A DNA stretch of 64,000 nucleotides, from positions 1 through 64,000 of the forward strand of contig PALG01000033.1 of the NCBI GenBank assembly GCA_002707025.1, in the 5' to 3' direction. The DNA comes from Flavobacteriaceae bacterium (GTDB lineage Bacteria > Bacteroidota > Bacteroidia > Flavobacteriales > Flavobacteriaceae). The stretch's first letter is position 1, and every line of letters starts with the position of its first letter. Shown one piece after another: positions 1-64,000 of the stretch. The translations under genes were made by a program, and so were the position numbers. The notes beneath the pieces are model-generated. The model was not told the origin of the DNA and made no database searches. It saw nothing but the letters and a program-made list of their open reading frames with translations.

Positions 1-480
1 ACCCCGTGAGCGAGGCGTTTTCCACTTCCCCTTACGTAGTTTGCCAGCCTTTCATTTACCAAAAACCATAATGGGACGACGAACCCCGTGAGCAAGGCGT
101 TTTCCACTCACCTTAACGCAGTTTGATAGCCTCTTTACCAAAAACCATAATGGGACGACGAACCCCGTGAGCAAGGCGTTTTCCAATTCCTCTTACGCAG
201 TTTGATAGCCTCTTTACCAAAAACCATGATGGGAAGACGAACCCTGTGAGGGAGGCGTTTTCCACTTCCCTAACGTAGTTTGCTAGCCTTTCATTTACCG
301 ACATCGAAAAAGAAGGACGAACATCCTGTATGACGCATTTCCTATTTGTTCTGACTCAATAAACCGTTTTTTCAACTTCCCAAATCACAAGAAGGAATGC
401 GAACCTTGTGAGCAAGGCGTTTTCCAATTCCTCTTACGCAGTTTGCCAGCTTTTCAACTCCCGTATTGTAAAAAGGATGG
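1..480. repeat. Six diverged tandem copies of an ~80 bp non-coding repeat
   Basis: Copies begin near 1, 83, 162, 241, 321 and 403, giving a period of 79-82 bp. The best-conserved core reads roughly gtgagcaaggcgttttcc, followed about 15 bp later by an acg(c/t)agtttg(a/c)(t/c)agc segment and then accaaaaaccataatggg. Copies 2-4 are close to identical, while the fifth (from 321) is badly decayed. No spacers separate the copies and no protein-coding frame spans the array. Copy 1 is cut by the window edge, so the array may continue upstream. It lies just downstream of the sod terminator. I see no known function. Confidence 0.85.
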
Positions 481-512
481 CGCTAGTATTCCAAAGCTTT
501 CAAAAATCCCAT

Positions 513-540
513 AAAAAAACCCGCTTGTTTCAAGCGGGTT
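513..540 (-). terminator. Rho-independent terminator of sod
   Basis: A perfect 10 bp stem (518-527 with 531-540) encloses a 3 nt loop. On the minus strand it is followed by a run of T (513-519 on the plus strand is all A). It sits about 20 bp beyond the sod stop codon. Confidence 0.9.
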
Positions 541-560
541 CTAATTAAGTTTTGTATTTA

Positions 561-1169
561 TTATTTATTTGCTTCGTATCTTGAAGAAACTTCATCCCAG
601 TTAATTACATTGAAAAAAGCTTCCACGTAATCGGGTCTTCTGTTTTGGTAGTTTAAATAATAAGCGTGCTCCCAAACATCAATTCCTAAGATAGGCGTTC
701 CTCCACAGCCCACTCCAGGCATTAAAGGATTATCCTGATTGGGGGTTCCACATACATCCAATTTCCCCCCTTTGTGAACACACAACCAAGCCCATCCAGA
801 TCCAAATTGTGTTTTAGCAGCATTAGCGAACGTATCTTTAAACGAATCGAAGCTTCCAAAAGTATCATTGATGGCATCGGCCAATGCTCCTGAAGGAGTT
901 CCTCCTCCATTTGGAGACATCACACTCCAAAATAAGCTGTGATTGTAAAATCCGCCGCCATTATTTCGAACCGCTTTATTGTTCATGTCCAAATTATCAA
1001 GGATATCTTCAATAGATTTTCCTTCCATGGGGGTTCCTTCGATAGCATCGTTTAATTTACTGGTATATCCAGCATGGTGTTTTCCATGGTGAATTTCCAT
1101 GGTTTTCGCATCTATATGGGGCTCTAATGCATCTTTAGCATAAGGTAATGATGGTAACGTAAATGACAT
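561..1169 (-). CDS. sodA: Superoxide dismutase, Fe/Mn family (Mn-type signature)
   Basis: This cytoplasmic enzyme dismutates superoxide to O2 and H2O2. The 202 residues match the usual family length. The four metal ligands are visible: His27 in EIHHGKHH, His77 in FYNHSLFW, and Asp164 and His168 in the family signature DVWEHAYY. Residues near the active site (GGG at 71-73 and Gln145 in PNQDNPLM) follow the manganese pattern rather than the iron pattern, which carries its Gln near position 70. That makes Mn-type or cambialistic my inference. It is a single-gene unit with its own terminator and a probable promoter upstream. I see no signal peptide. Confidence 0.95.
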
Positions 1170-1207
1170 ATTGTTTGTTTTAGTAGTTATTAAATCAATT
1201 AATTACC

Positions 1208-1215
1208 CAAATTTA
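1208..1215 (-). promoter_or_regulatory. Probable -7 promoter element of sod
   Basis: On the minus strand this reads TAAATTTG, matching the Bacteroidota -7 consensus TAnnTTTG. It lies 38 bp before the sod ATG. No TTG is found at the ideal 17-23 bp upstream, so only the -7 half is supported. Confidence 0.5.
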
Positions 1216-1318
1216 CATATAATCTTCAGCAAAGAATGTTATAAAATTTATAACTTTTTTATTAAGCCATAGAAAATCTTAATAGTATCTTTAAACTTTA
1301 CGGTTTAAATCTTCTTTT

Positions 1319-4300
1319 TTGGACAATTCATCTCCTTTCGTGGTTTACAATGCTTCTGCAGGTAGTGGTAAGACCTTTACCTTGGTCAAATCATTTCTTA
1401 TAAAGATGCTTGTTGGCCCCTATCCTGATTATTTCAAACATCTTTTGGCCATTACTTTTACCAATAAGGCAGTAGCGGAAATGAAATCGAGGATTCTAAA
1501 AGAGTTGGTGCTCCTTTCCCAAGCGCAAGAAGACACCAAAGACGACATGCTTCAACAGATTTTAAATGAAACATCCCTTTCGGTTTCAGAAATACAGCAA
1601 AAGGCCACTTTGACCCTTACCTACCTTTTAAATAACTACGCCCTTTTAAGTGTGGAAACCATAGACCATTTTAACCATAGATTACTGCGTACTTTTTCAC
1701 GGGACCTGCAATTGACCCATAACTTTGAAGTAAGTTTGGATGTTCCCTTGCTCCTTTCCGAAGCGGTAGACCAATTGGTTGAAAAAGCAGGGGAAGATCC
1801 TACTATTACCCCTTGGCTTTTGCAATTTGCCCTTCAAAAAACGGAAGAAGACAAATCTTGGGATATTACATTCGATTTAAACAAAGTGGCCCAACTCCTT
1901 ACACAGGAAAATGATGCCTTAGAATTGGAGAAGCTTCGTGGAAAGCCTTTATCCGATTTTGAAAAATTGAAAGAAAAATTGTTGCATGCCATTCGGCAAA
2001 GGGAAAAGGAAGCACAAAAACTTGGACAGGAAGTATGTTCACTCTTGGAGAGTCACCAGCTAGATCGGTCTCACTTTGTAAGGGGATCCCTTTTTGACTT
2101 TTTCCAAAGAATAGCAGAAGGCAACCTCACCATAAACGACGATCCTTCATGGTATCAAAAAATAGCGGAAAGAAAATTATACCCGGCAAGGGTTACTTCG
2201 GCTGAAGCAGCTATTATTGACACCCTTACCATTTCCCTTAAAGAAGCCTATGAAGCCATTAAGGAAAGGGTTTTTAGCAGTTATTTATACCAAAACATCT
2301 TGAAAAATCTCGTGCCGCTTGCCACGGTTCATATGGTAGACCAAGAACTGGCCGTAATTAAAGAAGCACAAAATGTGCTTCCCATTAGTGAATTCAATAA
2401 TTTAATCTATAAAGAAATTAAAGATCAGCCGGCTCCCTTTATTTATGAAAGATTGGGCGAACGGTACCATCATTTTTTCATGGATGAGTTTCAGGATACT
2501 TCCCTATTGCAATGGCAAAACATGATTCCCCTTATCGATAATTCATTGTCTCAGAGTGAAGCATCCCCCGGCACAAATAGTTTAATGATCGTAGGGGATG
2601 CCAAACAATCTATTTACCGTTGGCGGGGGGGGCTTCCAGAACAGTTCATTTCTTTGTTCACAGACAAAAACCCGTTTCCTTCCGTGGCCAAGGAAGTAGT
2701 CCACTTAGAAACAAATTATCGCAGTTGTGAAACCCTAGTGCAATTCAATAATGAGTTTTTCCGTTTTGCGGCTTCTTTCTTCGGAAACCCCCTGCATCGG
2801 GAACTGTATGAAAAGGGCAATACCCAGAAGCCTTTTAAATCGTGTGAAGGATATGTAGAATTAGATTTTATTGAAGCGGAAAACAAAGAAGAAAGTGTGG
2901 AAGCCTACACCCAAAAAAGCTTGGAAATTATACAGGAGTTGTTACAGCAAGGATACAAACAAAAAGATATTTGTGTCTTGACCCGAAAAAAGAAGGAAGG
3001 GATTGCTATTAGCGAGCTCCTTTCGGAACATCATATTTCGGTCATTTCAGAAGAGACCTTACTACTAAAAAGCGCTTCCAAGGTAAACTGTCTGGTGAAC
3101 CTTCTGAAATTACACTTAACCCCTAAAGATGAAGAAGTAAAATTACAAGTGCTGGACTTTCTGTACGATTATTTAGCCATTTCCGAAGACAAACACGACT
3201 TCTTTCGTGAGCAGGTTGGAAAACCTTTGGAGTTCTTATCGGAAAGCCTTCGGAAATACCAAATTGAACTACAATTTCAAGATTTGAACACCCTTACTTT
3301 GTTTGGGACTTTTGAATATTTTATTCACCAGCTGCATTTTTTTGACAATGATGCATTTCTCACCCAATTTATGGATTTGGTATTTCAGTTTTCTAAAAAA
3401 CCTATGAGTAGTAAATGGGATTTCTTAGACTATTGGGAGCTGCAGCAAGACAAGGCAAGCCTTGCCGTGAATAATTCGGTCGATGCCGTATCGATCATGA
3501 CCATTCACAAATCGAAAGGACTGGAATTTCCAGTAGTGGTGTTCCCCTTTGCCGAAGTTGCCCTTTATCGCGAACAAGATGCCAAGGCCTGGTTCCCTTA
3601 TCATGAAGAAGGGTTTGAGGAGTTACTGATAAATTTTAATAAGGAAGTAGAAAATTATGGTGCTACAGGCGCTGAAATGTTTCAGGAAAGGAGAAACACT
3701 TTGGAACTGGACAACCTAAATTTAATGTATGTGGCCTTTACCCGTGCAAAAGAAGCCTTGTATGTAGTAAGTAAGAAGGAAAAAGATAAAAAAAGTCCTA
3801 CTACCTATAGCGACTATTTGAAGCTTTATTTACAGCAGAAGGGTATTTGGCAAGAAACGATCCTGAAGTATTCCTTTGGCGAAAAACCTACATCCATCGA
3901 TCCTAAACCCACGCATACTGAAGAGGTATCCTTTCCTTATTTCAACTCATTGTTATCTCAGAATGTCGTGAAATTTGCCCGTAGTTTTGAAAGTATGGGA
4001 TTGGACCACCTTCAAGAATCCATTCAATTTGGAAACGAATTGCACGATCTTCTTTCCAAGATTGAGGTTTTTTCAGATATGGAAAAGATTTTAGGGGATT
4101 TTAAAGAGCAACATCCAAACTATGAGGCATCCCAGTGGGAGGCACTCCAAAAGATGCTCTTGGAAATGATGGACCATCCCTTGTTAAGCCCTTTGTTTTC
4201 GGGAGAAGACAAGGTGCTGAACGAAAGGGATATCATTTCGAAGGAAGGGGTGCTTCGTCCAGATAGGATCAATATTCACAGCAATAATTCCATTACTATT

Positions 4301-4447
4301 GTAGATTATAAAACCGGGGTACAAGAAGCCCACCATATACTTCAATTAAATCGATATGCTACGGTGCTTTCTGAAATGGGCTTTTCCATAAAAGAGCAGC
4401 TTATAGTTTACCTTAATCCAGATGGAATTGTCATAAATAAAGCCTAA
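1319..4447 (+). CDS. UvrD/RecB-type helicase-nuclease, AddA-like
   Basis: This is a superfamily 1 helicase fused to a C-terminal RecB-like nuclease, expected to process double-strand breaks for recombination. The motifs appear in order: Walker [10 protein letters not shown] near residues 13-21, motif II DEFQDT near 389, [27 protein letters not shown] near 728, and [11 protein letters not shown]. The PD-(D/E)XK nuclease follows, with LRPDRIN near 979 and VDYKTG near 995. The first internal ATG lies after Walker A, so an upstream non-ATG start is needed. TTG at 1319 is the best candidate. The probable AddB partner is at 7259, two genes away, an unusual separation for a pair that is normally adjacent. 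At 1042 residues it is close to other Bacteroidota AddA-like proteins. Confidence 0.9.
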
Positions 4448-4473
4448 ATTTGACCTTAAAATTACCTGAGACT

Positions 4474-5664
4474 ATGTACGGAAAAATAAAGGAACATTTA
4501 CAAAAAGAACTTCAAGAAATTAAAGACAATGGGCTCTATAAAAAAGAGCGTATCATTACCTCTCCACAAGATGCGGTGATTAAAATTTCGACGGGAGAGG
4601 AGGTCATTAATTTTTGCGCAAATAATTATTTAGGACTATCCTCCCACCCCGATGTTATCCAAGCGGCAAAAGACACCTTGGATACCCATGGCTTTGGAAT
4701 GTCTTCGGTACGGTTTATTTGTGGAACCCAGGACATCCATAAAGAATTGGAAGAAAAAATTGCCCATTTTTATCAAACGGAAGACACGATTTTATACGCT
4801 GCAGCCTTTGATGCCAATGGAGGTGTTTTTGAACCCTTGCTAGGGCCCGAAGATGCCATTATTTCAGACTCATTAAACCACGCTTCCATTATTGATGGGG
4901 TACGCCTCTGTAAAGCCGCACGGTACCGCTATGAGAATAGCAACATGGAAGATTTGGAAAAGCAGCTCATTGAAGCTAATAAAAACAACTCCCGATTTAA
5001 AATTATTGTTACCGATGGCGTATTCTCCATGGATGGTTTGGTCGCGCCTTTAGACAAAATTTGTGATCTCGCCGAAAAATATGATGCCTTAGTTATGATT
5101 GACGAATGTCATGCTGCTGGATTTATTGGCGATACCGGTAGGGGTACTCTAGAAGAGAAAGGGGTCATGGGAAGAATTGACATCATTACTGGAACCCTTG
5201 GAAAAGCCCTTGGAGGGGCTATGGGGGGCTACACCACTGGAAAGAAGGAAATTATTGAAATGCTTCGGCAAAGATCGCGTCCTTATTTATTTTCCAATTC
5301 CTTGGCTCCTGCTATTGTAGGCGCTTCCATTAAGGTGTTCGATATGTTGGAGAACGACACCCAATTACGGGATAAATTAGCCGATAATACCGAGTATTTT
5401 AAAAAAGGAATGAAAGCGGCAGGGTTCGATATCATTGATGGAGATTCCGCTATTGTCCCAGTAATGCTCTACGATGCCCAGCTTGCACAAACCATGGCCG
5501 ATATGCTTTTGGAAGAAGGAATCTATGTGATTGGTTTCTTTTATCCTGTAGTTCCCAAGGGAAAAGCAAGGATTCGCGTACAACTTTCTGCCGCCCATTC
5601 CAGAGAACATTTAGATCGTGCCATTCAAGCATTTACAAAAGTTAAAAACAAGTTGGGCATCTAA
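4474..5664 (+). CDS. kbl: Glycine C-acetyltransferase (2-amino-3-ketobutyrate CoA ligase)
   Basis: This PLP enzyme converts 2-amino-3-oxobutyrate plus CoA to glycine and acetyl-CoA in threonine breakdown. The PLP-binding lysine is Lys244 in [13 protein letters not shown], the same number as in the E. coli enzyme when translation starts at the ATG at 4474. That gives 396 residues, the family norm, so I prefer it over the TTG at 4450, which would add eight residues. Other family motifs are the DECHAAGF segment and the GRGTLEE stretch. The partner threonine dehydrogenase (tdh) is not next to it. It begins 26 bp after the AddA-like gene and may be co-transcribed with it. Confidence 0.93.
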
Positions 5665-5728
5665 GCATACACAACATATTTTATAGTATTTTAAAGTCAG
5701 ATTTATAAAATTTTTAATAGATTTGCTT

Positions 5729-5758
5729 TTGTTAATAAAATTTAACAACTTACTTTTG
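5729..5758 (+). promoter_or_regulatory. Strong Bacteroidota-type promoter of the OmpA/TSP3 gene
   Basis: The sequence shows TTG (5729-5731), a 19 bp spacer, and TACTTTTG (5751-5758), a full match to the Bacteroidota -33/-7 consensus TTG-N17-23-TAnnTTTG. The start codon is 34 bp further on. This is the best complete promoter in the window, which fits an abundant outer-membrane protein. Confidence 0.8.
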
Positions 5759-5792
5759 CTCTATTAACACTTAAAAAATTAAACAATCGAAT

Positions 5793-7193
5793 ATGAAACA
5801 TCTTAAAAGTATTTTCGCTGCTGCTTTATTACTTTGCGTTATTGGAGTAGCAAATGCGCAAGACGAAAACAATCCCTGGTACATAGAGGCAGGTGTCAAT
5901 GCTGTTGATTTCTTTCCTGTAGGTACTACTGACGATGGTAGAGGTATTCACGGCGTATCTAACGTTGTAAGTAACCAAAGTGAACTTTTTGACGAGTTCT
6001 TTAACGCAAACGACCATTGGAATATCTTACCTTCTGTATCAAGAATTCACGTAGCTAGATATTTAGGAAGCAACTTTACTTTTGGTGCGACTGGAACTAT
6101 CAATAAAATTGATAAGTTTGGTGATGCTAGAGTAAATGACCTTACTTACTACGGAGCAGATGGAGAGATTAAATATAGCTTAAGAAGCCTTTTCGGAAAT
6201 GGATTTATTGATCCATCTCTTGGTATTGGTGGTGGTTATACTTGGGTAGATGATATTGGTTTTGGAACTGGTAACGCTTTAGTAGGAATCAAATTTTGGT
6301 TAGGTAAAAACCTTTCTTTAGGTTTCCAATCTACTTACAAGCATGCTTTCCAAGAAGACTACGGTGTAAGACACTTCCAACACTCAGCAGGTATCGGTTT
6401 CAAATTCGGTGGAAAAGATACAGACGGAGATGGAATCTACGACAACGAAGACGAATGTCCAGAGACTCCTGGTCTTCCTGAATTCAACGGTTGTCCAGAT
6501 TCTGACGGCGACGGAATTGAAGATAGAAATGACGCCTGTCCAAACACTCCTGGTGTACCAGAATTCAACGGATGTCCTGATACAGACGGCGACGGAATTG
6601 CAGACCCACAAGATGCATGTCCTACAGTACCTGGCATCGCTGCAATGAATGGTTGTCCAGATGCAGATGGTGATGGTATCACTGACGCAGAAGATGGATG
6701 TCCTAACGAAGCTGGACCAAAAGCTAACAACGGTTGTCCTTACCAAGATCGTGACAACGATGGTGTTTTAGATAAAGACGATCAGTGTCCAGATGTTCCT
6801 GGAACTGTTGCTAACAATGGTTGTCCAGAAGTAACTATCGAAGTTATCAACCAATTAAACGAGTATTCTAAGACCATCTTGTTCGATACTGCTAAAGCAT
6901 CTATCCGTGAAGAGTCTTACGCAGTACTTCAAAACATCGTTGATATCATGAAAGAATATCCAAATACTTCTTTCGTAATTGAAGGTCACACAGATAGCAG
7001 AGGTAGTGATTCACTTAACCAAAGACTTTCTGATGAGAGAGCAGCTTCTGTAAAGAATTACTTGACTACTATAGGAATGGATGCTAGCCGCTTATCTTCT
7101 ATTGGATACGGTGAAACTAGACCTATCGCAACAAACAACACTGCTGCAGGTAGACAACAAAACAGACGTGTAGAAATTTCTTTGAAAAAGTAA
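5793..7193 (+). CDS. OmpA-family outer membrane protein with thrombospondin type 3 repeats
   Basis: This is a structural envelope protein that tethers the outer membrane to peptidoglycan. It has a Sec signal peptide with cleavage after Ala22 (GVANA-QDE), a probable eight-stranded beta barrel to about residue 205, and a calcium-binding linker at about 208-346. The linker carries repeated D-x-DGDGI-x-D units, each ending in a GCP motif. The C-terminal OmpA domain contains EGHTDSRG and ends in [10 protein letters not shown], the peptidoglycan-binding part. Codon choice differs from neighbouring genes (more AAC, TTC and GGT), as expected for a highly expressed gene, and it has its own consensus promoter and terminator. 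The repeats also make the DNA repetitive at 6415-6830. Confidence 0.95.
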
Positions 7194-7218
7194 TTTCAAA
7201 GAATTAAAATATCTTTTG

Positions 7219-7249
7219 AAAAACGCCTCTCTTCAGAGGCGTTTTTTTA
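7219..7249 (+). terminator. Rho-independent terminator of the OmpA/TSP3 gene
   Basis: A 12 bp stem with a CTTC tetraloop (aacgcctct paired to agaggcgtt, plus flanking A-T pairs) is followed by a run of T. It lies 26 bp after the stop codon and ends 10 bp before the next start codon. Confidence 0.93.
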
Positions 7250-7258
7250 TTTTTAAGA

Positions 7259-9970
7259 ATGGAATCATTTCTTCAGGAGACCGTTAAAAAACTTCTTCAA
7301 TCAAAATACAATCTGTCTGATTGTACCATTATCCTTCCCAGTAAAAGAGCAGGAGGTTTCTTGAAAAGGATCCTTTCCGAACATTCAGAAAAAAGCTTTT
7401 TTGCACCAAAAATCATTAGTATTGAAGAGTTTATTGAAGAAATTTCCGGGCTGCAAATTATGGCCCCTACCGCTCTCCTTATTGAAAGCTATAAAGTATA
7501 TGTACAACAACATGATGAAAATTTTGAAGAATATCTTTCCTGGGCAAATACCTTACTCAATGACTTTAGTGAAATAGACCGATACCTTGTTCCAGAGCAA
7601 TCATTTTTTGATTATTTATCCAGTATAAAAGTACTGGAAAAGTGGGGCGTAAAAGATCAGCCTTCAGACTTGGTAAAAAACTATTTAAAATTCTGGGGTT
7701 CCTTATATAATTTCTATAGCGAATTAAATGAAGTTCTCTCCTCCAAGCAGTATGGATATCAAGGCATGGTCTATCGAAAGGCCGCAGAGGACATTGAACA
7801 TTATATAGCTCATACGGGCAGTACACCTCATCTCTTTATAGGTTTTAATGCTTTAAATACGGCAGAACAGACCATTATCCAAGAGTTACTGGAAAACGGG
7901 CTGGCAGAAGTGTTCTGGGATATGGATCCCTATTTTGTGGCAGACCCGCAACATAGTGTCTCCCTTTTTTTTAGAAGGTATATGAAAGATTGGAAATACT
8001 ACCAACAAAATGGGCTTCCAACACTTTCTTCAAAATATTCAGAAGCTAAGGATTTTACCTATATCAACACGCAAAGCGATCTAGAACAAGTAAAGTACGT
8101 AGGAAATTTATTGAAATCCTTCTCCGAAGAAACCCTTCAAAAAACTGCTATCGTGTTGGCGGAGGAAAACCTCTTAATCCCCCTACTGTATTCCCTTCCG
8201 AAAAATGTGAACCGTGTAAATGTAACTATGGGATACCCTATACAAAAGGCTTCCCTGGTTACCTTAATTCAGGATTTAATTCAGTTTCAGTTAAAACCCA
8301 CTGGAACGCTCTATTATAAAACAGTCCAGAAGATATTGAATAATGCGAGCCTCCAGTTTTTGGTGCCAGAGAGTGCCGCTTTACTGCAGTACATTTCAGA
8401 AAACAATAAAACTTATATATCCTTTGAGGAACTTTTGGAAATTCCTTCCGGAGCAAATCCTAAAGTTATAGCATATTGCTTCAAAAGCTGGGAGGGAAAT
8501 ACTGCCGAAGCACTCCATGCGATACGCTCCCTACTGAATTTAGTACAACAATCCAAAGCCCTTCATCCTTTTGAAAAACAAATTGCTTTAAAAGTAGCTG
8601 CCCTCTTCAACGAGATTGACAAAATCATGCTAGAGAACGGCTTTCAAAAAATGAGTACGCTTAAAAGTCTTTTAGAGGAATTGATTGTCACAGAAACCTT
8701 AGATTTTGAAGGCGATGCCTATCAAGGTTTACAAATAATGGGCGTGTTGGAGACCCGTGTACTGGACTTTGAGCATTTAATCATGCTTTCCGTGAATGAA
8801 GGCACCCTTCCTTCGGGCAAAAGCAATGCTTCCTATATTACCTATGATCTAAAAAAACAGTTTCAGCTTCCTATGCATACCGAAAAGGATGCCGTGTATG
8901 CTTTCCATTTTTTTAGATTGCTACAACGCACCCAAAAAGCCTACTTCAGTTTTAATACAGCTTCAAATGGTTTAAACTCTGGGGAAATGAGTCGGTTTTT
9001 ATTGCAATTGGAAATTCAAAAACATCCGAATCACCATTTGGAACACATCAGTCTTTCCCAGAATATTTCGATGGAAGAAAAACCCTTAAAAACCGTTCCC
9101 AAAAATGAAGCATTACTAAAGCGCTTACAGGAGATTGCTAAAAAAGGATTCTCCCCTTCTGCATTAACCAGCTATATTAGAAACCCTATAGACTTTTATT
9201 ACGATAGGGTTCTTCGAATTAAAGAACTGGAAGAGGTAGAAGAAACCGTAGCCTATAATACTTTGGGTACCATTGTACATGAAACCCTGGAAGAAATTTA
9301 CCATCCTTTTCTGAAAAGAGCGCTTTCGAAAGACCTGTTAAAAGAAGGCCTAAAGAAAATTCCTGAAGTGGTGGATTTAAAATTTAAAGAGTATTATAAA
9401 TTGGGGGATTATACCAAAGGGAAAAACTTGATCATCTTTGAAGTAGCCAAAAAATATGTAGAACATTTAATGCTTTGGGACCTAAAAGCGTTAGAAACGG
9501 GAAATCGAATTGAAATTATTGCCTTGGAAAAAAGTCTGGAAGTTCCTTTTTCTCAAACCTCCCTATCGTTCCCAGTGGTTTTAAAAGGAACTGTAGATCG
9601 AATTGATCGTTACAATGGGCAATTGCGGATTATAGATTATAAAACGGGAAGTGTAAAACAAAACGAACTGGATTTGGTGGATTGGGATCCTCTTTTAGAA
9701 GACTATAAATACGCAAAAGCTTTTCAAGTGATGTTATATGCTTATATGCTTTATAAAGAGAATGGTACCCTAGGAATGGAAGCTGGGATCATCTCCTTCA
9801 AAAATCTTAAAAACGGCTTTATGAATTTTGGAATCAAAGAAAGCGCCCGTGCCCGAAAAAAGGAAGCTGTTATCACAGAAGAAATATTGAAAACTTTTGA
9901 AGTAAAGCTCGTTCAAATTATCGAGGAAATTTGTAATCCTTCAAAAGCCTTTATAGAAAAGATTCTGTAA
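7259..9970 (+). CDS. PD-(D/E)XK nuclease family protein, AddB-like
   Basis: This is the likely second subunit of an AddAB-type break-processing enzyme. It has an inactivated helicase-like N-terminal half (PSKRAGGFLKRIL near residue 30, without a proper Walker A) and a C-terminal RecB-like nuclease. The nuclease shows FSPSALTSYIRNP, LGTIVHETLEEIY, GTVDRIDRYNG, IIDYKTGS and QVMLYAYML in the right order. The iron-sulfur cysteines of Bacillus AddB are not evident. At 903 residues it fits Bacteroidota homologues. It starts 10 bp after the OmpA terminator, so its promoter is either inside that region or it depends on readthrough. The AddA-like partner ends at 4447. Confidence 0.87.
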   Translation: MESFLQETVKKLLQSKYNLSDCTIILPSKRAGGFLKRILSEHSEKSFFAPKIISIEEFIEEISGLQIMAPTALLIESYKVYVQQHDENFEEYLSWANTLLNDFSEIDRYLVPEQSFFDYLSSIKVLEKWGVKDQPSDLVKNYLKFWGSLYNFYSELNEVLSSKQYGYQGMVYRKAAEDIEHYIAHTGSTPHLFIGFNALNTAEQTIIQELLENGLAEVFWDMDPYFVADPQHSVSLFFRRYMKDWKYYQQNGLPTLSSKYSEAKDFTYINTQSDLEQVKYVGNLLKSFSEETLQKTAIVLAEENLLIPLLYSLPKNVNRVNVTMGYPIQKASLVTLIQDLIQFQLKPTGTLYYKTVQKILNNASLQFLVPESAALLQYISENNKTYISFEELLEIPSGANPKVIAYCFKSWEGNTAEALHAIRSLLNLVQQSKALHPFEKQIALKVAALFNEIDKIMLENGFQKMSTLKSLLEELIVTETLDFEGDAYQGLQIMGVLETRVLDFEHLIMLSVNEGTLPSGKSNASYITYDLKKQFQLPMHTEKDAVYAFHFFRLLQRTQKAYFSFNTASNGLNSGEMSRFLLQLEIQKHPNHHLEHISLSQNISMEEKPLKTVPKNEALLKRLQEIAKKGFSPSALTSYIRNPIDFYYDRVLRIKELEEVEETVAYNTLGTIVHETLEEIYHPFLKRALSKDLLKEGLKKIPEVVDLKFKEYYKLGDYTKGKNLIIFEVAKKYVEHLMLWDLKALETGNRIEIIALEKSLEVPFSQTSLSFPVVLKGTVDRIDRYNGQLRIIDYKTGSVKQNELDLVDWDPLLEDYKYAKAFQVMLYAYMLYKENGTLGMEAGIISFKNLKNGFMNFGIKESARARKKEAVITEEILKTFEVKLVQIIEEICNPSKAFIEKIL

Positions 9971-10172
9971 AACTCAAAAAACAAACCGCCCCAGATATTA
10001 CCCTTTTTTAACTCCCCAATTAATCTCAGTTAATAATAACGGGACGGTTTTAATTGATAGGGTAAAGATGCGATGTCTTTTTGGAAGTTTCAAACGGTGC
10101 TGGTTTCTATTTATAAATTGAAAGTGAATATTTATGAATTGAGGTTCCCTAAATCAAAATATTCGAATAAAT

Positions 10173-10212
10173 AAAAAAGGCTCTCAAAAGCCGAAACTCT
10201 TTGAAGCCTTTC
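10173..10212 (-). terminator. Probable terminator downstream of tRNA-Ala
   Basis: On the minus strand, AAAGGCT...CAAAG pairs with CTTTTG...AGCCTTT and is followed by six T. It lies 10-50 bp beyond the tRNA 3' end. Confidence 0.8.
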
Positions 10213-10221
10213 TATACTTGG

Positions 10222-10295
10222 TGGAGAAGATGGGACTCGAACCCACGACCTCTTGACTGCCAGTCAAGCGCTCTAGCCAGCTGAGCTACATCCCC
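10222..10295 (-). tRNA. tRNA-Ala (anticodon GGC)
   Basis: The 74 nt minus-strand sequence folds as a cloverleaf. The D-arm region is TAGCTCAGCTGG, the anticodon stem is CTTGA/TCAAG around loop CTGGCAG (anticodon GGC), and the T arm is GTGGG-TTCGAGT-CCCAT. The acceptor stem contains the G3-U70 wobble pair that identifies alanine tRNAs. CCA is not encoded in the gene (A73 is followed by CC then A). Confidence 0.95.
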
Positions 10296-10325
10296 AGGAT
10301 AGAGTGCGAAAATAATCAAAAAAAA

Positions 10326-11120
10326 TTAATCCTGACCTTTTAACACTAATAAAGGTTTTGTGGTATGAAAATCTTTCTTCAGAATGGCGTTCTTTTCCCA
10401 AAGTTTTTGAAAAAACCCACGTTTTCTTCTAAACACACATAATAAATCGGGATTGTTCGATTGGAAGTGTTCTAAAATTCCTTGAAAAACAGTAGCGTTC
10501 TCTGTTTCCTTAAATATGTTTTTTAGGGACATAAGTGCGGGATCTACCGAATGATCCTCATGAGCCATATCGGGTGTCTTTACTTGAAGAAGGTTTATTT
10601 TAGCACTAAACACTTGTGCCAATTGTTGCAAGGGCTCCAAAACCTCTGGATGACTAATACGTCCGTTCTTAAAGGCCAATAAAATAACTTCTATCTTTCG
10701 GAAGATATAATCCTTCGGAACAATAAGAATTGGAATATCGGTTTGTTTTACAATCTTCCCGGTAATCTTTCCTAGATAAACTTCATCAACAATTTCTATA
10801 CTCTGCGGAGAAAGAATCAATAGATCTACCCCTAATTGTTCCGAAACTCTTTTAATCCCTTCAAAAGGATCCCCTTTTAGCGAAATAGAGGTCACCTCAA
10901 CACCTTTGGTGTCAACTTCAGCTACTACCTTATCCAATAGTTCTTCACTATCCTCGACAATTAACTGATTTACTTTTGTTAAACCTCCTACACGTGAAAA
11001 TTCCTTATAAGTATTTACCAAGTATACTTTTGCTCCACTAATAGAAGCTAAGTTTACCGCATATCGTAAATTAGTCACTCCGCTAGAAAAGGCATTTACA
11101 GGCACCAAAATATTTTTCAT
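10326..11120 (-). CDS. Universal stress protein, two UspA domains
   Basis: This is a cytoplasmic stress or signalling protein of 264 residues, about twice the length of single-domain UspA. The first domain spans roughly 1-140: MKNILVPVNAFS at the start and LGKITGKIVKQTDIPILIVP at its end, the nucleotide-loop region. A more diverged second domain covers 145-264. The typical GS-x9-GS ATP-binding signature is only partly kept, so nucleotide binding is uncertain. It starts just 43 bp from the divergent GNAT gene. Assignment is by family only; the specific trigger or partner cannot be read from sequence. Confidence 0.9.
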   Translation of the reverse strand: MKNILVPVNAFSSGVTNLRYAVNLASISGAKVYLVNTYKEFSRVGGLTKVNQLIVEDSEELLDKVVAEVDTKGVEVTSISLKGDPFEGIKRVSEQLGVDLLILSPQSIEIVDEVYLGKITGKIVKQTDIPILIVPKDYIFRKIEVILLAFKNGRISHPEVLEPLQQLAQVFSAKINLLQVKTPDMAHEDHSVDPALMSLKNIFKETENATVFQGILEHFQSNNPDLLCVFRRKRGFFQKLWEKNAILKKDFHTTKPLLVLKGQD

Positions 11121-11163
11121 AAGTTTCCTTACTTTTAAATTATTGCAAAATTACTCTTTATTT

Positions 11164-11670
11164 ATGATACGGAAAGCACACGAATCGGAAATTCAGGAAA
11201 TTATGTCCATTACAAAAGCTTGTGCCCAGAAAATGATGTCGGAAGGAATTTTTCAATGGAATGAACACTACCCACATTCTAAGGTTTTTGAAACAGATTT
11301 GAAAAGAGGCGAATTGTATGTTTTACTCATAGGGAACACGGTACAAGGCTGTATCACGCTCTCTACCTTAAAAGATGAAGAATACGAGGATATTTTATGG
11401 CTTACGAAAGACCAAAACAACCTTTACATCCATCGATTGGCCATACATCCAACGTTTCAGCACCAAGGCTATGCCCAAAAGCTGATGGATTTTGCAGAAC
11501 AGTTTGCCATACAACAGCGAGCCGCTTCGGTACGTTTAGATACGTTCAGTAAAAACCTTCGGAATCAAAAATTCTATGAGGCAAGAGGATACCAACGTCT
11601 TGGAAACATTTACTTTCCGAAGCAAAGTGAATTCCCTTTTTACTGTTATGAATTGGTGTTATCGTACTAA
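11164..11670 (+). CDS. GNAT-family N-acetyltransferase
   Basis: This is a 168-residue acetyl-CoA-dependent acyltransferase of unknown substrate. The acetyl-CoA-binding motif A is visible as HRLAIHPTFQHQGYAQKLM (near 98-116), followed by a motif B region ending NQKFYEARGYQRLG. I prefer the ATG at 11164 (MIRKAHESE), because the alternative TTG at 11143 only adds seven weakly fitting residues. Its 3' end overlaps the convergent T9SS gene by 12 bp. The acceptor molecule cannot be inferred from neighbours. Confidence 0.87.
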   Translation: MIRKAHESEIQEIMSITKACAQKMMSEGIFQWNEHYPHSKVFETDLKRGELYVLLIGNTVQGCITLSTLKDEEYEDILWLTKDQNNLYIHRLAIHPTFQHQGYAQKLMDFAEQFAIQQRAASVRLDTFSKNLRNQKFYEARGYQRLGNIYFPKQSEFPFYCYELVLSY

Positions 11671-13383
11671 AGTAAAATGCCCCGTATATTCCTTACCATC
11701 AATGGTCACTGCTTTATACCAATAGCCGTCGGCCGGCATGTCCCTATTCCCAAATTTCCCATCCCAACCTTTGCTTACCCTTCCCACCCGGGCTAGGTAT
11801 TTTCCATAGCGATCATAAATATAAATAACAGAGATTGGCAGCGGATTGATCTTTGGAGGGATGTATTGCCAATAATCATTCACCCCATCTCCATTGGGTG
11901 AAAAGTATGGAGGAAATCCCGGGGGCGTAGGGCGCAGACGGATGTCCTTAAATGTTTCACCACACCCATTTTTATCTCTTACAGTTAGAGTGTAATCGCC
12001 TTGGGGTAAATTCAAAAAGAAATTGTTATCGCTAAAGTTTTCCCCGTCAATCGAATATTCGTAGTTCCCATTTCCTGAAACCTCTAGGGTCACCGTAAAC
12101 AAATCGCCAAACTTTTCAATAAACACCTGCTCAATAACAGGTGCTGAAGAAGTGGTTACGATAAATTCCTTTGTAAAGGAGCATTCTATGGAATATCCGT
12201 TTTGGGTCACGATATCATAGATTTCATAGCGATAGGTGCCTTCTTCAGAAATAGCCACCGAACTTTCTTCAGAAATAAGGTCTTCCGTACCTGTAGGCAG
12301 CAAATGGTACCATCGATATCCATCTGCTATATCGGGAGAGGTGACGGTTGTAGGTATTTGATTTTCACAAATTCCTACACTATCGGGGAAGCTGCTTTCT
12401 GGATAATGGGTAATTAATTCTCCGGTATCTGGATCAAAATAGGGACCACATCCCAAAATTGTCGAAAAAGACTCTTGGGGACAGCCTTGCGCTTCTCCCG
12501 CTTCATTAAAAGGGACAATTCGAACAAAATAGGTGTTATTGGGTTCAAAATTTAAAACATAGGTAGAAGTTTCGGTAAAGGTCGCTCCATCGAGAATATC
12601 GTTAATGTATGGTGTTTTTCCTATGTAAAGTCTATAGCCATCGGCATTTTCTGCAGGATACCATTCAATCAATGGAGAAAGCGGCACATTAAAAGCCCCA
12701 TCTTCAGGAGAAATTAACGAGGTACAGCCCGGGGGGTCTCCCAAAGAAGCGGTCGTAAAACTTTCTTCAGGACAATTTAAAGCAATCCCATTTTCATTAT
12801 AAGGGGAGATAAGCACATAAATAAGGGTGTCTGGGGGAAAGTCTAAGGGAGGATTATAAAATAGTACATTGCCCACATCAAAATTGTCTAAAATATCCCC
12901 AGCACCAGGGCTGGTTCCTAGGGTAAGTCTATAGCCTGTGGCTTTGGGTGCATATACCCAATTTAAATTCACCCCCGTGTTTACATTGGTCTCACCATTG
13001 GTGGGGTTAATGAGTGAAGTACAATTGGGCGGAATAGTCACATTTTCGGTGGTGAACGATTGGGACGGACAAACAATATTATCTTGATCAAAAAGAAATA
13101 AGGTAATAGTGACATAAATTTGAGTGGCTTCCGGCAACCCCAAGGGTGGCGTAAAGTTGGGATCGTTCCCTATTTGTACTTCTTCTACAATGTCAACACC
13201 TCCTGGGGTTGTTCCTAATGAAATGATATACCCATTTACACCTGCCACCGCTTCCCAGCTTATCGAAGTCTCCACAGGAACATTGGTCGCTCCATTCAAC
13301 GGGTTCAAAAGATCGGGACAGTCTTGTGCCACTACAAACTGTGCTGTAAAAATTAAAATCGGTAAGAAGATCTTTTGAAGCAT
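11659..13383 (-). CDS. Secreted protein with fibronectin-like repeats and T9SS type B sorting domain
   Basis: This is a cell-surface or secreted protein of 574 residues. It has a signal peptide (cleavage near QFVVA-QDC) and three repeats of about 95 residues, each starting with a CxxLxxPxNG motif and ending in ESF(T/S)T. A middle domain contains the segment GYRWYHLLPTG. The C terminus is typical of gliding-motility-associated (CHU_C, T9SS type B) domains: YFSPNGDGVNDYW, then IYDRYGK, GWDGKFGNRDMPADGYWY and GHFTLVR. Export to the surface by the type IX system is therefore expected. The repeats look like fibronectin type III folds. The ligand is unknown. It overlaps the upstream GNAT gene by 12 bp, tail to tail. 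Confidence 0.92.
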   Translation of the reverse strand: MLQKIFLPILIFTAQFVVAQDCPDLLNPLNGATNVPVETSISWEAVAGVNGYIISLGTTPGGVDIVEEVQIGNDPNFTPPLGLPEATQIYVTITLFLFDQDNIVCPSQSFTTENVTIPPNCTSLINPTNGETNVNTGVNLNWVYAPKATGYRLTLGTSPGAGDILDNFDVGNVLFYNPPLDFPPDTLIYVLISPYNENGIALNCPEESFTTASLGDPPGCTSLISPEDGAFNVPLSPLIEWYPAENADGYRLYIGKTPYINDILDGATFTETSTYVLNFEPNNTYFVRIVPFNEAGEAQGCPQESFSTILGCGPYFDPDTGELITHYPESSFPDSVGICENQIPTTVTSPDIADGYRWYHLLPTGTEDLISEESSVAISEEGTYRYEIYDIVTQNGYSIECSFTKEFIVTTSSAPVIEQVFIEKFGDLFTVTLEVSGNGNYEYSIDGENFSDNNFFLNLPQGDYTLTVRDKNGCGETFKDIRLRPTPPGFPPYFSPNGDGVNDYWQYIPPKINPLPISVIYIYDRYGKYLARVGRVSKGWDGKFGNRDMPADGYWYKAVTIDGKEYTGHFTLVR

Positions 13384-13481
13384 TCCTATCTCTTCATTTT
13401 TGAATTAGGAAAGATAACCAATTCTTTACGCTTTTAAGAATATATTATCACGGCGGTTTCTGTCTTTCCTTTGGGAATATG

Positions 13482-13489
13482 TAATTTTG
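13482..13489 (+). promoter_or_regulatory. -7 promoter element directly upstream of the MATE gene
   Basis: TAATTTTG matches TAnnTTTG and ends 4 nt before the TTG start codon at 13494. The same 4-5 nt spacing occurs at queD, lpxH and rbfA. This supports both the TTG start and a leaderless or near-leaderless transcript. Confidence 0.6.
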
Positions 13490-13493
13490 CCTC

Positions 13494-14837
13494 TTGAAAA
13501 AACCACAAAACCATATTTCCTTTAAAAGAATTCAGCAATTGGCCATTCCTGCTATCATTGCAGGTATTGCCGAGCCGGTTCTTTCCAGTACCGATGCGGC
13601 TGTGGTAGGGAATATTCCCGAATTTGGGACCGAATCGCTCGCAGCGGTTGGGGTCGTGGGATCTTTTCTCTCGATGCTCATTTGGATCTTGGCACAAACC
13701 CGATCGGCCATCTCTACCATTGTTTCACAAAACTTAGGCGCTGGAAAACTAAAGGATTTACAGAGTTTCCCCGCGCAAGCCATTTATTTTAATATCTTAT
13801 TGAGTATTATAGTATTGTTTGGGACCTACTTTTTTGTGGAAGAAATTTTTAGGCTTCTCAACGCCGAAGGTACCATCCTTCGCTTCAGCATTGAATATTA
13901 CGATATTCGGGTTTGGGGCTTTCCATTCACCTTGTTCACTTTTGCTGTATTTGGACTTTTTAGGGGGCTTCAAAATACTTTTTGGCCTATGATCATTGCC
14001 ATAGTTGGCACTTTAGTGAATATTGGTTTGGATTTCCTTTTGGTCTACGGCATGGAAGGTTATATTCCAGCTATGGGTATCAAAGGAGCGGCCTGGGCAA
14101 GCCTTACCGCCCAAGTAATCATGGCTATTCTCGCGTTTACCCTGCTCATGGTAAAAACCAACGTGTCCCTAAAGCTTCGGTTCCCACTACATCCTGAAAT
14201 CAACCGATTGGTCTCCATGAGTGCAAACCTTTTTATTCGATCCATAGCTTTAAACCTTGCCCTACTTTTGGCTGTAAGAGAGGCTACGGCATTGGGAAAG
14301 GAATTTATTGCAGCTCACGCCATTGCTATTAATATTTGGTTGTTTAGTGCCTTCTTTATCGATGGGTATGGTGCCGCTGGAAACATTCTGGGAGGAAAAC
14401 TTTTGGGAGCGAAGGATTACAAAAGTCTTTTTAAGCTTACGAAGAAAGTGACCTTTTACAACCTAGGCATCACGGCTATTTTAATGATCGCGTTATTGTT
14501 GCTTTATAAACCTTTGGGGGTTTTGTTTAATAAGGATACAGCTGTTTTGCAGGTCTTCTACGGAATGTTCTTTATGGTAATTATTAGTCAGCCGCTCAAC
14601 GCACTTGCCTTCACCTTGGATGCTATTTTTAAAGGGTTGGGGGAAATGGCTTTTCTTCGGAATGTGTTATTGGGCGCTACTTTCATTGGGTTTATCCCTG
14701 TGCTGTATCTTGCCAAATACCTACAATGGGGACTATGGGGCATCTGGTTGGCCATTCTTTGTTGGATTGGCTACAGAGGGATTGCTTTACTGATTAAATT
14801 TAGGAATAAATATGTGCCGTTGGTAGGTTCGCAATGA
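13494..14837 (+). CDS. MATE family efflux transporter
   Basis: This inner-membrane Na+ or H+/drug antiporter has 447 residues with about 12 hydrophobic segments in two similar halves. It opens with IQQLAIPAIIAGIAEPVLSSTDAAVVGN, a typical MATE helix 1 (DinF-like branch), and contains GLFRGLQNTFWPMIIA. Translation probably starts at TTG (13494), because the conserved first helix begins only a dozen residues later and no ATG lies upstream in frame. The -7 box 4 nt before supports this. The substrate cannot be told from sequence. It nearly abuts the convergent oxygenase gene (1 nt between stops). Confidence 0.92.
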   Translation: MKKPQNHISFKRIQQLAIPAIIAGIAEPVLSSTDAAVVGNIPEFGTESLAAVGVVGSFLSMLIWILAQTRSAISTIVSQNLGAGKLKDLQSFPAQAIYFNILLSIIVLFGTYFFVEEIFRLLNAEGTILRFSIEYYDIRVWGFPFTLFTFAVFGLFRGLQNTFWPMIIAIVGTLVNIGLDFLLVYGMEGYIPAMGIKGAAWASLTAQVIMAILAFTLLMVKTNVSLKLRFPLHPEINRLVSMSANLFIRSIALNLALLLAVREATALGKEFIAAHAIAINIWLFSAFFIDGYGAAGNILGGKLLGAKDYKSLFKLTKKVTFYNLGITAILMIALLLLYKPLGVLFNKDTAVLQVFYGMFFMVIISQPLNALAFTLDAIFKGLGEMAFLRNVLLGATFIGFIPVLYLAKYLQWGLWGIWLAILCWIGYRGIALLIKFRNKYVPLVGSQ

Positions 14838-14838
14838 T

Positions 14839-15474
14839 TTATCGAGTCTTTAACCACCCCGTAATGCTTAGTCTTTCGGAAGCCTTTACCTCCATCACTT
14901 CGTGTTCCAACACCTGACTTTCAAAAATAACGATACGACCCGAAAGTGGAAGGATGTCTTTTTCTTCATCAGGTACATACATGCGCAATTGCCCGCCATT
15001 TTCGGAAGGCCACGGGTCTTCATTTAAGTAACACACAACCGAAAGTTTTCTTCGGTCGTCATTCTGAAAGGTATCCAAGTGCCGTTTGTAAAAAGTCCCT
15101 TCAGGATATACCGTATAATGAAATTCCTTCTGAAGGATTCCCAAAAAACAGGTCCGGTTTAAGTAATCGACCAAGGCATTGATTTTCTGAAAAAACAGCT
15201 GTTCTACCCTATCGGCTCGGGATTCGTCGATCCAAAGAATGTAATCCCCACGCACTTTTTTATCGATTTCCTCGTTGGTACGGTTTCCAATAGCCGATTT
15301 CTTAAATCGTTCTGCTTCAAACTTTGCCAACAAGTGCTCCCGAAGCTGGGTTGTTTCCGAAGCCGTAAAAAATGCATCCACAATGGAATATTGTTGCTCC
15401 AATAGATCGTCGATAATGGTTTCGAACAAAGGATTTTCCTGAAATTCCAATTGTTCAAAAAGCTCTTGGCTCAT
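14839..15474 (-). CDS. 2OG-Fe(II) oxygenase (prolyl hydroxylase-like)
   Basis: The protein is 211 residues and adopts a non-heme iron hydroxylase fold. The iron ligands are visible as H-x-D in YKRHLDTFQND and a distal His in LEHEVMEV. The 2-oxoglutarate-binding Arg lies in ASERLSITGW. The reading frame extends upstream to 15858, but that part lies antisense to queD and across the promoter, so I place the start at ATG 15474 (MSQELFEQ). Protein or small-molecule prolyl/asparaginyl hydroxylation is possible but the substrate is unknown. It is transcribed divergently from queD. Confidence 0.88.
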   Translation of the reverse strand: MSQELFEQLEFQENPLFETIIDDLLEQQYSIVDAFFTASETTQLREHLLAKFEAERFKKSAIGNRTNEEIDKKVRGDYILWIDESRADRVEQLFFQKINALVDYLNRTCFLGILQKEFHYTVYPEGTFYKRHLDTFQNDDRRKLSVVCYLNEDPWPSENGGQLRMYVPDEEKDILPLSGRIVIFESQVLEHEVMEVKASERLSITGWLKTR

Positions 15475-15497
15475 ATACAGTTTCAAAAAAAAGTGCG

Positions 15498-15505
15498 CAA
15501 ATATA
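15498..15505 (-). promoter_or_regulatory. -7 promoter element of the 2OG oxygenase gene
   Basis: The minus strand reads TATATTTG, a consensus TAnnTTTG, 23 bp before the ATG at 15474. A TTG lies 23 bp further upstream (15529-15531), at the outer limit of the normal spacing. Confidence 0.6.
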
Positions 15506-15554
15506 GTGGATAAAGTCTTTGGTTGTTCCAAAAAAATTTGAATTGAAAATACCC

Positions 15555-15562
15555 TATCTTTG
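15555..15562 (+). promoter_or_regulatory. -7 promoter element of queD (leaderless arrangement)
   Basis: TATCTTTG is a consensus -7 box that ends 5 nt before the queD ATG, so transcription should begin at or very near the start codon. Confidence 0.65.
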
Positions 15563-15567
15563 CGCCT

Positions 15568-16020
15568 ATGAGTCAAATACGTATTACCAAAATGTTCTCT
15601 TTTGAAACCGGTCATGCCCTCTATGGATACGATGGGAAATGCCGCAATGTCCACGGGCATAGTTACAAACTTTCCGTAACGGTTATTGGAAGCCCTATTG
15701 CAGATTCCAACCACGTAAAATTTGGTATGGTCATAGATTTTGGGGATCTCAAAAAAATTGTCAAAGAAGAAATTGTAGATGTATTTGATCATGCTACTGT
15801 CTTTAACAAAAACACTCCTCACGTTGAGTTGGCCAAGGAGTTGGAAAGTAGGGGCCATAATGTACTACTGGTCGATTACCAACCTACCAGTGAGATGATG
15901 GTGATCGATTTTGCTGAAAAAATCAAGGCCCGATTACCGCAAAATATTGCACTGCACTCATTAAAACTTCAGGAAACCGAAAGCAGTTATGCACAATGGT
16001 TTGCTTCCGAAAATTTATAG
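15568..16020 (+). CDS. queD: 6-carboxytetrahydropterin synthase (QueD/PTPS family)
   Basis: This enzyme acts in the queuosine precursor pathway, converting dihydroneopterin triphosphate to 6-carboxytetrahydropterin. The 150 residues carry the zinc ligands His16 (FETGHAL), His29 and His31 (CRNVHGHSY) with catalytic Cys25. The C-terminal glutamate region LKLQETESSYAQWF is also present. The family also holds 6-pyruvoyl-tetrahydropterin synthases. The C-x3-HGH motif favours QueD, though the other queuosine genes (queC, queE) are not nearby. lpxH follows 27 bp later with its own -7 box. Confidence 0.9.
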   Translation: MSQIRITKMFSFETGHALYGYDGKCRNVHGHSYKLSVTVIGSPIADSNHVKFGMVIDFGDLKKIVKEEIVDVFDHATVFNKNTPHVELAKELESRGHNVLLVDYQPTSEMMVIDFAEKIKARLPQNIALHSLKLQETESSYAQWFASENL

Positions 16021-16035
16021 CAGTCTCTTTTTAGC

Positions 16036-16043
16036 TATCTTTG
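16036..16043 (+). promoter_or_regulatory. -7 promoter element of lpxH (leaderless arrangement)
   Basis: TATCTTTG, a full TAnnTTTG match, ends 4 nt before the lpxH ATG. It allows lpxH to be expressed apart from queD. Confidence 0.65.
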
Positions 16044-16047
16044 AACC

Positions 16048-16806
16048 ATGCAACTACCCGCCGGTAAAAAAATATACTTCTCTAGCGACAACCACTTAGG
16101 GGCGCCCACCCCCGAAGCAAGTTTCCCGCGGGAAAAAAAGTTTGTCGCCTGGTTGGACAAAATCAAGGAAGATGCCGCTGCTATCTTTTTGTTGGGGGAT
16201 CTATTCGATTTTTGGTTTGAATATAAAACCGTAGTCCCAAAAGGGTTTGTACGAGTGTTGGGAAAACTGGCAGAGCTTAGTGACCGTGGCATTCCTATTC
16301 ATTTTTTTGTAGGCAATCACGACCTCTGGATGCGGGATTATTTTGAAAAAGAGCTCAATATCCCAGTGTATCGGGATGTCAAAGAGTTTCAGTTCAATGA
16401 CAAGACTTTCCTAATTGGTCATGGAGATGGAAAAGGGCCAGGTGATAAAGGTTATAAACGAATGAAAAAAGTGTTTATCAACCCTTTTTCCAAATGGCTC
16501 TACCGATGGTTGCATCCCGATTGGGGCATGAAATTGGCACAATACCTTTCTGTAAAGAATAAACTCATATCTGGGGATGAGGACCGAAAATTTTTAGGGG
16601 AAGACCAAGAGTGGTTGGCAATTTATGCCAAAAGAAAGCTCGAAGAAAAACACTACGACTATTTTGTTTTTGGGCACCGTCACCTTCCCATGAAAATTGA
16701 AGTAGGGGAAAATGCTACCTATTTCAACCTAGGCGATTGGATCCATCACTATACCTACGGCGTTTTTGACGGGGCCACTTTTGAGCTCAAGGAGTTTACG
16801 CCTTAA
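16048..16806 (+). CDS. lpxH: UDP-2,3-diacylglucosamine diphosphatase
   Basis: This enzyme cleaves UDP-2,3-diacylglucosamine to lipid X in lipid A synthesis, at the inner face of the inner membrane. The 252-residue calcineurin-like phosphoesterase has its metal-binding residues in sequence order: D14 and H16 (SSDNHLGAP), D51 (LLGDLFDFWFEY), N90-H91 (GNHDLW), H125 (IGHGDG) and H210 with H212 (FGHRH). The insertion between the last motifs (KRMKKVFINP) is typical of LpxH rather than general phosphatases. It overlaps the convergent recJ by 11 bp. Confidence 0.94.
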   Translation: MQLPAGKKIYFSSDNHLGAPTPEASFPREKKFVAWLDKIKEDAAAIFLLGDLFDFWFEYKTVVPKGFVRVLGKLAELSDRGIPIHFFVGNHDLWMRDYFEKELNIPVYRDVKEFQFNDKTFLIGHGDGKGPGDKGYKRMKKVFINPFSKWLYRWLHPDWGMKLAQYLSVKNKLISGDEDRKFLGEDQEWLAIYAKRKLEEKHYDYFVFGHRHLPMKIEVGENATYFNLGDWIHHYTYGVFDGATFELKEFTP

Positions 16807-18487
16807 GATCCTTTATGCGCAGCTGAAGGCTTACATTTCCTTGCCATTCGTTTTCATCAATAACATAGGCCATTTTGAATGGACTACCGTTGCAGGCTAT
16901 CGATTCTTTTTCAGCCATGCCGAAACCAATTCCCGTAAATTGTGGGGAGTTTCCTTGTTTCACTACCAATCGCAAATGCGTTTTATCGGCCCCTACAGAT
17001 TTTCCGAAGCCTACATCTTTTATATTTTGGGTCATAAAAACAGGAGTCATGTTTCCTGGGCCAAAAGGCGCAAACTGTTTCAAGATACGATAGAATTTTG
17101 GGGTAATATCCTTGAAATCGATTTCCGCATCAATTTTTAGTTCGGGAGTAAGTAATTTTGGATCGATGGTTTCTGAAACCACCTTTTCAAAAGCATTTTT
17201 GAAGTTTTCAAAATCCTTCTCCAGCAATGTAAGACCTGCCGCATATTTATGCCCTCCAAACTGTTCGATGTATTCGGAACAACCTTCCAGCGCATTGTAA
17301 ACATCAAAACCGCTTACCGAGCGCGCGGAAGCAGCTAACTTCTCTCCGTTTTTAGTAAAAACCAACGTAGGACGGTAATACGTTTCGGTAAGACGGGAAG
17401 CCACAATACCAATCACCCCTTTATGCCAGGAATCTTTATACACTACGGTTGTGCTTCTGTCCTCTTCCCCTTTCTCAATAATTTGTTGTAGGGCTTCTTC
17501 TGTTATGGATTGATCGGCTTCCTTCCGTTCCGTATTATACAATTCAATTTCCGAAGCAAACAGTAGGGCCTTTTGCATATCGGTTTCAGTTAATAAGGCG
17601 ACCGCATGATTTCCATGTTTCATTCGCCCTGCAGCATTGATGCGTGGTGCAATGATAAACACCACATCGGTAATGGTAAGTTTTTCTTTTTTGACCTGCT
17701 TCAGAATGGCTTGAAACCCGGTTCTGGGGTGGCTATTGATCACTTTTAGACCATGATAGGCCAAAATTCTATTTTCCCCTGTGATAGGCACAATATCAGC
17801 TCCAATAGCCGTAGCAACTAAATCCAAATACAAGACTAAGTCGCTCATGTCCTGCCCTCGATTCTTAGCCAAGGCCTGAAGCAATTTAAACCCTACGCCA
17901 CAACCACAGAGCTCTTTGTAGGGATAGCTACAATCTTCCCGCTTGGGATCTAAAACGGCCACTGCCTTCGGAATTTCATTACCGGGACGGTGGTGGTCAC
18001 AGATAATAAAATCAATCCCTTTTTTTGAGGCATAAGTCACTTTATCCAAGGCTTTAATTCCGCAGTCCAAAGCAATAATCAAATGGAAACCATTATCTTC
18101 TGCAAAGTCAATTCCTTGATAGGAAACCCCGTACCCTTCCTCATAACGATCTGGGATATACGTGACTACATTTGGATAATACGACAAGAGATAGGAAGAA
18201 ACCAAGGCCACGGCCGTCGTTCCATCTACATCATAATCGCCAAACACCAAAATGTTTTCCTGATTTTCAATAGCTTTTTCAATCCGGGAAACTGCTATAT
18301 CCATATCCTTCATCAAAAAAGGATCGTGCAACTCTTCCAAACTTGGTCGAAAGAATTTTTTGGCTTCCTCGAAAGTTTCGATGCCCCGTTGCACCAAAAG
18401 CATTCCAATTGTTTCAGAAACCCCCAATTGTTTGGAAATGTGGGCAACTTTTTCTTTTTCCGGTTTCGGTAAAAGGGTCCAACGCAT
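16796..18487 (-). CDS. recJ: Single-stranded-DNA-specific exonuclease RecJ
   Basis: This 5'-to-3' single-strand DNA exonuclease is used in recombination and mismatch repair. The 563 residues contain the DHH-family catalytic motifs: GDYDVDGTTAVAL near residue 80, CDHHRPG near 160, and the DHHA1 part with the GGHKYAAG motif near 415. The C-terminal OB-like region ends the protein. The length matches RecJ rather than small NrnA-type DHH proteins. A near-consensus -7 box (TATCTTTA on the minus strand, 18522-18529) lies 35 bp upstream of the ATG. Confidence 0.95.
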   Translation of the reverse strand: MRWTLLPKPEKEKVAHISKQLGVSETIGMLLVQRGIETFEEAKKFFRPSLEELHDPFLMKDMDIAVSRIEKAIENQENILVFGDYDVDGTTAVALVSSYLLSYYPNVVTYIPDRYEEGYGVSYQGIDFAEDNGFHLIIALDCGIKALDKVTYASKKGIDFIICDHHRPGNEIPKAVAVLDPKREDCSYPYKELCGCGVGFKLLQALAKNRGQDMSDLVLYLDLVATAIGADIVPITGENRILAYHGLKVINSHPRTGFQAILKQVKKEKLTITDVVFIIAPRINAAGRMKHGNHAVALLTETDMQKALLFASEIELYNTERKEADQSITEEALQQIIEKGEEDRSTTVVYKDSWHKGVIGIVASRLTETYYRPTLVFTKNGEKLAASARSVSGFDVYNALEGCSEYIEQFGGHKYAAGLTLLEKDFENFKNAFEKVVSETIDPKLLTPELKIDAEIDFKDITPKFYRILKQFAPFGPGNMTPVFMTQNIKDVGFGKSVGADKTHLRLVVKQGNSPQFTGIGFGMAEKESIACNGSPFKMAYVIDENEWQGNVSLQLRIKDLKA

Positions 18488-18734
18488 AAAATTTCAGAAA
18501 TATTAGTGGGAAGGTAAAACGTAAAGATACAAATTCCTTGGTTGAATGAAGAGGGTTTTTCTTTTTAAAAAAGAGGGGTTTCCCTTTTCTGGGTTTTGTT
18601 TTTCCTTATAGCTTGTAAGCATTTCCCCTTCAAAAAAATAAAATCAACTATTTAATTTTCAGTTATTTAACTCTGTTTCTGAATCATTTGTTGCCGTACA
18701 TTGCTCCCCTAAACAAACTCAAAATAGAACTCTT

Positions 18735-20612
18735 ATGAATTATGTAATCAACGGCAAATTGTATGCTTCAATTTGCGACAACCAAAGAAAACCCTTAGCC
18801 CATACCAAAATTAGGGTCTATGCGCTGGAGGAAAAAGAAAATGCGTTAGCTGCATTCACTTCGGCCCAAAGCAAGGAAGTAAGTAAAGTATATGAAGAAA
18901 AGGATATTAAATCCCGCAAAAGCACGCTCCTTGCAGAAACCACCACCGATGCAAATGGTGCTTATTCGATCACGATTAATGGTAAAAAGCAAAAATATAA
19001 TGGGGAACCCATAGCTATGGTGGCTTATTATGAGGAAATTCCGGAATACGGGCAGGAAAGCGTTTCATTGCCTAACGGATTTAAGCCTTTTGAAGTGCTT
19101 CTGGACATTATTCAGCCCAAATGGAGGGAAAGTGACCTAGGTCTTGTGGCAGGGTGGAACTACACCCTACTAAGAAGAATTTGGTGTTACATTCTCAAGC
19201 GGTTGGATATTTGGGTAATCTGTGGTACCGTTTTAAATTGTGAGTCGCAAGCCCCAATATCGGGTATCGAAGTTATTGCCATGGACGATGACATTATCAC
19301 CGATGATCGCCTAGGAAGTTCCGTGACCGATGAAAATGGACGTTTCTGTATTTACTATCGTTCTATCGATTTTAAAAAGACCTTCCTTTCCCCTTTTATT
19401 AATGTAGAAACTACCCCTATTTTTAGTTTTGATAATGGCCCCGATGTGTACTTTAAATTTGCTGCTGGCGGAAGTATTTTCTTTGAAGAGGCTTCTTCCG
19501 AAGCCCAAAAAACCAGCCGTAAAAATATTGGAAACTGTTTTTGTGTTTTCTTATGCCTAAAAGAAGCGCCCGAGGTCACGCAAGACCCTCCCGCTGCATT
19601 TTATCAAATAGGCTATGCACGAAAATACCATCCGGTACTAAATATCGATCCCGCGACTGGAAAAACAACCGGAAAATCGGAAGCTGGCTGGAATGACCAG
19701 GCCTTTTACAATACCTTGGATTTAAGGGGTTCGCTTTCCAAAAAGCTGAATGGCCAGCCCGTAGAGTATAAATTTGAATATGCCGAAGTGAGCAATCCTA
19801 CCGTAGCAGTCTCTTCCATTCCCGCTTCCAGTTGGGTCGAGGTACAGGAAAGTGATATGGCTAAGAATGAAATAGGGACACGGATACTTTCCCTCTTTCC
19901 GGAGATTAAGTACGTTTCTTATGCGATTGGCGGTACCGATTCGGTGACGCCCTTCGGAAATGAAAAAAAGGTGTTGTTTAACGGAAACTGGGTTCAAGTA
20001 CCTCAGGAAACGGGTATATTTGACATTCATTTTAACGGTTCCCTCATTAAACTGATAAGCAGCAAACTTGCCAGTGGAACGGTGGATAAATCGGGATTGA
20101 CTCAAGGAACCTCCTCTGCCCCGTTAGAGCAAAATCGTTACTTTGCCCTACGCATGTGGAAACGGGAGCAAGGAAATGACGCGACCAAAGTAGTATCGGG
20201 TTTCTCAAGGCCTATTGCTATTTTTAATACCCAATATGAAAATGTACCCCAGGGAGGCTCTTGGCTGCCCAGTAGTTCCAAAGAATTGGGGATTGCCAGT
20301 GTTGACCTTCAAGAATTGATTGGAGGGGGTTGTAACAAAATTGGCAATGCGATTCATGTAAAATATACTGCCGCCAACCCTAATTTAGGGAAGGTGTCCA
20401 TTGATTTTACAGGTCAAGGTGCTACCAATTACTTTCAGCCTATTGTATTCACGACTCCAGGGGAAGAAGCTTTTGGGACTTCCAGTTATTTAGGGGATTT
20501 TAATGCTTTAAAGCCCTGTGCTTATGAAATTCGCCTCAATGCAGCGTTACACCTCACCGATGGGGAAATGCAACATCCGGGTATTTGGGATCGGGTGCTT
20601 TTCTGTCGATAA
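18735..20612 (+). CDS. Unrecognised 625-residue protein with two transthyretin-like segments
   Basis: I do not recognise the family. There is no signal peptide or lipobox, and the N terminus (MNYVINGKLYASICDNQ) already looks like a beta-strand. Two stretches resemble carboxypeptidase-regulatory or transthyretin-like beta sandwiches: about residues 4-95 (ending TTTDANGAYSITI) and 165-215 (VTDENGRFCIYY), with a shared strand-D-x-NG-strand turn. The stretch from about 130 to 165 contains aromatic and basic residues (LLRRIWCYILKRLDIW). The C-terminal half (about 285-625) includes a cysteine-containing segment GNCFCVFLCL and the sequence GGGCNKIGNAIHV, with no catalytic motif I can name. It is probably its own transcription unit with a terminator at 20638-20671. 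Confidence 0.75.
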   Translation: MNYVINGKLYASICDNQRKPLAHTKIRVYALEEKENALAAFTSAQSKEVSKVYEEKDIKSRKSTLLAETTTDANGAYSITINGKKQKYNGEPIAMVAYYEEIPEYGQESVSLPNGFKPFEVLLDIIQPKWRESDLGLVAGWNYTLLRRIWCYILKRLDIWVICGTVLNCESQAPISGIEVIAMDDDIITDDRLGSSVTDENGRFCIYYRSIDFKKTFLSPFINVETTPIFSFDNGPDVYFKFAAGGSIFFEEASSEAQKTSRKNIGNCFCVFLCLKEAPEVTQDPPAAFYQIGYARKYHPVLNIDPATGKTTGKSEAGWNDQAFYNTLDLRGSLSKKLNGQPVEYKFEYAEVSNPTVAVSSIPASSWVEVQESDMAKNEIGTRILSLFPEIKYVSYAIGGTDSVTPFGNEKKVLFNGNWVQVPQETGIFDIHFNGSLIKLISSKLASGTVDKSGLTQGTSSAPLEQNRYFALRMWKREQGNDATKVVSGFSRPIAIFNTQYENVPQGGSWLPSSSKELGIASVDLQELIGGGCNKIGNAIHVKYTAANPNLGKVSIDFTGQGATNYFQPIVFTTPGEEAFGTSSYLGDFNALKPCAYEIRLNAALHLTDGEMQHPGIWDRVLFCR

Positions 20613-20637
20613 GCGAACTAGCTAACCGCTGTTTTTT

Positions 20638-20671
20638 AAACGGTCGGAAGCCAACGAGCTTTCGGCCGTTT
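20638..20671 (+). terminator. Probable terminator of the 625-residue protein gene
   Basis: A 14 bp stem (aaacggtcggaagc with gctttcggccgttt, G-T wobbles included) and a 6 nt loop are followed by only a short T run (the T run overlaps the stem end). It lies 26 bp after the stop codon. Confidence 0.65.
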
Positions 20672-20725
20672 TCCAATAAGGGATTTTTTTGTATCTTGTC
20701 TATAACTCCCCAAAAAATTACTGTT

Positions 20726-22180
20726 ATGAGAGCTATTTTATTTTTTCTTTTGGGAGTACTTTCCACGATTTCATTTTCTCAAGACGGAAGCCCTGACCTC
20801 TCTTTTGGAAATAATGGCGTATGGGTTCATGAGCTTTCTGGTGACAACCATTTTGTAGAAGATTTTGTTGAAACGGAAACAGGACAAATTCTAGTCATTT
20901 TTAAAACGAACCTTCCTTCTGAAAACCTAATACGGGTCATCGCCTTTACGGAAACGGGCGCCATCGATTCTTCTTTTGCCAATGATGGATTATTGGTATT
21001 GCCTTATGCATATTTTGACACCTATAACCTTAAAATACATGCGCTGGCTGATGGAAAATTTTTAATAAGCCGAACAGAGAATAATATTTTGTTCCTTTCC
21101 AGGTTTTTAAATAATGGTGCTATAGACATCACTTTTGGAAATAGCGGTACTTTACAGCCTTTTTCGAATGAAATCCATAGCGGTTTTTCAGTAAGTATGG
21201 AAGATCCCTATTTGCTTACCCTAGGATTGGATAATTCTGGTGCGGAAAAACAACTACTTTTAAAAAAGTTTGATGCTAACGGAACCCTAGACACGAGTTT
21301 TGGGGATAATGGATTGGCTAGCTATACCCTAGGTGATGTTTCGAACCCTTCGGCAGGTAATTTAATTAGTTTTGGCACCTACATTTATTTTGGGATAACA
21401 TACACCCAAAATTCAAACCCTTTCAAAAAGATCATTCGGTTTTTATCCAATGGGGTTATTGATGGTGCCTTTGGTGAAAATGGTGCTATAATCAATCCTA
21501 TTGAAGAAGAATACAATACTCACTTTTCGATATTTGAAAATGGAAGTTTTTTGATTGGAGGAAGTTATTACGATAATTCTTCGGAAACCTTATATAGAAA
21601 AACCATAAAGCTCGACCCTCAAGGAGTTTTGATAGAAAATTTTGGGGATAATGGTTTCATAGAAGATTTTACGCAAGGAATGATACAGGAAAATCAAAGA
21701 TTTCTTTGCCATTCCAACTTTTCCGATTGGGAAGGGGGCATCACTCCTAACTATGGCCGATTTTTTTCGAACGGTGCTTCAGATAGTTCTTTTCAATTTC
21801 AATATAATTATTTGGAGCTGGGCTCTGTGGTAGGCAAACTATTGCAAAGTGGCAAACTACTTCTCGTGGGAACCGATATATGGTATAATGGCCCCGAAAT
21901 TAATATCGTCTTACAGCGCTATAATAACGACCCCTTGGAAGTTAACGAGGTAGCATCCCAGAGCGCATATATGAGTCCAAATCCCTCTTCCTCTATATTT
22001 ACAGTTTATTCCAATATCCCTTTTGAAAGGACGCCTTATCAAGTATTTGATGTTTCAGGAAAAAAAATAAAAGAAGGGTTTTTAACCGGCCAGAACCCTA
22101 GTATTGACCTAAGTCATTTTGAAGCAGGCATATACTTTATGAAGTTTGGCTCAAATACCTTTAAACTACTTAAAACATAA
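20726..22180 (+). CDS. Secreted Delta-60 repeat protein with T9SS type A sorting domain
   Basis: This is a 484-residue secreted protein. The ATG at 20726 begins a clean signal peptide (MRAILFFLLGVLSTISFSQ), so the longer frame upstream is rejected. Repeats of about 55 residues carry the Delta-60 signature D-x-(S/T)F-x-x-x-G: LSFGNNGVW, SSFANDGLL, ITFGNSGTL, TSFGDNGLA and GAFGENGAI, predicting a beta-propeller or solenoid fold. The C-terminal ~75 residues form a type A T9SS domain (SPNPSSSIFTVYSN, then YQVFDVSGKKI, and a final KLLKT). Ligand and role are unknown. Confidence 0.9.
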   Translation: MRAILFFLLGVLSTISFSQDGSPDLSFGNNGVWVHELSGDNHFVEDFVETETGQILVIFKTNLPSENLIRVIAFTETGAIDSSFANDGLLVLPYAYFDTYNLKIHALADGKFLISRTENNILFLSRFLNNGAIDITFGNSGTLQPFSNEIHSGFSVSMEDPYLLTLGLDNSGAEKQLLLKKFDANGTLDTSFGDNGLASYTLGDVSNPSAGNLISFGTYIYFGITYTQNSNPFKKIIRFLSNGVIDGAFGENGAIINPIEEEYNTHFSIFENGSFLIGGSYYDNSSETLYRKTIKLDPQGVLIENFGDNGFIEDFTQGMIQENQRFLCHSNFSDWEGGITPNYGRFFSNGASDSSFQFQYNYLELGSVVGKLLQSGKLLLVGTDIWYNGPEINIVLQRYNNDPLEVNEVASQSAYMSPNPSSSIFTVYSNIPFERTPYQVFDVSGKKIKEGFLTGQNPSIDLSHFEAGIYFMKFGSNTFKLLKT

Positions 22181-22181
22181 T

Positions 22182-22772
22182 ATGCCCTTAGTCCCACCGC
22201 TTTCTCCAGAACACGATCCCGAAACACAACAATTGGCCGAATTTTTTAACGAAACCCTTGGCTTCTGCCCTAATAGTGTCCTTACCATGCAACGGCGGCC
22301 AGCCATAAGTAAAGCCTTTATTAATTTAAACAAAGCTGTCATGGCCAATGAAGGGCGGGTCACTTCCGCTTTAAAAAGAATGATTGCTTGGGTAAGTAGC
22401 AATGCAACGGGTTGCAGGTATTGCCAAGCCCACGCCATTCGTGCGGCAGAACGCTATGGCGCGGAGCAGGAAAAGTTGGACCATATCTGGGAATATGCCA
22501 CCCATCCCGCTTTTAGTGAAGCTGAAAGAGCGGCTTTGGATTTTTCCCTAAAAGCCTCCCAAGTGCCCAATCGGGTGGACGAAACCCTCAAGAAAAGGCT
22601 CTACGAACATTGGGACGAAGGCGAAATTGTGGAAATGCTAGGGGTCATTTCATTGTTCGGCTACCTCAACCGCTGGAACGATAGTATGGGGACTTCCATT
22701 GAGCCAGGAGCGGTGGAAAGTGGCGAAAAATATTTAGGAAAACACGGTTGGGAAAAGGGGAAGCACGGTTAA
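22182..22772 (+). CDS. Carboxymuconolactone decarboxylase/AhpD-like protein
   Basis: The 196-residue all-helical protein carries the AhpD-type motif TGCRYCQAHAIRAAERYG (CxxC plus His), the active-site signature of alkylhydroperoxidase-like members. It therefore probably takes part in thiol-dependent peroxide reduction or a related reaction, though it may be a carboxymuconolactone-decarboxylase family enzyme with another substrate. I use the ATG at 22182, which follows the upstream stop immediately; the TTG at 22146 would lie inside the upstream gene. It ends directly against convergent rsmI, with no bases between the stops. Confidence 0.87.
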   Translation: MPLVPPLSPEHDPETQQLAEFFNETLGFCPNSVLTMQRRPAISKAFINLNKAVMANEGRVTSALKRMIAWVSSNATGCRYCQAHAIRAAERYGAEQEKLDHIWEYATHPAFSEAERAALDFSLKASQVPNRVDETLKKRLYEHWDEGEIVEMLGVISLFGYLNRWNDSMGTSIEPGAVESGEKYLGKHGWEKGKHG

Positions 22773-23441
22773 TTATTTCCCTGAAACTATAATGACGATC
22801 TCCCCTTTGGGAGGTTTTTTTTCAAAATGCTGAAATACTTCCGAGACTGTTCCCCTTACTGTCTCTTCATGCAATTTAGAAAGCTCCCGGGATACCGAAA
22901 TTTGTCTTTCTTCACCAAAATATTCCAAGAAATGCGACAAGGTTTTTAAAAGCTTGTGCGGCGATTCATAAAAAACCATGGTTCGGGTTTCTTCGGCCAA
23001 TTGCTGCATTCGGGTTTGGCGACCTTTTTTTACGGGTAAAAATCCTTCAAAAACAAAACGGTCATTGGGCAGTCCGCTGTTCACCAGCGCTGGAACAAAG
23101 GCCGTGGCTCCGGGAAGGCACTCCACCTCTACCCCAGCCTCCACACAGGCACGGGTGAGTAAAAAACCGGGGTCACTTATGGCGGGGGTTCCGGCGTCAC
23201 TTATTAGGGCAATTTCCTGTCCTGATTCAATTTTCGCTACGATGCCCGCTACAGTTTTATGTTCGTTGTGCATGTGGTGCGATTGCATGGGCGTGGTAAT
23301 CTCAAAATGCTTCAGCAGTTTCCCACTGGTACGGGTGTCTTCTGCAAGGATAAGGTCCACTTCCTGAAGCACTTTCACCGCACGAAAGGTCATGTCCTTA
23401 AGATTTCCGATGGGCGTGGGAACCAAATAGAGCTTTGCCAT
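22773..23441 (-). CDS. rsmI: 16S rRNA (cytidine(1402)-2'-O)-methyltransferase
   Basis: This SAM-dependent methyltransferase modifies C1402 in the ribosomal decoding centre. The 222 residues carry the tetrapyrrole-methylase fold motifs: LVPTPIGNLKDMT at the start, AEDTRTSGKLL, LISDAGTPAISDPG, CLPGATAFVPALVNSGLP and FVFEGFLPVKKGRQ. It is slightly shorter than the E. coli protein because the C-terminal extension is missing, as is common in Bacteroidota. The 253-residue unknown gene starts upstream and ends 6 bp before it, suggesting co-transcription. Confidence 0.95.
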   Translation of the reverse strand: MAKLYLVPTPIGNLKDMTFRAVKVLQEVDLILAEDTRTSGKLLKHFEITTPMQSHHMHNEHKTVAGIVAKIESGQEIALISDAGTPAISDPGFLLTRACVEAGVEVECLPGATAFVPALVNSGLPNDRFVFEGFLPVKKGRQTRMQQLAEETRTMVFYESPHKLLKTLSHFLEYFGEERQISVSRELSKLHEETVRGTVSEVFQHFEKKPPKGEIVIIVSGK

Positions 23442-23447
23442 ACATCT

Positions 23448-24209
23448 TTAATTGAATTTTTTCTCCACTAAAGTCAAAAACCGATCTGCAACCTCCTCTT
23501 TTTCCAACCAATAATTGTAATCGGGCTTAACCTTTCCATTGATAAAATCCTGAGCTTCCTCAAAAGTGGATAAGGTGTTAATCTGCGAAATGACCCGCGT
23601 AAAATCATCGGCATTGCCGTCGAAAAGATGTTTTGTAAAAGCCAATCGGTCGTTTAACCCAATGGTAAAGCCTTGGTTCACACTGTCGTTAATGGATTTG
23701 GGTTTTTCTGAAGAAGGCGTCGCAATAGGTTTCGGTTTCGGCGCGGGCTCTTCTTTTGAAGCCATAGGAGCACTTGGGGGTTTCACCGCTTCCTTTCGTT
23801 CAAAAACGGGCATTTCCTTATAGTGTGAGGCAAACTCTTCCAGGTCGTTTTTCTGAAGTTTTTTCTCGGGAAGGACACGTTTCAGTAATTCATCTACATT
23901 TTGTGCTTCCTCGGGCATCTGGGCTACAATATCCTTTATTTTTTCAATGGCAGGCTCAATGAGTTCCTCCTTATTTTCGGGTTGTGGGACAGGCTGCGGA
24001 TCGTCAAACCAGTTTTGCTCCCGATAGGTTTTAGAGTCTACCGATTCCTCTTGTTCTGCGGAAACTTGTCTTTCCAAATATTCCAACACCAATAGGTTTT
24101 CATACAACTCCCTTGCAGAATTTTTCAATGCAGCAGTAGTCAATGAACTCTCTTCCGAAGCAATTCGTTGCGCTAATTCCCGTAATCTTTCCTCAAGTTT
24201 CTTCTTCAT
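23448..24209 (-). CDS. Conserved unknown protein with coiled-coil N terminus and Pro/Lys-rich linker
   Basis: The function is not recognised. The N-terminal ~50 residues (KKKLEERLRELAQRIASEE...) look like an amphipathic helix or coiled coil. Residues ~80-165 are acidic and helical. Residues ~140-175 are rich in Pro and Lys, without a fold. The C-terminal ~80 residues (from GLNDRLAFTKHLFDG, then TFEEAQDFING, to the end) look globular. No signal peptide or membrane segment is seen. It ends 6 bp before rsmI in the same direction and starts back-to-back with tdk, an arrangement that suggests a conserved gene pair rather than a spurious frame. It could be an adaptor protein, but that is a guess. 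Confidence 0.8.
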   Translation of the reverse strand: MKKKLEERLRELAQRIASEESSLTTAALKNSARELYENLLVLEYLERQVSAEQEESVDSKTYREQNWFDDPQPVPQPENKEELIEPAIEKIKDIVAQMPEEAQNVDELLKRVLPEKKLQKNDLEEFASHYKEMPVFERKEAVKPPSAPMASKEEPAPKPKPIATPSSEKPKSINDSVNQGFTIGLNDRLAFTKHLFDGNADDFTRVISQINTLSTFEEAQDFINGKVKPDYNYWLEKEEVADRFLTLVEKKFN

Positions 24210-24249
24210 AACTTTTCCAATTATTCTGCAATGCTATTTTTTGTTTTGT

Positions 24250-24280
24250 TAAATTTACGCATCCTATATGGAAACGTCAA
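24250..24280 (-). promoter_or_regulatory. Probable promoter of the 253-residue unknown gene and rsmI
   Basis: On the minus strand a TTG (24278-24280) is followed 20 bp later by TAAATTTA (24250-24257), close to the -33/-7 consensus. The box lies 40 bp before the start codon. Confidence 0.5.
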
Positions 24281-24309
24281 AGAAATCTTTTTTATTCTAA
24301 AATCGAATT

Positions 24310-24948
24310 ATGTTTCTCGAAAATACAGTAAATCAAAAAGAGCAGTTTGGGTGGATTGAGGTGATTTGTGGTTCTATGTTTTCGGGAAAAACCGAAGAAT
24401 TGATACGAAGGCTGAAACGTGCCCAGTTTGCCCGCCAAAAGGTGGAGATTTTTAAACCCGCCATAGATGTTCGCTACGATGAGGATAAGGTGATTTCCCA
24501 TGATAGCAACGAAATACGCTCTACCCCTGTTCCTGCTGCCGCCAACATTCCCATTTTGGCCGATGGCTGCGATGTGATTGGTATTGACGAGGCACAGTTT
24601 TTCGATGACGAAATTGTCAAGGTTTGTAACGATCTGGCCAATCAAGGGATGCGGGTAATTGTAGCCGGTCTGGATATGGACTTTAAAGGAAATCCATTCG
24701 GCCCCATGCCGGCGTTGATGGCTACAGCAGAATACGTGACCAAGGTACATGCCGTTTGTACCCGAACGGGTAATTTGGCAAATTACAGTTATCGGAAATC
24801 CCAAAATGATGATTTGGTCTTACTAGGAGAAACTGAAGAGTACGAACCCCTAAGCCGTGCCGCTTTTTATAAAGCCATGCTTCGTGAAAAGGTAAGAAAA
24901 ATGGAGGTCCGAGATCCCGAGCAACTTCCTGGAAAAAAACAAGCGTAG
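24310..24948 (+). CDS. tdk: Thymidine kinase, type II
   Basis: This enzyme phosphorylates thymidine with ATP in the nucleotide-salvage pathway. The protein is 212 residues with P-loop GSMFSGKTEELIRR near residue 25, the DEAQFF motif near 95, and the lid/substrate region near 150-175. The usual C-terminal zinc site of type II enzymes needs four cysteines. Here only one Cys (HAVCTRTG) is present and the position of the others is filled by other residues (YEPLSRAAF), so the zinc site is lost or replaced. alr follows 1 nt after its stop, suggesting an operon. Confidence 0.94.
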   Translation: MFLENTVNQKEQFGWIEVICGSMFSGKTEELIRRLKRAQFARQKVEIFKPAIDVRYDEDKVISHDSNEIRSTPVPAAANIPILADGCDVIGIDEAQFFDDEIVKVCNDLANQGMRVIVAGLDMDFKGNPFGPMPALMATAEYVTKVHAVCTRTGNLANYSYRKSQNDDLVLLGETEEYEPLSRAAFYKAMLREKVRKMEVRDPEQLPGKKQA

Positions 24949-24949
24949 T

Positions 24950-26071
24950 ATGTCGCAGTCGTCTTCAAAAGCTACAGAAACCATACTGGAAATAGACTTA
25001 AATGCACTTGATGCGAACTTTCGGTTTTTAAAATCTAAAATTCCCTCGGCAACAAAATTCATGGCCGTGGTGAAAGCATTTGCCTACGGAAGTGATTCCC
25101 AAATGGTCGCCAAGGAACTGGAAAGTTTGGGAGTAGACTATTTTGCAGTGGCCTATGCTTATGAAGGAAAGCTACTTCGCGAAGCAGGAGTCAGCGTCCC
25201 TATTTTGGTCTTGCATTCCCTTGAGGCAAATTTTGAAACTATTTTGGAGTCTTGTTTGGAGCCTAACCTTTACTCGGTAAAGATTTTAAAGGATTTTATC
25301 GCCTTTGCGGAAAAGCATCAGCAAAAAAACTATCCTATTCATCTTAAATTCAATTCAGGGCTGAATAGATTGGGTTTTTCAGAAAAAGAAATGGAAGATC
25401 TTGTTTCCCTTCTGAAAAAAACCAGAAGTGTTCGAGTGGCCTCTCTTTTTTCCCATTTAGCGGCCACGGAGGATCCTTCAGAAAAGGACTTCACTTTGAA
25501 ACAAATTGAACGCTTTGAAAATTGGGCAGCTTCCCTTTCAGAAACATTAGGCTACCAGCCACTCAAGCACACGGTGAACACTTCCGGGATTCTCAATTAT
25601 CCACAAGCGCACTTTGACATGGTTCGAAGTGGTATTGGTCTTTATGGTTTTGGCAATGAGGCAAAGTATCATTCCGCCTTAAAACCCATCGCTGCTTTAA
25701 AAACCATTATTTCCCAGATTCATGAATTACAAAAAGGAGAATCTTTAGGCTATAACAGAGGGTTTGTTGCGGAAAAATTTACCCGTACAGCCACCTTACC
25801 ATTAGGGCACGCCGACGGTATTGGCCGAATTTATGGCCACGGAAAAGGCTGGGTGACCATTCACGGGAAAAAGGCGCCTATTTTAGGGATTGTCTGTATG
25901 GATATGATCATGGTCGATGTAACTGAAATTCCTTGTGAAGAAGGGGATGAAGTGATTGTTTTTGGAGAAACCCATACGGCAGAAGACCTCGCTTCGAGCG
26001 CCAAAACCATTTCCTACGAATTGATTACCTCCATCTCTCAACGGGTAAAAAGAGTGATTTGCCGAAAATAG
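24950..26071 (+). CDS. alr: Alanine racemase
   Basis: This PLP enzyme makes D-alanine for peptidoglycan. The 373 residues show the PLP-lysine region MAVVKAFAYGSD (Lys42; the usual form is KANAYGHG), a TIM-barrel pattern and the C-terminal beta domain with the catalytic-tyrosine region ESLGYNRGFV. The racemase-specific GIVCMDMIMVDVTE motif follows. It abuts tdk by one nucleotide, so the two are probably co-transcribed. There is no N-terminal extension of the MurF-Alr fusion type known from other Bacteroidota; this copy stands alone. Confidence 0.94.
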   Translation: MSQSSSKATETILEIDLNALDANFRFLKSKIPSATKFMAVVKAFAYGSDSQMVAKELESLGVDYFAVAYAYEGKLLREAGVSVPILVLHSLEANFETILESCLEPNLYSVKILKDFIAFAEKHQQKNYPIHLKFNSGLNRLGFSEKEMEDLVSLLKKTRSVRVASLFSHLAATEDPSEKDFTLKQIERFENWAASLSETLGYQPLKHTVNTSGILNYPQAHFDMVRSGIGLYGFGNEAKYHSALKPIAALKTIISQIHELQKGESLGYNRGFVAEKFTRTATLPLGHADGIGRIYGHGKGWVTIHGKKAPILGIVCMDMIMVDVTEIPCEEGDEVIVFGETHTAEDLASSAKTISYELITSISQRVKRVICRK

Positions 26072-26152
26072 GGCGGTTCTCATTTGGAAAAGAATTTTAG
26101 TTCAAATTTTTGTGTAAATTAGTCTCTTATTAACTCTAAAACTAATCACATC

Positions 26153-26554
26153 ATGCTCAAGGAATTCAAAGAATTTGCAATGAAAGGCAATTTGGTCGAC
26201 ATTGCTGTAGGTTTTGTAATGGGTGCTGCTTTCAACAAAGTAGTTTCCTCATTTACTGGAGGTATTGTATCTCCTTTAATAGGATTGATCTTTAATTCAG
26301 ACTTCAAAGACTTAAGATATCAATTAAAAGAAGGAACTATGAATGATGCCGGAGAAATGGTAGGGGAAGTTTGGTTGGAATATGGAACCTTTTTAACCAA
26401 TGTTATCGATTTCATTATTGTAGCTTTTGTGATGTTTATGGTGGTAAAAGGAGTGAATAAAACGAAGAAGAAAAAAGAAGAAGCCCCTGCTCCAGATCCA
26501 GGCCCATCGGAATTGGATTTATTGAAGGAAATTAGGGATGCCCTTAAAAAATAA
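26153..26554 (+). CDS. mscL: Large-conductance mechanosensitive channel MscL
   Basis: The homopentameric inner-membrane channel opens under osmotic downshock. At 133 residues it matches the family. The N-terminal helix MLKEFKEFAMKGNLVDIAVGFVMGAAFNKVV is the conserved first part and gate-forming transmembrane 1. A loop follows, then transmembrane 2 (FLTNVIDFIIVAFVMFMVVKG), then a lysine-rich tail with the helix SELDLLKEIRDALKK. A good terminator lies downstream, and a GC-rich palindrome sits 5 bp beyond the stop. Confidence 0.96.
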   Translation: MLKEFKEFAMKGNLVDIAVGFVMGAAFNKVVSSFTGGIVSPLIGLIFNSDFKDLRYQLKEGTMNDAGEMVGEVWLEYGTFLTNVIDFIIVAFVMFMVVKGVNKTKKKKEEAPAPDPGPSELDLLKEIRDALKK

Positions 26555-26559
26555 TACGC

Positions 26560-26573
26560 GTAGCGGCCGCTAC
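26560..26573. repeat. Perfect 14 bp GC-rich palindrome after mscL
   Basis: GTAGCGGCCGCTAC reads the same on both strands and contains a NotI site, with an ACGCGT (MluI) hexamer overlapping its left edge. It lies between the mscL stop and its terminator. Such a GC-rich block stands out in this AT-rich DNA. Confidence 0.85.
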
Positions 26574-26592
26574 ACTGCATTATAAACCTTAA

Positions 26593-26622
26593 ACCCCTCT
26601 CTAAAAAGAGGGGTCTTTTTTT
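26593..26622 (+). terminator. Rho-independent terminator of mscL
   Basis: An 8 bp stem acccctct/agaggggt with a 6 nt loop is followed by C and seven T. Confidence 0.9.
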
Positions 26623-26630
26623 GCTTTTAA

Positions 26631-26664
26631 TTGGGAATTATTAACTGCTGATGCCTTATTTTTG
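26631..26664 (+). promoter_or_regulatory. Probable promoter of asd
   Basis: TTG (26631-26633), a 23 bp gap and TATTTTTG (26657-26664) match the Bacteroidota consensus at the long end of its spacing. The asd ATG follows 19 bp later. Confidence 0.6.
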
Positions 26665-26683
26665 AGGTCTAAAATTTCAACCT

Positions 26684-27676
26684 ATGAAAATAGCCGTGGT
26701 AGGAGCCACCGGGATGGTGGGCGAAGTGATGCTTCAGCTTTTGGCTGAACGAAAATTTCCTGTAACCGAATTGATTCCAGTCGCTTCAGAAAAATCGGTT
26801 GGGAAAAAAATTTCCTTTCAAGGAAAAGAATTCACCATTTCCTCCATAGAGTCTGCCATTGCAAAAAAACCGCAGATCGCTATTTTTTCAGCAGGGGGAG
26901 GAACCTCATTGGAGTGGGCTCCCAAGTTTGCTGAAGTGGGCACCACGGTAATTGACAATTCTTCCGCTTGGCGAATGGACCCTTCCAAAAAACTGATTGT
27001 TCCCGAAATCAATGCTTCCGAATTAACAAAGGAAGACAAGATCATTGCGAACCCCAACTGTTCGACAATTCAATTAGTAATGGCCTTGGCACCTCTTCAT
27101 AAAAAGTTCACCATGAAGAGAGTGGTTGTCTCCACCTACCAATCGGTTTCAGGAACGGGCGTTAAAGCCGTAAAGCAACTGGAAAATGAAATTGCAGGAG
27201 TAAAAGCTGAAATGGCTTACCCTTATCCCATTCATAAAAATGCGTTACCGCATTGCGATGTATTTGAAGAAAATGGGTACACCAAAGAAGAAATGAAACT
27301 GGCCCGGGAACCTCAGAAAATATTGAACGACCGAACCTTTTCGGTTACTGCCACCGCCGTTCGTATTCCTACGGCAGGAGGCCATAGCGAAGCGGTAAAC
27401 GTTGCGTTTCAAAACGATTTTGACCTTTCAGAAGTGCGCCGCATTTTACATGAAACTCCAGGAATTATTGTACAGGACAATCCCAGCACCAATACTTATC
27501 CCATGCCTATGTATGCACATCAAAAAGATGAGGTGTTTGTGGGAAGAATCCGAAGGGACGAAACGCAGCCCAATACACTAAATATGTGGATTGTAAGTGA
27601 TAACTTAAGAAAAGGAGCTGCGACCAATGCCATTCAAATAGCAGAATATTTGCTAGCCCAAAATTTAATTTCGTAA
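26684..27676 (+). CDS. asd: Aspartate-semialdehyde dehydrogenase
   Basis: This enzyme reduces aspartyl phosphate to the semialdehyde, feeding lysine, diaminopimelate (peptidoglycan), threonine and methionine synthesis. The 330 residues carry the NADP-binding GATGMVGEVM motif, a substrate segment (FSAGGGTS), catalytic Cys126 in NPNCSTIQ, and RIPTAGGHSEAVNV with the acid/base His. The length fits the bacterial homodimeric form. It is monocistronic, with its own promoter. Confidence 0.96.
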   Translation: MKIAVVGATGMVGEVMLQLLAERKFPVTELIPVASEKSVGKKISFQGKEFTISSIESAIAKKPQIAIFSAGGGTSLEWAPKFAEVGTTVIDNSSAWRMDPSKKLIVPEINASELTKEDKIIANPNCSTIQLVMALAPLHKKFTMKRVVVSTYQSVSGTGVKAVKQLENEIAGVKAEMAYPYPIHKNALPHCDVFEENGYTKEEMKLAREPQKILNDRTFSVTATAVRIPTAGGHSEAVNVAFQNDFDLSEVRRILHETPGIIVQDNPSTNTYPMPMYAHQKDEVFVGRIRRDETQPNTLNMWIVSDNLRKGAATNAIQIAEYLLAQNLIS

Positions 27677-27745
27677 TTGGCGGCTTTTTGTAAGTATGTT
27701 TTTTAAGCTGCGTCTAACCACGCATCACTTATCAAACCACTCACA

Positions 27746-28144
27746 ATGAACACTTTTCACACAATTCTTCGTATTGGCTTAGGCGTCCTTTTGTTGTTAT
27801 TCGGATTCAATAAATTTTTTTGGTTTTTAAAAGATTTTGATTTTACGGGTTACCCTGAAGCGGAATACTTATTTGAAGCGCTACGCTATTCTTGGAGCGA
27901 ACCCTCTGGAAAAGGATATATTATGAATTTAGTAGGTCTTACAGAAGTAGTCTCCGGATTGTTATTGGTGCTTCATAAATGGACTCCATTTGCCTTAATA
28001 ATCCTAGTGCCCATTTCTATAAATCTAGTCGCTTTTCATCTTTTTGTAAATCTTCCCAATATAGGGCCAGCGTTACTGGTTGCTTTAGTGAATGGATATT
28101 TAATTTATAGAAACTGGAGTGCCTTTAAGCCCCTATTTCAATAA
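27746..28144 (+). CDS. DoxX-like membrane protein (paralogue 1)
   Basis: This 132-residue inner-membrane protein has four hydrophobic helices: near 5-30 (RIGLGVLLLLFGFNKFFWFL), 60-80, 84-105 and 108-125. The C terminus reads NWSAFKPLFQ. The fold and length match the DoxX/DoxD-like quinone-associated membrane protein family. A second copy at 31338 has clear similarity (ILFGLNKF, PISINI, FHLF, PLFQ), so the pair probably arose by duplication. In other bacteria DoxX-like proteins take part in quinone or sulfur redox chemistry. The exact role here cannot be read. Confidence 0.82.
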   Translation: MNTFHTILRIGLGVLLLLFGFNKFFWFLKDFDFTGYPEAEYLFEALRYSWSEPSGKGYIMNLVGLTEVVSGLLLVLHKWTPFALIILVPISINLVAFHLFVNLPNIGPALLVALVNGYLIYRNWSAFKPLFQ

Positions 28145-28234
28145 CTTTCCTATAAACAAGGGGTTAAAATACCATTGCATAAAAGTTTTTCTTACATTTA
28201 GGACGTTTTTAAAAAAAGATTAAGAATACGTTCC

Positions 28235-29620
28235 ATGAAAATTAAATTATTAACATTTGGAATCTTAGGGATTTCTCTGGTTTCTTTATTACAATCTTGT
28301 AAGTCTGATGACGCCGATGCTTACACCCCCATAAACATTATTGCAGAGGCAGATGTTTCGGAGGTTTTTCAAGATGAAACGCTTACGATTCCTATTTTTG
28401 ATAACGATCAAAATATTCCAGAAAATGCTACCGTCCAAATCGAAGGCCTTGGTACTGGTGCCGTTCAATTATTGGACCCCAATAATACTCCCAATACTAT
28501 TTTGGATGATGTTATTGAATATGTTCCTAACGCAAATTATTCGGAAACAGACACTTTTCAATATACCATTTGCGACGAAGAAGGAATGAGTTGTGATAGT
28601 GCGGAAGTTTCTATAAAAATATATAAACCCCTCAATATCGATTTAGGAGCGTTGCCTTATGAAAAGTTGTCGGATTATAATTTCTTTTATGCTTCCTTAG
28701 CAAATCAGGAGCCTGTTCCTGGAGTACTTCCTTATGAACCCATAAGTACTCTTTTTACAGATTATGCCCATAAAAAAAGATTTGTTTGGATGCCCAAGGG
28801 GGTTTCCGCAGAATATGTTGGAGATGGTGACCTGCTTAACTTTCCTGACGGAGCGATCCTTGTTAAAACTTTCTACTACGATAATGTCTTGCCTTCAAAT
28901 ACAACTCAAATAATTGAAACCCGTTTGCTTATTAAACGTGGAGGGACTTGGGAATTTGCAGATTATATTTGGGACGAAGCCCAACAAGAAGCCATTTTGA
29001 ATACTTCGGGAAATGGAGCAAATGTTCCTATTGAATGGGTCCAAAATGGAGAAACCAGAAGTATTAATTACCGAATTCCTTCTACCGCAGAGTGCTTTAT
29101 TTGTCATAAAAATTCGGACCAAATTATTCCGATAGGCCCTAAACCCCAAAACTTGAATGGAAATTACCAAGACGGGCTTACTTCTTTCAATCAGTTACAA
29201 AGATGGATCGAAGAAGGCTATTTAATGAGTAATCTACCTCCAAATATTGAAACGGTCATCGATTGGGAAGATACTTCCGAAGCTATCGAGCTTAGGGTAC
29301 GCTCTTATATGGATATTAACTGTGCGCATTGCCATGTCGATGGAGGTCATTGTGGGGCGCGTTCTATCCGACTTGCTTTCCGGGAAAGTTCAGATCTTGA
29401 AAATATGGGGGTATGCTCCATTCCAGATATGCCTATTCCAGGATACGATGATACTACTTTAATTGTTCCTGGAGAAGCCGATAATTCTATCCTATTTTTC
29501 CGAGTGGCAACCACTCAAGAGGAGTATAGAATGCCTATGACCGGAAGAACCATAGCCCACGATGAATTTGTAACCTTATTAGAAGAATGGATCAATTCTT
29601 TAACCATAACTTGCGACTAA
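28235..29620 (+). CDS. Diheme c-type cytochrome lipoprotein (SO2930-like)
   Basis: This 461-residue protein is exported and lipid-anchored: the lipobox is LLQSC with Cys22 as the modified residue. Residues ~30-130 form an Ig/cadherin-like domain (SEVFQDETLTIPIFDND ... TFQYTICDEEG). The C-terminal part contains two heme c binding motifs, C287-x2-C290-H291 (CFICH) and C363-x2-C366-H367 (CAHCH). Its pattern resembles the SO2930-type diheme family, which is my inference. A T9SS protein follows 16 bp downstream and probably shares its transcript. Electron donor or acceptor roles are likely, with no partner visible. Confidence 0.85.
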   Translation: MKIKLLTFGILGISLVSLLQSCKSDDADAYTPINIIAEADVSEVFQDETLTIPIFDNDQNIPENATVQIEGLGTGAVQLLDPNNTPNTILDDVIEYVPNANYSETDTFQYTICDEEGMSCDSAEVSIKIYKPLNIDLGALPYEKLSDYNFFYASLANQEPVPGVLPYEPISTLFTDYAHKKRFVWMPKGVSAEYVGDGDLLNFPDGAILVKTFYYDNVLPSNTTQIIETRLLIKRGGTWEFADYIWDEAQQEAILNTSGNGANVPIEWVQNGETRSINYRIPSTAECFICHKNSDQIIPIGPKPQNLNGNYQDGLTSFNQLQRWIEEGYLMSNLPPNIETVIDWEDTSEAIELRVRSYMDINCAHCHVDGGHCGARSIRLAFRESSDLENMGVCSIPDMPIPGYDDTTLIVPGEADNSILFFRVATTQEEYRMPMTGRTIAHDEFVTLLEEWINSLTITCD

Positions 29621-29636
29621 CTTTTATTATTAAATT

Positions 29637-31247
29637 ATGAAAAATAGATACCTATTAATAATTACTCTTTTGGCTTTCGTTTCAGGATATGCCCAAGTGT
29701 CATTTACACCACAAGCTAACAATACCACAGGTTCCGATAGAGCCGTAGTAGATATGAATGGAGATTTTTTAGACGATATTGTCTCTATAACCTCCACAAA
29801 TATTCAGATTTTTTACCAACAACCCGATGGAAGCTTCGTTGAAACCAATATTACCACCAATATTGCCGACAATACTCCTTCTTGGAGTCTCGCTGCAGCA
29901 GATTATGATGGTAATGGGTATACCGATTTACTCTATGGTGGAGGGAACGGAGTAACTTTTATGCGCGCCAATAATGATGGTACCGCTTACTCTGAAGTTA
30001 CCTTTACCGAATATGTTTTCTCGCAACGATCCAACTTTGTAGACATTAATAATGACGGCCACTTAGATGCTTTTGTATGTCATGACGTAGAGCCTAATGT
30101 ATATTTTATCAATGACGGAAGCGGAAACTTTACTTTTAATCAAGGAGGTATTGGGGACTATCCTACGGGTGGTCATTACGGATCGGTATGGATTGATTAC
30201 GATAATGATGGCGATATGGACATGTTCAACGCAAAGTGTAATGTAAGTGGAGTGCTCAATGAACGAAGTGAAGATGAACTTCACAATAATGACGGTTCTG
30301 GAAACTTTACTGAAGTAGGGGCTGCAGCAGGATTGGAAGATCAAATGCAGACTTGGTCCTCGGCTTGGGCAGATTTTGATAACGATGGGGACATGGATGT
30401 CTTTGGGGGAAGTAGCAACAATGGCGATCCCCATAAATTGAAAATCAATAATGGAGATGGAACTTTTACTGAAATTACCAATACAACGGGGATTAATGTC
30501 CTAACCGCAACAGGTATTGAAAACTGTGCTTACGACTTTAATAATGATGGGTATGCAGATATCGCTTCCAATGGAAACATTCTTTTAAACAATGGAGATT
30601 TAACTTTCACCGTAGTATCCAATGTTATTCCTAGTAATAACGGTTCGTTTGGAGACCTCAACAATGATGGTTTTATAGATTCCTTTACAGGAGGAACCAT
30701 CTATTATAATGATGGGAATGACAACAACTGGATTACCATCAATACTGTGGGGGTAGACAGTAACCTGAATGGAATTGGAGCTCGCGTAACCATTACTTCA
30801 GACCTCGGAACCCAGATTCGTGATGTTAGGAGCGGTGAGGGCTTCCGTTACATGAGTACGCTTAATACGCATTTCGGTCTTGGACAGGATACCGAAATTG
30901 CCACCATTACCATTACCTGGCCTTCAGGATTGGTAGACACCCTTGAAGATGTGGCAGTAAATCAAGTAATTAACGTAGCAGAAGGATCTACCATTTTAGG
31001 AGTTACCGATAATGGATTGGACAATCTATTCATTTACCCTAACCCTGTTTCAGAAAATTTACAGATTTCTACCCTGAAAGATTTTTCAAACCCTTTTTAT
31101 TCCATTTTTGACATTCAAGGAAAAATGGTTACTTCAGGAAAGCTTAAAGAGCCAACCATTAATGTAGGTTCATTGGCAAGTGGAAATTATGTTTTAAAAG
31201 TGTATGATGGCACTATTGCTAAAACACAAAAATTCATTAAGAACTAG
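29637..31247 (+). CDS. FG-GAP/VCBS and ASPIC-UnbV repeat protein with T9SS type A sorting domain
   Basis: This is a 536-residue secreted protein. It has a signal peptide cleaved near GYA-QVS, then repeated blade motifs of the FG-GAP/VCBS kind with D-x-D-G-D-G-D-style calcium loops (DYDNDGDMDMF, DFDNDGDMDVFGG, DFNNDGYADIA, DLNNDGFIDSF). These predict a beta-propeller. An ASPIC/UnbV domain follows (GVDSNLNGIGARVTITS, then RSGEGFRYMS, HFGLGQ). The last ~75 residues form the T9SS type A domain (YPNPVSENLQIS ... FIKN). It follows the diheme lipoprotein by 16 bp and precedes the second DoxX gene across a terminator. Function unknown. Confidence 0.9.
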   Translation: MKNRYLLIITLLAFVSGYAQVSFTPQANNTTGSDRAVVDMNGDFLDDIVSITSTNIQIFYQQPDGSFVETNITTNIADNTPSWSLAAADYDGNGYTDLLYGGGNGVTFMRANNDGTAYSEVTFTEYVFSQRSNFVDINNDGHLDAFVCHDVEPNVYFINDGSGNFTFNQGGIGDYPTGGHYGSVWIDYDNDGDMDMFNAKCNVSGVLNERSEDELHNNDGSGNFTEVGAAAGLEDQMQTWSSAWADFDNDGDMDVFGGSSNNGDPHKLKINNGDGTFTEITNTTGINVLTATGIENCAYDFNNDGYADIASNGNILLNNGDLTFTVVSNVIPSNNGSFGDLNNDGFIDSFTGGTIYYNDGNDNNWITINTVGVDSNLNGIGARVTITSDLGTQIRDVRSGEGFRYMSTLNTHFGLGQDTEIATITITWPSGLVDTLEDVAVNQVINVAEGSTILGVTDNGLDNLFIYPNPVSENLQISTLKDFSNPFYSIFDIQGKMVTSGKLKEPTINVGSLASGNYVLKVYDGTIAKTQKFIKN

Positions 31248-31270
31248 ATCATTTCTTAACCTTTTGATTC

Positions 31271-31305
31271 AAAAACCGTTAGTTTCGTAAACTGACGGTT
31301 TTTTT
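31271..31305 (+). terminator. Rho-independent terminator of the diheme/ASPIC operon
   Basis: A 12 bp stem (aaccgttagttt with aaactgacggtt, one G-T wobble) with a 3 nt CGT loop is followed by a T tract. Confidence 0.9.
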
Positions 31306-31337
31306 AGTATCTTTAAGTAAACTCAAAATCACCAACC

Positions 31338-31721
31338 ATGAATTCAACGTTTACTAAAATCCTTTGCTTTCTCTTGGCCCTTGTTTTAATCTTATTTGGT
31401 TTGAACAAGTTCATTGAATTTAGTTTTCTCCCTCTTCCGCAGTTGCCCGAAAGTGCAGCCAATTTTATGACCTCCCTTTCTGCTACTGGCTATGTGCTTC
31501 CTATTGTTGGGGCTTTGGAAGTCGGGATTGGTTTACTGCTTTTATTCCGAAAATGGGTTGCTTTTGCCCTATTACTGCTCGCCCCAATTTCCATCAATAT
31601 TTTCCTTTTCCACTTATTCCTAGACATGCCAGGAATTATCCCTGCTATTATTATTGTACTCATTAATGGAATTTTAATATATAAATATTGGAACGCTTAT
31701 AGACCTTTATTTCAATATTAG
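31338..31721 (+). CDS. DoxX-like membrane protein (paralogue 2)
   Basis: The second DoxX-like protein has 127 residues and four membrane segments. It aligns with paralogue 1: VLILFGLNKFIEF with LLLLFGFNKFFWF, then EVGIGLLLLFRKW with EVVSGLLLVLHKW, then PISINIFLFHLF with PISINLVAFHLF. Both end in a PLFQ stretch (here PLFQY). The start is placed at ATG 31338, 22 bp after a TATCTTTA -7-like box (31308-31315). It lies between the FG-GAP T9SS protein and the S9 peptidase. It may support a surface redox function, but direct evidence is lacking. Confidence 0.82.
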   Translation: MNSTFTKILCFLLALVLILFGLNKFIEFSFLPLPQLPESAANFMTSLSATGYVLPIVGALEVGIGLLLLFRKWVAFALLLLAPISINIFLFHLFLDMPGIIPAIIIVLINGILIYKYWNAYRPLFQY

Positions 31722-31790
31722 GGTTTCTACTTTTTTAAATGGCTAAAAGCCTAACTTTTACTATTTTTATGGTTTCTAAATCATTCTTTA

Positions 31791-33950
31791 ATGAAGTATT
31801 CTGTTTTTTTGTTAGCAGCCCTAATTTTTACGAGCTGTAAAGTATATGTAAAAAAAGATCCTATTATTGTGAACTATCCTACAACGAAAAAGGTGGACAC
31901 GGTAGACACCTATTTCGGAACCGATGTAAAAGACCCTTATCGATGGCTCGAAGACGATAGAAGTGCCGAAACCGAGGCCTGGGTAAAAGCCGAGAATAAA
32001 GTTACTTTTAACTACCTAGATACCATTCCGTATCGCAATGAATTAAAAGAGCGTCTTTCCAATCTATGGAATTATGAAAAAGTAGGTCCTCCTTTCAAAG
32101 AAGGCGAGTACACTTATTTTTATAAAAACGACGGACTTCAAAACCAATATGTAATTTACCGCTATAAAACAGGAGAGGATCCTTCCACCGCAGAGATTTT
32201 TATTGACCCAAATAAATTTAAGGACGATGGGACCATTTCCTTGGGTGGCTTAAGTTTTTCCAAAAATGGTAAAATAGCTGCTTATAGTATTTCTGAAGGA
32301 GGAAGTGATTGGCGAAAAGTACTGGTCATGGACGCCGAAACCAAGGAAATTGTGGAAGATACTTTGATGGATGTGAAATTTAGTGGCCTGTCATGGAAAG
32401 GCAATGAAGGGTTTTATTACTCTAGCTACGACAAGCCTAAAGGAAGTGAACTTTCTGCAAAAACCGATCAGCACAAACTCTATTATCACACTTTGGGTAC
32501 TTCTCAAAAAGAAGATCAATTGGTCTTTGGAGGTACAGCTGCCGAAAAACATCGCTATGTAAGTGGCTATGTAACTGAAGATGATAAATACCTAGTGGTA
32601 AGTGCAAGTATTTCTACGTCTGGAAATAAGCTATTTATCAAGGATTTAGATGCTCCAAAAAGTGATTTTATCACGATATTGGACCATACCGATAGTGACA
32701 CCTACGTCATGGAAAATGAAGGAAGCACCTTATTCTTAAACACCAATCTAAATGCACCCAATAAAAAGGTGGTAAAAGTTGATGCTAGTAATCCCACTCC
32801 CGATCAATGGCAAGATGTGATTCCTGAAACCGAAAATGTACTTAACCCTTCTTCTGGAGGAAACTATATTTTTGCCAATTACATGATCGATGCCATCTCC
32901 AAAGTATTTCAATACGATTTTGATGGAAATCTGGTACGTGAAATTGAATTGCCTGGAGTAGGAAGTGCAGGCGGATTCGGTGCTAAAAAAGAGGAAACCG
33001 AATTGTATTATTCCTTTACCAACTACACCACTCCTGGTAGTATTTACAGATACAATATGGAAACAGGGGAGTCTGAATTGTACAGAAAACCTGAAATCGA
33101 TTTCCAACCTGAAAATTATGAAAGCAAACAAGTTTTCTATACTTCTAAGGATGGAACCAAAGTTCCTATGATAATTACCCATAAAAAAGGAATAAAATTG
33201 GATGGAAAAAACCCAACCATTCTCTATGGTTATGGCGGTTTCAACATCAGCCTTACCCCTAGTTTCAGTATCACCAATGCCGTTTGGATGGAGCAAGGAG
33301 GAATTTATGCGGTACCCAACCTACGAGGAGGGGGTGAATATGGAAAAGAATGGCACAAAGCAGGAACCAAAATGCAAAAGCAAAATGTTTTTGACGATTT
33401 TATCGCTGCTGCGGAATACCTTATTGAAAACAACTATACGTCCAAAGAATATTTAGCCGTTCGAGGTGGTTCAAATGGTGGGCTTTTAGTAGGCGCTGTC
33501 ATGACGCAACGCCCCGATTTAATGCAGGTGGCCCTTCCTGCCGTAGGGGTTTTGGATATGTTGCGCTACCATACCTTTACTGCAGGTGCTGGATGGGCGT
33601 ATGACTATGGAACGGCTGAGGACAATCAAGAAATGTTTGAATATCTAAAAGGATACTCTCCCGTTCATAACGTAAAAGAAGGGGTTTCTTACCCCGCTAC
33701 TTTAATCACAACCGGTGATCATGACGATCGGGTGGTTCCAGCCCATAGCTTTAAGTTTGCGGCCGAATTACAAGAAAAACAAACAGGTAACAATCCCGTG
33801 CTTATTCGAATCGAAACCGATGCTGGACATGGTGCTGGGACCCCTGTGAGTAAAACTATTGAACAATATGCCGATATTTTTGGTTTTACCCTTTACAACA
33901 TGGGGTATAAAGTACTTCCCGAAACCGTAAATAAAGGAGTAAAAGAATAA
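31791..33950 (+). CDS. Prolyl oligopeptidase family serine peptidase (S9A), lipoprotein
   Basis: This 719-residue peptidase is lipid-anchored in the envelope (lipobox FTSC, Cys16). The N-terminal ~400 residues form a seven-bladed propeller that limits substrate size, and the C-terminal catalytic domain shows nucleophile Ser561 in [10 protein letters not shown], an Asp in [12 protein letters not shown] and His680 in AGHGAG. These are the landmarks of subfamily S9A (prolyl oligopeptidase). The family cleaves after proline in short peptides. Peptide supply from the environment is a plausible role. A strong terminator follows 19 bp after the stop. Confidence 0.95.
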
Positions 33951-33968
33951 CCATCTAAAAAATTTGAT

Positions 33969-34004
33969 AAAGCTGTCGTCCCCCTAAAGTTCGACAGCTT
34001 TTTT
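33969..34004 (+). terminator. Rho-independent terminator of the S9 peptidase gene
   Basis: A perfect 10 bp stem aaagctgtcg/cgacagcttt with a 13 nt loop is followed by a T run. Confidence 0.9.
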
Positions 34005-34011
34005 GTGAGGT

Positions 34012-34953
34012 ATGCTAAACGTTTCCATTTCATCTTTTTCTTACGATCAAAAAGAAATTCTTAAGGATATTTCGGTGGTGCTGGAACAGGGGGAACATCT
34101 TTCTATCTTGGGGGAGAGTGGCTGCGGAAAAACTACGTTACTTCACCTTGTGTATGGATTGCTCCATTTGGAAAACGGTACAATTTTCTACAATGAAAAA
34201 GAATTATTGGGACCCAATTTTAATCTAATTCCTGGGGAAGATTTCATGAAATTAGTGTCACAGGAATTAAATATCATGCCCTTTATTTCCGTAGCAGAGA
34301 ACATGGCAACCCATTTACCTAGGGTCAACCTTAAAAACGACGAGAAACGCATCAATGAACTTTTAGAAATAGTATCATTAAAGTCTCATGCTCATAAAAT
34401 GACGAAAACCCTTAGTGGTGGACAAAAACAGCGTGTTGCTATTGCAAAAGCCTTGGCTCAAAAGCCAAAAGTGCTTTTGCTAGATGAGCCTTTTAGTCAT
34501 ATCGATACTTTTAAAAAGAATGTATTACGAAGAAAGCTTTTTAATTATCTGAAAGAAGAGAACATTACCTGTATCACTGCGACCCATGATACCGAGGAAG
34601 CCTTATCATTTTCAGATAGGATCCTACTTCTAAAAGAGGGAAAAATGGAGCGGCTCGATACCCCTCAGGCTATTTTTTCAAAATTGGAAAACACCTACCA
34701 AGCAGGCTTTTTTGGGGAAGTTTCTATTATTCCGAAGGGAATATTCGGTTCTAAGGAATTAACCTTACTTCCACATCAATTAGCACTTTCTGAAGAGAAA
34801 ACGCCGCTAAAAGTCACTGTTAAAAACAATTATTACAAAGGAACACACTATTTGATAGAAGGCCAATTAAGTTCCTCAACAAGGATATTTTTCTATAACG
34901 ATTCTTCCTTAAAAAATCACGCTCAAGTGTACTTAAGCCTAACTAATTCTTAA
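34012..34953 (+). CDS. ABC transporter ATP-binding protein without a neighbouring permease
   Basis: This is a 313-residue cytoplasmic ATPase subunit. Walker A is GESGCGKTT (34-42), the signature motif is LSGGQKQRVAIAKAL near residue 131, Walker B LLLDEPFSHID, and the switch His THDTEEALSFSD near 187. The C-terminal ~80 residues (HQLALS, then KVTVKNNYYKGTHYLIEGQL) resemble the TOBE-type regulatory extension of Fe, Pot/Cys and spermidine-type importer ATPases. No permease or binding protein lies nearby, so it is an orphan here. It overlaps the convergent GreA-like gene by 15 bp at the 3' end. Confidence 0.88.
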   Translation: MLNVSISSFSYDQKEILKDISVVLEQGEHLSILGESGCGKTTLLHLVYGLLHLENGTIFYNEKELLGPNFNLIPGEDFMKLVSQELNIMPFISVAENMATHLPRVNLKNDEKRINELLEIVSLKSHAHKMTKTLSGGQKQRVAIAKALAQKPKVLLLDEPFSHIDTFKKNVLRRKLFNYLKEENITCITATHDTEEALSFSDRILLLKEGKMERLDTPQAIFSKLENTYQAGFFGEVSIIPKGIFGSKELTLLPHQLALSEEKTPLKVTVKNNYYKGTHYLIEGQLSSSTRIFFYNDSSLKNHAQVYLSLTNS

Positions 34954-35400
34954 AATGGTTTGCTCTTTTTGATTGAAAGTAAGCTCCTCCCCTTTCTTTT
35001 TCCCTTTTAAAAGTTCTCCTATGGGAGAGTTTAAAGCCACACATAAATAATTTTCTTCATCTAGCATTACTGCACCAATAGAGAGGCTCATGAAATAGGT
35101 TGCTTGTGAGGTTTTTACCAAACTCCCCAAACGCACGTAATCTGAAACCGTTGTAATATCTACCTTTTTCAATAATTCTTTTATCGCCTGCACTTCATAC
35201 ATTTGCTTGGTCGCATTTTCCCGATCAATCTGCAACATAGCCCTACCTGTTTCATGTTTGTCGCCAGCACTACTTTTGGTTTCTTCTTCCAAAGACTCAT
35301 CTATATCGGCAATGGTTTGCTTTATTTTTTGAAACCGCGTTTCTACTTTTTCAAAACAAGTTTGCAGTAAAGCCTGCTTAATTTCCTGCACGTTTGTCAT
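34939..35400 (-). CDS. GreA/GreB-like transcription factor-related protein
   Basis: The 153-residue protein has an N-terminal coiled-coil region (KVETRFQKIKQTIADIDESLEEET) and a C-terminal FKBP-like part ending SPIGELLKGKKKGEELTF. That last motif closely resembles the GreA C-terminal stretch SPIGRALIGKK. In database annotations such proteins are sometimes misnamed 3-oxoacyl-ACP synthase. The acidic tip of true GreA is not clear here (SAGDKHETGRAM), so transcript-cleavage activity is uncertain. It is the last gene of the DAO-mtgA-greA-like unit, overlapping mtgA by 23 bp and the convergent ABC gene by 15 bp. Confidence 0.75.
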   Translation of the reverse strand: MTNVQEIKQALLQTCFEKVETRFQKIKQTIADIDESLEEETKSSAGDKHETGRAMLQIDRENATKQMYEVQAIKELLKKVDITTVSDYVRLGSLVKTSQATYFMSLSIGAVMLDEENYLCVALNSPIGELLKGKKKGEELTFNQKEQTILRIS

Positions 35401-36079
35401 TGGGTTCTTTTAACGTAAATGTACCATAATTACGCATTTGTTGTATCACCCATTGGGTTCTTTTTTCAAGGTAAGGTGTTCTTTTGGATGCACTATATTT
35501 TCTTGGATTAGGAAGTATTACCGCCAAGGCAGCAGCTTCAGTTCTATGCAAGTGTTTCGCCTTTTTATGGAACCAATATTCTGAAGCGGCCTCTGCCCCG
35601 TAGACACCATTGCCCATTTCGATACTATTGAGATAGACTTCCATGATTCGCTCTTTACTCCAAAACAATTCAATTAAAAAAGTAAAATAAGTTTCCAATC
35701 CCTTACGAAACCAACTTCTTTCAGGCCATAAAAACACGTTTTTAGCGGTTTGTTGCGATATGGTACTTCCGCCTTTTAACTTTTTCCCTTTTTGATTGCT
35801 TTCATAGGCCTTTTGAATAGCCTTGTAATCAAATCCGTGATGGTTTATAAAATTCTGATCTTCGGCACAGATTACCGCTAATTGTAGCTCTTTTGAAATT
35901 TCGCTCAAAGGCACCCAGTCATGCTTTGTAGTGATGGTTTTATCCGATTCAAAATAACGAATGGCCATGAGTGGGGTATAGGCAACGGGTACCCACTTAT
36001 AAAGCAATACCCAAAGTATGCTGATCACAAAAAACCAGAGTAGCGTTTTGAAAAAAAACCTAAAAATTCGTCTAAGCAT
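35378..36079 (-). CDS. mtgA: Monofunctional biosynthetic peptidoglycan transglycosylase
   Basis: This GT51-family enzyme polymerises lipid II into glycan strands at the inner membrane. The 233 residues begin with a membrane anchor (FRFFFKTLLWFFVISILWVLLY, residues ~7-28), then the catalytic glutamate Glu73 in CAEDQNFINHHGFDYKAI. The GT51 motifs KGGSTISQQTAKNVFLWPERSW and EVYLNSIEMGNGVYGAEAAS follow, with the latter carrying the second catalytic Glu. No transpeptidase domain is present. It overlaps the following gene and lies 1 bp after the upstream DAO gene, so it is part of an operon. Confidence 0.95.
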   Translation of the reverse strand: MLRRIFRFFFKTLLWFFVISILWVLLYKWVPVAYTPLMAIRYFESDKTITTKHDWVPLSEISKELQLAVICAEDQNFINHHGFDYKAIQKAYESNQKGKKLKGGSTISQQTAKNVFLWPERSWFRKGLETYFTFLIELFWSKERIMEVYLNSIEMGNGVYGAEAASEYWFHKKAKHLHRTEAAALAVILPNPRKYSASKRTPYLEKRTQWVIQQMRNYGTFTLKEPNDKRAGN

Positions 36080-36080
36080 G

Positions 36081-37214
36081 TTATGAATTTACGCAATTGG
36101 CCAAGGAGGTACCCACAAATCCGCCAAGAGCTACCCCCATTCCACCCAAACGGACGGCACAGTATACATTTTCGGAAACTTTTTTAATAATGGGCTTCTT
36201 TTGATTTCCTACCCCCATAATTCCGCTCCATTGGTGTTCAATTTCAAATGAGGTGTTCGGTAAGATCATTTCGGAAAGAATTCGATGAAGTTCTTTCTGA
36301 ATGACCTCGGTAGTTTCTAATTGTGTGGTCGTTTCCCCTTCAAAATCTAGGTTTCGTCCTCCTCCAAGTAAAATTCTATCGTGAATATTTCGAAAATAGT
36401 AATACCCTCTATCCAAATGAAAAGTTCCTTTAATAGGTAAGTTTTGAATGGGTTTTGTAATAAGTACTTGCGCCCGGGCCGGTTGTAAATTTATTTCCGG
36501 CAACAACTCTTTTGCGAAGCCATTTGTGGCAATAAATAATTTTTTTGCTGAAAATTGCAGAAAATTAGCAAAATTGAGTAAAATTTGGTCGTTTTTAGCC
36601 GAAAACGAGTCAATTTTGACTGAATTTAGTATAAAAACGCCTTTTTTTTGACATTTTTGAAGCAAGGCCTGCATCATTTTTCCGGTATCAATCTGACCTT
36701 CAAATTGATTAAAAATGAGTTGTTTTTGGATGTTTTTGAATGAAAATGGGTCGTTTTTTATAGAAAAAGGGTCATTTTTAGTAAAAAGTGCTTCTTTAAT
36801 CAAATTATTGACATACTCAAGATTTGAAACACATTCTTCAAATAATTCGGTATCATTTTCAGCAAAAACCTCATAACCGCCCCACTCTTGATAATCAATA
36901 TTTTTATCCCCTAATGTATTCCGAAGCCATCGAAGGCCTTCAAAACGGTTTTTAAGTAATTGGATTACTTCTGCTTCTGAATGGCTTTTTAAATCGTCCC
37001 GTATTTCCGAAACACTTCCAAAACAAGCAAACCCGGCATTTTTGGTACTAGCGCCACTAGGAAGGGTTCCTTTTTCAAGCACTACAATTTTAGCATTTGG
37101 ATGATTCTCTCTTAAAGAAAGTGCACAGCTTAGGCCCACGATTCCACTGCCAATAATGGCAAAATCGACCTCCGAGAGCCAAGTTTGCTGTTCCCAATAC
37201 GATAATTGATTCAT
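36081..37214 (-). CDS. FAD-dependent oxidoreductase (D-amino-acid oxidase-like)
   Basis: This 377-residue flavoprotein has the Rossmann FAD motif AIIGSGIVGLSCALSL near residue 19 and the substrate-domain signature RAQVLITKPI near 248. Other parts match the DAO fold (SGASTKNAGFACFG; NQFEGQIDTGKMM). A peculiarity is a tandem seven-residue duplication near 150-163 (KNDPFSI/KNDPFSF), with another SAKNDQ-like stretch near 205, produced by short DNA repeats around 36577-36602 and 36748-36787. The substrate cannot be read from sequence. It is the first gene in the mtgA/GreA-like unit. Its start codon lies only 8 nt beyond the T run of the accBC terminator. Confidence 0.88.
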   Translation of the reverse strand: MNQLSYWEQQTWLSEVDFAIIGSGIVGLSCALSLRENHPNAKIVVLEKGTLPSGASTKNAGFACFGSVSEIRDDLKSHSEAEVIQLLKNRFEGLRWLRNTLGDKNIDYQEWGGYEVFAENDTELFEECVSNLEYVNNLIKEALFTKNDPFSIKNDPFSFKNIQKQLIFNQFEGQIDTGKMMQALLQKCQKKGVFILNSVKIDSFSAKNDQILLNFANFLQFSAKKLFIATNGFAKELLPEINLQPARAQVLITKPIQNLPIKGTFHLDRGYYYFRNIHDRILLGGGRNLDFEGETTTQLETTEVIQKELHRILSEMILPNTSFEIEHQWSGIMGVGNQKKPIIKKVSENVYCAVRLGGMGVALGGFVGTSLANCVNS

Positions 37215-37221
37215 ACGCTCA

Positions 37222-37269
37222 TAAAAAAAAGTGCCAATTCCAAAGTTAGTATTTTTTGGATATTGGCAC
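37222..37269 (-). terminator. Terminator of the fabH-accB-accC operon
   Basis: On the minus strand an 8 bp outer stem (GTGCCAAT/ATTGGCAC), a one-base bulge and a 6 bp inner stem (TCCAAA/TTTGGA) are followed by eight T. It lies 27 bp after the accC stop. Confidence 0.9.
37241..37248 (-). promoter_or_regulatory. -7 element of the DAO-mtgA-greA-like unit, inside the terminator hairpin
   Basis: The minus strand reads TAACTTTG, a full TAnnTTTG match, within the loop and 3' arm of the accBC terminator. The DAO start codon is 26 bp downstream. There is no other space for a promoter between the T run and the ATG. Confidence 0.5.
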
Positions 37270-37295
37270 CTATGGTACTTGTAACAATGATATTT

Positions 37296-38660
37296 CTATG
37301 CGTCGTCTTCGTTGTCTGAAGGGTCGTTCATTTTGAAATCATTCATAAAAGCCGTGGTGTAATTCCCAGCCACATAATCGGGTTCGTCCATTAACTGCCT
37401 ATGAAAAGGAATGGTCGTTTTAATTCCTTCTATTACGAATTCATCCAGCGCCCGCTTCATTTTATTGATCGCTTCATCACGCGTTTGTGCTGTGGTAATA
37501 AGCTTGGCAATCATCGAATCATAATTAGGAGGGATAATATAGCCTGCATATACATGTGTGTCTAAACGCACTCCGTGGCCTCCGGGAGCATGTAAAGTGG
37601 TTATCCTTCCCGGAGAGGGTCTAAATCCGTTATAAGGATCCTCTGCATTGATTCTGCACTCGATTGAATGTAGCTGAGGCAGGTAATTCTTTCCTGAAAT
37701 TGGAACGCCTGCGGCCACTAGTATTTGCTCACGAATCAAGTCATGATCCACCACTTGTTCGGTGATGGGATGCTCCACTTGAATCCGGGTGTTCATCTCC
37801 ATAAAATAGAAGTTTCGGTGTTTATCCACCAAAAATTCAATGGTACCAGCGCCTTCATAGTTAATATATTCTGCTGCTTTCACGGCAGCTTTCCCCATAT
37901 CTTCACGAAGTTTTTTGGTCATGAAGGGACTCGGGGTTTCCTCTGTTAATTTTTGGTGACGCCGCTGAATAGAACAGTCTCTTTCACTTAAGTGACACGC
38001 TTTTCCGGTATTATCCCCTACAATCTGAATTTCAATATGGCGGGGCTCTTCAATGAGCTTTTCCATATACATATCGTCATTCCCAAAAGCTGCTTTACTT
38101 TCTTTTCTGGCAGACTCCCACGCATCTTCCAAGTCTTCCTCTTTCCAAACGGCACGCATACCCTTTCCTCCGCCTCCAGCGCTCGCTTTCAGCATGACAG
38201 GATACCCTGTTTCCTTAGCTACTTTTTTACAAGTTTCAAAATCGGGAATAACGCCTTCGCTTCCCGGAACACAAGGAACGCCTGCGGCCTTCATGGTAGC
38301 TTTAGCCGTAGCTTTATCTCCCATTTTTTCGATCATTTCTGCGGAAGCACCAATAAATTTAATTCCGTGTTCTTCACAAATTTTTGAAAACTTCGCATTT
38401 TCTGAAAGAAATCCGTATCCTGGATGAATGGCATCGGCATTGGTAATTTCGGCTGCCGCTATGATATTCGACATTTTCAAATAACTCTCGCTACTAGGGG
38501 CCGGACCAATACAAACCGCTTCGTCTGCAAATCGAACATGAAGACTTTCTGCATCGGCAGTAGAATAAACGGCTACCGTTTTAATGCCCATCTCTTTACA
38601 GGTTCTTATTACCCGAAGGGCAATCTCACCTCTGTTCGCTATTAATATTTTTTTGAACAT
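37296..38660 (-). CDS. accC: Acetyl-CoA carboxylase biotin carboxylase subunit
   Basis: This enzyme carboxylates the biotin on AccB with bicarbonate and ATP, the first step of fatty acid synthesis. The 454 residues fit Acc[21 protein letters not shown] at the start, ATP-grasp glycine loop [10 protein letters not shown] near 163, the [11 protein letters not shown] motif and [15 protein letters not shown] (catalytic Glu and Arg). It is short and single-domain, so not a pyruvate carboxylase or a fused alpha subunit. It is the third gene of fabH-accB-accC, 65 bp after accB. Confidence 0.96.
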
Positions 38661-38725
38661 ACGTTACAAATTTTCAAGCTTTTCTTTTGGGATACCCAAA
38701 AGATCCTGCTTTTTGATTTGACAAA

Positions 38726-39226
38726 TTAAGAAGGATCGATTAAAAATAACGGTTGATCAAACTCTACTGGAGAAGAATCTTCTACCAATACTTTAACAAT
38801 TTTACCAGAAACCTCACTTTCAATTTCATTGAATAGTTTCATAGCTTCAATTACGCAAAGCACATCTCCTGTAGCCACACTATCCCCTACTTCTTTAAAA
38901 GGAGGTTTGTCTGGGGAAGGTTTTCGGTAGAAAGTTCCAATAATTGGGGATTTCACAGTGAGGTATTTAGAATCCTCATTTGCTGCAGCCGGAGTAGCTT
39001 CTTTTGCTGGAGCTGCTTGCTGCGTTTCCACTGGAGCCTGTTGTGTCACCATTTGTGGATTGGAAGCTGCCATGGGTGGCAGTTGTTGAATGTAAGTAGT
39101 TTCGGATTTATCTTTTTCGGAACCCGTTCTAATAGTAATTTTTACATCTTCAGTTTCTAGTTTTACTTCACTAGCGCCAGATTTGGCTACAAACTTGATT
39201 AGATTTTGAATGTCCTTTAAGTCCAT
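38726..39226 (-). CDS. accB: Acetyl-CoA carboxylase biotin carboxyl carrier protein
   Basis: This small carrier holds the biotin that moves CO2 between AccC and the carboxyltransferase. The 166 residues have an N-terminal domain (DIQNLIKFVAKSGASEVKLET), a Pro/Ala/Gln-rich linker (~48-85) and the C-terminal biotinyl domain with biotinylated Lys130 in EAMKLFNEIESE. The characteristic thumb region precedes it (PSPDKPPFKEVGDSV). It lies 28 bp after fabH and 65 bp before accC, a typical Bacteroidota fatty-acid operon. Confidence 0.96.
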   Translation of the reverse strand: MDLKDIQNLIKFVAKSGASEVKLETEDVKITIRTGSEKDKSETTYIQQLPPMAASNPQMVTQQAPVETQQAAPAKEATPAAANEDSKYLTVKSPIIGTFYRKPSPDKPPFKEVGDSVATGDVLCVIEAMKLFNEIESEVSGKIVKVLVEDSSPVEFDQPLFLIDPS

Positions 39227-39254
39227 ATTGTTATCGTCTTTAATTGGTCGTTTT

Positions 39255-40250
39255 TTATGAATTATATGCCCACTTTAAATACACTGCCCCCCATGTAAAT
39301 CCGCCGCCAAAAGCAGCGAATACAAGGTTGTCCCCTTTTTTAAGTTGATTTTCGTAATCTACGAGGCATAAAGGCAACGTAGCAGAAGTTGTATTACCGT
39401 ATTTATGAATATTCATCATTACTTTCTCCTCGGGAAGTCCCATTCTATTGGCCGCAGCATCTATAATTCGCTTATTGGCTTGGTGTGGAACGAGCCATTG
39501 CACATCGTCGCCCACGAGGTTATTTCTATCCATCACCTTAGCACAGACATCGGCCATGTTGGAAACCGCAAATTTGAACACGGTTTTTCCATCCTGAAAC
39601 ACATAGTGTTGCTTATTCTCCACTGTTTCATGAGAAGCAGGAAGCAGTGATCCACCTGCATCGATTTTTAAATGGTTTCTGCCAATTCCATCAGATCGAA
39701 GGAATTCATCTTTCAGCCCTAAGCCTTCTTCATTGGGTTCGAAGAGCACAGCACCTCCTCCGTCTCCAAAAATAATACAGGTAGTACGGTCTTTATAATC
39801 AATAATTGAAGACATTTTATCGGCCCCTAAAAGTAGTACCTTTTTATACTTCCCGGATTCAATGTATCGGGCAGCGGTAGACATTCCGTATAGAAAACTG
39901 GAACAAGCCGCCACCAAATCAAAAGAAAAAGCGTTTACAGCACCAATTTTACTGGCTACGTAAACGCCTGTGGAAGCCACGGGCATATCGGGTGTGGCAG
40001 TTGCCATAATCACCAAATCGATTTCTTCTGGATTCACGTCATGTTTCTGGATAAGGTTTTCAGCAGCTTGAATGGCCAAATATGATGTTCCTTTATCGTG
40101 ATCCTTTAAAATCCTACGCTCTTTAATTCCGGTTCTGGTAGTAATCCATTCATCGGTGGTATCTACCATCGTTTCCAGAATTTTGTTGGTAAGCACATAC
40201 TCTGGCACGTATCCTCCTACAGCGGTAATGGCAGCTGTAATTTTTGTCAT
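39255..40250 (-). CDS. fabH: 3-oxoacyl-ACP synthase III
   Basis: KAS III condenses acetyl-CoA with malonyl-ACP to begin fatty acid elongation. The 331 residues show the catalytic triad: Cys116 in DLVAACSSFLYG, His256 in VPHQANKRII, and Asn286 in HKYGNTTSATLP. The family's RTGIKERR segment, which binds CoA, lies near 39-46. It is the first gene of the fabH-accB-accC unit, and an inverted repeat sits about 104-118 bp upstream of the start codon. Many flavobacteria carry more than one FabH-like gene, so chain-length preference is unknown. Confidence 0.95.
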   Translation of the reverse strand: MTKITAAITAVGGYVPEYVLTNKILETMVDTTDEWITTRTGIKERRILKDHDKGTSYLAIQAAENLIQKHDVNPEEIDLVIMATATPDMPVASTGVYVASKIGAVNAFSFDLVAACSSFLYGMSTAARYIESGKYKKVLLLGADKMSSIIDYKDRTTCIIFGDGGGAVLFEPNEEGLGLKDEFLRSDGIGRNHLKIDAGGSLLPASHETVENKQHYVFQDGKTVFKFAVSNMADVCAKVMDRNNLVGDDVQWLVPHQANKRIIDAAANRMGLPEEKVMMNIHKYGNTTSATLPLCLVDYENQLKKGDNLVFAAFGGGFTWGAVYLKWAYNS

Positions 40251-40353
40251 AAGGAGATGAATTTAAAATTCTTAAGTGAAGATCCAAAAACCTTCAAATT
40301 GATTGGAAAAGTACTAAAATTTAATCAAAAAGGCTCTTAAAAGATATTGTTTT

Positions 40354-40368
40354 TGCTAAATTTTAGCA
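40354..40368. repeat. Inverted repeat upstream of fabH
   Basis: tgctaaa-t-tttagca is a perfect 7 bp inverted repeat with a 1 nt centre, between the rpmF terminator and the fabH start. It could be an operator for a fatty-acid regulator, but I see no second copy. Confidence 0.4.
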
Positions 40369-40372
40369 TAAC

Positions 40373-40407
40373 AAAAAACTCTCACTTCCTTGTGGGCGTG
40401 AGAGTTT
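40373..40407 (-). terminator. Terminator of the yceD-rpmF operon
   Basis: On the minus strand AAACTCTCAC pairs with GTGAGAGTTT around a 12 nt loop and is followed by a T run. It lies 23 bp after rpmF. Confidence 0.9.
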
Positions 40408-40429
40408 CTGATAACTTTTTACTTAAGGT

Positions 40430-40627
40430 TTAAGCTTCAACTTCTTCTGCTGAATCAATTACAACTTGACCTTTGTAATATAATTTTCCTTCATGCCAAT
40501 GTGCTCTGTGGAACAAATGTGCCTCTCCAGTGGTTGGGTCTGTAGCAATTTGAGGTACAGAAGCTTTGTAATGGGTTCTTCTTTTATCTCTTCTTGTTTT
40601 TGAGATTTTTCTCTTAGGATGTGCCAT
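40430..40627 (-). CDS. rpmF: 50S ribosomal protein L32
   Basis: A 65-residue structural protein of the large ribosomal subunit. The basic N terminus [20 protein letters not shown] is the L32 hallmark, followed by the HRAHW...[11 protein letters not shown] segment. No zinc-binding cysteines are present. It follows yceD (DUF177) by 9 bp, the conserved yceD-rpmF-fabH gene order known from many bacteria, although a terminator separates rpmF from fabH here. Confidence 0.97.
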
Positions 40628-40636
40628 GGCTCAATA

Positions 40637-41173
40637 TTATTTGTCCGTTAATAGTTTTTTTAAATTGTCCCATCTAGGATCGGTTTCAGAATTTTCTGAG
40701 TCTTCGCTCCCGTCTGGGGTAAGTTCTTCCAATTTATCGAGTATTTCAGATTTCAACGATCCATCTTCTACACCAGGATGTACCCGCTTTGCAGGAACAG
40801 CCAGCACAATAGATTCATAAATATATTGCTGAATATTTACTTCATGGGCGCCATGAGGAAGAATTAAAATGTCTTCATTTTCATCGTTATAAACTTCTCC
40901 AAACTTAACCACAAAATGGTAGTCACCATTTATTTGTTGGTCGTAGGGCTCATTAGTAACATCACAATTTACATTTACAGTACCTGAAAAATTTAAGGTG
41001 AACTCCAGCAAAGTGGTTTTTTTATTTAATAAAACATCCAGTTTTACTTGAGCGTCGTTAAACTCATCATACTCAAAATAGGCAAAGAACGTATTGGTTA
41101 TTTCAAAATCGAAATGGTGTTCTCCTAGCTTCAACCCCGTAAATGGGATTGTATATTCTTTCATTTCCTTCAT
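40637..41173 (-). CDS. yceD: DUF177 (YceD-type) protein
   Basis: This 178-residue protein belongs to DUF177/YceD, linked to 23S rRNA maturation in other organisms. The start (KEYTIPFTGLKLGEHHF) and the central GTVNVNCDVTNEPYDQ stretch are typical; the usual cysteine pair is reduced to one Cys. The frame stays open to 41221, but that TTG overlaps the -7 box, so I take the ATG at 41173 (an ATG at 41164 is equally possible). It is followed by rpmF after 9 bp, which supports the call. Confidence 0.85.
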   Translation of the reverse strand: MKEMKEYTIPFTGLKLGEHHFDFEITNTFFAYFEYDEFNDAQVKLDVLLNKKTTLLEFTLNFSGTVNVNCDVTNEPYDQQINGDYHFVVKFGEVYNDENEDILILPHGAHEVNIQQYIYESIVLAVPAKRVHPGVEDGSLKSEILDKLEELTPDGSEDSENSETDPRWDNLKKLLTDK

Positions 41174-41218
41174 AATCACACCAATATTATACATTATGCC
41201 TTCCGAAAAAGGCGGTGG

Positions 41219-41226
41219 CAAAGATA
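41219..41226 (-). promoter_or_regulatory. -7 promoter element of yceD-rpmF
   Basis: The minus strand reads TATCTTTG, a full consensus match, 45 bp upstream of the chosen yceD start. Confidence 0.6.
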
Positions 41227-41257
41227 GAAAATTATTTTATACTGCCTATCTTAAATT

Positions 41258-42319
41258 TTATTTCTTTTTTGATTCTCTTTTCTTTGAATTTTTCTTCAAG
41301 GGATTGCTTGCATATTTTTGATATTCTTCCCTTTTCTTATAAATACTCAATGCCGCAAAAACAGCCTCCTTAAAAGATTCTTCATTGGCTTTGTTTTGCC
41401 CAGCTACTTCAAAGGCTGTTCCATGGTCTGGGGAAGTGCGAATTCTGTTTAACCCTGCTGTATAATTGACCCCTTTCCCAAAAGCCAAGGTTTTAAAAGG
41501 AACCAGTCCTTGGTCATGATAAGAGGCAATAATGGCATCGAAGTTTTTATAGTTCCCTGAACCAAAAAAACTATCTGCAGAATAAGGACCGTAAACTAGT
41601 TTTCCCGTTTTCCTTATGTCTTCCAATGTAGGCCGAAGCACTTCGTCATCTTCTTTCCCTATTACCCCATTATCTCCCGTGTGAGGATTAATGCCAAGAA
41701 CAGCTATCTTGGGTTTGATGACCCCAAAATCCTGTATTAAGGTTTGGTAAATTGTATTTATTTTTTTCTGTATGACTTCTGGTGTAATATTGTTGGAAAC
41801 CTCCTTCACAGGAACATGGTCTGTTAAAAGTCCAACTTTTAATTCGTCGGAAATCATTAGCATCAAACTGTCCCCTTTTAGTTCTTTAGCCAAATAATCG
41901 GTATGCCCTGGGAAGTTGAAAGTCACAGACTGTACATTGCTTTTATGGATGGGTGCCGTTACCAAAACATCTATTTTTTCAGTTTTAAGTGCCGCTACGG
42001 CAGCTTTTAACGATTTGATTGCGTAGGCCCCAGCGTCAGGATCTTCTTTTCCGAAGTGTACTTCCACATTTTCCTTCCATACGTTTAGCACATTAATCTT
42101 TTTGTGCAAGGCATCTTCAGGTTTATCGATTCCATGAAAGTTGATCTCCAACCCGTATTGTTTTTTGTAAAACGACATAAGTTTTACTGAAGCAAATAGG
42201 ATCGGGGTACAAAAATCCAACATTCGGGCATCTTCAAAGGTTTTTAACACTACTTCGCTACCTATACCATTCAAATCTCCTATGGAAATCCCAACAATTA
42301 TTTTTTCTTTTTTACCCAT
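41258..42319 (-). CDS. pdxA: 4-hydroxythreonine-4-phosphate dehydrogenase
   Basis: This NAD-dependent enzyme acts in the DXP-dependent pyridoxal 5'-phosphate pathway. The 353 residues start at ATG 42319 (MGKKEKIIVGIS); the TTG at 42325 adds only two residues. Motifs include GISIGDLNGIGSEVV at the N terminus, the metal-site His in FPGHTDYLA, the DHVPVKEV segment, and ASYHDQGLVPFKTLAF with another metal His. pdxJ is not nearby. It is transcribed divergently from ribE, and the intervening ~50 bp holds a -7 box for ribE. Confidence 0.95.
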   Translation of the reverse strand: MGKKEKIIVGISIGDLNGIGSEVVLKTFEDARMLDFCTPILFASVKLMSFYKKQYGLEINFHGIDKPEDALHKKINVLNVWKENVEVHFGKEDPDAGAYAIKSLKAAVAALKTEKIDVLVTAPIHKSNVQSVTFNFPGHTDYLAKELKGDSLMLMISDELKVGLLTDHVPVKEVSNNITPEVIQKKINTIYQTLIQDFGVIKPKIAVLGINPHTGDNGVIGKEDDEVLRPTLEDIRKTGKLVYGPYSADSFFGSGNYKNFDAIIASYHDQGLVPFKTLAFGKGVNYTAGLNRIRTSPDHGTAFEVAGQNKANEESFKEAVFAALSIYKKREEYQKYASNPLKKNSKKRESKKK

Positions 42320-42336
42320 AAACAATCTTGCCGTAT

Positions 42337-42344
42337 TATTTTTG
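42337..42344 (+). promoter_or_regulatory. -7 promoter element of ribE
   Basis: TATTTTTG, a TAnnTTTG match, lies 26 bp before the ribE start codon. No FMN riboswitch structure is visible upstream. Confidence 0.5.
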
Positions 42345-42370
42345 TACTACAAAAGTAATTAATTGAACGC

Positions 42371-42961
42371 ATGTTTACAGGAATAGTTGAAACGATTGGC
42401 GAAATAATTTCCCTACAAAAGGAACAAGACAACCTCCATATCACCTTAAAAAGTGATTTTACAAACGAATTGCGTATCGACCAAAGTGTGGCTCACAATG
42501 GTGTTTGCCTTACTGTGGTAGCGATAGAGGAAGACCTATTTACCGTAACTGCTATCAAAGAAACACTTCAAAAAACCAATTTGGGAGACTTCCAAGTAGG
42601 AGATGCTGTAAATCTTGAAAGGGCCATGAAGTTGGGTGACCGACTGGACGGTCATATGGTACAAGGCCATGTAGATCAAACGGCGATCTGCAAACAGGTT
42701 TCAGAAACGGAAGGCAGTTGGTTATTTTCTTTTGAATATGATCCTGCACTGGGAAATGTAACCATTGAAAAAGGTTCCATTACCGTAAATGGGGTAAGTT
42801 TAACCGTGGTAAATTCCAAAAAAGGAGGGTTTAGCGTCGCTATTATACCTTATACCTTTGAAAATACGAACTTTAAAAAGCTACAAAAAGGAAGTAGGGT
42901 AAACCTAGAATTTGATATGATTGGGAAGTATTTGAAAAGACTTTCGGAGAACTATTTGTAG
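42371..42961 (+). CDS. ribE: Riboflavin synthase
   Basis: This enzyme dismutates two molecules of 6,7-dimethyl-8-ribityllumazine to riboflavin. The 196 residues comprise two similar lumazine-binding barrels: MFTGIVETIGEI to about residue 95, with NGVCLTVV, and a second with NGVSLTVV near 140. MVQGHVDQ lies at the junction. The other rib genes are elsewhere. It overlaps the convergent small-membrane-protein gene by 10 bp at the 3' ends. Confidence 0.96.
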   Translation: MFTGIVETIGEIISLQKEQDNLHITLKSDFTNELRIDQSVAHNGVCLTVVAIEEDLFTVTAIKETLQKTNLGDFQVGDAVNLERAMKLGDRLDGHMVQGHVDQTAICKQVSETEGSWLFSFEYDPALGNVTIEKGSITVNGVSLTVVNSKKGGFSVAIIPYTFENTNFKKLQKGSRVNLEFDMIGKYLKRLSENYL

Positions 42962-43170
42962 CTTTTTTTAAGCTTTAAAATATAGTACAAACCGAATATA
43001 ACGCCCACAATAACAAGTAAATAAATACTGGAGTCAATAGGAAGCTCTATGGGAGTTCTTTGGGGTGGAGGAGGTGGGCTTGAAGAAGCAGAAGGACTCT
43101 GCCCAAGCATAAGGGAACTGCTCAAGAAGAACAGTAGTGCGGTTATTTTTGTTACGATTTGGGGTCGCAT
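42952..43170 (-). CDS. Small exported protein resembling PID-CTERM sorting substrates
   Basis: The 72-residue protein has a Sec signal peptide (ITALLFFLSSSLMLGQ), a stretch rich in Ser and Pro (SPSASSSPPPPPQRTP) and a C-terminal PID motif followed by a hydrophobic helix and basic residues (LPIDSSIYLLVIVGVIFGLYYILKLKKS, shown here split at the helix). This PID, hydrophobic, basic pattern matches what I recall of PID-CTERM tails of Flavobacteriaceae, which are thought to be recognised by an exosortase-like enzyme. No such enzyme is in the window. It overlaps ribE by 10 bp. Confidence 0.7.
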   Translation of the reverse strand: MRPQIVTKITALLFFLSSSLMLGQSPSASSSPPPPPQRTPIELPIDSSIYLLVIVGVIFGLYYILKLKKSYK

Positions 43171-43280
43171 ATGTGGCGTCTAAAGTAATAATTTTTTTTA
43201 AACAACAAACAAAAAAGCTTATTATCAACAAATTATTAACCAAAATTTAATTGAAAAATTGTCTTTTGGTCTTACAAATG

Positions 43281-43354
43281 TGGTCCCACTTGGGCTCGAA
43301 CCAAGGACCCCCTGATTATGAGTCAGGTGCTCTAACCAGCTGAGCTATGGGACC
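43281..43354 (-). tRNA. tRNA with CAT anticodon (elongator Met or lysidine-modified Ile)
   Basis: The 74 nt minus-strand cloverleaf has a perfect acceptor stem (GGTCCCA/TGGGACC), a D-arm region TAGCTCAGCTGG, anticodon stem CCTGA/TCAGG with loop CTCATAA (anticodon CAT), and a TTCGAGC T loop. The three G-C pairs that mark initiator tRNA-Met are absent. Elongator Met and isoleucine (AUA, via lysidine) cannot be separated by eye. Confidence 0.93.
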
Positions 43355-43402
43355 CAAAATAAGCTGCAAATGTAAAACACTTTATGTTATACTGCAAAAC
43401 AT

Positions 43403-43810
43403 TTATTCATTGTTTCGCTCTTGGCAAAGTTCTACTAGAACCCCTCGTGTGGATTTTGGATGTAAAAAAACCACCCACTTATTGTCGGCCCCTTTCTTGG
43501 GCTCTTCATTTAAAACAGTAAATCCTTCTTTTTTTAAACGAGTAACTTCGGCTTTAATATTAGTTACGGAAAAAGCGATGTGATGGATTCCCTCGCCCTT
43601 TTTTTCTATGAATTTGGCAATAGCACTCTCTGGCTTGGTAGCTTCCAAAAGCTCTATTTTGCTCTCCCCACATTTAAAAAAGGAGGTCATGACTCCTTCA
43701 GAAGCCACTTCTTCCATCTTATAAGGTGCGACTCCTAATAACTTTTCATAAACAGTATTGGCCGATTTCAAGTCTTTTACTGCAATACCAAGGTGTTCAA
43801 TTTTATCCAT
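43403..43810 (-). CDS. mce: Methylmalonyl-CoA epimerase
   Basis: This VOC-superfamily enzyme interconverts (R)- and (S)-methylmalonyl-CoA, linking propionate with succinyl-CoA. The 135 residues carry MDKIEHLGIAVKDLKSA (metal His7), EGIHHIAFSVTNI with a second metal His, and the C-terminal FLHPKSTRGVLVELCQ with the metal Glu. Length and motif order are typical. Methylmalonyl-CoA mutase genes are not adjacent. It is a probable single-gene unit. Confidence 0.94.
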   Translation of the reverse strand: MDKIEHLGIAVKDLKSANTVYEKLLGVAPYKMEEVASEGVMTSFFKCGESKIELLEATKPESAIAKFIEKKGEGIHHIAFSVTNIKAEVTRLKKEGFTVLNEEPKKGADNKWVVFLHPKSTRGVLVELCQERNNE

Positions 43811-43868
43811 TAACTCATTTTTAGCACTTCAAAAATAAGAAATTAACGGCTTTCAGCGCTATTTGTTA

Positions 43869-43876
43869 TATTTTTG
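43869..43876 (+). promoter_or_regulatory. -7 promoter element of rbfA (leaderless arrangement)
   Basis: TATTTTTG matches the -7 consensus and ends 4 nt before the rbfA ATG at 43881. This again suggests transcription starting at the start codon. Confidence 0.65.
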
Positions 43877-43880
43877 CAGT

Positions 43881-44276
43881 ATGGAAGAAAGTAATAGACA
43901 GAAAAAAATTTCAGGGGTGCTTCAAAAAGATCTTGCTTCAGTTCTACAAAAATTACTGAAGGCAAGTGGGCAAACCGGAATTATCGTTTCGGTATCGAAA
44001 GTAGCGGTTACGGTAGATCTTTCCGTGGCAAAAGTGTATGTAAGTGTTTTCCCTTCAGAAAAAGCTACAAAAATTGTTGGCGAATTGAATGAGCTAAAGC
44101 CTAAAATAAAGCATGAAATCGCCCAACTAACCAAGCACCAACTTCGGAAAATGCCCGACCTCAGCTTTTATAATGATGACACACTAGATTATATTGAAAA
44201 AATTGAAGATGCCTTTAAAGGTTCCCAAAACCCCATTAAAGATCCTAGCCTGCTAGATAAAAGGAAAAAACAATAG
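43881..44276 (+). CDS. rbfA: 30S ribosome-binding factor RbfA
   Basis: RbfA helps mature 16S rRNA and the 30S subunit. The 131 residues start MEESNRQKKISGVLQKDLASVLQ and show the family's KH-like pattern: VTVSKVAVTVDLSVAKVYVSVF in the middle and LRKMPDLSFYNDDTLDYIEKIE near the end. A frame open upstream to 43863 is ignored because it overlaps the -7 box. The permease gene starts 4 bp after its stop. Confidence 0.94.
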   Translation: MEESNRQKKISGVLQKDLASVLQKLLKASGQTGIIVSVSKVAVTVDLSVAKVYVSVFPSEKATKIVGELNELKPKIKHEIAQLTKHQLRKMPDLSFYNDDTLDYIEKIEDAFKGSQNPIKDPSLLDKRKKQ

Positions 44277-44279
44277 TTT

Positions 44280-45482
44280 GTGAATCACTCCCTCTACATT
44301 GCAAAGCGCTATTTATTTTCCAAAAGCCATAAAAATGCAGTGAATATTATTTCGCGAATAGCGGTGGGAGCGGTTATTTTAGGGTCTATGGCCCTCTTTG
44401 TGGTTTTGTCTGGTTTTGCTGGTTTAAAAGACTTTGCCTTAGCGTATACCAATGTTTTTGATAGTGACCTAAAAGTGGCTCCTGCCATTGGAAAAACATT
44501 CGCGTTATCCCCCAAACAGCTGCAGGAAATTGAAAATATAGAGGGTGTCGTAGCAGTTTCCGAAATTGTAGAAGATCGGATCTTTGTTCGGTATAATGAC
44601 AAAAACCATATTGCTTACCTTAAAGGAGTAGATGAAAATTTTTATAAAATTACTCCTTCTGATAGTTTATTATTTCTAGGTGAATGGTTGAAACCCAACT
44701 TGGGAGAAGTCGTGATTGGGTTTGGCATTTCCGCAAAATTATCGGTAGGTGCAAGGGATTATACGAACCTTATCGAGCTTTATGCCCCTAAACCCGGCAA
44801 AGGACAAATAAATATGATTGACCCTTCTTCAGCATTTGCCACAGAGAAAGTCGTAGCCTCGGGAATCTACCAAATCAATGAAGAATTGAATGCGAAGTAT
44901 GTATTTTCAGACTTAGAGACAGCGCGCAATTTGTTAAGTGTGGACAGTACTTCCGTAAGCTATTTAGAGTTTAAATTGGCCCCCAACACCCAAGAAGCTA
45001 CTGTTGTTTCTGAGCTAGAAACCATTATTCCTGATACCATTGTGGCCAAAAATAGAATGCAGCAAAACGATGCCTTATATAAAATGTTGAACTCGGAAAA
45101 CCTGTTTACTTATTTGTTCGTGAGTTTGATTGCCGCCATTGCCATTTTTAACCTCGCGGGGACCATTATCATGATTATCCTAGAAAAAAGGGGGAATATT
45201 AAAACCCTTTATTTTATGGGACTTACCATAAAAGAAGTGCGGAAAATCTTTTTTTACAACGGATTTTTAATGACCCTTATAGGAACCCTCATTGGGCTGG
45301 TACTTGGCATCATTTTAGTCTTGCTTCAAATGCAATATGGATTTGTTCCCATAGGAAATCTTCCTTATCCCGTAAAGTTTAAATTGCTGAATGTCTTCAT
45401 AGTGTTGGCTACCATTTTATTTTTGGGCGGGATTGCCTCAAAGGTAGCCTCCATGAGAGTTTCTGAAAAGCTTTTGTCTTAA
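44280..45482 (+). CDS. FtsX-like ABC permease (LolC/LolE type)
   Basis: This inner-membrane protein has 400 residues. One transmembrane helix lies at about 25-45 (ISRIAVGAVILGSMALFVVLSGFAG), a large periplasmic MacB-type domain (~50-270) follows, then three C-terminal helices (FTYLFVSLIAAIAIFNLAGTI, FLMTLIGTLIGLVLGIIL, LNVFIVLATILFLGGI). The ATPase partner is not adjacent. By topology it resembles the lipoprotein-exporting LolC/LolE permeases. It probably starts with GTG at 44280, the first start after the rbfA stop. It overlaps convergent dusB by 4 bp through a shared TTAA. Confidence 0.87.
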   Translation: MNHSLYIAKRYLFSKSHKNAVNIISRIAVGAVILGSMALFVVLSGFAGLKDFALAYTNVFDSDLKVAPAIGKTFALSPKQLQEIENIEGVVAVSEIVEDRIFVRYNDKNHIAYLKGVDENFYKITPSDSLLFLGEWLKPNLGEVVIGFGISAKLSVGARDYTNLIELYAPKPGKGQINMIDPSSAFATEKVVASGIYQINEELNAKYVFSDLETARNLLSVDSTSVSYLEFKLAPNTQEATVVSELETIIPDTIVAKNRMQQNDALYKMLNSENLFTYLFVSLIAAIAIFNLAGTIIMIILEKRGNIKTLYFMGLTIKEVRKIFFYNGFLMTLIGTLIGLVLGIILVLLQMQYGFVPIGNLPYPVKFKLLNVFIVLATILFLGGIASKVASMRVSEKLLS

Positions 45483-46471
45483 GCAAACTGAAAGTCACCA
45501 AATTCTGCCAAAACTTCTTCAAAAGTCGCAAAAACCGTTTCAGAATCATCACTGGTGACCATCTTTGTTCGATATTCCTTAAAATGCGGAATGCCCTTAA
45601 AATAATTGGTATAATGACGCCGGGTTTCAAACACCCCTAATTTTTCCCCTTTCCAGTCAATGGCCATTTGTAGATGCCTTTTAGCAGCCTCTACCCGTTC
45701 CTTTAAGGTAGGGGGTGGTAAATGTTCCCCTGTTTTAAAATAGTGCTTTACTTCCTTAAAAAACCACGGATACCCTATACTGGCGCGCCCAATCATGGCT
45801 CCGTCCAAGCCAAATTTATCCCGCATCTCCACAGCTCGTTCAGGAGTATTTACATCTCCATTTCCAAATACGGGTATGTGCATTCTAGGATTGTTTTTAA
45901 CTTTGGCTATAGGGGCCCAATCGGCATCGCCTTTATACATCTGCGCTCGGGTTCTTCCGTGGATGGAGATAGCTTTACAACCAACATCCTGTAACCTTTC
46001 AGCTACTTCCACAATTTTTATGGAATCATGATCCCACCCCAGTCGGGTTTTAACCGTAACCGGAAGCTTTGTATGTTTTACCATGGCTTCCGTTAGGGAA
46101 ACCATTAAATCGATATCTTTTAAAATTCCGGCCCCCGCACCTTTGGAAACTACTTTTTTAACAGGACACCCAAAATTAATATCGATAATATCCGGGCCAC
46201 TCGCTTCTACAATTTCCACACTTTGCAACATCGAATCGAGGACGGCGCCAAAAATCTGGATGCCCACCGGGCGTTCTTTTTCATAAATATCCAGTTTCTG
46301 AACACTCTTGGCAGCATCCCTTATCAAACCTTCGCAGGAAATAAATTCGGTATATACCACATCGGCACCTTGCTCTTTACACAAGGCACGAAAGGGCGGG
46401 TCGCTCACATCCTCCATAGGGGCAAGCAACAAAGGAAAATCTCCTACATCAATATCTCCAATTTTTGCCAT
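45479..46471 (-). CDS. dusB: tRNA-dihydrouridine synthase
   Basis: This flavoenzyme reduces specific uridines in tRNA. The 330 residues form an FMN-binding TIM barrel: MEDVSDPPFRALC near residue 18, INFGCPVKKVVSKGAGAGIL near 95 with the catalytic cysteine, TRLGWD, then IHGRTRAQMYKGDADW and GNGDV-TP. The motif set matches the DusB type. The C-terminal helical domain is present (HLQMAIDWKGEKLG). It overlaps the convergent permease gene at a shared TTAA. Confidence 0.94.
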   Translation of the reverse strand: MAKIGDIDVGDFPLLLAPMEDVSDPPFRALCKEQGADVVYTEFISCEGLIRDAAKSVQKLDIYEKERPVGIQIFGAVLDSMLQSVEIVEASGPDIIDINFGCPVKKVVSKGAGAGILKDIDLMVSLTEAMVKHTKLPVTVKTRLGWDHDSIKIVEVAERLQDVGCKAISIHGRTRAQMYKGDADWAPIAKVKNNPRMHIPVFGNGDVNTPERAVEMRDKFGLDGAMIGRASIGYPWFFKEVKHYFKTGEHLPPPTLKERVEAAKRHLQMAIDWKGEKLGVFETRRHYTNYFKGIPHFKEYRTKMVTSDDSETVFATFEEVLAEFGDFQFA

Positions 46472-46536
46472 GACTGCAAAATTAGTTATAATATTTTGAA
46501 ACCTTTTAAAAACTATTAAAAGCTGGTTTTTTGCTC

Positions 46537-46544
46537 TATATTTG
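46537..46544 (+). promoter_or_regulatory. -7 promoter element of lepA
   Basis: TATATTTG, a TAnnTTTG match, lies 25 bp before the lepA ATG at 46570. Confidence 0.6.
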
Positions 46545-46569
46545 CAAACTGCTTGATACGCTAGATTTT

Positions 46570-48366
46570 ATGAAGAACATTCGCAACTTTTGCATTATCG
46601 CCCATATTGACCACGGAAAAAGCACCTTGGCCGATCGATTATTGGATGCCACAGGCTCTGTAACCGCTCGTGAAAAGCAAGATCAGCTTTTAGATAGTAT
46701 GGATTTGGAACGGGAACGCGGTATTACCATTAAAAGTCACGCCATACAAATGGAATATGTTTATGAAGGCGAAACGTACATCTTGAACCTCATCGATACT
46801 CCTGGACACGTAGATTTCTCTTACGAAGTGTCCCGTTCGATCGCCGCATGTGAAGGAGCGCTTTTGGTAGTAGACGCAGCACAAAGCATTCAGGCGCAGA
46901 CCATTTCCAACCTTTATTTGGCCTTGGAAAACGATTTGGAGATTATTCCGGTATTGAACAAAGTGGATCTTCCCTCTGCCAATCCAGAGGAGGTGACCGA
47001 TGATATTGTGGACTTGTTGGGTTGTGATGCAGAAGAGGTAATCCCTGCCAGTGCTAAAACCGGAATAGGAATTGAAGAAATCCTTTCTGCCATTATCGAG
47101 CGTATTCCTGCGCCTAAAGGAAACCCTGAGGAGCCTTTACAGGCATTGATATTCGACTCGGTGTACAATCCCTTCCGAGGAGTGGAAACCTATTTTAGGG
47201 TGCTGAATGGAGAAATTACCAAAGGTCAAAACATCAAGTTTATGGCCACCGGAAAGTCTTATTTTGCAGATGAAGTAGGAACTTTAAAACTGAAACAACT
47301 TCCCAAGCAAGTAATTAAAACAGGGGATGTAGGCTATTTGATTACCGGGATAAAAGACGCCCGCGAGGTGAAAGTAGGGGATACCATTACCGATGCGAAA
47401 ACGCCTACCCAAAACATGATTGAAGGTTTTGAGGATGTAAAACCGATGGTTTTTGCGGGAATTTACCCCGTGGATACGGAAGACTATGAAGAACTTCGGG
47501 CTTCCATGGAAAAACTGCAATTAAATGATGCTTCACTCGTCTTTCAGCCAGAAAGTTCGGCGGCTTTAGGATTTGGATTCCGATGCGGATTCTTAGGCAT
47601 GCTTCACTTGGAGATTATTCAGGAGCGATTGGAACGTGAGTTCGATATGACCGTTATTACCACGGTTCCTAACGTATCCTATCATGCATATACCAATAAA
47701 GAACCTGATACTGAAATATTAGTCAATAACCCAAGCGATTTACCAGAGCCTTCTACCTTAAATCGAGTAGAGGAACCTTATATTAAAGCAAGTATCATTA
47801 CCAAAGCCGATTTTGTAGGGCCCGTAATGTCGCTTTGTATTGAAAAAAGGGGGCAAATCACCAATCAGACGTATCTTACCCAAGATCGGGTGGAATTGAA
47901 TTTTGACATGCCCTTAGCAGAAATCGTATTTGATTTTTACGATCGGTTGAAAACCGTTTCCAAAGGCTATGCATCTTTCGATTATTCCCCTATTGGCATG
48001 CGTGCTTCCAAATTGGTAAAAGTAGATGTCTTGCTGAACGGAAATACGGTGGATGCACTTTCCGCACTATTGCACCAAGATAACGCCTACGATATTGGAA
48101 AGAAGATGTGTGAAAAACTTCGTGAATTAATTCCAAGACAGCAATTCGACATTCCTATTCAGGCGGCCATTGGCGCAAAAATTATTGCGCGCGAAACCGT
48201 AAAAGCATTGCGAAAGGATGTTACCGCCAAATGTTATGGTGGTGATATTTCCCGGAAGCGTAAACTATTGGAAAAGCAAAAGAAGGGTAAAAAACGAATG
48301 CGAGCGGTAGGGAATGTAGAAATTCCACAGGAAGCTTTTATGGCAGTGTTGAAACTGAACGACTAG
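46570..48366 (+). CDS. lepA: Elongation factor 4 (LepA)
   Basis: This translational GTPase can back-translocate ribosomes. The 598 residues start at ATG 46570 ([19 protein letters not shown]); an upstream ORF start in the same frame at 46531 is inside the promoter region. The G motifs are AHIDHGKST (G1), DTPGHVDF (G3) and NKVDLP (G4), followed by EF-G-like domains and the LepA-specific C terminus with [15 protein letters not shown] and [24 protein letters not shown]. It shares a CTAG with the stop of the convergent small lipoprotein gene. Confidence 0.97.
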
Positions 48367-48590
48367 TTTCCGCCACAGCTTGCCCCTGCAGCTTGTAGGC
48401 CCTCTAAGTAAATTTCATAATCGGTTCCCGTATCTTCACCATTTACGGAAGCATTCCCATTACTTTCACGGCATACATTAAAATCTAAGGTTTCAGGTGC
48501 ACTACAAGTGGTACAGGTTACCGTATCGTCCTCTTTACAAGAAAAAAAACTGATAAATACTAGACATGCAACAATCCTACTTTTCTTCAT
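48363..48590 (-). CDS. Small cysteine-rich lipoprotein
   Basis: The 75-residue protein has a signal peptide ending in lipobox FFSC (the modified Cys is about residue 18), so it is probably anchored in the outer membrane. After cleavage it contains several further cysteines ([24 protein letters not shown]), which may form disulfides. No domain is recognised. The gene lies between lepA and the antiporter, overlapping the lepA stop by 4 bp (CTAG). It is likely real because the leader is clean, but the function is unknown. Confidence 0.75.
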
Positions 48591-48632
48591 GGGTATGGCT
48601 TTCAGAAATAACGGAAACTTGTTCCTATTATT

Positions 48633-50492
48633 TTAGGGGGTGTTTTTCCGGTCTTTGGTAGCGTTATTTAACTCTTCGACGTCCAAGGGTTTACCAAGAT
48701 ACACTAATTGCGAATCCTCCACTACTTCCATTTCATTGGGGTCGTGAATAATTTCCAAATATCCATCTGGCAGTTTCAAAAACAATGCTACCGTATTGTG
48801 ATCTTTTTCAATAATGGAAAGCAATTTCAAGAATTGCTTTTTAGATCCCACCGGCACCTCTTGAATTGATGGGTAGGTTCTCGCAACTTCTTCCATCATT
48901 ACAAAATCATGGGTTTTGGAAAAAAGCTCTTGGGCATCATCCTCCAAGCCCAATTCTTTTTCTTCGGAAGACATTAAACGGAAGGTTCCCGTTTCCCCAA
49001 AAACACCTCCCAGCCTATTGATAGCTTGCCGGTTCACTTCTTGACTTCCCGTTAAAGCCAATAAATACCCAACATCACTAAGCTCGATGTTCGAGGCTAA
49101 ATCTTCCGAATAAATATTGGCAGTAAACGCCTCCAAGTCCAATTCCTGGGCTTGTGCCACATTTGCTTGGTTGGAATCCACCAAAACCACATGGCGCTTG
49201 TTCCTTTGAAGGTAACTGGCTATAAGTCGGGATACCTTGGAGGCCCCTACGATAAGAATGCCTTCCGATTTTTTTAGGAATACCCCTACCACAGAAGCAA
49301 AAAACCGAGCCGTAGTGGCATTCAAAAGTACCGTAATCAGTACCACTGCAAAAACCAACGGCGTGATGTATTCGGCACCCTCCATTCCCATATTCACCAG
49401 TTTGGTTCCAAAAAGGGAGGCAATACCCGCAGCTACGATCCCTCGGGGCCCTACCCAACTAATAAAAAGTTTTTCATTGGTCTTCAAGGAAGAATTGATG
49501 GTACTTGAAAAAACCGATAAAGGCCGTAGTAAAAAAATAATCACGGCAATTAAGATGGCGGTATTCCAATTATAAATAAGCAACAGTTCATCAATACTGA
49601 TGTTTGCGGCTAGCAGAATAAATAGTATCGAAATAAGTAAAACACTTAAAGACTCTTTAAAATAGAGGAGTTCTTTTAGATTTGGTAAGTCGCTGTTCCC
49701 CAAAAACATTCCCATAACCACTACCGAAAGTAATCCCGATTCTTTCGCAAAAATATCGCTGAGCACAAAGATTAAGAGCACCACAGAAAGTGCTACTACA
49801 TTCAATAAATAATGCGGAATTAAACGTTTTTTGATGGCAAAATAGAGGGCGTATCCTCCAGAAATTCCGAAGGAAAATCCGATGAGGACAATTTTTCCAA
49901 ACTCTAAAAGAGCCTGCTTGGAATAACCTGCATCCCCTCCAATACTGATAAACTCAAAAATCAATACCGCCACTAAGGCTCCAATGGGGTCGATTAAGAT
50001 ACCTTCCCATTTCAATACTGCAGAAACATCTTTTTTTAATGGAATGTTTCTTAAAATAGGGGAAATTACCGTAGGGCCAGTCACTATGATTAAAGATGCA
50101 AATAAAAAGGAAATACGCCAATTAAGTCCGAAAATATAGTGTGCCGCAACTCCACCACCAAAAAATGTAATGGCTGCTCCAAAACTGATGAGTTTTCCTA
50201 TTACCGGGCCTACTTTAGAAACTTCCCCCCTTTTAAGGGTAAGCCCTCCTTCAAATAAAATAATCCCAATAGCTAGGGAAACAAAATAAAACAGGTTTTC
50301 CCCTGGGAAAAGTCCTCGATCTCCATCCCATATTGGCTGAATCCATGGGTGACCGTTTTCAGAAATTAGGGTAGCGATAGGACCTACAAAAAGCCCTATG
50401 AGAATTAGGGGAAGAATGGCAGGAATTTTAAATTTCCATGCAAACCATTGTGCTAAGATTCCTAAGATAATTATTCCAGCCAGTTCGACCAT
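48633..50492 (-). CDS. Cation/proton antiporter with C-terminal TrkA-N domain
   Basis: This inner-membrane Na+/H+ or K+/H+ exchanger has 619 residues. Residues ~1-395 hold about 12 transmembrane segments (ILGILAQWFAWKFKI at the N terminus, FGGGVAAHYIFGLN, and WVGPRGIVAAGIASLFG near 342, a CPA1-type signature). A cytoplasmic TrkA-N/RCK-like domain follows from about 410 (GILIVGASKVSRLIASYL), which probably binds nucleotide to gate transport. The C-terminal ~70 residues may be a further RCK domain. The exchanged ion is uncertain. Confidence 0.9.
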   Translation of the reverse strand: MVELAGIIILGILAQWFAWKFKIPAILPLILIGLFVGPIATLISENGHPWIQPIWDGDRGLFPGENLFYFVSLAIGIILFEGGLTLKRGEVSKVGPVIGKLISFGAAITFFGGGVAAHYIFGLNWRISFLFASLIIVTGPTVISPILRNIPLKKDVSAVLKWEGILIDPIGALVAVLIFEFISIGGDAGYSKQALLEFGKIVLIGFSFGISGGYALYFAIKKRLIPHYLLNVVALSVVLLIFVLSDIFAKESGLLSVVVMGMFLGNSDLPNLKELLYFKESLSVLLISILFILLAANISIDELLLIYNWNTAILIAVIIFLLRPLSVFSSTINSSLKTNEKLFISWVGPRGIVAAGIASLFGTKLVNMGMEGAEYITPLVFAVVLITVLLNATTARFFASVVGVFLKKSEGILIVGASKVSRLIASYLQRNKRHVVLVDSNQANVAQAQELDLEAFTANIYSEDLASNIELSDVGYLLALTGSQEVNRQAINRLGGVFGETGTFRLMSSEEKELGLEDDAQELFSKTHDFVMMEEVARTYPSIQEVPVGSKKQFLKLLSIIEKDHNTVALFLKLPDGYLEIIHDPNEMEVVEDSQLVYLGKPLDVEELNNATKDRKNTP

Positions 50493-50712
50493 TTAGTTGG
50501 TTTTAATTTTTCTAAAAATAGGGTTAACTAAGATTTCCACCAAAACATTTTTCAAATTACACTCACCAAAATAAGATTCTTCAAAAAATCCGTGTAAATT
50601 TTGGATTTTCGAATAAATCTCCGCAATAATATTTAACATTTTGTTAAAAACATAAAAATTAGTGGGTACACCCATCTTTTAAATGTTTCAGTTTTACTAA
50701 TTTGCGCTTCCT

Positions 50713-51573
50713 ATGAAATTATACCCTATCGAGACCGGAAATTTTAAATTAGATGGTGGGGCAATGTTTGGGGTCGTCCCCAAAACCTTATGGTCCCGAA
50801 CCAATCCGGCAGACAACAACAATATGATTGATATGGCCGCCCGTTGCCTCCTTATTGAAAACGGGGATCGGTTGACTCTTATCGATAATGGAATGGGAAA
50901 TAAGCAAAGTGAAAAGTTCTTTGGTTATTACTATCAATGGGGCGATGACAACCTAGATGATTCTTTGAAAAAAGCTGGTTTTCATCGCGACGATATTACC
51001 GATGTTTTTCTTACCCATTTGCATTTTGACCATTGTGGAGGAAGCATTCAATGGAATAAAGACCGAACCGGGTACGAACCTGCCTTTAAAAATGCCAAGT
51101 TTTGGAGCAATCCGAAACACTGGAAATGGGCCACAGAACCTAATCGAAGGGAAAAAGCCTCTTTTCTGAAGGAAAATATCCTGCCCATGCAGGAAAGTGG
51201 ACAGTTGCATTTTGTGAAGCATCCCGAAAAAGACTTTGCCGAAGCCAACGAATTGGATTTTGGAATTTTCTTTGCCAATGGCCACACCGAGAAACAAATG
51301 ATACCGCATATACAATATAAAGGGAAAACCTTGGTTTTTATGGCCGATTTATTACCTACTGCAGGACATTTACCGCTGCCCTACGTTATGGGATACGATA
51401 CTAGACCGTTGCTAACCCTAGATGAAAAGGAACGGTTTTTGAACACCGCTGCCGACAAAGGCTACTATCTTTTTTTAGAACACGACGCACACAACCAAAT
51501 AATTACTGTAAAACATACCGAAAAAGGCGTTCGCCTGGACCAAAGTTTTACGTTTAACGAAATCTTTAATTAA
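50713..51573 (+). CDS. MBL-fold metallo-hydrolase
   Basis: The 286-residue protein has the metallo-beta-lactamase zinc motif T-H-L-H-F-D-H-C-G-G (about residues 102-111), another His near 190 (ANGHTEKQMIPH), an Asp near 217 (FMADLLPTAGH) and a late His (LEHDAHNQ). The family covers lactonases, glyoxalase II-like and other hydrolases, and these motifs do not settle which. It starts about 20 bp after a TAATTTG-like region. The S8 protease gene follows 12 bp later, so they probably form an operon. Confidence 0.88.
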   Translation: MKLYPIETGNFKLDGGAMFGVVPKTLWSRTNPADNNNMIDMAARCLLIENGDRLTLIDNGMGNKQSEKFFGYYYQWGDDNLDDSLKKAGFHRDDITDVFLTHLHFDHCGGSIQWNKDRTGYEPAFKNAKFWSNPKHWKWATEPNRREKASFLKENILPMQESGQLHFVKHPEKDFAEANELDFGIFFANGHTEKQMIPHIQYKGKTLVFMADLLPTAGHLPLPYVMGYDTRPLLTLDEKERFLNTAADKGYYLFLEHDAHNQIITVKHTEKGVRLDQSFTFNEIFN

Positions 51574-51585
51574 TCTTTTTTACGT

Positions 51586-53265
51586 ATGAAAATTTTAAAA
51601 CTTTCTGTTTTAGCTTCTGCTTCAGCACTAATTCTTAGTTCCTGTGGAGGAGGCTTACCTGCTATTGTTTCCACTCCCATTGAAAACATAGATACGCTGC
51701 CCCTTAAAGCAGCTCCGCTTACCGAAGCACAAACCAAATCTTGGAGCGCTACCGATTTATTGCAGGATACCATACCCGGAATGAGTGTGGACAGAGCTTA
51801 TGCCGAAATACTACAAGGCAGAAAAGGAGAAACCGTTATTGTTGGGGTTATCGATAGTGGCGTAGATATTGAACATGAAGACCTCAAGGAGGTGATATGG
51901 GTAAACAAGGATGAAATTCCTGGAAATGGGAAAGATGACGACAACAATGGGTATGTAGACGATGTTCACGGGTGGAATTTTCTTGGAGATATCGTAGCTG
52001 AAAATATGGAGTATGTTCGTATCATGAAAAAATTGGCTCCTAAATATGAAGGTAAAACGGAAGCTTCCGTGAGTGCCGCCAATCGAGAGGAATTTAAATT
52101 GTATCAAAAAGCGAAAGCAGAGTTTGAAAAAGAATACGGGGAAGCACAAGGAAATAAAGCGCGATATGAACAAATTCTTTCTCAATTAGAACCTGCCCAT
52201 ACCGCTATTTCGAAAAAGCTAGGGAAAGAAAACTACACGGCGGAAGACCTATCCAGTATCCAAAATCCTTCTGCAACAGAACAACAACAAATTGCCATGG
52301 TATCGCAAATGTTGAATTATGGCGATTCGGTCCCTGAAGTGATCGATCAATTAAAAGGGGGTGTAGAGTACTTTGAGGGTAGACTAACTTCCCATTTCGA
52401 TATGGAAACCAATTTCCGTGAAAAAAATCTAGGGGACGACCCAGACGATTTTTCTACCAAATTTTACGGTAATGGAGATGTTGACGGCCCAGACCCGAAG
52501 AAAGAGGATGCAAAGCACGGAACCCATGTATCTGGAATTATTGCAGCCAAAAGAGACAATGGAATTGGAATGAATGGTGTGGCCAATAACGTAGAGATCA
52601 TGGTTGTTCGTGCCGTACCCGATGGTGATGAGTACGATAAGGATATTGCCTTGGCCATTCGGTATGCGGTCGATAATGGTGCAAAAGTATTGAATACCAG
52701 CTTCGGAAAGTACTATTCTACCCATCCAGAATGGGTTTGGGATGCTATTAAATATGCGGCCGATAACGACGTGCTTATCGTAAATGCGGCCGGAAATGAA
52801 GGGATCAACTTAGACGAAGTACAAGTATATCCAAACGACCAAACGGTAGACAATCCTACCGAAATTAGTGACACATTCATCACGATTGGTGCCTTAAACT
52901 ACAAATACGGAAGTGAAATGGTGGCTACTTTCAGTAACTACGGAAAAAGCAGTGTGGACTTATTCGCTCCTGGTGTAAAAATTTGGGCCACCACACCCTT
53001 AAACACCTACGAATACCTTCAAGGAACTTCTATGGCTTCTCCCGAAGTCGCTGGGGTCGCTGCGATGATTCGTTCCTACTTTCCAAGCCTTTCAGCGAAA
53101 CAAGTAAAACAAATTTTAATGGATAGTGGTTTGTCTTCCAATGCAAATGTCATCTTAGGGGGAGATCCTTCCAACCAAGATAAATTCTCCAATATTTCTA
53201 CCTCTGGAAAGATGGCAAACCTTTATAATGCCTTAATTATGGCAGATAAAATGGCTAGAAAATGA
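51586..53265 (+). CDS. S8 family serine peptidase lipoprotein with a long insertion
   Basis: This subtilase has 559 residues and a lipobox (ILSSC, Cys20), so it is envelope-anchored. The catalytic triad is visible: Asp90 (VIDSGVDI), His311 (HGTHVSG) and Ser482 (GTSMASPEVAG). The gap between Asp90 and His311 is 221 residues, far more than in simple subtilisins, where it is about 30. The insert is acidic, Lys/Glu-rich and partly helical (residues ~140-250). The M1 peptidase overlaps it by 4 bp (ATGA), and the MBL gene precedes it by 12 bp. Confidence 0.93.
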   Translation: MKILKLSVLASASALILSSCGGGLPAIVSTPIENIDTLPLKAAPLTEAQTKSWSATDLLQDTIPGMSVDRAYAEILQGRKGETVIVGVIDSGVDIEHEDLKEVIWVNKDEIPGNGKDDDNNGYVDDVHGWNFLGDIVAENMEYVRIMKKLAPKYEGKTEASVSAANREEFKLYQKAKAEFEKEYGEAQGNKARYEQILSQLEPAHTAISKKLGKENYTAEDLSSIQNPSATEQQQIAMVSQMLNYGDSVPEVIDQLKGGVEYFEGRLTSHFDMETNFREKNLGDDPDDFSTKFYGNGDVDGPDPKKEDAKHGTHVSGIIAAKRDNGIGMNGVANNVEIMVVRAVPDGDEYDKDIALAIRYAVDNGAKVLNTSFGKYYSTHPEWVWDAIKYAADNDVLIVNAAGNEGINLDEVQVYPNDQTVDNPTEISDTFITIGALNYKYGSEMVATFSNYGKSSVDLFAPGVKIWATTPLNTYEYLQGTSMASPEVAGVAAMIRSYFPSLSAKQVKQILMDSGLSSNANVILGGDPSNQDKFSNISTSGKMANLYNALIMADKMARK

Positions 53266-55061
53266 AACTAATCCTTAAAAGCTTCTTGGCCTTGCTGATT
53301 ACTTTATCGGCTACGGCCCAGAATAATACCTCTTGTTACTGGCAACAAAAAGTCGATTACAAAATGAATATCGACATGGACGTTTCCAATTGGCAGTACA
53401 AAGGAACCCAAGAATTGAAATATACCAATAATTCACCCGATACCTTGCAACGGGTTTTTTATCATTTGTATTTCAATGCCTTTCAACCGGGTAGTGAAAT
53501 GGATGTTCGCTCGTTGACCATTAGCGATCCTGATGGTAGGGTGGGCGATCGAATTTCCAAACTTTCCCCTTCAGAAATAGGATTTATAAAGCCAACCCAA
53601 TTAATGCAAGAGGGAACCGAGGTGAATTATAAAGTAGAGGGAACGGTCCTTGTGGTGGATTTAAACAAACCCATTCTACCAGGAATGAGTACTTCATTTT
53701 ATATGGAATGGGACGCACAAGTACCCCTTCAAATTAGAAGAAGTGGAAGAAACAACGAAGAAGGCGTGGCGCTTTCCATGACCCAATGGTACCCAAAATT
53801 GGCCGAGTATGATTTTCAAGGCTGGCACGCCGATCCCTACATTGCTCGTGAATTTCATGGGGTCTGGGGTGATTTTGATGTGACCCTCACCATAGATAAG
53901 GATTATGTAGTTGGAGGAACAGGTTATTTACAAGGAACCCCTTCAGAAAAAAGAAAAAAGAAAACATGGCATTTCTTAGCCCCCAATGTACATGATTTTA
54001 CATGGGCGGCCGATCCAGAATACATTCACGATACCTATGATGGCCCCAACGGGGTTACTTTAAATTTTTACTACAAGAATGATCCGGAAATCAAGGAAAA
54101 TTGGAAAAACCTTCAGCCCAAAACAGCGGCTTTAATGGCGTATTTCAATGAACATATTGGTCCGTATCCCTACAAGCAATATTCGGTGATTCAAGGAGGT
54201 GATGGCGGAATGGAATATGCGATGAGCACCTTAATTACCGGAAAAAGAAAATTCGGAAGTCTGGTTGGGGTAACGGCACACGAAATGGCGCATACTTGGT
54301 TTCAGTTTTTATTGGCTACCAACGAAAGCCTACATGAGTGGATGGATGAAGGATTTACTACCTATATTTCTAGTTGGGCCGAAAATGAAGTCATGGAAGG
54401 AGACAACCCCAATCCAGTCTCAGGGTCGTATCGTGGGTATCGCTTTCTGGCGTTAAGTGGTCAAGAGCAACCGCAAACTACCCATGCCGATCGATACAAT
54501 ACCAATCGAAGCTACGGAATTTCAGCATACAGTAAGGGGGCGGTGTTTTTGTCTCAGCTGGGCTATGTTATTGGGAAAGAAAATTTGGATGAAACCCTTC
54601 GGCGGTATTTTAAAGAATGGGCCTTTAAGCACCCAACCCCTAACGATTTTATACGGGTAGCCGAAAAAGTTTCAGGAATGGAACTGGACTGGTATTTACA
54701 GGATTGGACACAAACTACCAATACCATCGATTATGGAATTAAAGACGTTTCCGAAGAAGAAGCGGGTACCCAGGTTACTCTGGAACGAATTGGCCTTATG
54801 CCGATGCCTATCGATTTGTACGTCACTTATGAAGATGGGAGCCAGGAATCATTTTACATCCCGCTACAAATGATGCGCGGAGAAAAGCAGAACCCCTATC
54901 CTGCTCTGAAAAGAACTGTATTACCCGATTGGACATGGGCCAATCCCGTGTATACATTAACCCTTCCGAAGGGAAAAAAAGTAGAAAACATGATGATTGA
55001 CGCCTCTCAATTAATGGCCGATATCCATATGGAAAACAATACCTACGGAATAGAAGAATAA
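53262..55061 (+). CDS. M1 family metallopeptidase
   Basis: This exported aminopeptidase has 599 residues and a signal peptide (KSFLALLITLSATAQ). The zinc site is complete: His340, Glu341 and His344 in HEMAH, with Glu363 in WMDEGFTTY, the correct 18-residue spacing. A GAMEN-like substrate motif is replaced by GGMEYAMS. The N-terminal part is beta-rich, as in leukotriene A4 hydrolase-like members. It overlaps the S8 gene by 4 bp and is followed by a good terminator, closing the MBL-S8-M1 unit. Confidence 0.94.
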   Translation: MKLILKSFLALLITLSATAQNNTSCYWQQKVDYKMNIDMDVSNWQYKGTQELKYTNNSPDTLQRVFYHLYFNAFQPGSEMDVRSLTISDPDGRVGDRISKLSPSEIGFIKPTQLMQEGTEVNYKVEGTVLVVDLNKPILPGMSTSFYMEWDAQVPLQIRRSGRNNEEGVALSMTQWYPKLAEYDFQGWHADPYIAREFHGVWGDFDVTLTIDKDYVVGGTGYLQGTPSEKRKKKTWHFLAPNVHDFTWAADPEYIHDTYDGPNGVTLNFYYKNDPEIKENWKNLQPKTAALMAYFNEHIGPYPYKQYSVIQGGDGGMEYAMSTLITGKRKFGSLVGVTAHEMAHTWFQFLLATNESLHEWMDEGFTTYISSWAENEVMEGDNPNPVSGSYRGYRFLALSGQEQPQTTHADRYNTNRSYGISAYSKGAVFLSQLGYVIGKENLDETLRRYFKEWAFKHPTPNDFIRVAEKVSGMELDWYLQDWTQTTNTIDYGIKDVSEEEAGTQVTLERIGLMPMPIDLYVTYEDGSQESFYIPLQMMRGEKQNPYPALKRTVLPDWTWANPVYTLTLPKGKKVENMMIDASQLMADIHMENNTYGIEE

Positions 55062-55083
55062 CCTATTTCGAAAAAGTTTGATG

Positions 55084-55122
55084 AAAGCCCTTTTGAACCT
55101 ACTCAAAGGGGCTTTTCTTTTT
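55084..55122 (+). terminator. Terminator of the MBL-S8-M1 operon
   Basis: A 13 bp stem (aaagcccttttga/tcaaaggggcttt with one G-T wobble) and a 6 nt loop are followed by a T-rich tract. Confidence 0.9.
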
Positions 55123-55123
55123 A

Positions 55124-55131
55124 TATCTTTA
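55124..55131 (+). promoter_or_regulatory. Near-consensus -7 element of rnpA
   Basis: TATCTTTA differs from TAnnTTTG only in the last base and ends 5 nt before the rnpA ATG. Confidence 0.4.
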
Positions 55132-55136
55132 CCCCT

Positions 55137-55487
55137 ATGGGATTACGCTTTCCAAAAGAAGAAAAATTAAAAAGCCGGAAGTTGATTGAGCAAATTTTCG
55201 CCGAAGGCGAATCGCGAAAAAAATTTCCAGTAAAAGTGGTTTTTATTCCCCAGGAAACATTGAAAACGCACCAAGCTGCCTTTTCCGTTCCGAAAAGAAA
55301 CTTTAAGCTTGCGGCGACCCGAAACCGGATTAAAAGACAGATGCGGGAAGCCTATAGGCTTCAAAAAAAAGAGGTTCCGCAGAAAAACGGCAAGAATCTT
55401 GCTATGGTTTTTATCTATATTAGTAAAGAGAAACCGCAGTACGCCCAACTTGACTCCTCCATCAAGGCACTGCTTAAAAAACTGTGA
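55137..55487 (+). CDS. rnpA: Ribonuclease P protein component
   Basis: This protein is the basic cofactor of the tRNA 5'-processing ribozyme. The 116 residues start MGLRFPKEEKLKSRKLIEQIF and carry the RNase P signature RNRIKRQMREAYRL near residues 62-75. The rnpB RNA is not seen here. It is the first gene of a co-directional run: the next gene starts 2 bp after the rnpA stop. Confidence 0.95.
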   Translation: MGLRFPKEEKLKSRKLIEQIFAEGESRKKFPVKVVFIPQETLKTHQAAFSVPKRNFKLAATRNRIKRQMREAYRLQKKEVPQKNGKNLAMVFIYISKEKPQYAQLDSSIKALLKKL

Positions 55488-55489
55488 TT

Positions 55490-56332
55490 ATGAAAATTTT
55501 TAGTCTATTCTTTTTCGGGCTTATCCTAGCCTGTTCTGGTGGTTCTTCAAACAATTCTGATATGATGAAAGAAGAAATCATTGCTGCCGATTATGAATAT
55601 GAAGAAGCGCCTTTGGTGGAAAAAACCATTGCCGGTGCTGATGAGGATTCGAACATTACTTCAGAAGAGCGGGAATCCAAAATCATTAAAACCGCCCAGC
55701 TCCGTTTTGAGTCCCAAAAACCGGAAGAAACCCACCAACACATTTTAAGTCTGGCTCAAAGGTACCAAGGTTTTATTCAAAGCGATAATTCAGGGAAAAG
55801 TTACAATCAGTTATACCGAAATATAGTTGTAAGGATCCCTACCAAAAACTTTCAAGCTTTTATTGACGGGGTTTCTGAAGGGGTTTCCTATTTCGATCAA
55901 AAAGATATTTCCCGTCGTGATGTCACCGAGGAGTTTGTAGATCTGGAAGCGCGACTAAAGGCAAAAAGGGAGCTGGAAAAAAACTATTTGGAACTTCTGA
56001 AAAAAGCCAACACCGTGAAGGAGATGCTGGAAATAGAACGAGAGCTTTCTATTATTCGTGAGGAAATTGAAGCCAAGCAAGGCCGTCTCAATTATTTACA
56101 AAATAAGGTATCGCTTAGTACCGTTAACATAGAGTTCTATAAGCAAACTGCTGAAACGGGTATTACCCTCTCTTACGGACAAAAAATGGTGAATGCCCTT
56201 AAGGGTGGATGGGACGGAATCTCGGTATTCTTCTTAGGAATCCTCTATTTATGGCCTTTGTTTTTAGTGGCATTAATTGTTATCTTGTTGGTGAGAAGAT
56301 ACATCAAACGAAGTCGGAAAAAGGCTTCTTAA
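55490..56332 (+). CDS. DUF4349 lipoprotein
   Basis: A 280-residue envelope protein with lipobox LACS (Cys14 region), a DUF4349 domain (about 60-235: IIKTAQLRFESQKPEETHQHILSLAQRYQGFI at its start) that includes a coiled coil (EEIEAKQGRLNYLQNKVS), and one C-terminal transmembrane segment (FFLGILYLWPLFLVALIVILLV) followed by basic residues. The ATG at 55490 is preferred over the GTG at 55484, which overlaps the rnpA end. Function is unknown; the gene lies between rnpA and the S41 protease. Confidence 0.87.
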   Translation: MKIFSLFFFGLILACSGGSSNNSDMMKEEIIAADYEYEEAPLVEKTIAGADEDSNITSEERESKIIKTAQLRFESQKPEETHQHILSLAQRYQGFIQSDNSGKSYNQLYRNIVVRIPTKNFQAFIDGVSEGVSYFDQKDISRRDVTEEFVDLEARLKAKRELEKNYLELLKKANTVKEMLEIERELSIIREEIEAKQGRLNYLQNKVSLSTVNIEFYKQTAETGITLSYGQKMVNALKGGWDGISVFFLGILYLWPLFLVALIVILLVRRYIKRSRKKAS

Positions 56333-56348
56333 TCGTAACGCACTTATT

Positions 56349-57926
56349 ATGAAATTGAAAAAAAGAATTCTTCTTCCTATCCTTGCATTAGGAATCCTAG
56401 TTACTTCGGCAAGTTTTAAAAACGATTTTTTTGAAATTGCCAAGCAAATTGAAATCTTCACAACGCTCTACAAAGAGTTAAATATGAACTATGTAGACGA
56501 GGTCACTCCGGCCACTTTAATGGACAAGGCCATTACGGGTATGCTAGAAGATTTAGATCCTTACACGGTCTATTGGAACGAACAGGAAGTAGAAGACGCA
56601 CGTATCAAAAACTCTGGAACTTATACAGGCATTGGAGCATCGGTTAAGACGCTTAAAGACAAAATTATTATCGTAGAACCTTTTAAGGATTATCCAGCCG
56701 ATAAAGCAGGGCTAAAGGCAGGTGACGAAATTATTAAAATTGGGGATATTACCGTTTCCGATTTTGAAGATGATGCTGGGGAGTTGTTGAAAGGAGCTTC
56801 AGGCAGTTCGGTGCAATTAACTTTTATACGACAAGGAAAAACGCAAACAACGACCCTTCAAAGGGAAACAGTAGAAGTACATGCGGTTCCTTATTATAAA
56901 TTGATTCATGGCGATGTAGGATATATCGTCCTTCAGAAATTCAATCAAAAAACCACCCTTGAAACTAAAGCTGCCTTAGAAGATTTAAAATCGCAAGGGG
57001 CTAAAAAAATTGTCTTGGATTTACGAGGAAACCCAGGCGGTTTGTTAAACGAAGCTATTAACATTGTGAATTTGTTCGTGCCTAAAGGGGAAACCGTGGT
57101 GACTACCAAATCGGTCATTGAAAAATACAATAAAACCTACAAAACCCGCAATGAGCCTATAGATACGGAAATTCCCTTGGCCATTTTAGTAAACGGAAGA
57201 AGTGCCTCGGCCAGTGAAATTGTTTCGGGCGGCTTACAGGATTTAGACCGTGCCGTGGTTGTTGGGGCGAGAAGTTTCGGAAAAGGCTTGGTTCAGCGCC
57301 CCAAAAAGTTAACCTACGGGACCCAACTAAAAGTTACGATTTCCCGATATTATACACCTAGTGGAAGGTGCATCCAGGCTCTGGATTACTGGAATCGAGA
57401 CGAAAATGGGGATCCTGTGCGATTGGATCCTAAAAACTACAATTCCTTTAAAACCAAAGGAGGGAGAACGGTGTACGATGGCGGTGGCATTTTACCCGAT
57501 ATAAAACTGGAATCGGCAAATTTCAGCCCCGTAACCACGGCACTTTTAAAAGATAATGCCATCTTCGATTTTGCCACGCAATATTATTACAACCATTCTA
57601 TGGACAATTGGGAAGGTTTTGAGGTTACGGAAACCGATTTCCAAAATTTTCTGAAATTCTTGAAAGACAAAGGTTTTACTTACGAAACGGAGACTGAAAA
57701 GGAATTTGCCAAAGCTTTTAGAAGGGCCGAAGACGACCAATTGGAAAAGGATATTCAAAAAAGTTATGAGCAATTGATGGCTTCAATTGAACAGGCTAAG
57801 CAAAGTGATCTAGTGTCCAAAAAAGTGGAAATTAAGTCTTTATTAACCGATGAAATTTTGAAGCGATATTTTTATAAAGAAGGATTGTACGACTACCAAG
57901 TAAACCATAATCCTGAGATTTTGTAG
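56349..57926 (+). CDS. C-terminal processing peptidase (S41, CtpA-like)
   Basis: This periplasmic serine protease cuts near protein C termini. The 525 residues begin with an uncleaved or weak signal helix (ILLPILALGILVTSASF), then an N-terminal helical region, a PDZ domain (about 95-180, YTGIGASVKTLKDKIIIV ... DYPADKAGLKAGDEII), and the catalytic domain with Ser287 (SASASEI) and Lys312 (FGKGLVQ), the correct spacing of 25. A C-terminal extension follows. It may be tethered to the membrane. It is co-directional with rnpA, DUF4349 and the fatty acid hydroxylase, spaced by 16 and 50 bp. Confidence 0.94.
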   Translation: MKLKKRILLPILALGILVTSASFKNDFFEIAKQIEIFTTLYKELNMNYVDEVTPATLMDKAITGMLEDLDPYTVYWNEQEVEDARIKNSGTYTGIGASVKTLKDKIIIVEPFKDYPADKAGLKAGDEIIKIGDITVSDFEDDAGELLKGASGSSVQLTFIRQGKTQTTTLQRETVEVHAVPYYKLIHGDVGYIVLQKFNQKTTLETKAALEDLKSQGAKKIVLDLRGNPGGLLNEAINIVNLFVPKGETVVTTKSVIEKYNKTYKTRNEPIDTEIPLAILVNGRSASASEIVSGGLQDLDRAVVVGARSFGKGLVQRPKKLTYGTQLKVTISRYYTPSGRCIQALDYWNRDENGDPVRLDPKNYNSFKTKGGRTVYDGGGILPDIKLESANFSPVTTALLKDNAIFDFATQYYYNHSMDNWEGFEVTETDFQNFLKFLKDKGFTYETETEKEFAKAFRRAEDDQLEKDIQKSYEQLMASIEQAKQSDLVSKKVEIKSLLTDEILKRYFYKEGLYDYQVNHNPEIL

Positions 57927-57976
57927 GCTGTTTCGGTATTGAATGATGCAAATAAATATAAGAGAATCCTAAAATA

Positions 57977-58795
57977 ATGGACCGTTTTCTCTACTTTTTT
58001 GAAACGATGCCCGTATGGCAAAAATTGGGGTGGGTGGTTTTTTGTATCGCTCTATTCTGGATTTTGGAAGGCTATTACGGAAAATTTCAGCTTCCTTATA
58101 AAAAATGGAAACACGCCAAGGTCAACTTATCTTTGTTAGGCTTTGTCATGATTATCAATGTGGTTTTCGGATTACTGATCGCAGTCGTTTTTCTATGGTT
58201 AAGGGATAGTAATTTTGGAGTCCTTACCCTATTTGAAGCCCCTATATGGGTAAAATTGCTGCTTTCTTTATTGGTTTTAGATTTAATTGCACAGTATGGT
58301 GTGCACTATTTTTTACATAAAGTGCGTTGGATGTGGCGCCTTCACATTGTACACCATAGCGATAAAAATGTAGACGTTACTACAGGAACCAGACACCATC
58401 CCTTGGATTTTCTTATGCGAGAATTTTTTGCTCTTGGGGCAGTGGTAATTATGGGCATGCCTATTTCTTTCTATCTTTTTTATCGCATTTTAAGTGTGCT
58501 TTTCACGTATTGGACACATGCCAATATTAATCTTCCTTTATGGCTGGATAAATCCCTAAGCTATTTTATTGTGACCCCAAATATGCACAAATTTCATCAT
58601 CATCATCAATTGCCATGGACCGATAGTAATTATGGAAATATGCTATCCATTTGGGATCGTATTTTTGGTACTTATGTGTATGATGATACCGATAAAATTA
58701 TTTACGGAGTCGATATTGCCGATCATACCGATGACGAAAATCTTTCCATTCAATTAGGAATTCCTTTTAATAAAACGGTGAAAAGTAAAGATTAA
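57977..58795 (+). CDS. Sterol desaturase / fatty acid hydroxylase family protein
   Basis: This 272-residue membrane enzyme has four hydrophobic helices and the eight-histidine signature of the family: HYFLH near 112, HIVHH near 125, a central HxxHH-like segment (TRHHPLD) and NMHKFHHHHQ near 213. The di-iron site would hydroxylate or desaturate a lipid chain. Substrate unknown; sterols are rare in Bacteroidota, so a fatty acid or hopanoid-like target is more likely. It follows the S41 gene by about 50 bp. Confidence 0.9.
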   Translation: MDRFLYFFETMPVWQKLGWVVFCIALFWILEGYYGKFQLPYKKWKHAKVNLSLLGFVMIINVVFGLLIAVVFLWLRDSNFGVLTLFEAPIWVKLLLSLLVLDLIAQYGVHYFLHKVRWMWRLHIVHHSDKNVDVTTGTRHHPLDFLMREFFALGAVVIMGMPISFYLFYRILSVLFTYWTHANINLPLWLDKSLSYFIVTPNMHKFHHHHQLPWTDSNYGNMLSIWDRIFGTYVYDDTDKIIYGVDIADHTDDENLSIQLGIPFNKTVKSKD

Positions 58796-58864
58796 CTTGC
58801 TGAATTTCAGTTATTAACATAACTTTAATTGCTTTTTTGCCTTTTTTTTCGTACCATGTAGGTT

Positions 58865-59239
58865 ATGGTACAAGTAGATAAAAAAGAAAACGAAGAAATA
58901 CTGCAAGACACCGTTCAGTATTTAGAAAAAAGAGGTTTTGAAAATATTAAAGCCGATTTAGAAGGTTACGAAACCCCAAAATCTTATAATAAAAAGGGAA
59001 GCGAAGAAAGCATTACACCCGATGTGGTTGCTGAAAGAGCGGGAATTAAACATTATTTTGAGGTAAGCCTTAAAAGTGAAAAGCCTAGTTTGTTGAAATC
59101 GAAATGGCGCTTTTTGGATGTATTGACCCGAATGAAAAATCACCGATTCAAAATTGTGACCCGTCGCGGACATTACAAATTTACCCACGACATGCTGAAG
59201 GATCTTAACTTAGAAAAAGATTTAATCAAACTTAATTAA
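58865..59239 (+). CDS. Small unrecognised protein, possible PD-(D/E)XK-like fold
   Basis: The 124-residue protein is soluble and basic at the C terminus. Residues 51-70 (TPDVVAERAGIKHYFEVSLK) vaguely recall the PD-(D/E)XK core, with Asp53, Glu66 and Lys70, but the E-x3-K spacing differs from the usual E-x-K. The rest is alpha-helical (NEEILQDTVQYLEKRGF; KWRFLDVLTRMKNHRFKIVTRRG). Codon use matches the neighbours. Stop TAA overlaps the amtB stop through a shared TTAA, so it ends exactly at its neighbour. Confidence 0.7.
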   Translation: MVQVDKKENEEILQDTVQYLEKRGFENIKADLEGYETPKSYNKKGSEESITPDVVAERAGIKHYFEVSLKSEKPSLLKSKWRFLDVLTRMKNHRFKIVTRRGHYKFTHDMLKDLNLEKDLIKLN

Positions 59240-60522
59240 GACTCCACATTTTCCCCGTGCTGGGAAGCATCCAGACCTCTATATTCTTGGTCTTCACGGA
59301 CCCGCATAGATAATAGAAGGTCTGTTATTTTATATAACAAATAGCTTCCTATAAAGGTAAATACGGCTACAATAACCAAGGCCAACATGTGATACAAAAA
59401 CGTGTTGGTCTCCCCATATATAAGCCCCACGTCTTTAGCAAGTACCCCAGTTAAAATCATACCCACGATACCCCCAACCCCATGACTTGGGAAAACATCC
59501 AGGGTATCGTCTATTTCTGTTTTCTTGTTCAATCGAATAGCGAAGTTGCTTACAATAGCAGCTACAAAACCAATAAAAATACTTTGTCCAATAGTCACAA
59601 AACCAGCCGCAGGTGTAATGGCAACCAATCCAACAATAGCCCCGATACAAGCTCCTAACGAAGACATTTTACGATTCTGAAAACGATCCAGAAAAATCCA
59701 AGTAATCATACTGGCCGCCGAAGCCAAATTGGTGTTGGCAAAAGCAATCACTGCATCCCCATTAGCACCTAAAGCTGAACCGGCATTGAATCCAAACCAA
59801 CCAAACCACAAAAGCCCGGTTCCAAGGATTACATAAGGGATGTTGGCAGGCCGTTCTATTTCCTCTTTTCTTTTTCCTAAATAAATGGCTCCAGCTAATG
59901 CAGCAATTCCTGCCGACATGTGAACAACAGTGCCTCCGGCAAAATCCAAAACGCCCCAATTTCTCAATAATCCGTCAGGATGCCACGTCATGTGTGCTAA
60001 TGGCGAATATATAAAGATGGAAAATAACACCATAAATAGAATATAGCTTCTAAAACGAATTCTTTCGGCAAAACTTCCGGTAATAAGAGCAGGTGTAATT
60101 ATGGCAAATTTTAATTGAAAAAGGGCAAAGAGTAGAAAAGGAATGGTCTCGGAAAATTCGGGATTTGGGGAAACCGTTACATTATTAAAGGCAAAGTAAG
60201 TGAAGGGGTTACCAATAATTCCGTAGTAACTTTCTCCAAAAGCCAAACTAAACCCAATCATGACCCAAAGTACACTAATCACCCCCAAGGCCACAAAACT
60301 TTGCAACATGGTAGAGATGATGCTTTTCTTAGTCACCATTCCACCGTAAAAAAAAGCCAACCCTGGTGTCATCAACAATACAAAAGCACTAGCCACAATC
60401 ATCCAAGCAGTATCTCCTTTATCTATTTCGTGAGCTCCTTCAATATATTGATATTCGACACCCATAAAAAGGCATACAAATACTAAAATGGTAAGAACTA
60501 TAAAATTAATACGCTTTCCCAT
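59236..60522 (-). CDS. amtB: Ammonium transporter
   Basis: This inner-membrane channel of the Amt/Mep/Rh family has 428 residues with about 11-12 helices. The pore markers are FYGGMVTKKSI near residue 58, the first His in FAGGTVVHMSAG and the second in PSHGVGGIVGM. A PII-binding tail is present but short (EYRGLDASQHGE). The first helix (FIVLTILVFVCLFMGV) may be a signal-anchor or cleaved leader. No glnK/PII gene follows, which is unusual because amtB is often paired with it. A palindrome lies 53 bp upstream of the start. Confidence 0.94.
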   Translation of the reverse strand: MGKRINFIVLTILVFVCLFMGVEYQYIEGAHEIDKGDTAWMIVASAFVLLMTPGLAFFYGGMVTKKSIISTMLQSFVALGVISVLWVMIGFSLAFGESYYGIIGNPFTYFAFNNVTVSPNPEFSETIPFLLFALFQLKFAIITPALITGSFAERIRFRSYILFMVLFSIFIYSPLAHMTWHPDGLLRNWGVLDFAGGTVVHMSAGIAALAGAIYLGKRKEEIERPANIPYVILGTGLLWFGWFGFNAGSALGANGDAVIAFANTNLASAASMITWIFLDRFQNRKMSSLGACIGAIVGLVAITPAAGFVTIGQSIFIGFVAAIVSNFAIRLNKKTEIDDTLDVFPSHGVGGIVGMILTGVLAKDVGLIYGETNTFLYHMLALVIVAVFTFIGSYLLYKITDLLLSMRVREDQEYRGLDASQHGENVES

Positions 60523-60551
60523 ACCCTATATTTTTTTAATATTGATTGAAA

Positions 60552-60559
60552 CAAAAATA
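60552..60559 (-). promoter_or_regulatory. -7 promoter element of amtB
   Basis: The minus strand reads TATTTTTG, a full TAnnTTTG match, 29 bp before the amtB start. No TTG lies at the normal distance; the palindrome at 60575-60594 occupies that area. Confidence 0.6.
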
Positions 60560-60574
60560 AAAAAATAAGAACAC

Positions 60575-60594
60575 ACCCCTAAAATTTTAGGGGT
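60575..60594. promoter_or_regulatory. Perfect 20 bp palindrome upstream of amtB
   Basis: ACCCCTAAAA followed by its exact reverse complement TTTTAGGGGT. It lies 15-35 bp upstream of the amtB -7 box, over the -33 region. A half site (ACCCCTA) recurs at 60629-60635. It could be an activator operator. On the minus strand it also lies 39 bp after the GNAT stop and is followed by a T-rich tract, so a terminator role for the rpiB/CDF/GNAT operon is possible. Confidence 0.6.
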
Positions 60595-60632
60595 AAACAT
60601 CAAAAAATATATTCTTTTTAAATATTATACCC

Positions 60633-61073
60633 CTATTTTTTAATCATAGCGATATGAGGAATACCATCTTCTAAATAACCCTCCCCTATGGTTTGGAAAC
60701 CCAAGGATTCATAAAAAGAGGTAAGGTAGGTTTGTGCGGATAATTTGATGCAAGTAGTATGAAAATTTTGTTCGATCGCCTTTACGGAAGCCTTCATAAT
60801 ATCAAAACCATATCGATGCCCACGCTGATCTGAAGCAACAACCACTCGGCCTATAGCGGCTTCTTCAAAATAAATCCCGGGAGGAAAACATCGGGTATAG
60901 GCTATAATTTTTCCTTTTAACGAACCCATGATATGAAGAGCCTCTTGGTCTTTCCCATCTATATCCTGATACACACAATCTTGTTCTACCACAAAAACTT
61001 CAGAACGCAGTTGTAAAATTTGATACAACTCTTCCAGTGTGAATTCTGAAAATGTTTTTATTGAAATTTCCAT
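60633..61073 (-). CDS. GNAT-family acetyltransferase (ElaA-like)
   Basis: The 146-residue protein has the ElaA-type N terminus (LEELYQILQLRSEVFVVEQDCVYQDIDGKD) and an acetyl-CoA motif A-like region (AIGRVVVASDQRGHRYGFDIM near 73-93). The function of ElaA proteins is little known, and acetylation of a small molecule is the default guess. It starts 1 bp after the CDF gene ends, so it is the last gene of the rpiB-CDF-GNAT run. Confidence 0.87.
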   Translation of the reverse strand: MEISIKTFSEFTLEELYQILQLRSEVFVVEQDCVYQDIDGKDQEALHIMGSLKGKIIAYTRCFPPGIYFEEAAIGRVVVASDQRGHRYGFDIMKASVKAIEQNFHTTCIKLSAQTYLTSFYESLGFQTIGEGYLEDGIPHIAMIKK

Positions 61074-61074
61074 C

Positions 61075-61980
61075 TTAATCCTGTACTATGATGTCCTTCG
61101 CATCATCTTTTTGATATTCCGGCTGAATATTCACGTGATTGATTCCGAAGTCCTTAAACAAAACCTCCTCAACTTTATCCAGAATTTGATCAAACTGGGA
61201 TAAGGTGATATCTTCATAAAAATCGATGTGGGCTTCCAGGTGGTTTTCTTTTTCATTTAATTGCCAAATATGCATGTGGTGCACGTTCTTTATTTCCGGA
61301 AAAGCAGAAATCGCTTCCCGTAATTCTTCCAGATTGATATCCTCTGGGCTAAAAAGCATGAGTACCCGAAAGGAATCTTTCAGTAGATCGTACCCCATCA
61401 CCAACAAATACACGGCTATTAATAAAGTAAGTACACTATCTACCCAAAACCAATCAAAATACTTCATCAACAATCCGCCAATCAATACCGCTACGGAAGC
61501 GGCCATATCGGTAAATAGATGCAGGTAGGCAGAGCGCATGTTCATGTTTTCCTTGGAAGCCTTCTGAAGCAATAACACACTAAAACCATTGGCCACGATT
61601 CCCAACAGGGCCAACCAGATGACCAATCCACTTTCTATTTCCTGTGGATCGACAAAACGGAGGATCGCTTCATAAATTAAGTAAACAGCCACAATCATTA
61701 AAGAAGCAGCATTGACAAATGCTGCAATAATTTCGGCACGTTTATACCCAAAGGTTTTATCGAATGAAGCTTTTTTCTTGGAATAACGATTCGCAATGTA
61801 GCTTATAATCAAACTCATCACATCACTAAAATTATGGAGCGCGTCGGATAATAATGACAAACTTCCCGACAGGATTCCTCCTATAACTTGTGAAACAGTG
61901 ATAACAATGTTCAGTATTATGGAAATAAACAAATTTCTCCCGCTGGAATCATGATGGTGATGGTGATGGGAGTGCGACAT
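61075..61980 (-). CDS. Cation diffusion facilitator family metal exporter
   Basis: This 301-residue inner-membrane transporter exports divalent metals such as zinc or cobalt. It starts MSHSHHHHHHDSSG, a natural His-rich N terminus, then six helices with the CDF motif SLLSDALHNFSDVMSLI (about residues 42-58; Asp46 and the second Asp/His pair near 148-152 with HLFTDMAAS). The cytoplasmic C-terminal domain carries VHHMHIWQLNEKENHLEAHID. It lies 17 bp after rpiB and 1 bp before the GNAT gene. Confidence 0.93.
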   Translation of the reverse strand: MSHSHHHHHHDSSGRNLFISIILNIVITVSQVIGGILSGSLSLLSDALHNFSDVMSLIISYIANRYSKKKASFDKTFGYKRAEIIAAFVNAASLMIVAVYLIYEAILRFVDPQEIESGLVIWLALLGIVANGFSVLLLQKASKENMNMRSAYLHLFTDMAASVAVLIGGLLMKYFDWFWVDSVLTLLIAVYLLVMGYDLLKDSFRVLMLFSPEDINLEELREAISAFPEIKNVHHMHIWQLNEKENHLEAHIDFYEDITLSQFDQILDKVEEVLFKDFGINHVNIQPEYQKDDAKDIIVQD

Positions 61981-61997
61981 AACTAAGAGTTGTTATG

Positions 61998-62429
61998 TTA
62001 TGAACAAGCTATTTTATCCACTCTATTTTGATGGCGTCCCCCTTCAAAAGCAGTGGATAAGAAAACATCTACCATGGCAACCGCTTGAGGTTCGCTGGTA
62101 AAACGAGCAGGGATACTTAAAATGTTTGCATCGTTGTGTTCCCTGGCTAACTGGGTTATTTCCTTGGTCCAACATAATGCAGCACGAACTTTTTGATGTT
62201 TGTTAGCGGTCATGGACACGCCATTGCCACTTCCGCAGATCAAGATTCCAAAAGTGACTTCCCCTTTTGAAACGGCTTCAGCAACAGGATGTACAAAATC
62301 TGGATAATCGACACTATCGTTAGTATTGGTTCCAAAATTGGTTACCTCGTGTCCAGCATCTTCTAGGTGTTTTACAATAGTATTTTTGTAGTCGGTACCG
62401 GCGTGATCGTTTCCTATAGCTATTTTCAT
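61998..62429 (-). CDS. rpiB: Ribose-5-phosphate isomerase B
   Basis: This enzyme interconverts ribose and ribulose 5-phosphates in the pentose phosphate pathway. The 143 residues start MKIAIGNDHAGTDYKNTIV, with the catalytic Cys motif GILICGSGNGVSMTANK and later HNDANILSIPARF, both typical of RpiB. Some homologues also act on allose phosphate, but no sugar genes are nearby. It is the first gene of the rpiB-CDF-GNAT run. Confidence 0.95.
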   Translation of the reverse strand: MKIAIGNDHAGTDYKNTIVKHLEDAGHEVTNFGTNTNDSVDYPDFVHPVAEAVSKGEVTFGILICGSGNGVSMTANKHQKVRAALCWTKEITQLAREHNDANILSIPARFTSEPQAVAMVDVFLSTAFEGGRHQNRVDKIACS

Positions 62430-62803
62430 GAAGTCTAATTTTATGCAAAGATAACCTTTCTATCGATTAGGAACCATGAAAAATAGAATTGTATTAAAAA
62501 TCAATACTTTATGTTTTCTTAACCTTTAGCTGATAATTAAGTTAACAACTATGTTCATATTTGTTCATAGAAATTCCAAAAAAATACTTGCTTGGTAAAA
62601 AGGAATTTTCAATATGGGAATTTACTTGAAATGACCAATATTTTTCTTCGTTAATTGTTGTGCTTTTTTCTTCAATAAATTTGAAGTTAACAACATTCAT
62701 TTCAAAAAAAACAATTAAAAATAAACTGTTGAATTCGTTTGTTGACAACTGTCAATTAAATGCATAAAATGATTATTTTTCAAGGAGTTGAATTATTAAA
62801 ATT
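62430..62803. other. AT-rich intergenic stretch
   Basis: No gene I can support. The stretch is very AT-rich and contains a perfect inverted repeat TTGACA-AC-TGTCAA (62742-62755), about 50 bp before the possible small gene at 62804, and a direct repeat GTTCATA (near 62554 and 62565). A minus-strand frame (62542-62748) has no hallmarks of a real gene. Confidence 0.6.
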
Positions 62804-62968
62804 ATGTTAACAAACTATGGGAAAAGAATCATAAATCAAAAACCTAATTTATTTCAGAAAAGTTATTCCATCTATGAACAAGCTATCATTATCATCATTT
62901 ATATTTTAAAAAAATTAAAAAAAGAAAAAGATGATTATATAACTGTTGAAAACTTAAAAGAAGATTAG
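62804..62968 (+). CDS. Possible 54-residue small protein
   Basis: The frame runs from ATG 62804 to TAG 62966-62968: MLTNYGKRIINQKPNLFQK, then SYSIYEQAIIIIIYILKKL and a charged tail ending KEKDDYITVENLKED. It has no known motif; the central Ile-rich stretch could be a membrane segment. It is below the usual gene-length cutoff. In its favour, its stop overlaps the convergent gene by 4 bp (TTAG), like the 4 bp overlaps of dusB, lepA and amtB with their neighbours. Against it, the region is AT-rich and its codon use is weak evidence. Confidence 0.3.
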   Translation: MLTNYGKRIINQKPNLFQKSYSIYEQAIIIIIYILKKLKKEKDDYITVENLKED

Positions 62969-63204
62969 ACGATGCGAAGATCTGCTGAATTGTTTAGGTG
63001 ATCGATGATCTTTTCTGCTAGGGGAATATCCTCTGGGTGTACCTTTAAACGTATTCCGCCAATAGCGTTGGAGTGGAAAGGAAGTACACCAATCATGGTT
63101 TCATTTAAAAAAACATGGCGAACTTCTTGCTGTTCCAACAATAGCCTTAGTACGGCATATTCGCTTGGATAGGTGAAAATGGCAATGGTATGATATCCCT
63201 CCAT
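62965..63204 (-). CDS. DUF2007-like small protein
   Basis: The 79-residue protein resembles the DUF2007 family of putative signal-transducing or enzyme-associated modules: it begins with a beta strand (TIAIFTYPSEYAVLRLLLEQQEV), followed by GIRLKVHPEDIPLAEKIIDHL. No catalytic residues are evident. The stop overlaps the possible small gene by 4 bp. It lies head to head with rnr, with an 85 bp gap that carries the rnr promoter region. Confidence 0.75.
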   Translation of the reverse strand: MEGYHTIAIFTYPSEYAVLRLLLEQQEVRHVFLNETMIGVLPFHSNAIGGIRLKVHPEDIPLAEKIIDHLNNSADLRIV

Positions 63205-63289
63205 AGTATTACTAAATTACTAATTCTTCTTAAAATGTGGAATATCATTGCGTTATTAAATGTACTTTTACACAACTTAAAGAATTTAT

Positions 63290-64000
63290 ATGTCGAAAAG
63301 GAGAAAAAGAGGAAAGAAAAATAAACAAGAAAATTTTACCCAACATATTTTATCCATCCTTCGGAAGGAGCATTCCAAAGCTTTTAACTACAAACAAATT
63401 GCAGCTAAATTAGGTCAAGACGATCCTAGTAGCCGAAATCAAATTGTAAAAAGTTTAAAGAAATTACAAGGAGAAGGGGCCATTCAGGAAATTGAAAGAG
63501 GAAAATATATTCTAACCCCGTCCCAAAATTATGTTACGGGTATAATGGATATTACTTCCCGTGGTAAGGGCTATGTGATAGTAGAAGGTAGGGAAGAGGA
63601 TATTGTGATTAAACCCAAAAACCTTAACAAAGCCTTGAATGGTGATGTGGTAGAGGTATATGTTTTTAAACGGAAAAGAGGTGGAAAGGAAGAAGGGGAA
63701 GTCACAAAAATACTACAACGGAAACGTACCGATTTTGTAGGGACCATTCAGGTTTCAGAGAAATTCGCTTTTGTAGAATGTCCCGGATATAGCATGTATA
63801 CCGATATTTTTGTTCCGAAGAGCAAAATCAATAAAGCCCAAACCGGAGATAAGGTTTTGGTGAAAATGGAAGGCTGGGAAGCCCATAGTGAATCCCCCGT
63901 TGGGAGTGTTATTAAAGTATTGGGGAAAGCAGGGGAACACCATACCGAAATTCATTCCATCTTAGCGCAATACGGACTCCCATACGAGTTTCCTCACGAA
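63290..64000 (+). CDS. rnr: Ribonuclease R, 5' part (cut by the window end)
   Basis: The open frame starts at ATG 63290 and stays open for 237 codons to the window end with no stop. The first 60 or so residues are basic (MSKRRKRGKKNK) and then form a helix-turn-helix region (SILRKEHSKAFNYKQIAAKLG) typical of RNase R. Cold-shock RNA-binding regions follow (GIMDITSRGKGYVIV; FVGTIQVSEKFAFV). The catalytic RNB domain is expected beyond the edge. A near-consensus -7 box (TACTTTTA, 63263-63270) lies 19 bp upstream. RNase R digests structured RNA 3' to 5'. Confidence 0.93.
   Translation, partial: MSKRRKRGKKNKQENFTQHILSILRKEHSKAFNYKQIAAKLGQDDPSSRNQIVKSLKKLQGEGAIQEIERGKYILTPSQNYVTGIMDITSRGKGYVIVEGREEDIVIKPKNLNKALNGDVVEVYVFKRKRGGKEEGEVTKILQRKRTDFVGTIQVSEKFAFVECPGYSMYTDIFVPKSKINKAQTGDKVLVKMEGWEAHSESPVGSVIKVLGKAGEHHTEIHSILAQYGLPYEFPHE

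Follow-up and report, generated by a model that had tools for sequence, protein, structure and literature searches.

A probable two-gene surface unit of a diheme lipoprotein with a predicted P460/cytochrome c'-beta-like domain and an ASPIC/FG-GAP protein, located between two DoxX genes in Flavobacteriaceae

Overview of the locus

A stretch of 64,000 nucleotides from a Flavobacteriaceae bacterium (hereafter the window) carries a diheme lipoprotein gene and an ASPIC/FG-GAP gene between two doxX genes (Table 1). The two inner genes, and not all four, probably form the functional unit: a surface unit in which a P460-like heme domain, joined to a cytochrome c domain within one lipoprotein, has an ASPIC propeller as its partner and would support chemistry on a small nitrogen ligand. 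This grading applies to the reading as a whole.

The four open reading frames of an earlier note on this DNA, with the DoxX pair flanking the diheme and ASPIC genes, were all recovered on the forward strand, the ASPIC gene starting 16 nt downstream of the diheme gene. The relatedness of the two DoxX proteins proposed there was borne out (45% identity over 131 columns), with doxX1 matching Pfam DoxX at 31.3 bits (cut-off 23.6) and doxX2 having no Pfam or NCBIfam match at E <= 0.001. The lipoprotein with two heme motifs was also found as described. The same holds for the T9SS-exported ASPIC/FG-GAP protein, in which the matches to FG-GAP, UnbV_ASPIC and the type A sorting domain each exceed their cut-offs (sorting domain TIGR04183/PF18962: 43.5 bits, cut-off 23, and 46.6 bits, cut-off 27).

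Table 1. Features of the locus (positions in the window; residues are those of the diheme protein).
Feature	Position	Strand	Basis or remark
doxX1	27746-28144	+	upstream paralogue, Pfam DoxX match
diheme lipoprotein gene	28235-29620	+	lipobox, Big_9, two CxxCH, TIGR03806 relative
ASPIC/FG-GAP propeller gene with T9SS type A sorting domain	29637-31250	+	Pfam/NCBIfam matches
doxX2	31338-31721	+	downstream paralogue, past terminator; identity to doxX1
signal peptide, lipobox Cys22 and acidic export-type sequence	start of diheme protein	+	sequence, aligned relatives
lipobox Cys22 with KSDDA	28298..28315	+	surface-lipoprotein-export-like signal
Big_9 Ig domain	residues 36-127	+	40.8 bits, cut-off 23.6
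predicted P460/c'-beta-like heme domain with CFICH	28634..29248, about residues 134-338	+	AlphaFold model, structural rows, profile comparison
cytochrome c domain	about residues 339-461	+	contains heme motif 2
Lys211, P460 heme-lysine cross-link position	28865..28867	+	Lys 36/38, Thr 2/38
Glu228-Thr229-Arg230, strand bearing distal carboxylate in P460	28916..28924	+	each invariant, 38/38
heme motif 1, CFICH	29093..29107, residues 287-291	+	sequence
heme motif 2, CAHCH, in cytochrome c domain	29321..29335, residues 363-367	+	sequence
Met433-Pro434	29531..29536	+	invariant, 38/38
15-pair hairpin then T residues, candidate terminator	31271..31305	+	folding vs shuffles

A conserved diheme-ASPIC gene pair

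Among 67 other genomes of the family, drawn evenly from a larger group, ASPIC is the next gene downstream on the same strand for 73 of 75 diheme matches (two adjacent diheme copies in genome G351 being merged and counted once, and a second diheme fragment in G400 left out). In the collection of named loci this arrangement is found in 77/80, with one further locus, L236, at which the contig ends within ASPIC. This collection overlaps the family genomes, at least 10 of the 80 named contigs having the length of a contig in those genomes, and the counts cannot be taken as independent. The pairing is not absolute: solo diheme genes occur at two named loci (L235 and L247), and second diheme genes are likewise exceptions. 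In a phylum sample of 247 genomes, an ASPIC partner accompanies all seven strong diheme matches, window included, as against none of 21 weaker ones.

FG-GAP repeats and UnbV_ASPIC are present in 20/20 aligned partner proteins, window included, and the FG-GAP propeller is probably loaded with calcium. One of the 80 'ASPIC' relatives, at locus L117, is a match by its sorting domain alone. Among solved structures, the ASPIC protein is closest in sequence to CRTAC1 (PDB 9etn, E 1.7e-20), which we take to be the human protein; CRTAC1 is not known to have a T9SS sorting domain or a cytochrome partner. A paper on an iron regulator of Bizionia argentinensis does not mention ASPIC, UnbV or FG-GAP.

Downstream of the ASPIC gene, the stretch 31265-31312 folds at z -5.1, and none of 200 shuffles is as stable. 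The hairpin, probably the terminator of the diheme-ASPIC unit, was found by folding this stretch. It did not appear in a generic terminator scan, and a terminator script passed over it because part of the stem is formed by the T run. In relatives, the script places a terminator hairpin after ASPIC in 12/13 (12/14 gaps). Consequently, doxX2 would lie outside the transcript of the pair.

The diheme lipoprotein and the SO2930 family

Two CxxCH motifs are found in all 38 members of the wider alignment, window included, and the invariant Met433 is the probable axial ligand of heme 2. In a smaller alignment (28 sequences, window included) every member keeps Cys22, followed by at least two acidic residues at +2 to +6. 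An acidic signal for surface export of lipoproteins has been described (PMC5080379, available in part), and the diheme lipoprotein is predicted from its signal to be surface-exported. In a model of the full-length protein, structure matches are taken up by the Ig domain.

The window protein matches TIGR03806, the "SO2930 family diheme c-type cytochrome", with E 1.4e-84 and 283.9 bits, below the curated cut-off of 313.3, and is on this basis filed as a relative and not a member; all 28 aligned sequences, window included, match at E <= 0.01. The core and its two CxxCH motifs are those of the SO2930 family, whereas the Ig domain is an addition and the partner differs. TIGR03806 cytochromes typically have a neighboring TIGR03805 beta-helix gene, which lies upstream, in contrast to the ASPIC/FG-GAP T9SS protein downstream in the window, where none of eight proteins scanned matches TIGR03805. 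By eye, 12 of 21 wider-family loci have an upstream beta-helix-like ORF; seven of these 12, together with three from the family search, were scanned, and TIGR03805 was matched by all ten, a set picked for its beta-helix look. In the parts of the literature available, SO2930/SO2931 figure in lists, with locations and expression values, and one network table, available in part, places SO_2930 in its outer membrane/extracellular class. Among the literature matches listed for SO2930, TIGR03805/TIGR03806, ASPIC, flavobacterial DoxX and bacteroidotal P460, neither the diheme-ASPIC pair nor a lipoprotein fusion of P460 and cytochrome c is described, and no functional data on the pair were found in the literature searched.

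Resemblance of the diheme core to cytochromes P460 and c'-beta

The core of the diheme protein was modeled with high confidence by AlphaFold (pLDDT 95.0, pTM 0.91). Its nine best alignments to PDB structures (VIA-align) are to five entries of cytochrome c'-beta and four of P460, with Z from 7.4 to 4.8, and the first row outside these two families follows at Z 3.5. Profile comparison with hhalign gave a score of 42.1 (E 5.2e-6) between the diheme core and P460, confident across only 16-38 columns, as against 14.0 for the reversed profile; 60 column shuffles reached no more than 18.3, and six other alignments no more than 17.9. Taken together with the lysine present in 36/38 members at the P460 cross-link position, these structural rows and the decoy-controlled profile match lead us to read the core as having, by prediction, the P460/c'-beta fold. 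Residues 204-211 of the window protein, PDGAILVK, recur unchanged in the P460 chain 9hrk, in which the lysine lies 24 residues before an aspartate; this is the spacing between the cross-link Lys78 and the distal Asp102 of P460 (table in PMC11928373, a source available in part). Asp205 within the stretch is Asp in only 4/38 members.

The predicted fold, this stretch with its lysine, and a CxxCH at the domain end are thus shared with the cytochromes P460 of Nitrosomonas and Methylococcus (PF16694), from which the window protein differs as a bacteroidotal lipoprotein fused to a cytochrome c. It further differs in that its distal carboxylate is not secured: hhalign places Arg230, not Glu228, at the distal Glu/Asp position, and the register between these two invariant residues is unsettled. 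A review of the superfamily from 2025 describes the fold as unique to the P460 and c'-beta families and the sequences as proteobacterial, and its main text, searched for both names, mentions neither Bacteroidetes nor Bacteroidota (PMC11928373).

Two other readings of heme 1 were weighed against P460-type chemistry. It is possible, although somewhat doubtful, that heme 1 behaves like cytochrome c'-beta, merely taking up a gas (NO) in order to scavenge or sense it, or that it simply conducts electrons, in either case without catalysis of the hydroxylamine type. The c'-beta structures do provide the best rows (Z 7.4 and 6.7, ahead of 5.2 for the best P460 row), and the unsecured distal carboxylate also fits such a role. 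By definition, however, the cross-link lysine is replaced in c'-beta, mostly by a hydrophobic residue (PMC11928373, in the parts available), and Phe, Met, Leu, Val, Ile or Glu is found there, unlike the lysine of the window family; fusion to a cytochrome c domain likewise speaks against this reading. We regard it as quite improbable that the likeness to P460 is due to convergence or chance and that the N-terminal half forms a beta-rich heme domain of unrelated origin. At 7.4, the best Z does fall short of the level (8) considered safe by the alignment tool, and the confident profile alignment is short. Foldseek alone found no match of the core at E <= 0.001; PDB sequences searched with a profile of the 38-member alignment yielded five chains at E <= 10, none of them P460 or c'-beta, and the profile of a smaller diheme alignment returned none at E <= 1. 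The Pfam Cytochrome_P460 model (PF16694) gives matches below cut-off for 17/38 members (best E 0.0018), the window protein not being among them, and no match at E <= 1e-6 in the window genome; domains II/IV of MtrC/MtrF, another heme family, are matched weakly by more members (23/38, best E 0.0065). Yet a single superfamily accounts for all nine top rows, and the independent profile and weak Pfam signals point the same way, with decoys scoring far lower.

The DoxX genes as a separate module

The order doxX1-diheme-ASPIC-doxX2 is kept in ten genomes, window counted, and is therefore not a matter of chance; in two of the ten a second diheme gene lies inside the block, after ASPIC in G301 and before it in G351. 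When gene order was compared among relatives, diheme-ASPIC was found to be kept and the four-gene group mostly not: both DoxX genes flank the pair at only 9/68 other diheme loci, 50/68 have no DoxX at all, and pairs without DoxX include two Aequorivita loci (L184 and L185). Tandem doxX1-doxX2 without the pair occupies the asd interval at five loci, one of these genomes having the pair elsewhere, and doxX2 alone is found there at 25 loci, at four of which the pair is nearby but outside the interval (doxX2-like matches below about 51% identity were fetched in part). In many genomes doxX2 lies between asd and S9 without the pair there. The DoxX genes thus make up a tandem module of their own in the asd-S9 interval, which shares the locus with the pair.

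It is very improbable, in light of these distributions, that the four genes form one redox unit in which the DoxX proteins donate electrons to the heme protein or accept them from it. The full arrangement at nine other loci and the association of doxX1 with the pair among 43 DoxX loci (11/16 vs 3/27, Fisher p 0.00017, a value biased by the choice of these loci for having a diheme or doxX2-like gene) would fit such a unit. Phylogenetically independent contrasts, however, are not significant (on average 3.5 in the same direction and 0.4 opposite), and the hairpin between ASPIC and doxX2 already argues against membership of doxX2. A four-gene operon, which bears on the co-transcription raised in the earlier note, was rejected on the basis of this hairpin together with the diheme loci that lack DoxX and the DoxX loci that lack the pair. 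The description of DoxX as redox proteins goes back to the family name: CxxC is found in 0/57 DoxX relatives and no cysteine in 51/57, window doxX1 having none and doxX2 one. Hence, of the shared surface redox role proposed earlier, the part concerning the diheme lipoprotein and ASPIC stands as a prediction, conserved across the Flavobacteriales examined, and the part concerning DoxX is not supported.

An operon of doxX1, diheme and ASPIC genes closed by the terminator, with doxX1 a true third member and doxX2 an outsider, is also unlikely, though less so. None of the nine doxX1-diheme gaps has a terminator by the script, in keeping with the hairpins that follow ASPIC, and doxX1 sequences, which form one old clade, tend to accompany the pair. 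Nevertheless, doxX1 sits directly beside doxX2 at the five loci without the pair, the intergenic distances, about 40-160 nt, could accommodate a promoter, and deletion of a block would yield the same association. We retain the diheme-ASPIC pair as the unit, to which doxX1 may be linked or co-transcribed. A recent doxX duplication around the heme protein is ruled out by the age of the doxX1 clade. A hybrid DoxX arising from recombination was also rejected, in a weak test: among the matches listed, the closest doxX2 ones cover the query from its first residue to residue 125-127.

Proposed working and significance

In the two-gene unit, the surface lipoprotein would combine a P460/c'-beta-like heme domain, binding a small molecule at an open distal site, with a His/Met cytochrome c domain, the Ig domain serving as a spacer added in this lineage. 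Both hemes would be loaded, and Lys211 may form a heme-lysine cross-link. Hydroxylamine, NO or a similar small nitrogen-oxide ligand might react at heme 1; the electrons would then move through heme 2 to a further carrier, either at the surface or in the periplasm. The type IX-secreted propeller with its ASPIC part would lie beside the cytochrome on the cell surface, perhaps in a complex with it, and might anchor or aim it. A bolder proposal, which we consider improbable as a whole, is that flavobacteria carry on their outer surface a P460-type enzyme that cross-links its heme to lysine by itself, exports electrons through the cytochrome c to which it is fused and is held by a calcium-binding ASPIC propeller; hydroxylamine or a similar small nitrogen compound would be oxidized extracellularly. 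In that case the entire SO2930 family would represent a hidden branch of the P460 superfamily extending across the phylum, its beta-helix partner having been swapped for a T9SS propeller in Flavobacteriales.

If the two-gene reading is true, there is an uncharacterized bacteroidotal lipoprotein family with a P460 fold and cross-link lysine, whose chemistry is testable by a simple spectrum. An uncharacterized protein of marine bacteria would thereby gain a testable heme site, and ASPIC/FG-GAP T9SS proteins would gain a conserved partner and thus a handle on their function.

Pairing of the diheme lipoprotein and ASPIC genes

The four open reading frames of the earlier note are real and lie where it placed them. 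Its two DoxX proteins are indeed kin, doxX1 and doxX2 being 45% identical; doxX1 passes Pfam DoxX, and doxX2 alone gave no DoxX match in Pfam at E <= 0.001. The lipoprotein joins a Big_9 Ig domain to an SO2930-type diheme core and matches TIGR03806 (E 1.4e-84) with 283.9 bits, under the cut-off of 313.3. The downstream protein has the make-up of the ASPIC/FG-GAP, T9SS-secreted protein that had been proposed, with FG-GAP repeats, UnbV_ASPIC and a T9SS type A sorting domain.

Features discussed in the text (window coordinates unless a locus is named; G, genomes compared, G000 being the window's own; L, loci examined)
Feature	Position	Strand
mscL	26153-26554	
doxX1	27746-28144	+
Diheme lipoprotein gene	28235-29620	+
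ASPIC/FG-GAP gene	29637-31250	+
doxX2	31338-31721	+
Third DoxX paralogue (L003)	G000:C29:81386-81733	
Two ORFs downstream of the pair, G038	L061:3571-6137	-

The diheme and ASPIC genes form a pair, and this can be said with high confidence. A close diheme gene (E <= 1e-95) was found in 68 of 397 family genomes searched, the window's own included, and in the loci of the 67 others ASPIC is the next gene on the same strand for 73 of 75 diheme hits (two adjacent copies in genome G351 counted once), the exceptions being second dihemes of arrays, one of them close to a contig end. The pair is also present at 77 of 80 loci of a named collection, which overlaps the family genomes in part; at one of the other three, ASPIC is cut off by a contig end, and two are Flavobacterium solos within the stretch seen. 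All seven strong diheme hits in a 247-genome phylum sample, the window's included, adjoin ASPIC, and none of its 21 weaker diheme relatives has ASPIC alongside at E <= 1e-50. In G444 and G452, genomes that belong to other families, there are ASPIC relatives unaccompanied by a diheme gene of this kind.

Arrangements vary locally. Tandem doubling (diheme-ASPIC-diheme-ASPIC) is seen at loci L055, L058, L062, L138 and L139, and a single diheme gene is followed by three ASPIC genes at L193 and L194. Genome G171 carries, separate from its two ASPIC-paired copies, an SO2930-like diheme core within a very long open frame of 1668 aa (L291). The two ORFs downstream of the pair in G038 presumably resemble a DUF1800-DUF1501 secreted protein pair.

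Across the wider SO2930 family, a TIGR03805 beta-helix protein is often encoded next upstream (10/10 upstream ORFs, chosen for their beta-helix-like look, passed the TIGR03805 cut-off). The window's Flavobacteriales clade has as partner an ASPIC propeller encoded downstream. In 59 of 80 hits the ASPIC protein exceeds the window's in length, at 668-1041 aa. Short diheme proteins (358-384 aa) make up 43 of 74, and one of these at least (G400) is truncated by a contig end. Long ASPIC proteins (L052-L072) have an additional N-terminal region of about 150 aa; among 20 aligned, fn3 occurs in 6 and MAM in 2, and no Pfam domain common to the others was seen in that region.

Gene neighbourhood and transcription unit

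Many family genomes share the order rsmI (-), tdk, alr, mscL, asd, a variable interval, S9 peptidase and ABC. The pair lies at another location, without DoxX, in Aequorivita, and beyond the ABC gene in Kordia algicida. Conservation of the four genes as an ordered group, the check suggested in the earlier note, extends to part of the relatives: both doxX genes surround the pair at 9 of 68 other loci, but DoxX is absent around it at 50. Five of the 80 loci in the named collection have both, including those of Halomarinibacterium, Altibacter, Aureisphaera and Patiriisocius. At five loci doxX1 and doxX2 are directly tandem with no pair in between (one such genome, G087, has the pair elsewhere), and at 25 doxX2 stands alone in the interval between asd and S9, with the pair just outside it in four (G042, G277, G193, G367).

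On a neighbour-gene tree of 84 loci, the number of changes needed is 3 for doxX2, 7 for the pair and 9 for doxX1. The doxX1 sequences form one clade (SH-aLRT 100). Among 43 DoxX loci, doxX1 accompanies the pair in 11/16 versus 3/27, an association short of significance by independent contrasts. Cysteine is lacking in 51 of 57 DoxX relatives, and CxxC was found in none of the 57. A third DoxX paralogue elsewhere in the window's genome is 32% identical to doxX1. The window's mscL is 74-86% identical to some distant family members and only about 46-52% to the genes of the relatives placed closest to the window on the neighbour-gene tree, which suggests in-place replacement by transfer.

A script found a hairpin with a T run 3' of ASPIC in 12 of 14 gaps, or 12 of 13 relatives, the window being included but missed. 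Its terminator counts elsewhere were 0/9 for doxX1>diheme, 0/15 for asd>doxX1, 0/13 for diheme>ASPIC (most too short for one), 1/16 for doxX2>S9 and 2/5 for doxX1>doxX2. The window's own hairpin 3' of ASPIC, missing from the list of a generic terminator scan, has a folding z of -5.1, with 0/200 shuffles equally stable. Given this hairpin and T run, the transcription unit of the pair probably ends before doxX2; doxX1 may be part of it.

Predicted location, fold and function

Both products of the pair are predicted to lie outside the cell, from the export-like signal of the lipoprotein and the T9SS sorting domain of the ASPIC protein. The lipobox Cys is kept, with at least two acidic residues within the next five, in 28/28 aligned sequences including the window's, a pattern like that described for lipoprotein export signals of Flavobacteriaceae (PMC5080379). 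Five to seven DxDxDG-like sites occur in 79 of 81 ASPIC hits, the window's among them.

A structure search with the whole diheme protein was swamped by the Ig domain. The core alone, modelled from 38 sequences (pLDDT 95.0, pTM 0.91), gave no Foldseek match at E <= 0.001. In VIA-align over 996 Foldseek candidates, the nine top rows were entries of cytochrome c'-beta (five) and cytochrome P460 (four), within model residues 4-208, at Z 7.4 to 4.8, all other rows being from 3.5 down; a Z below 8 is weak evidence on its own. This ranking agrees with the hhalign comparison of the core with nine PF16694 proteins (E 3.6e-6 at a probability of 87.5, and 1.2e-5 at 81.3). With two PDB stretches added, the N-terminal half scored 42.1. 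The reversed profile reached 14.0, 60 shuffles no more than 18.3, six other alignments no more than 17.9, and the protein's own C-terminal half 21.9. Of the 38 members, 17 match Pfam P460, all below cut-off (best E 0.0018), and the window protein is not one of these. Against such a fold counts a profile search of PDB sequences, which returned no P460 or c'-beta chain at E <= 10. With fair confidence, the N-terminal half of the core is predicted to have the fold of the P460/c'-beta superfamily.

The Lys of PDGAILVK in P460 chain 9hrk lies 24 residues ahead of the Asp of ADFMVK, just as Lys78 of the cross-link precedes the distal Asp102 in M. capsulatus P460 (PMC11928373). An identical PDGAILVK in the window diheme protein ends in Lys211, a column with Lys in 36/38 and Thr in 2/38; the Asp of this stretch is Asp in only 4/38. 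Invariant in 38/38 are Glu228-Thr229-Arg230, of which either Glu228 or Arg230 may face the heme, Trp239, Tyr244, Trp246, both CxxCH and Met433-Pro434, and Tyr167 (37/38) falls, by residue count, at about the position of the distal cap.

Among the literature matches listed, whose coverage leaves out most subscription journals, no report of a diheme-ASPIC pair or of a P460-like/cytochrome c fusion was found. As to the substrate, hydroxylamine or NO chemistry is a tentative suggestion of low confidence. We take the pair to be a surface redox unit, in which a putative P460/c'-beta-like ligand-binding heme would be wired to a cytochrome c.
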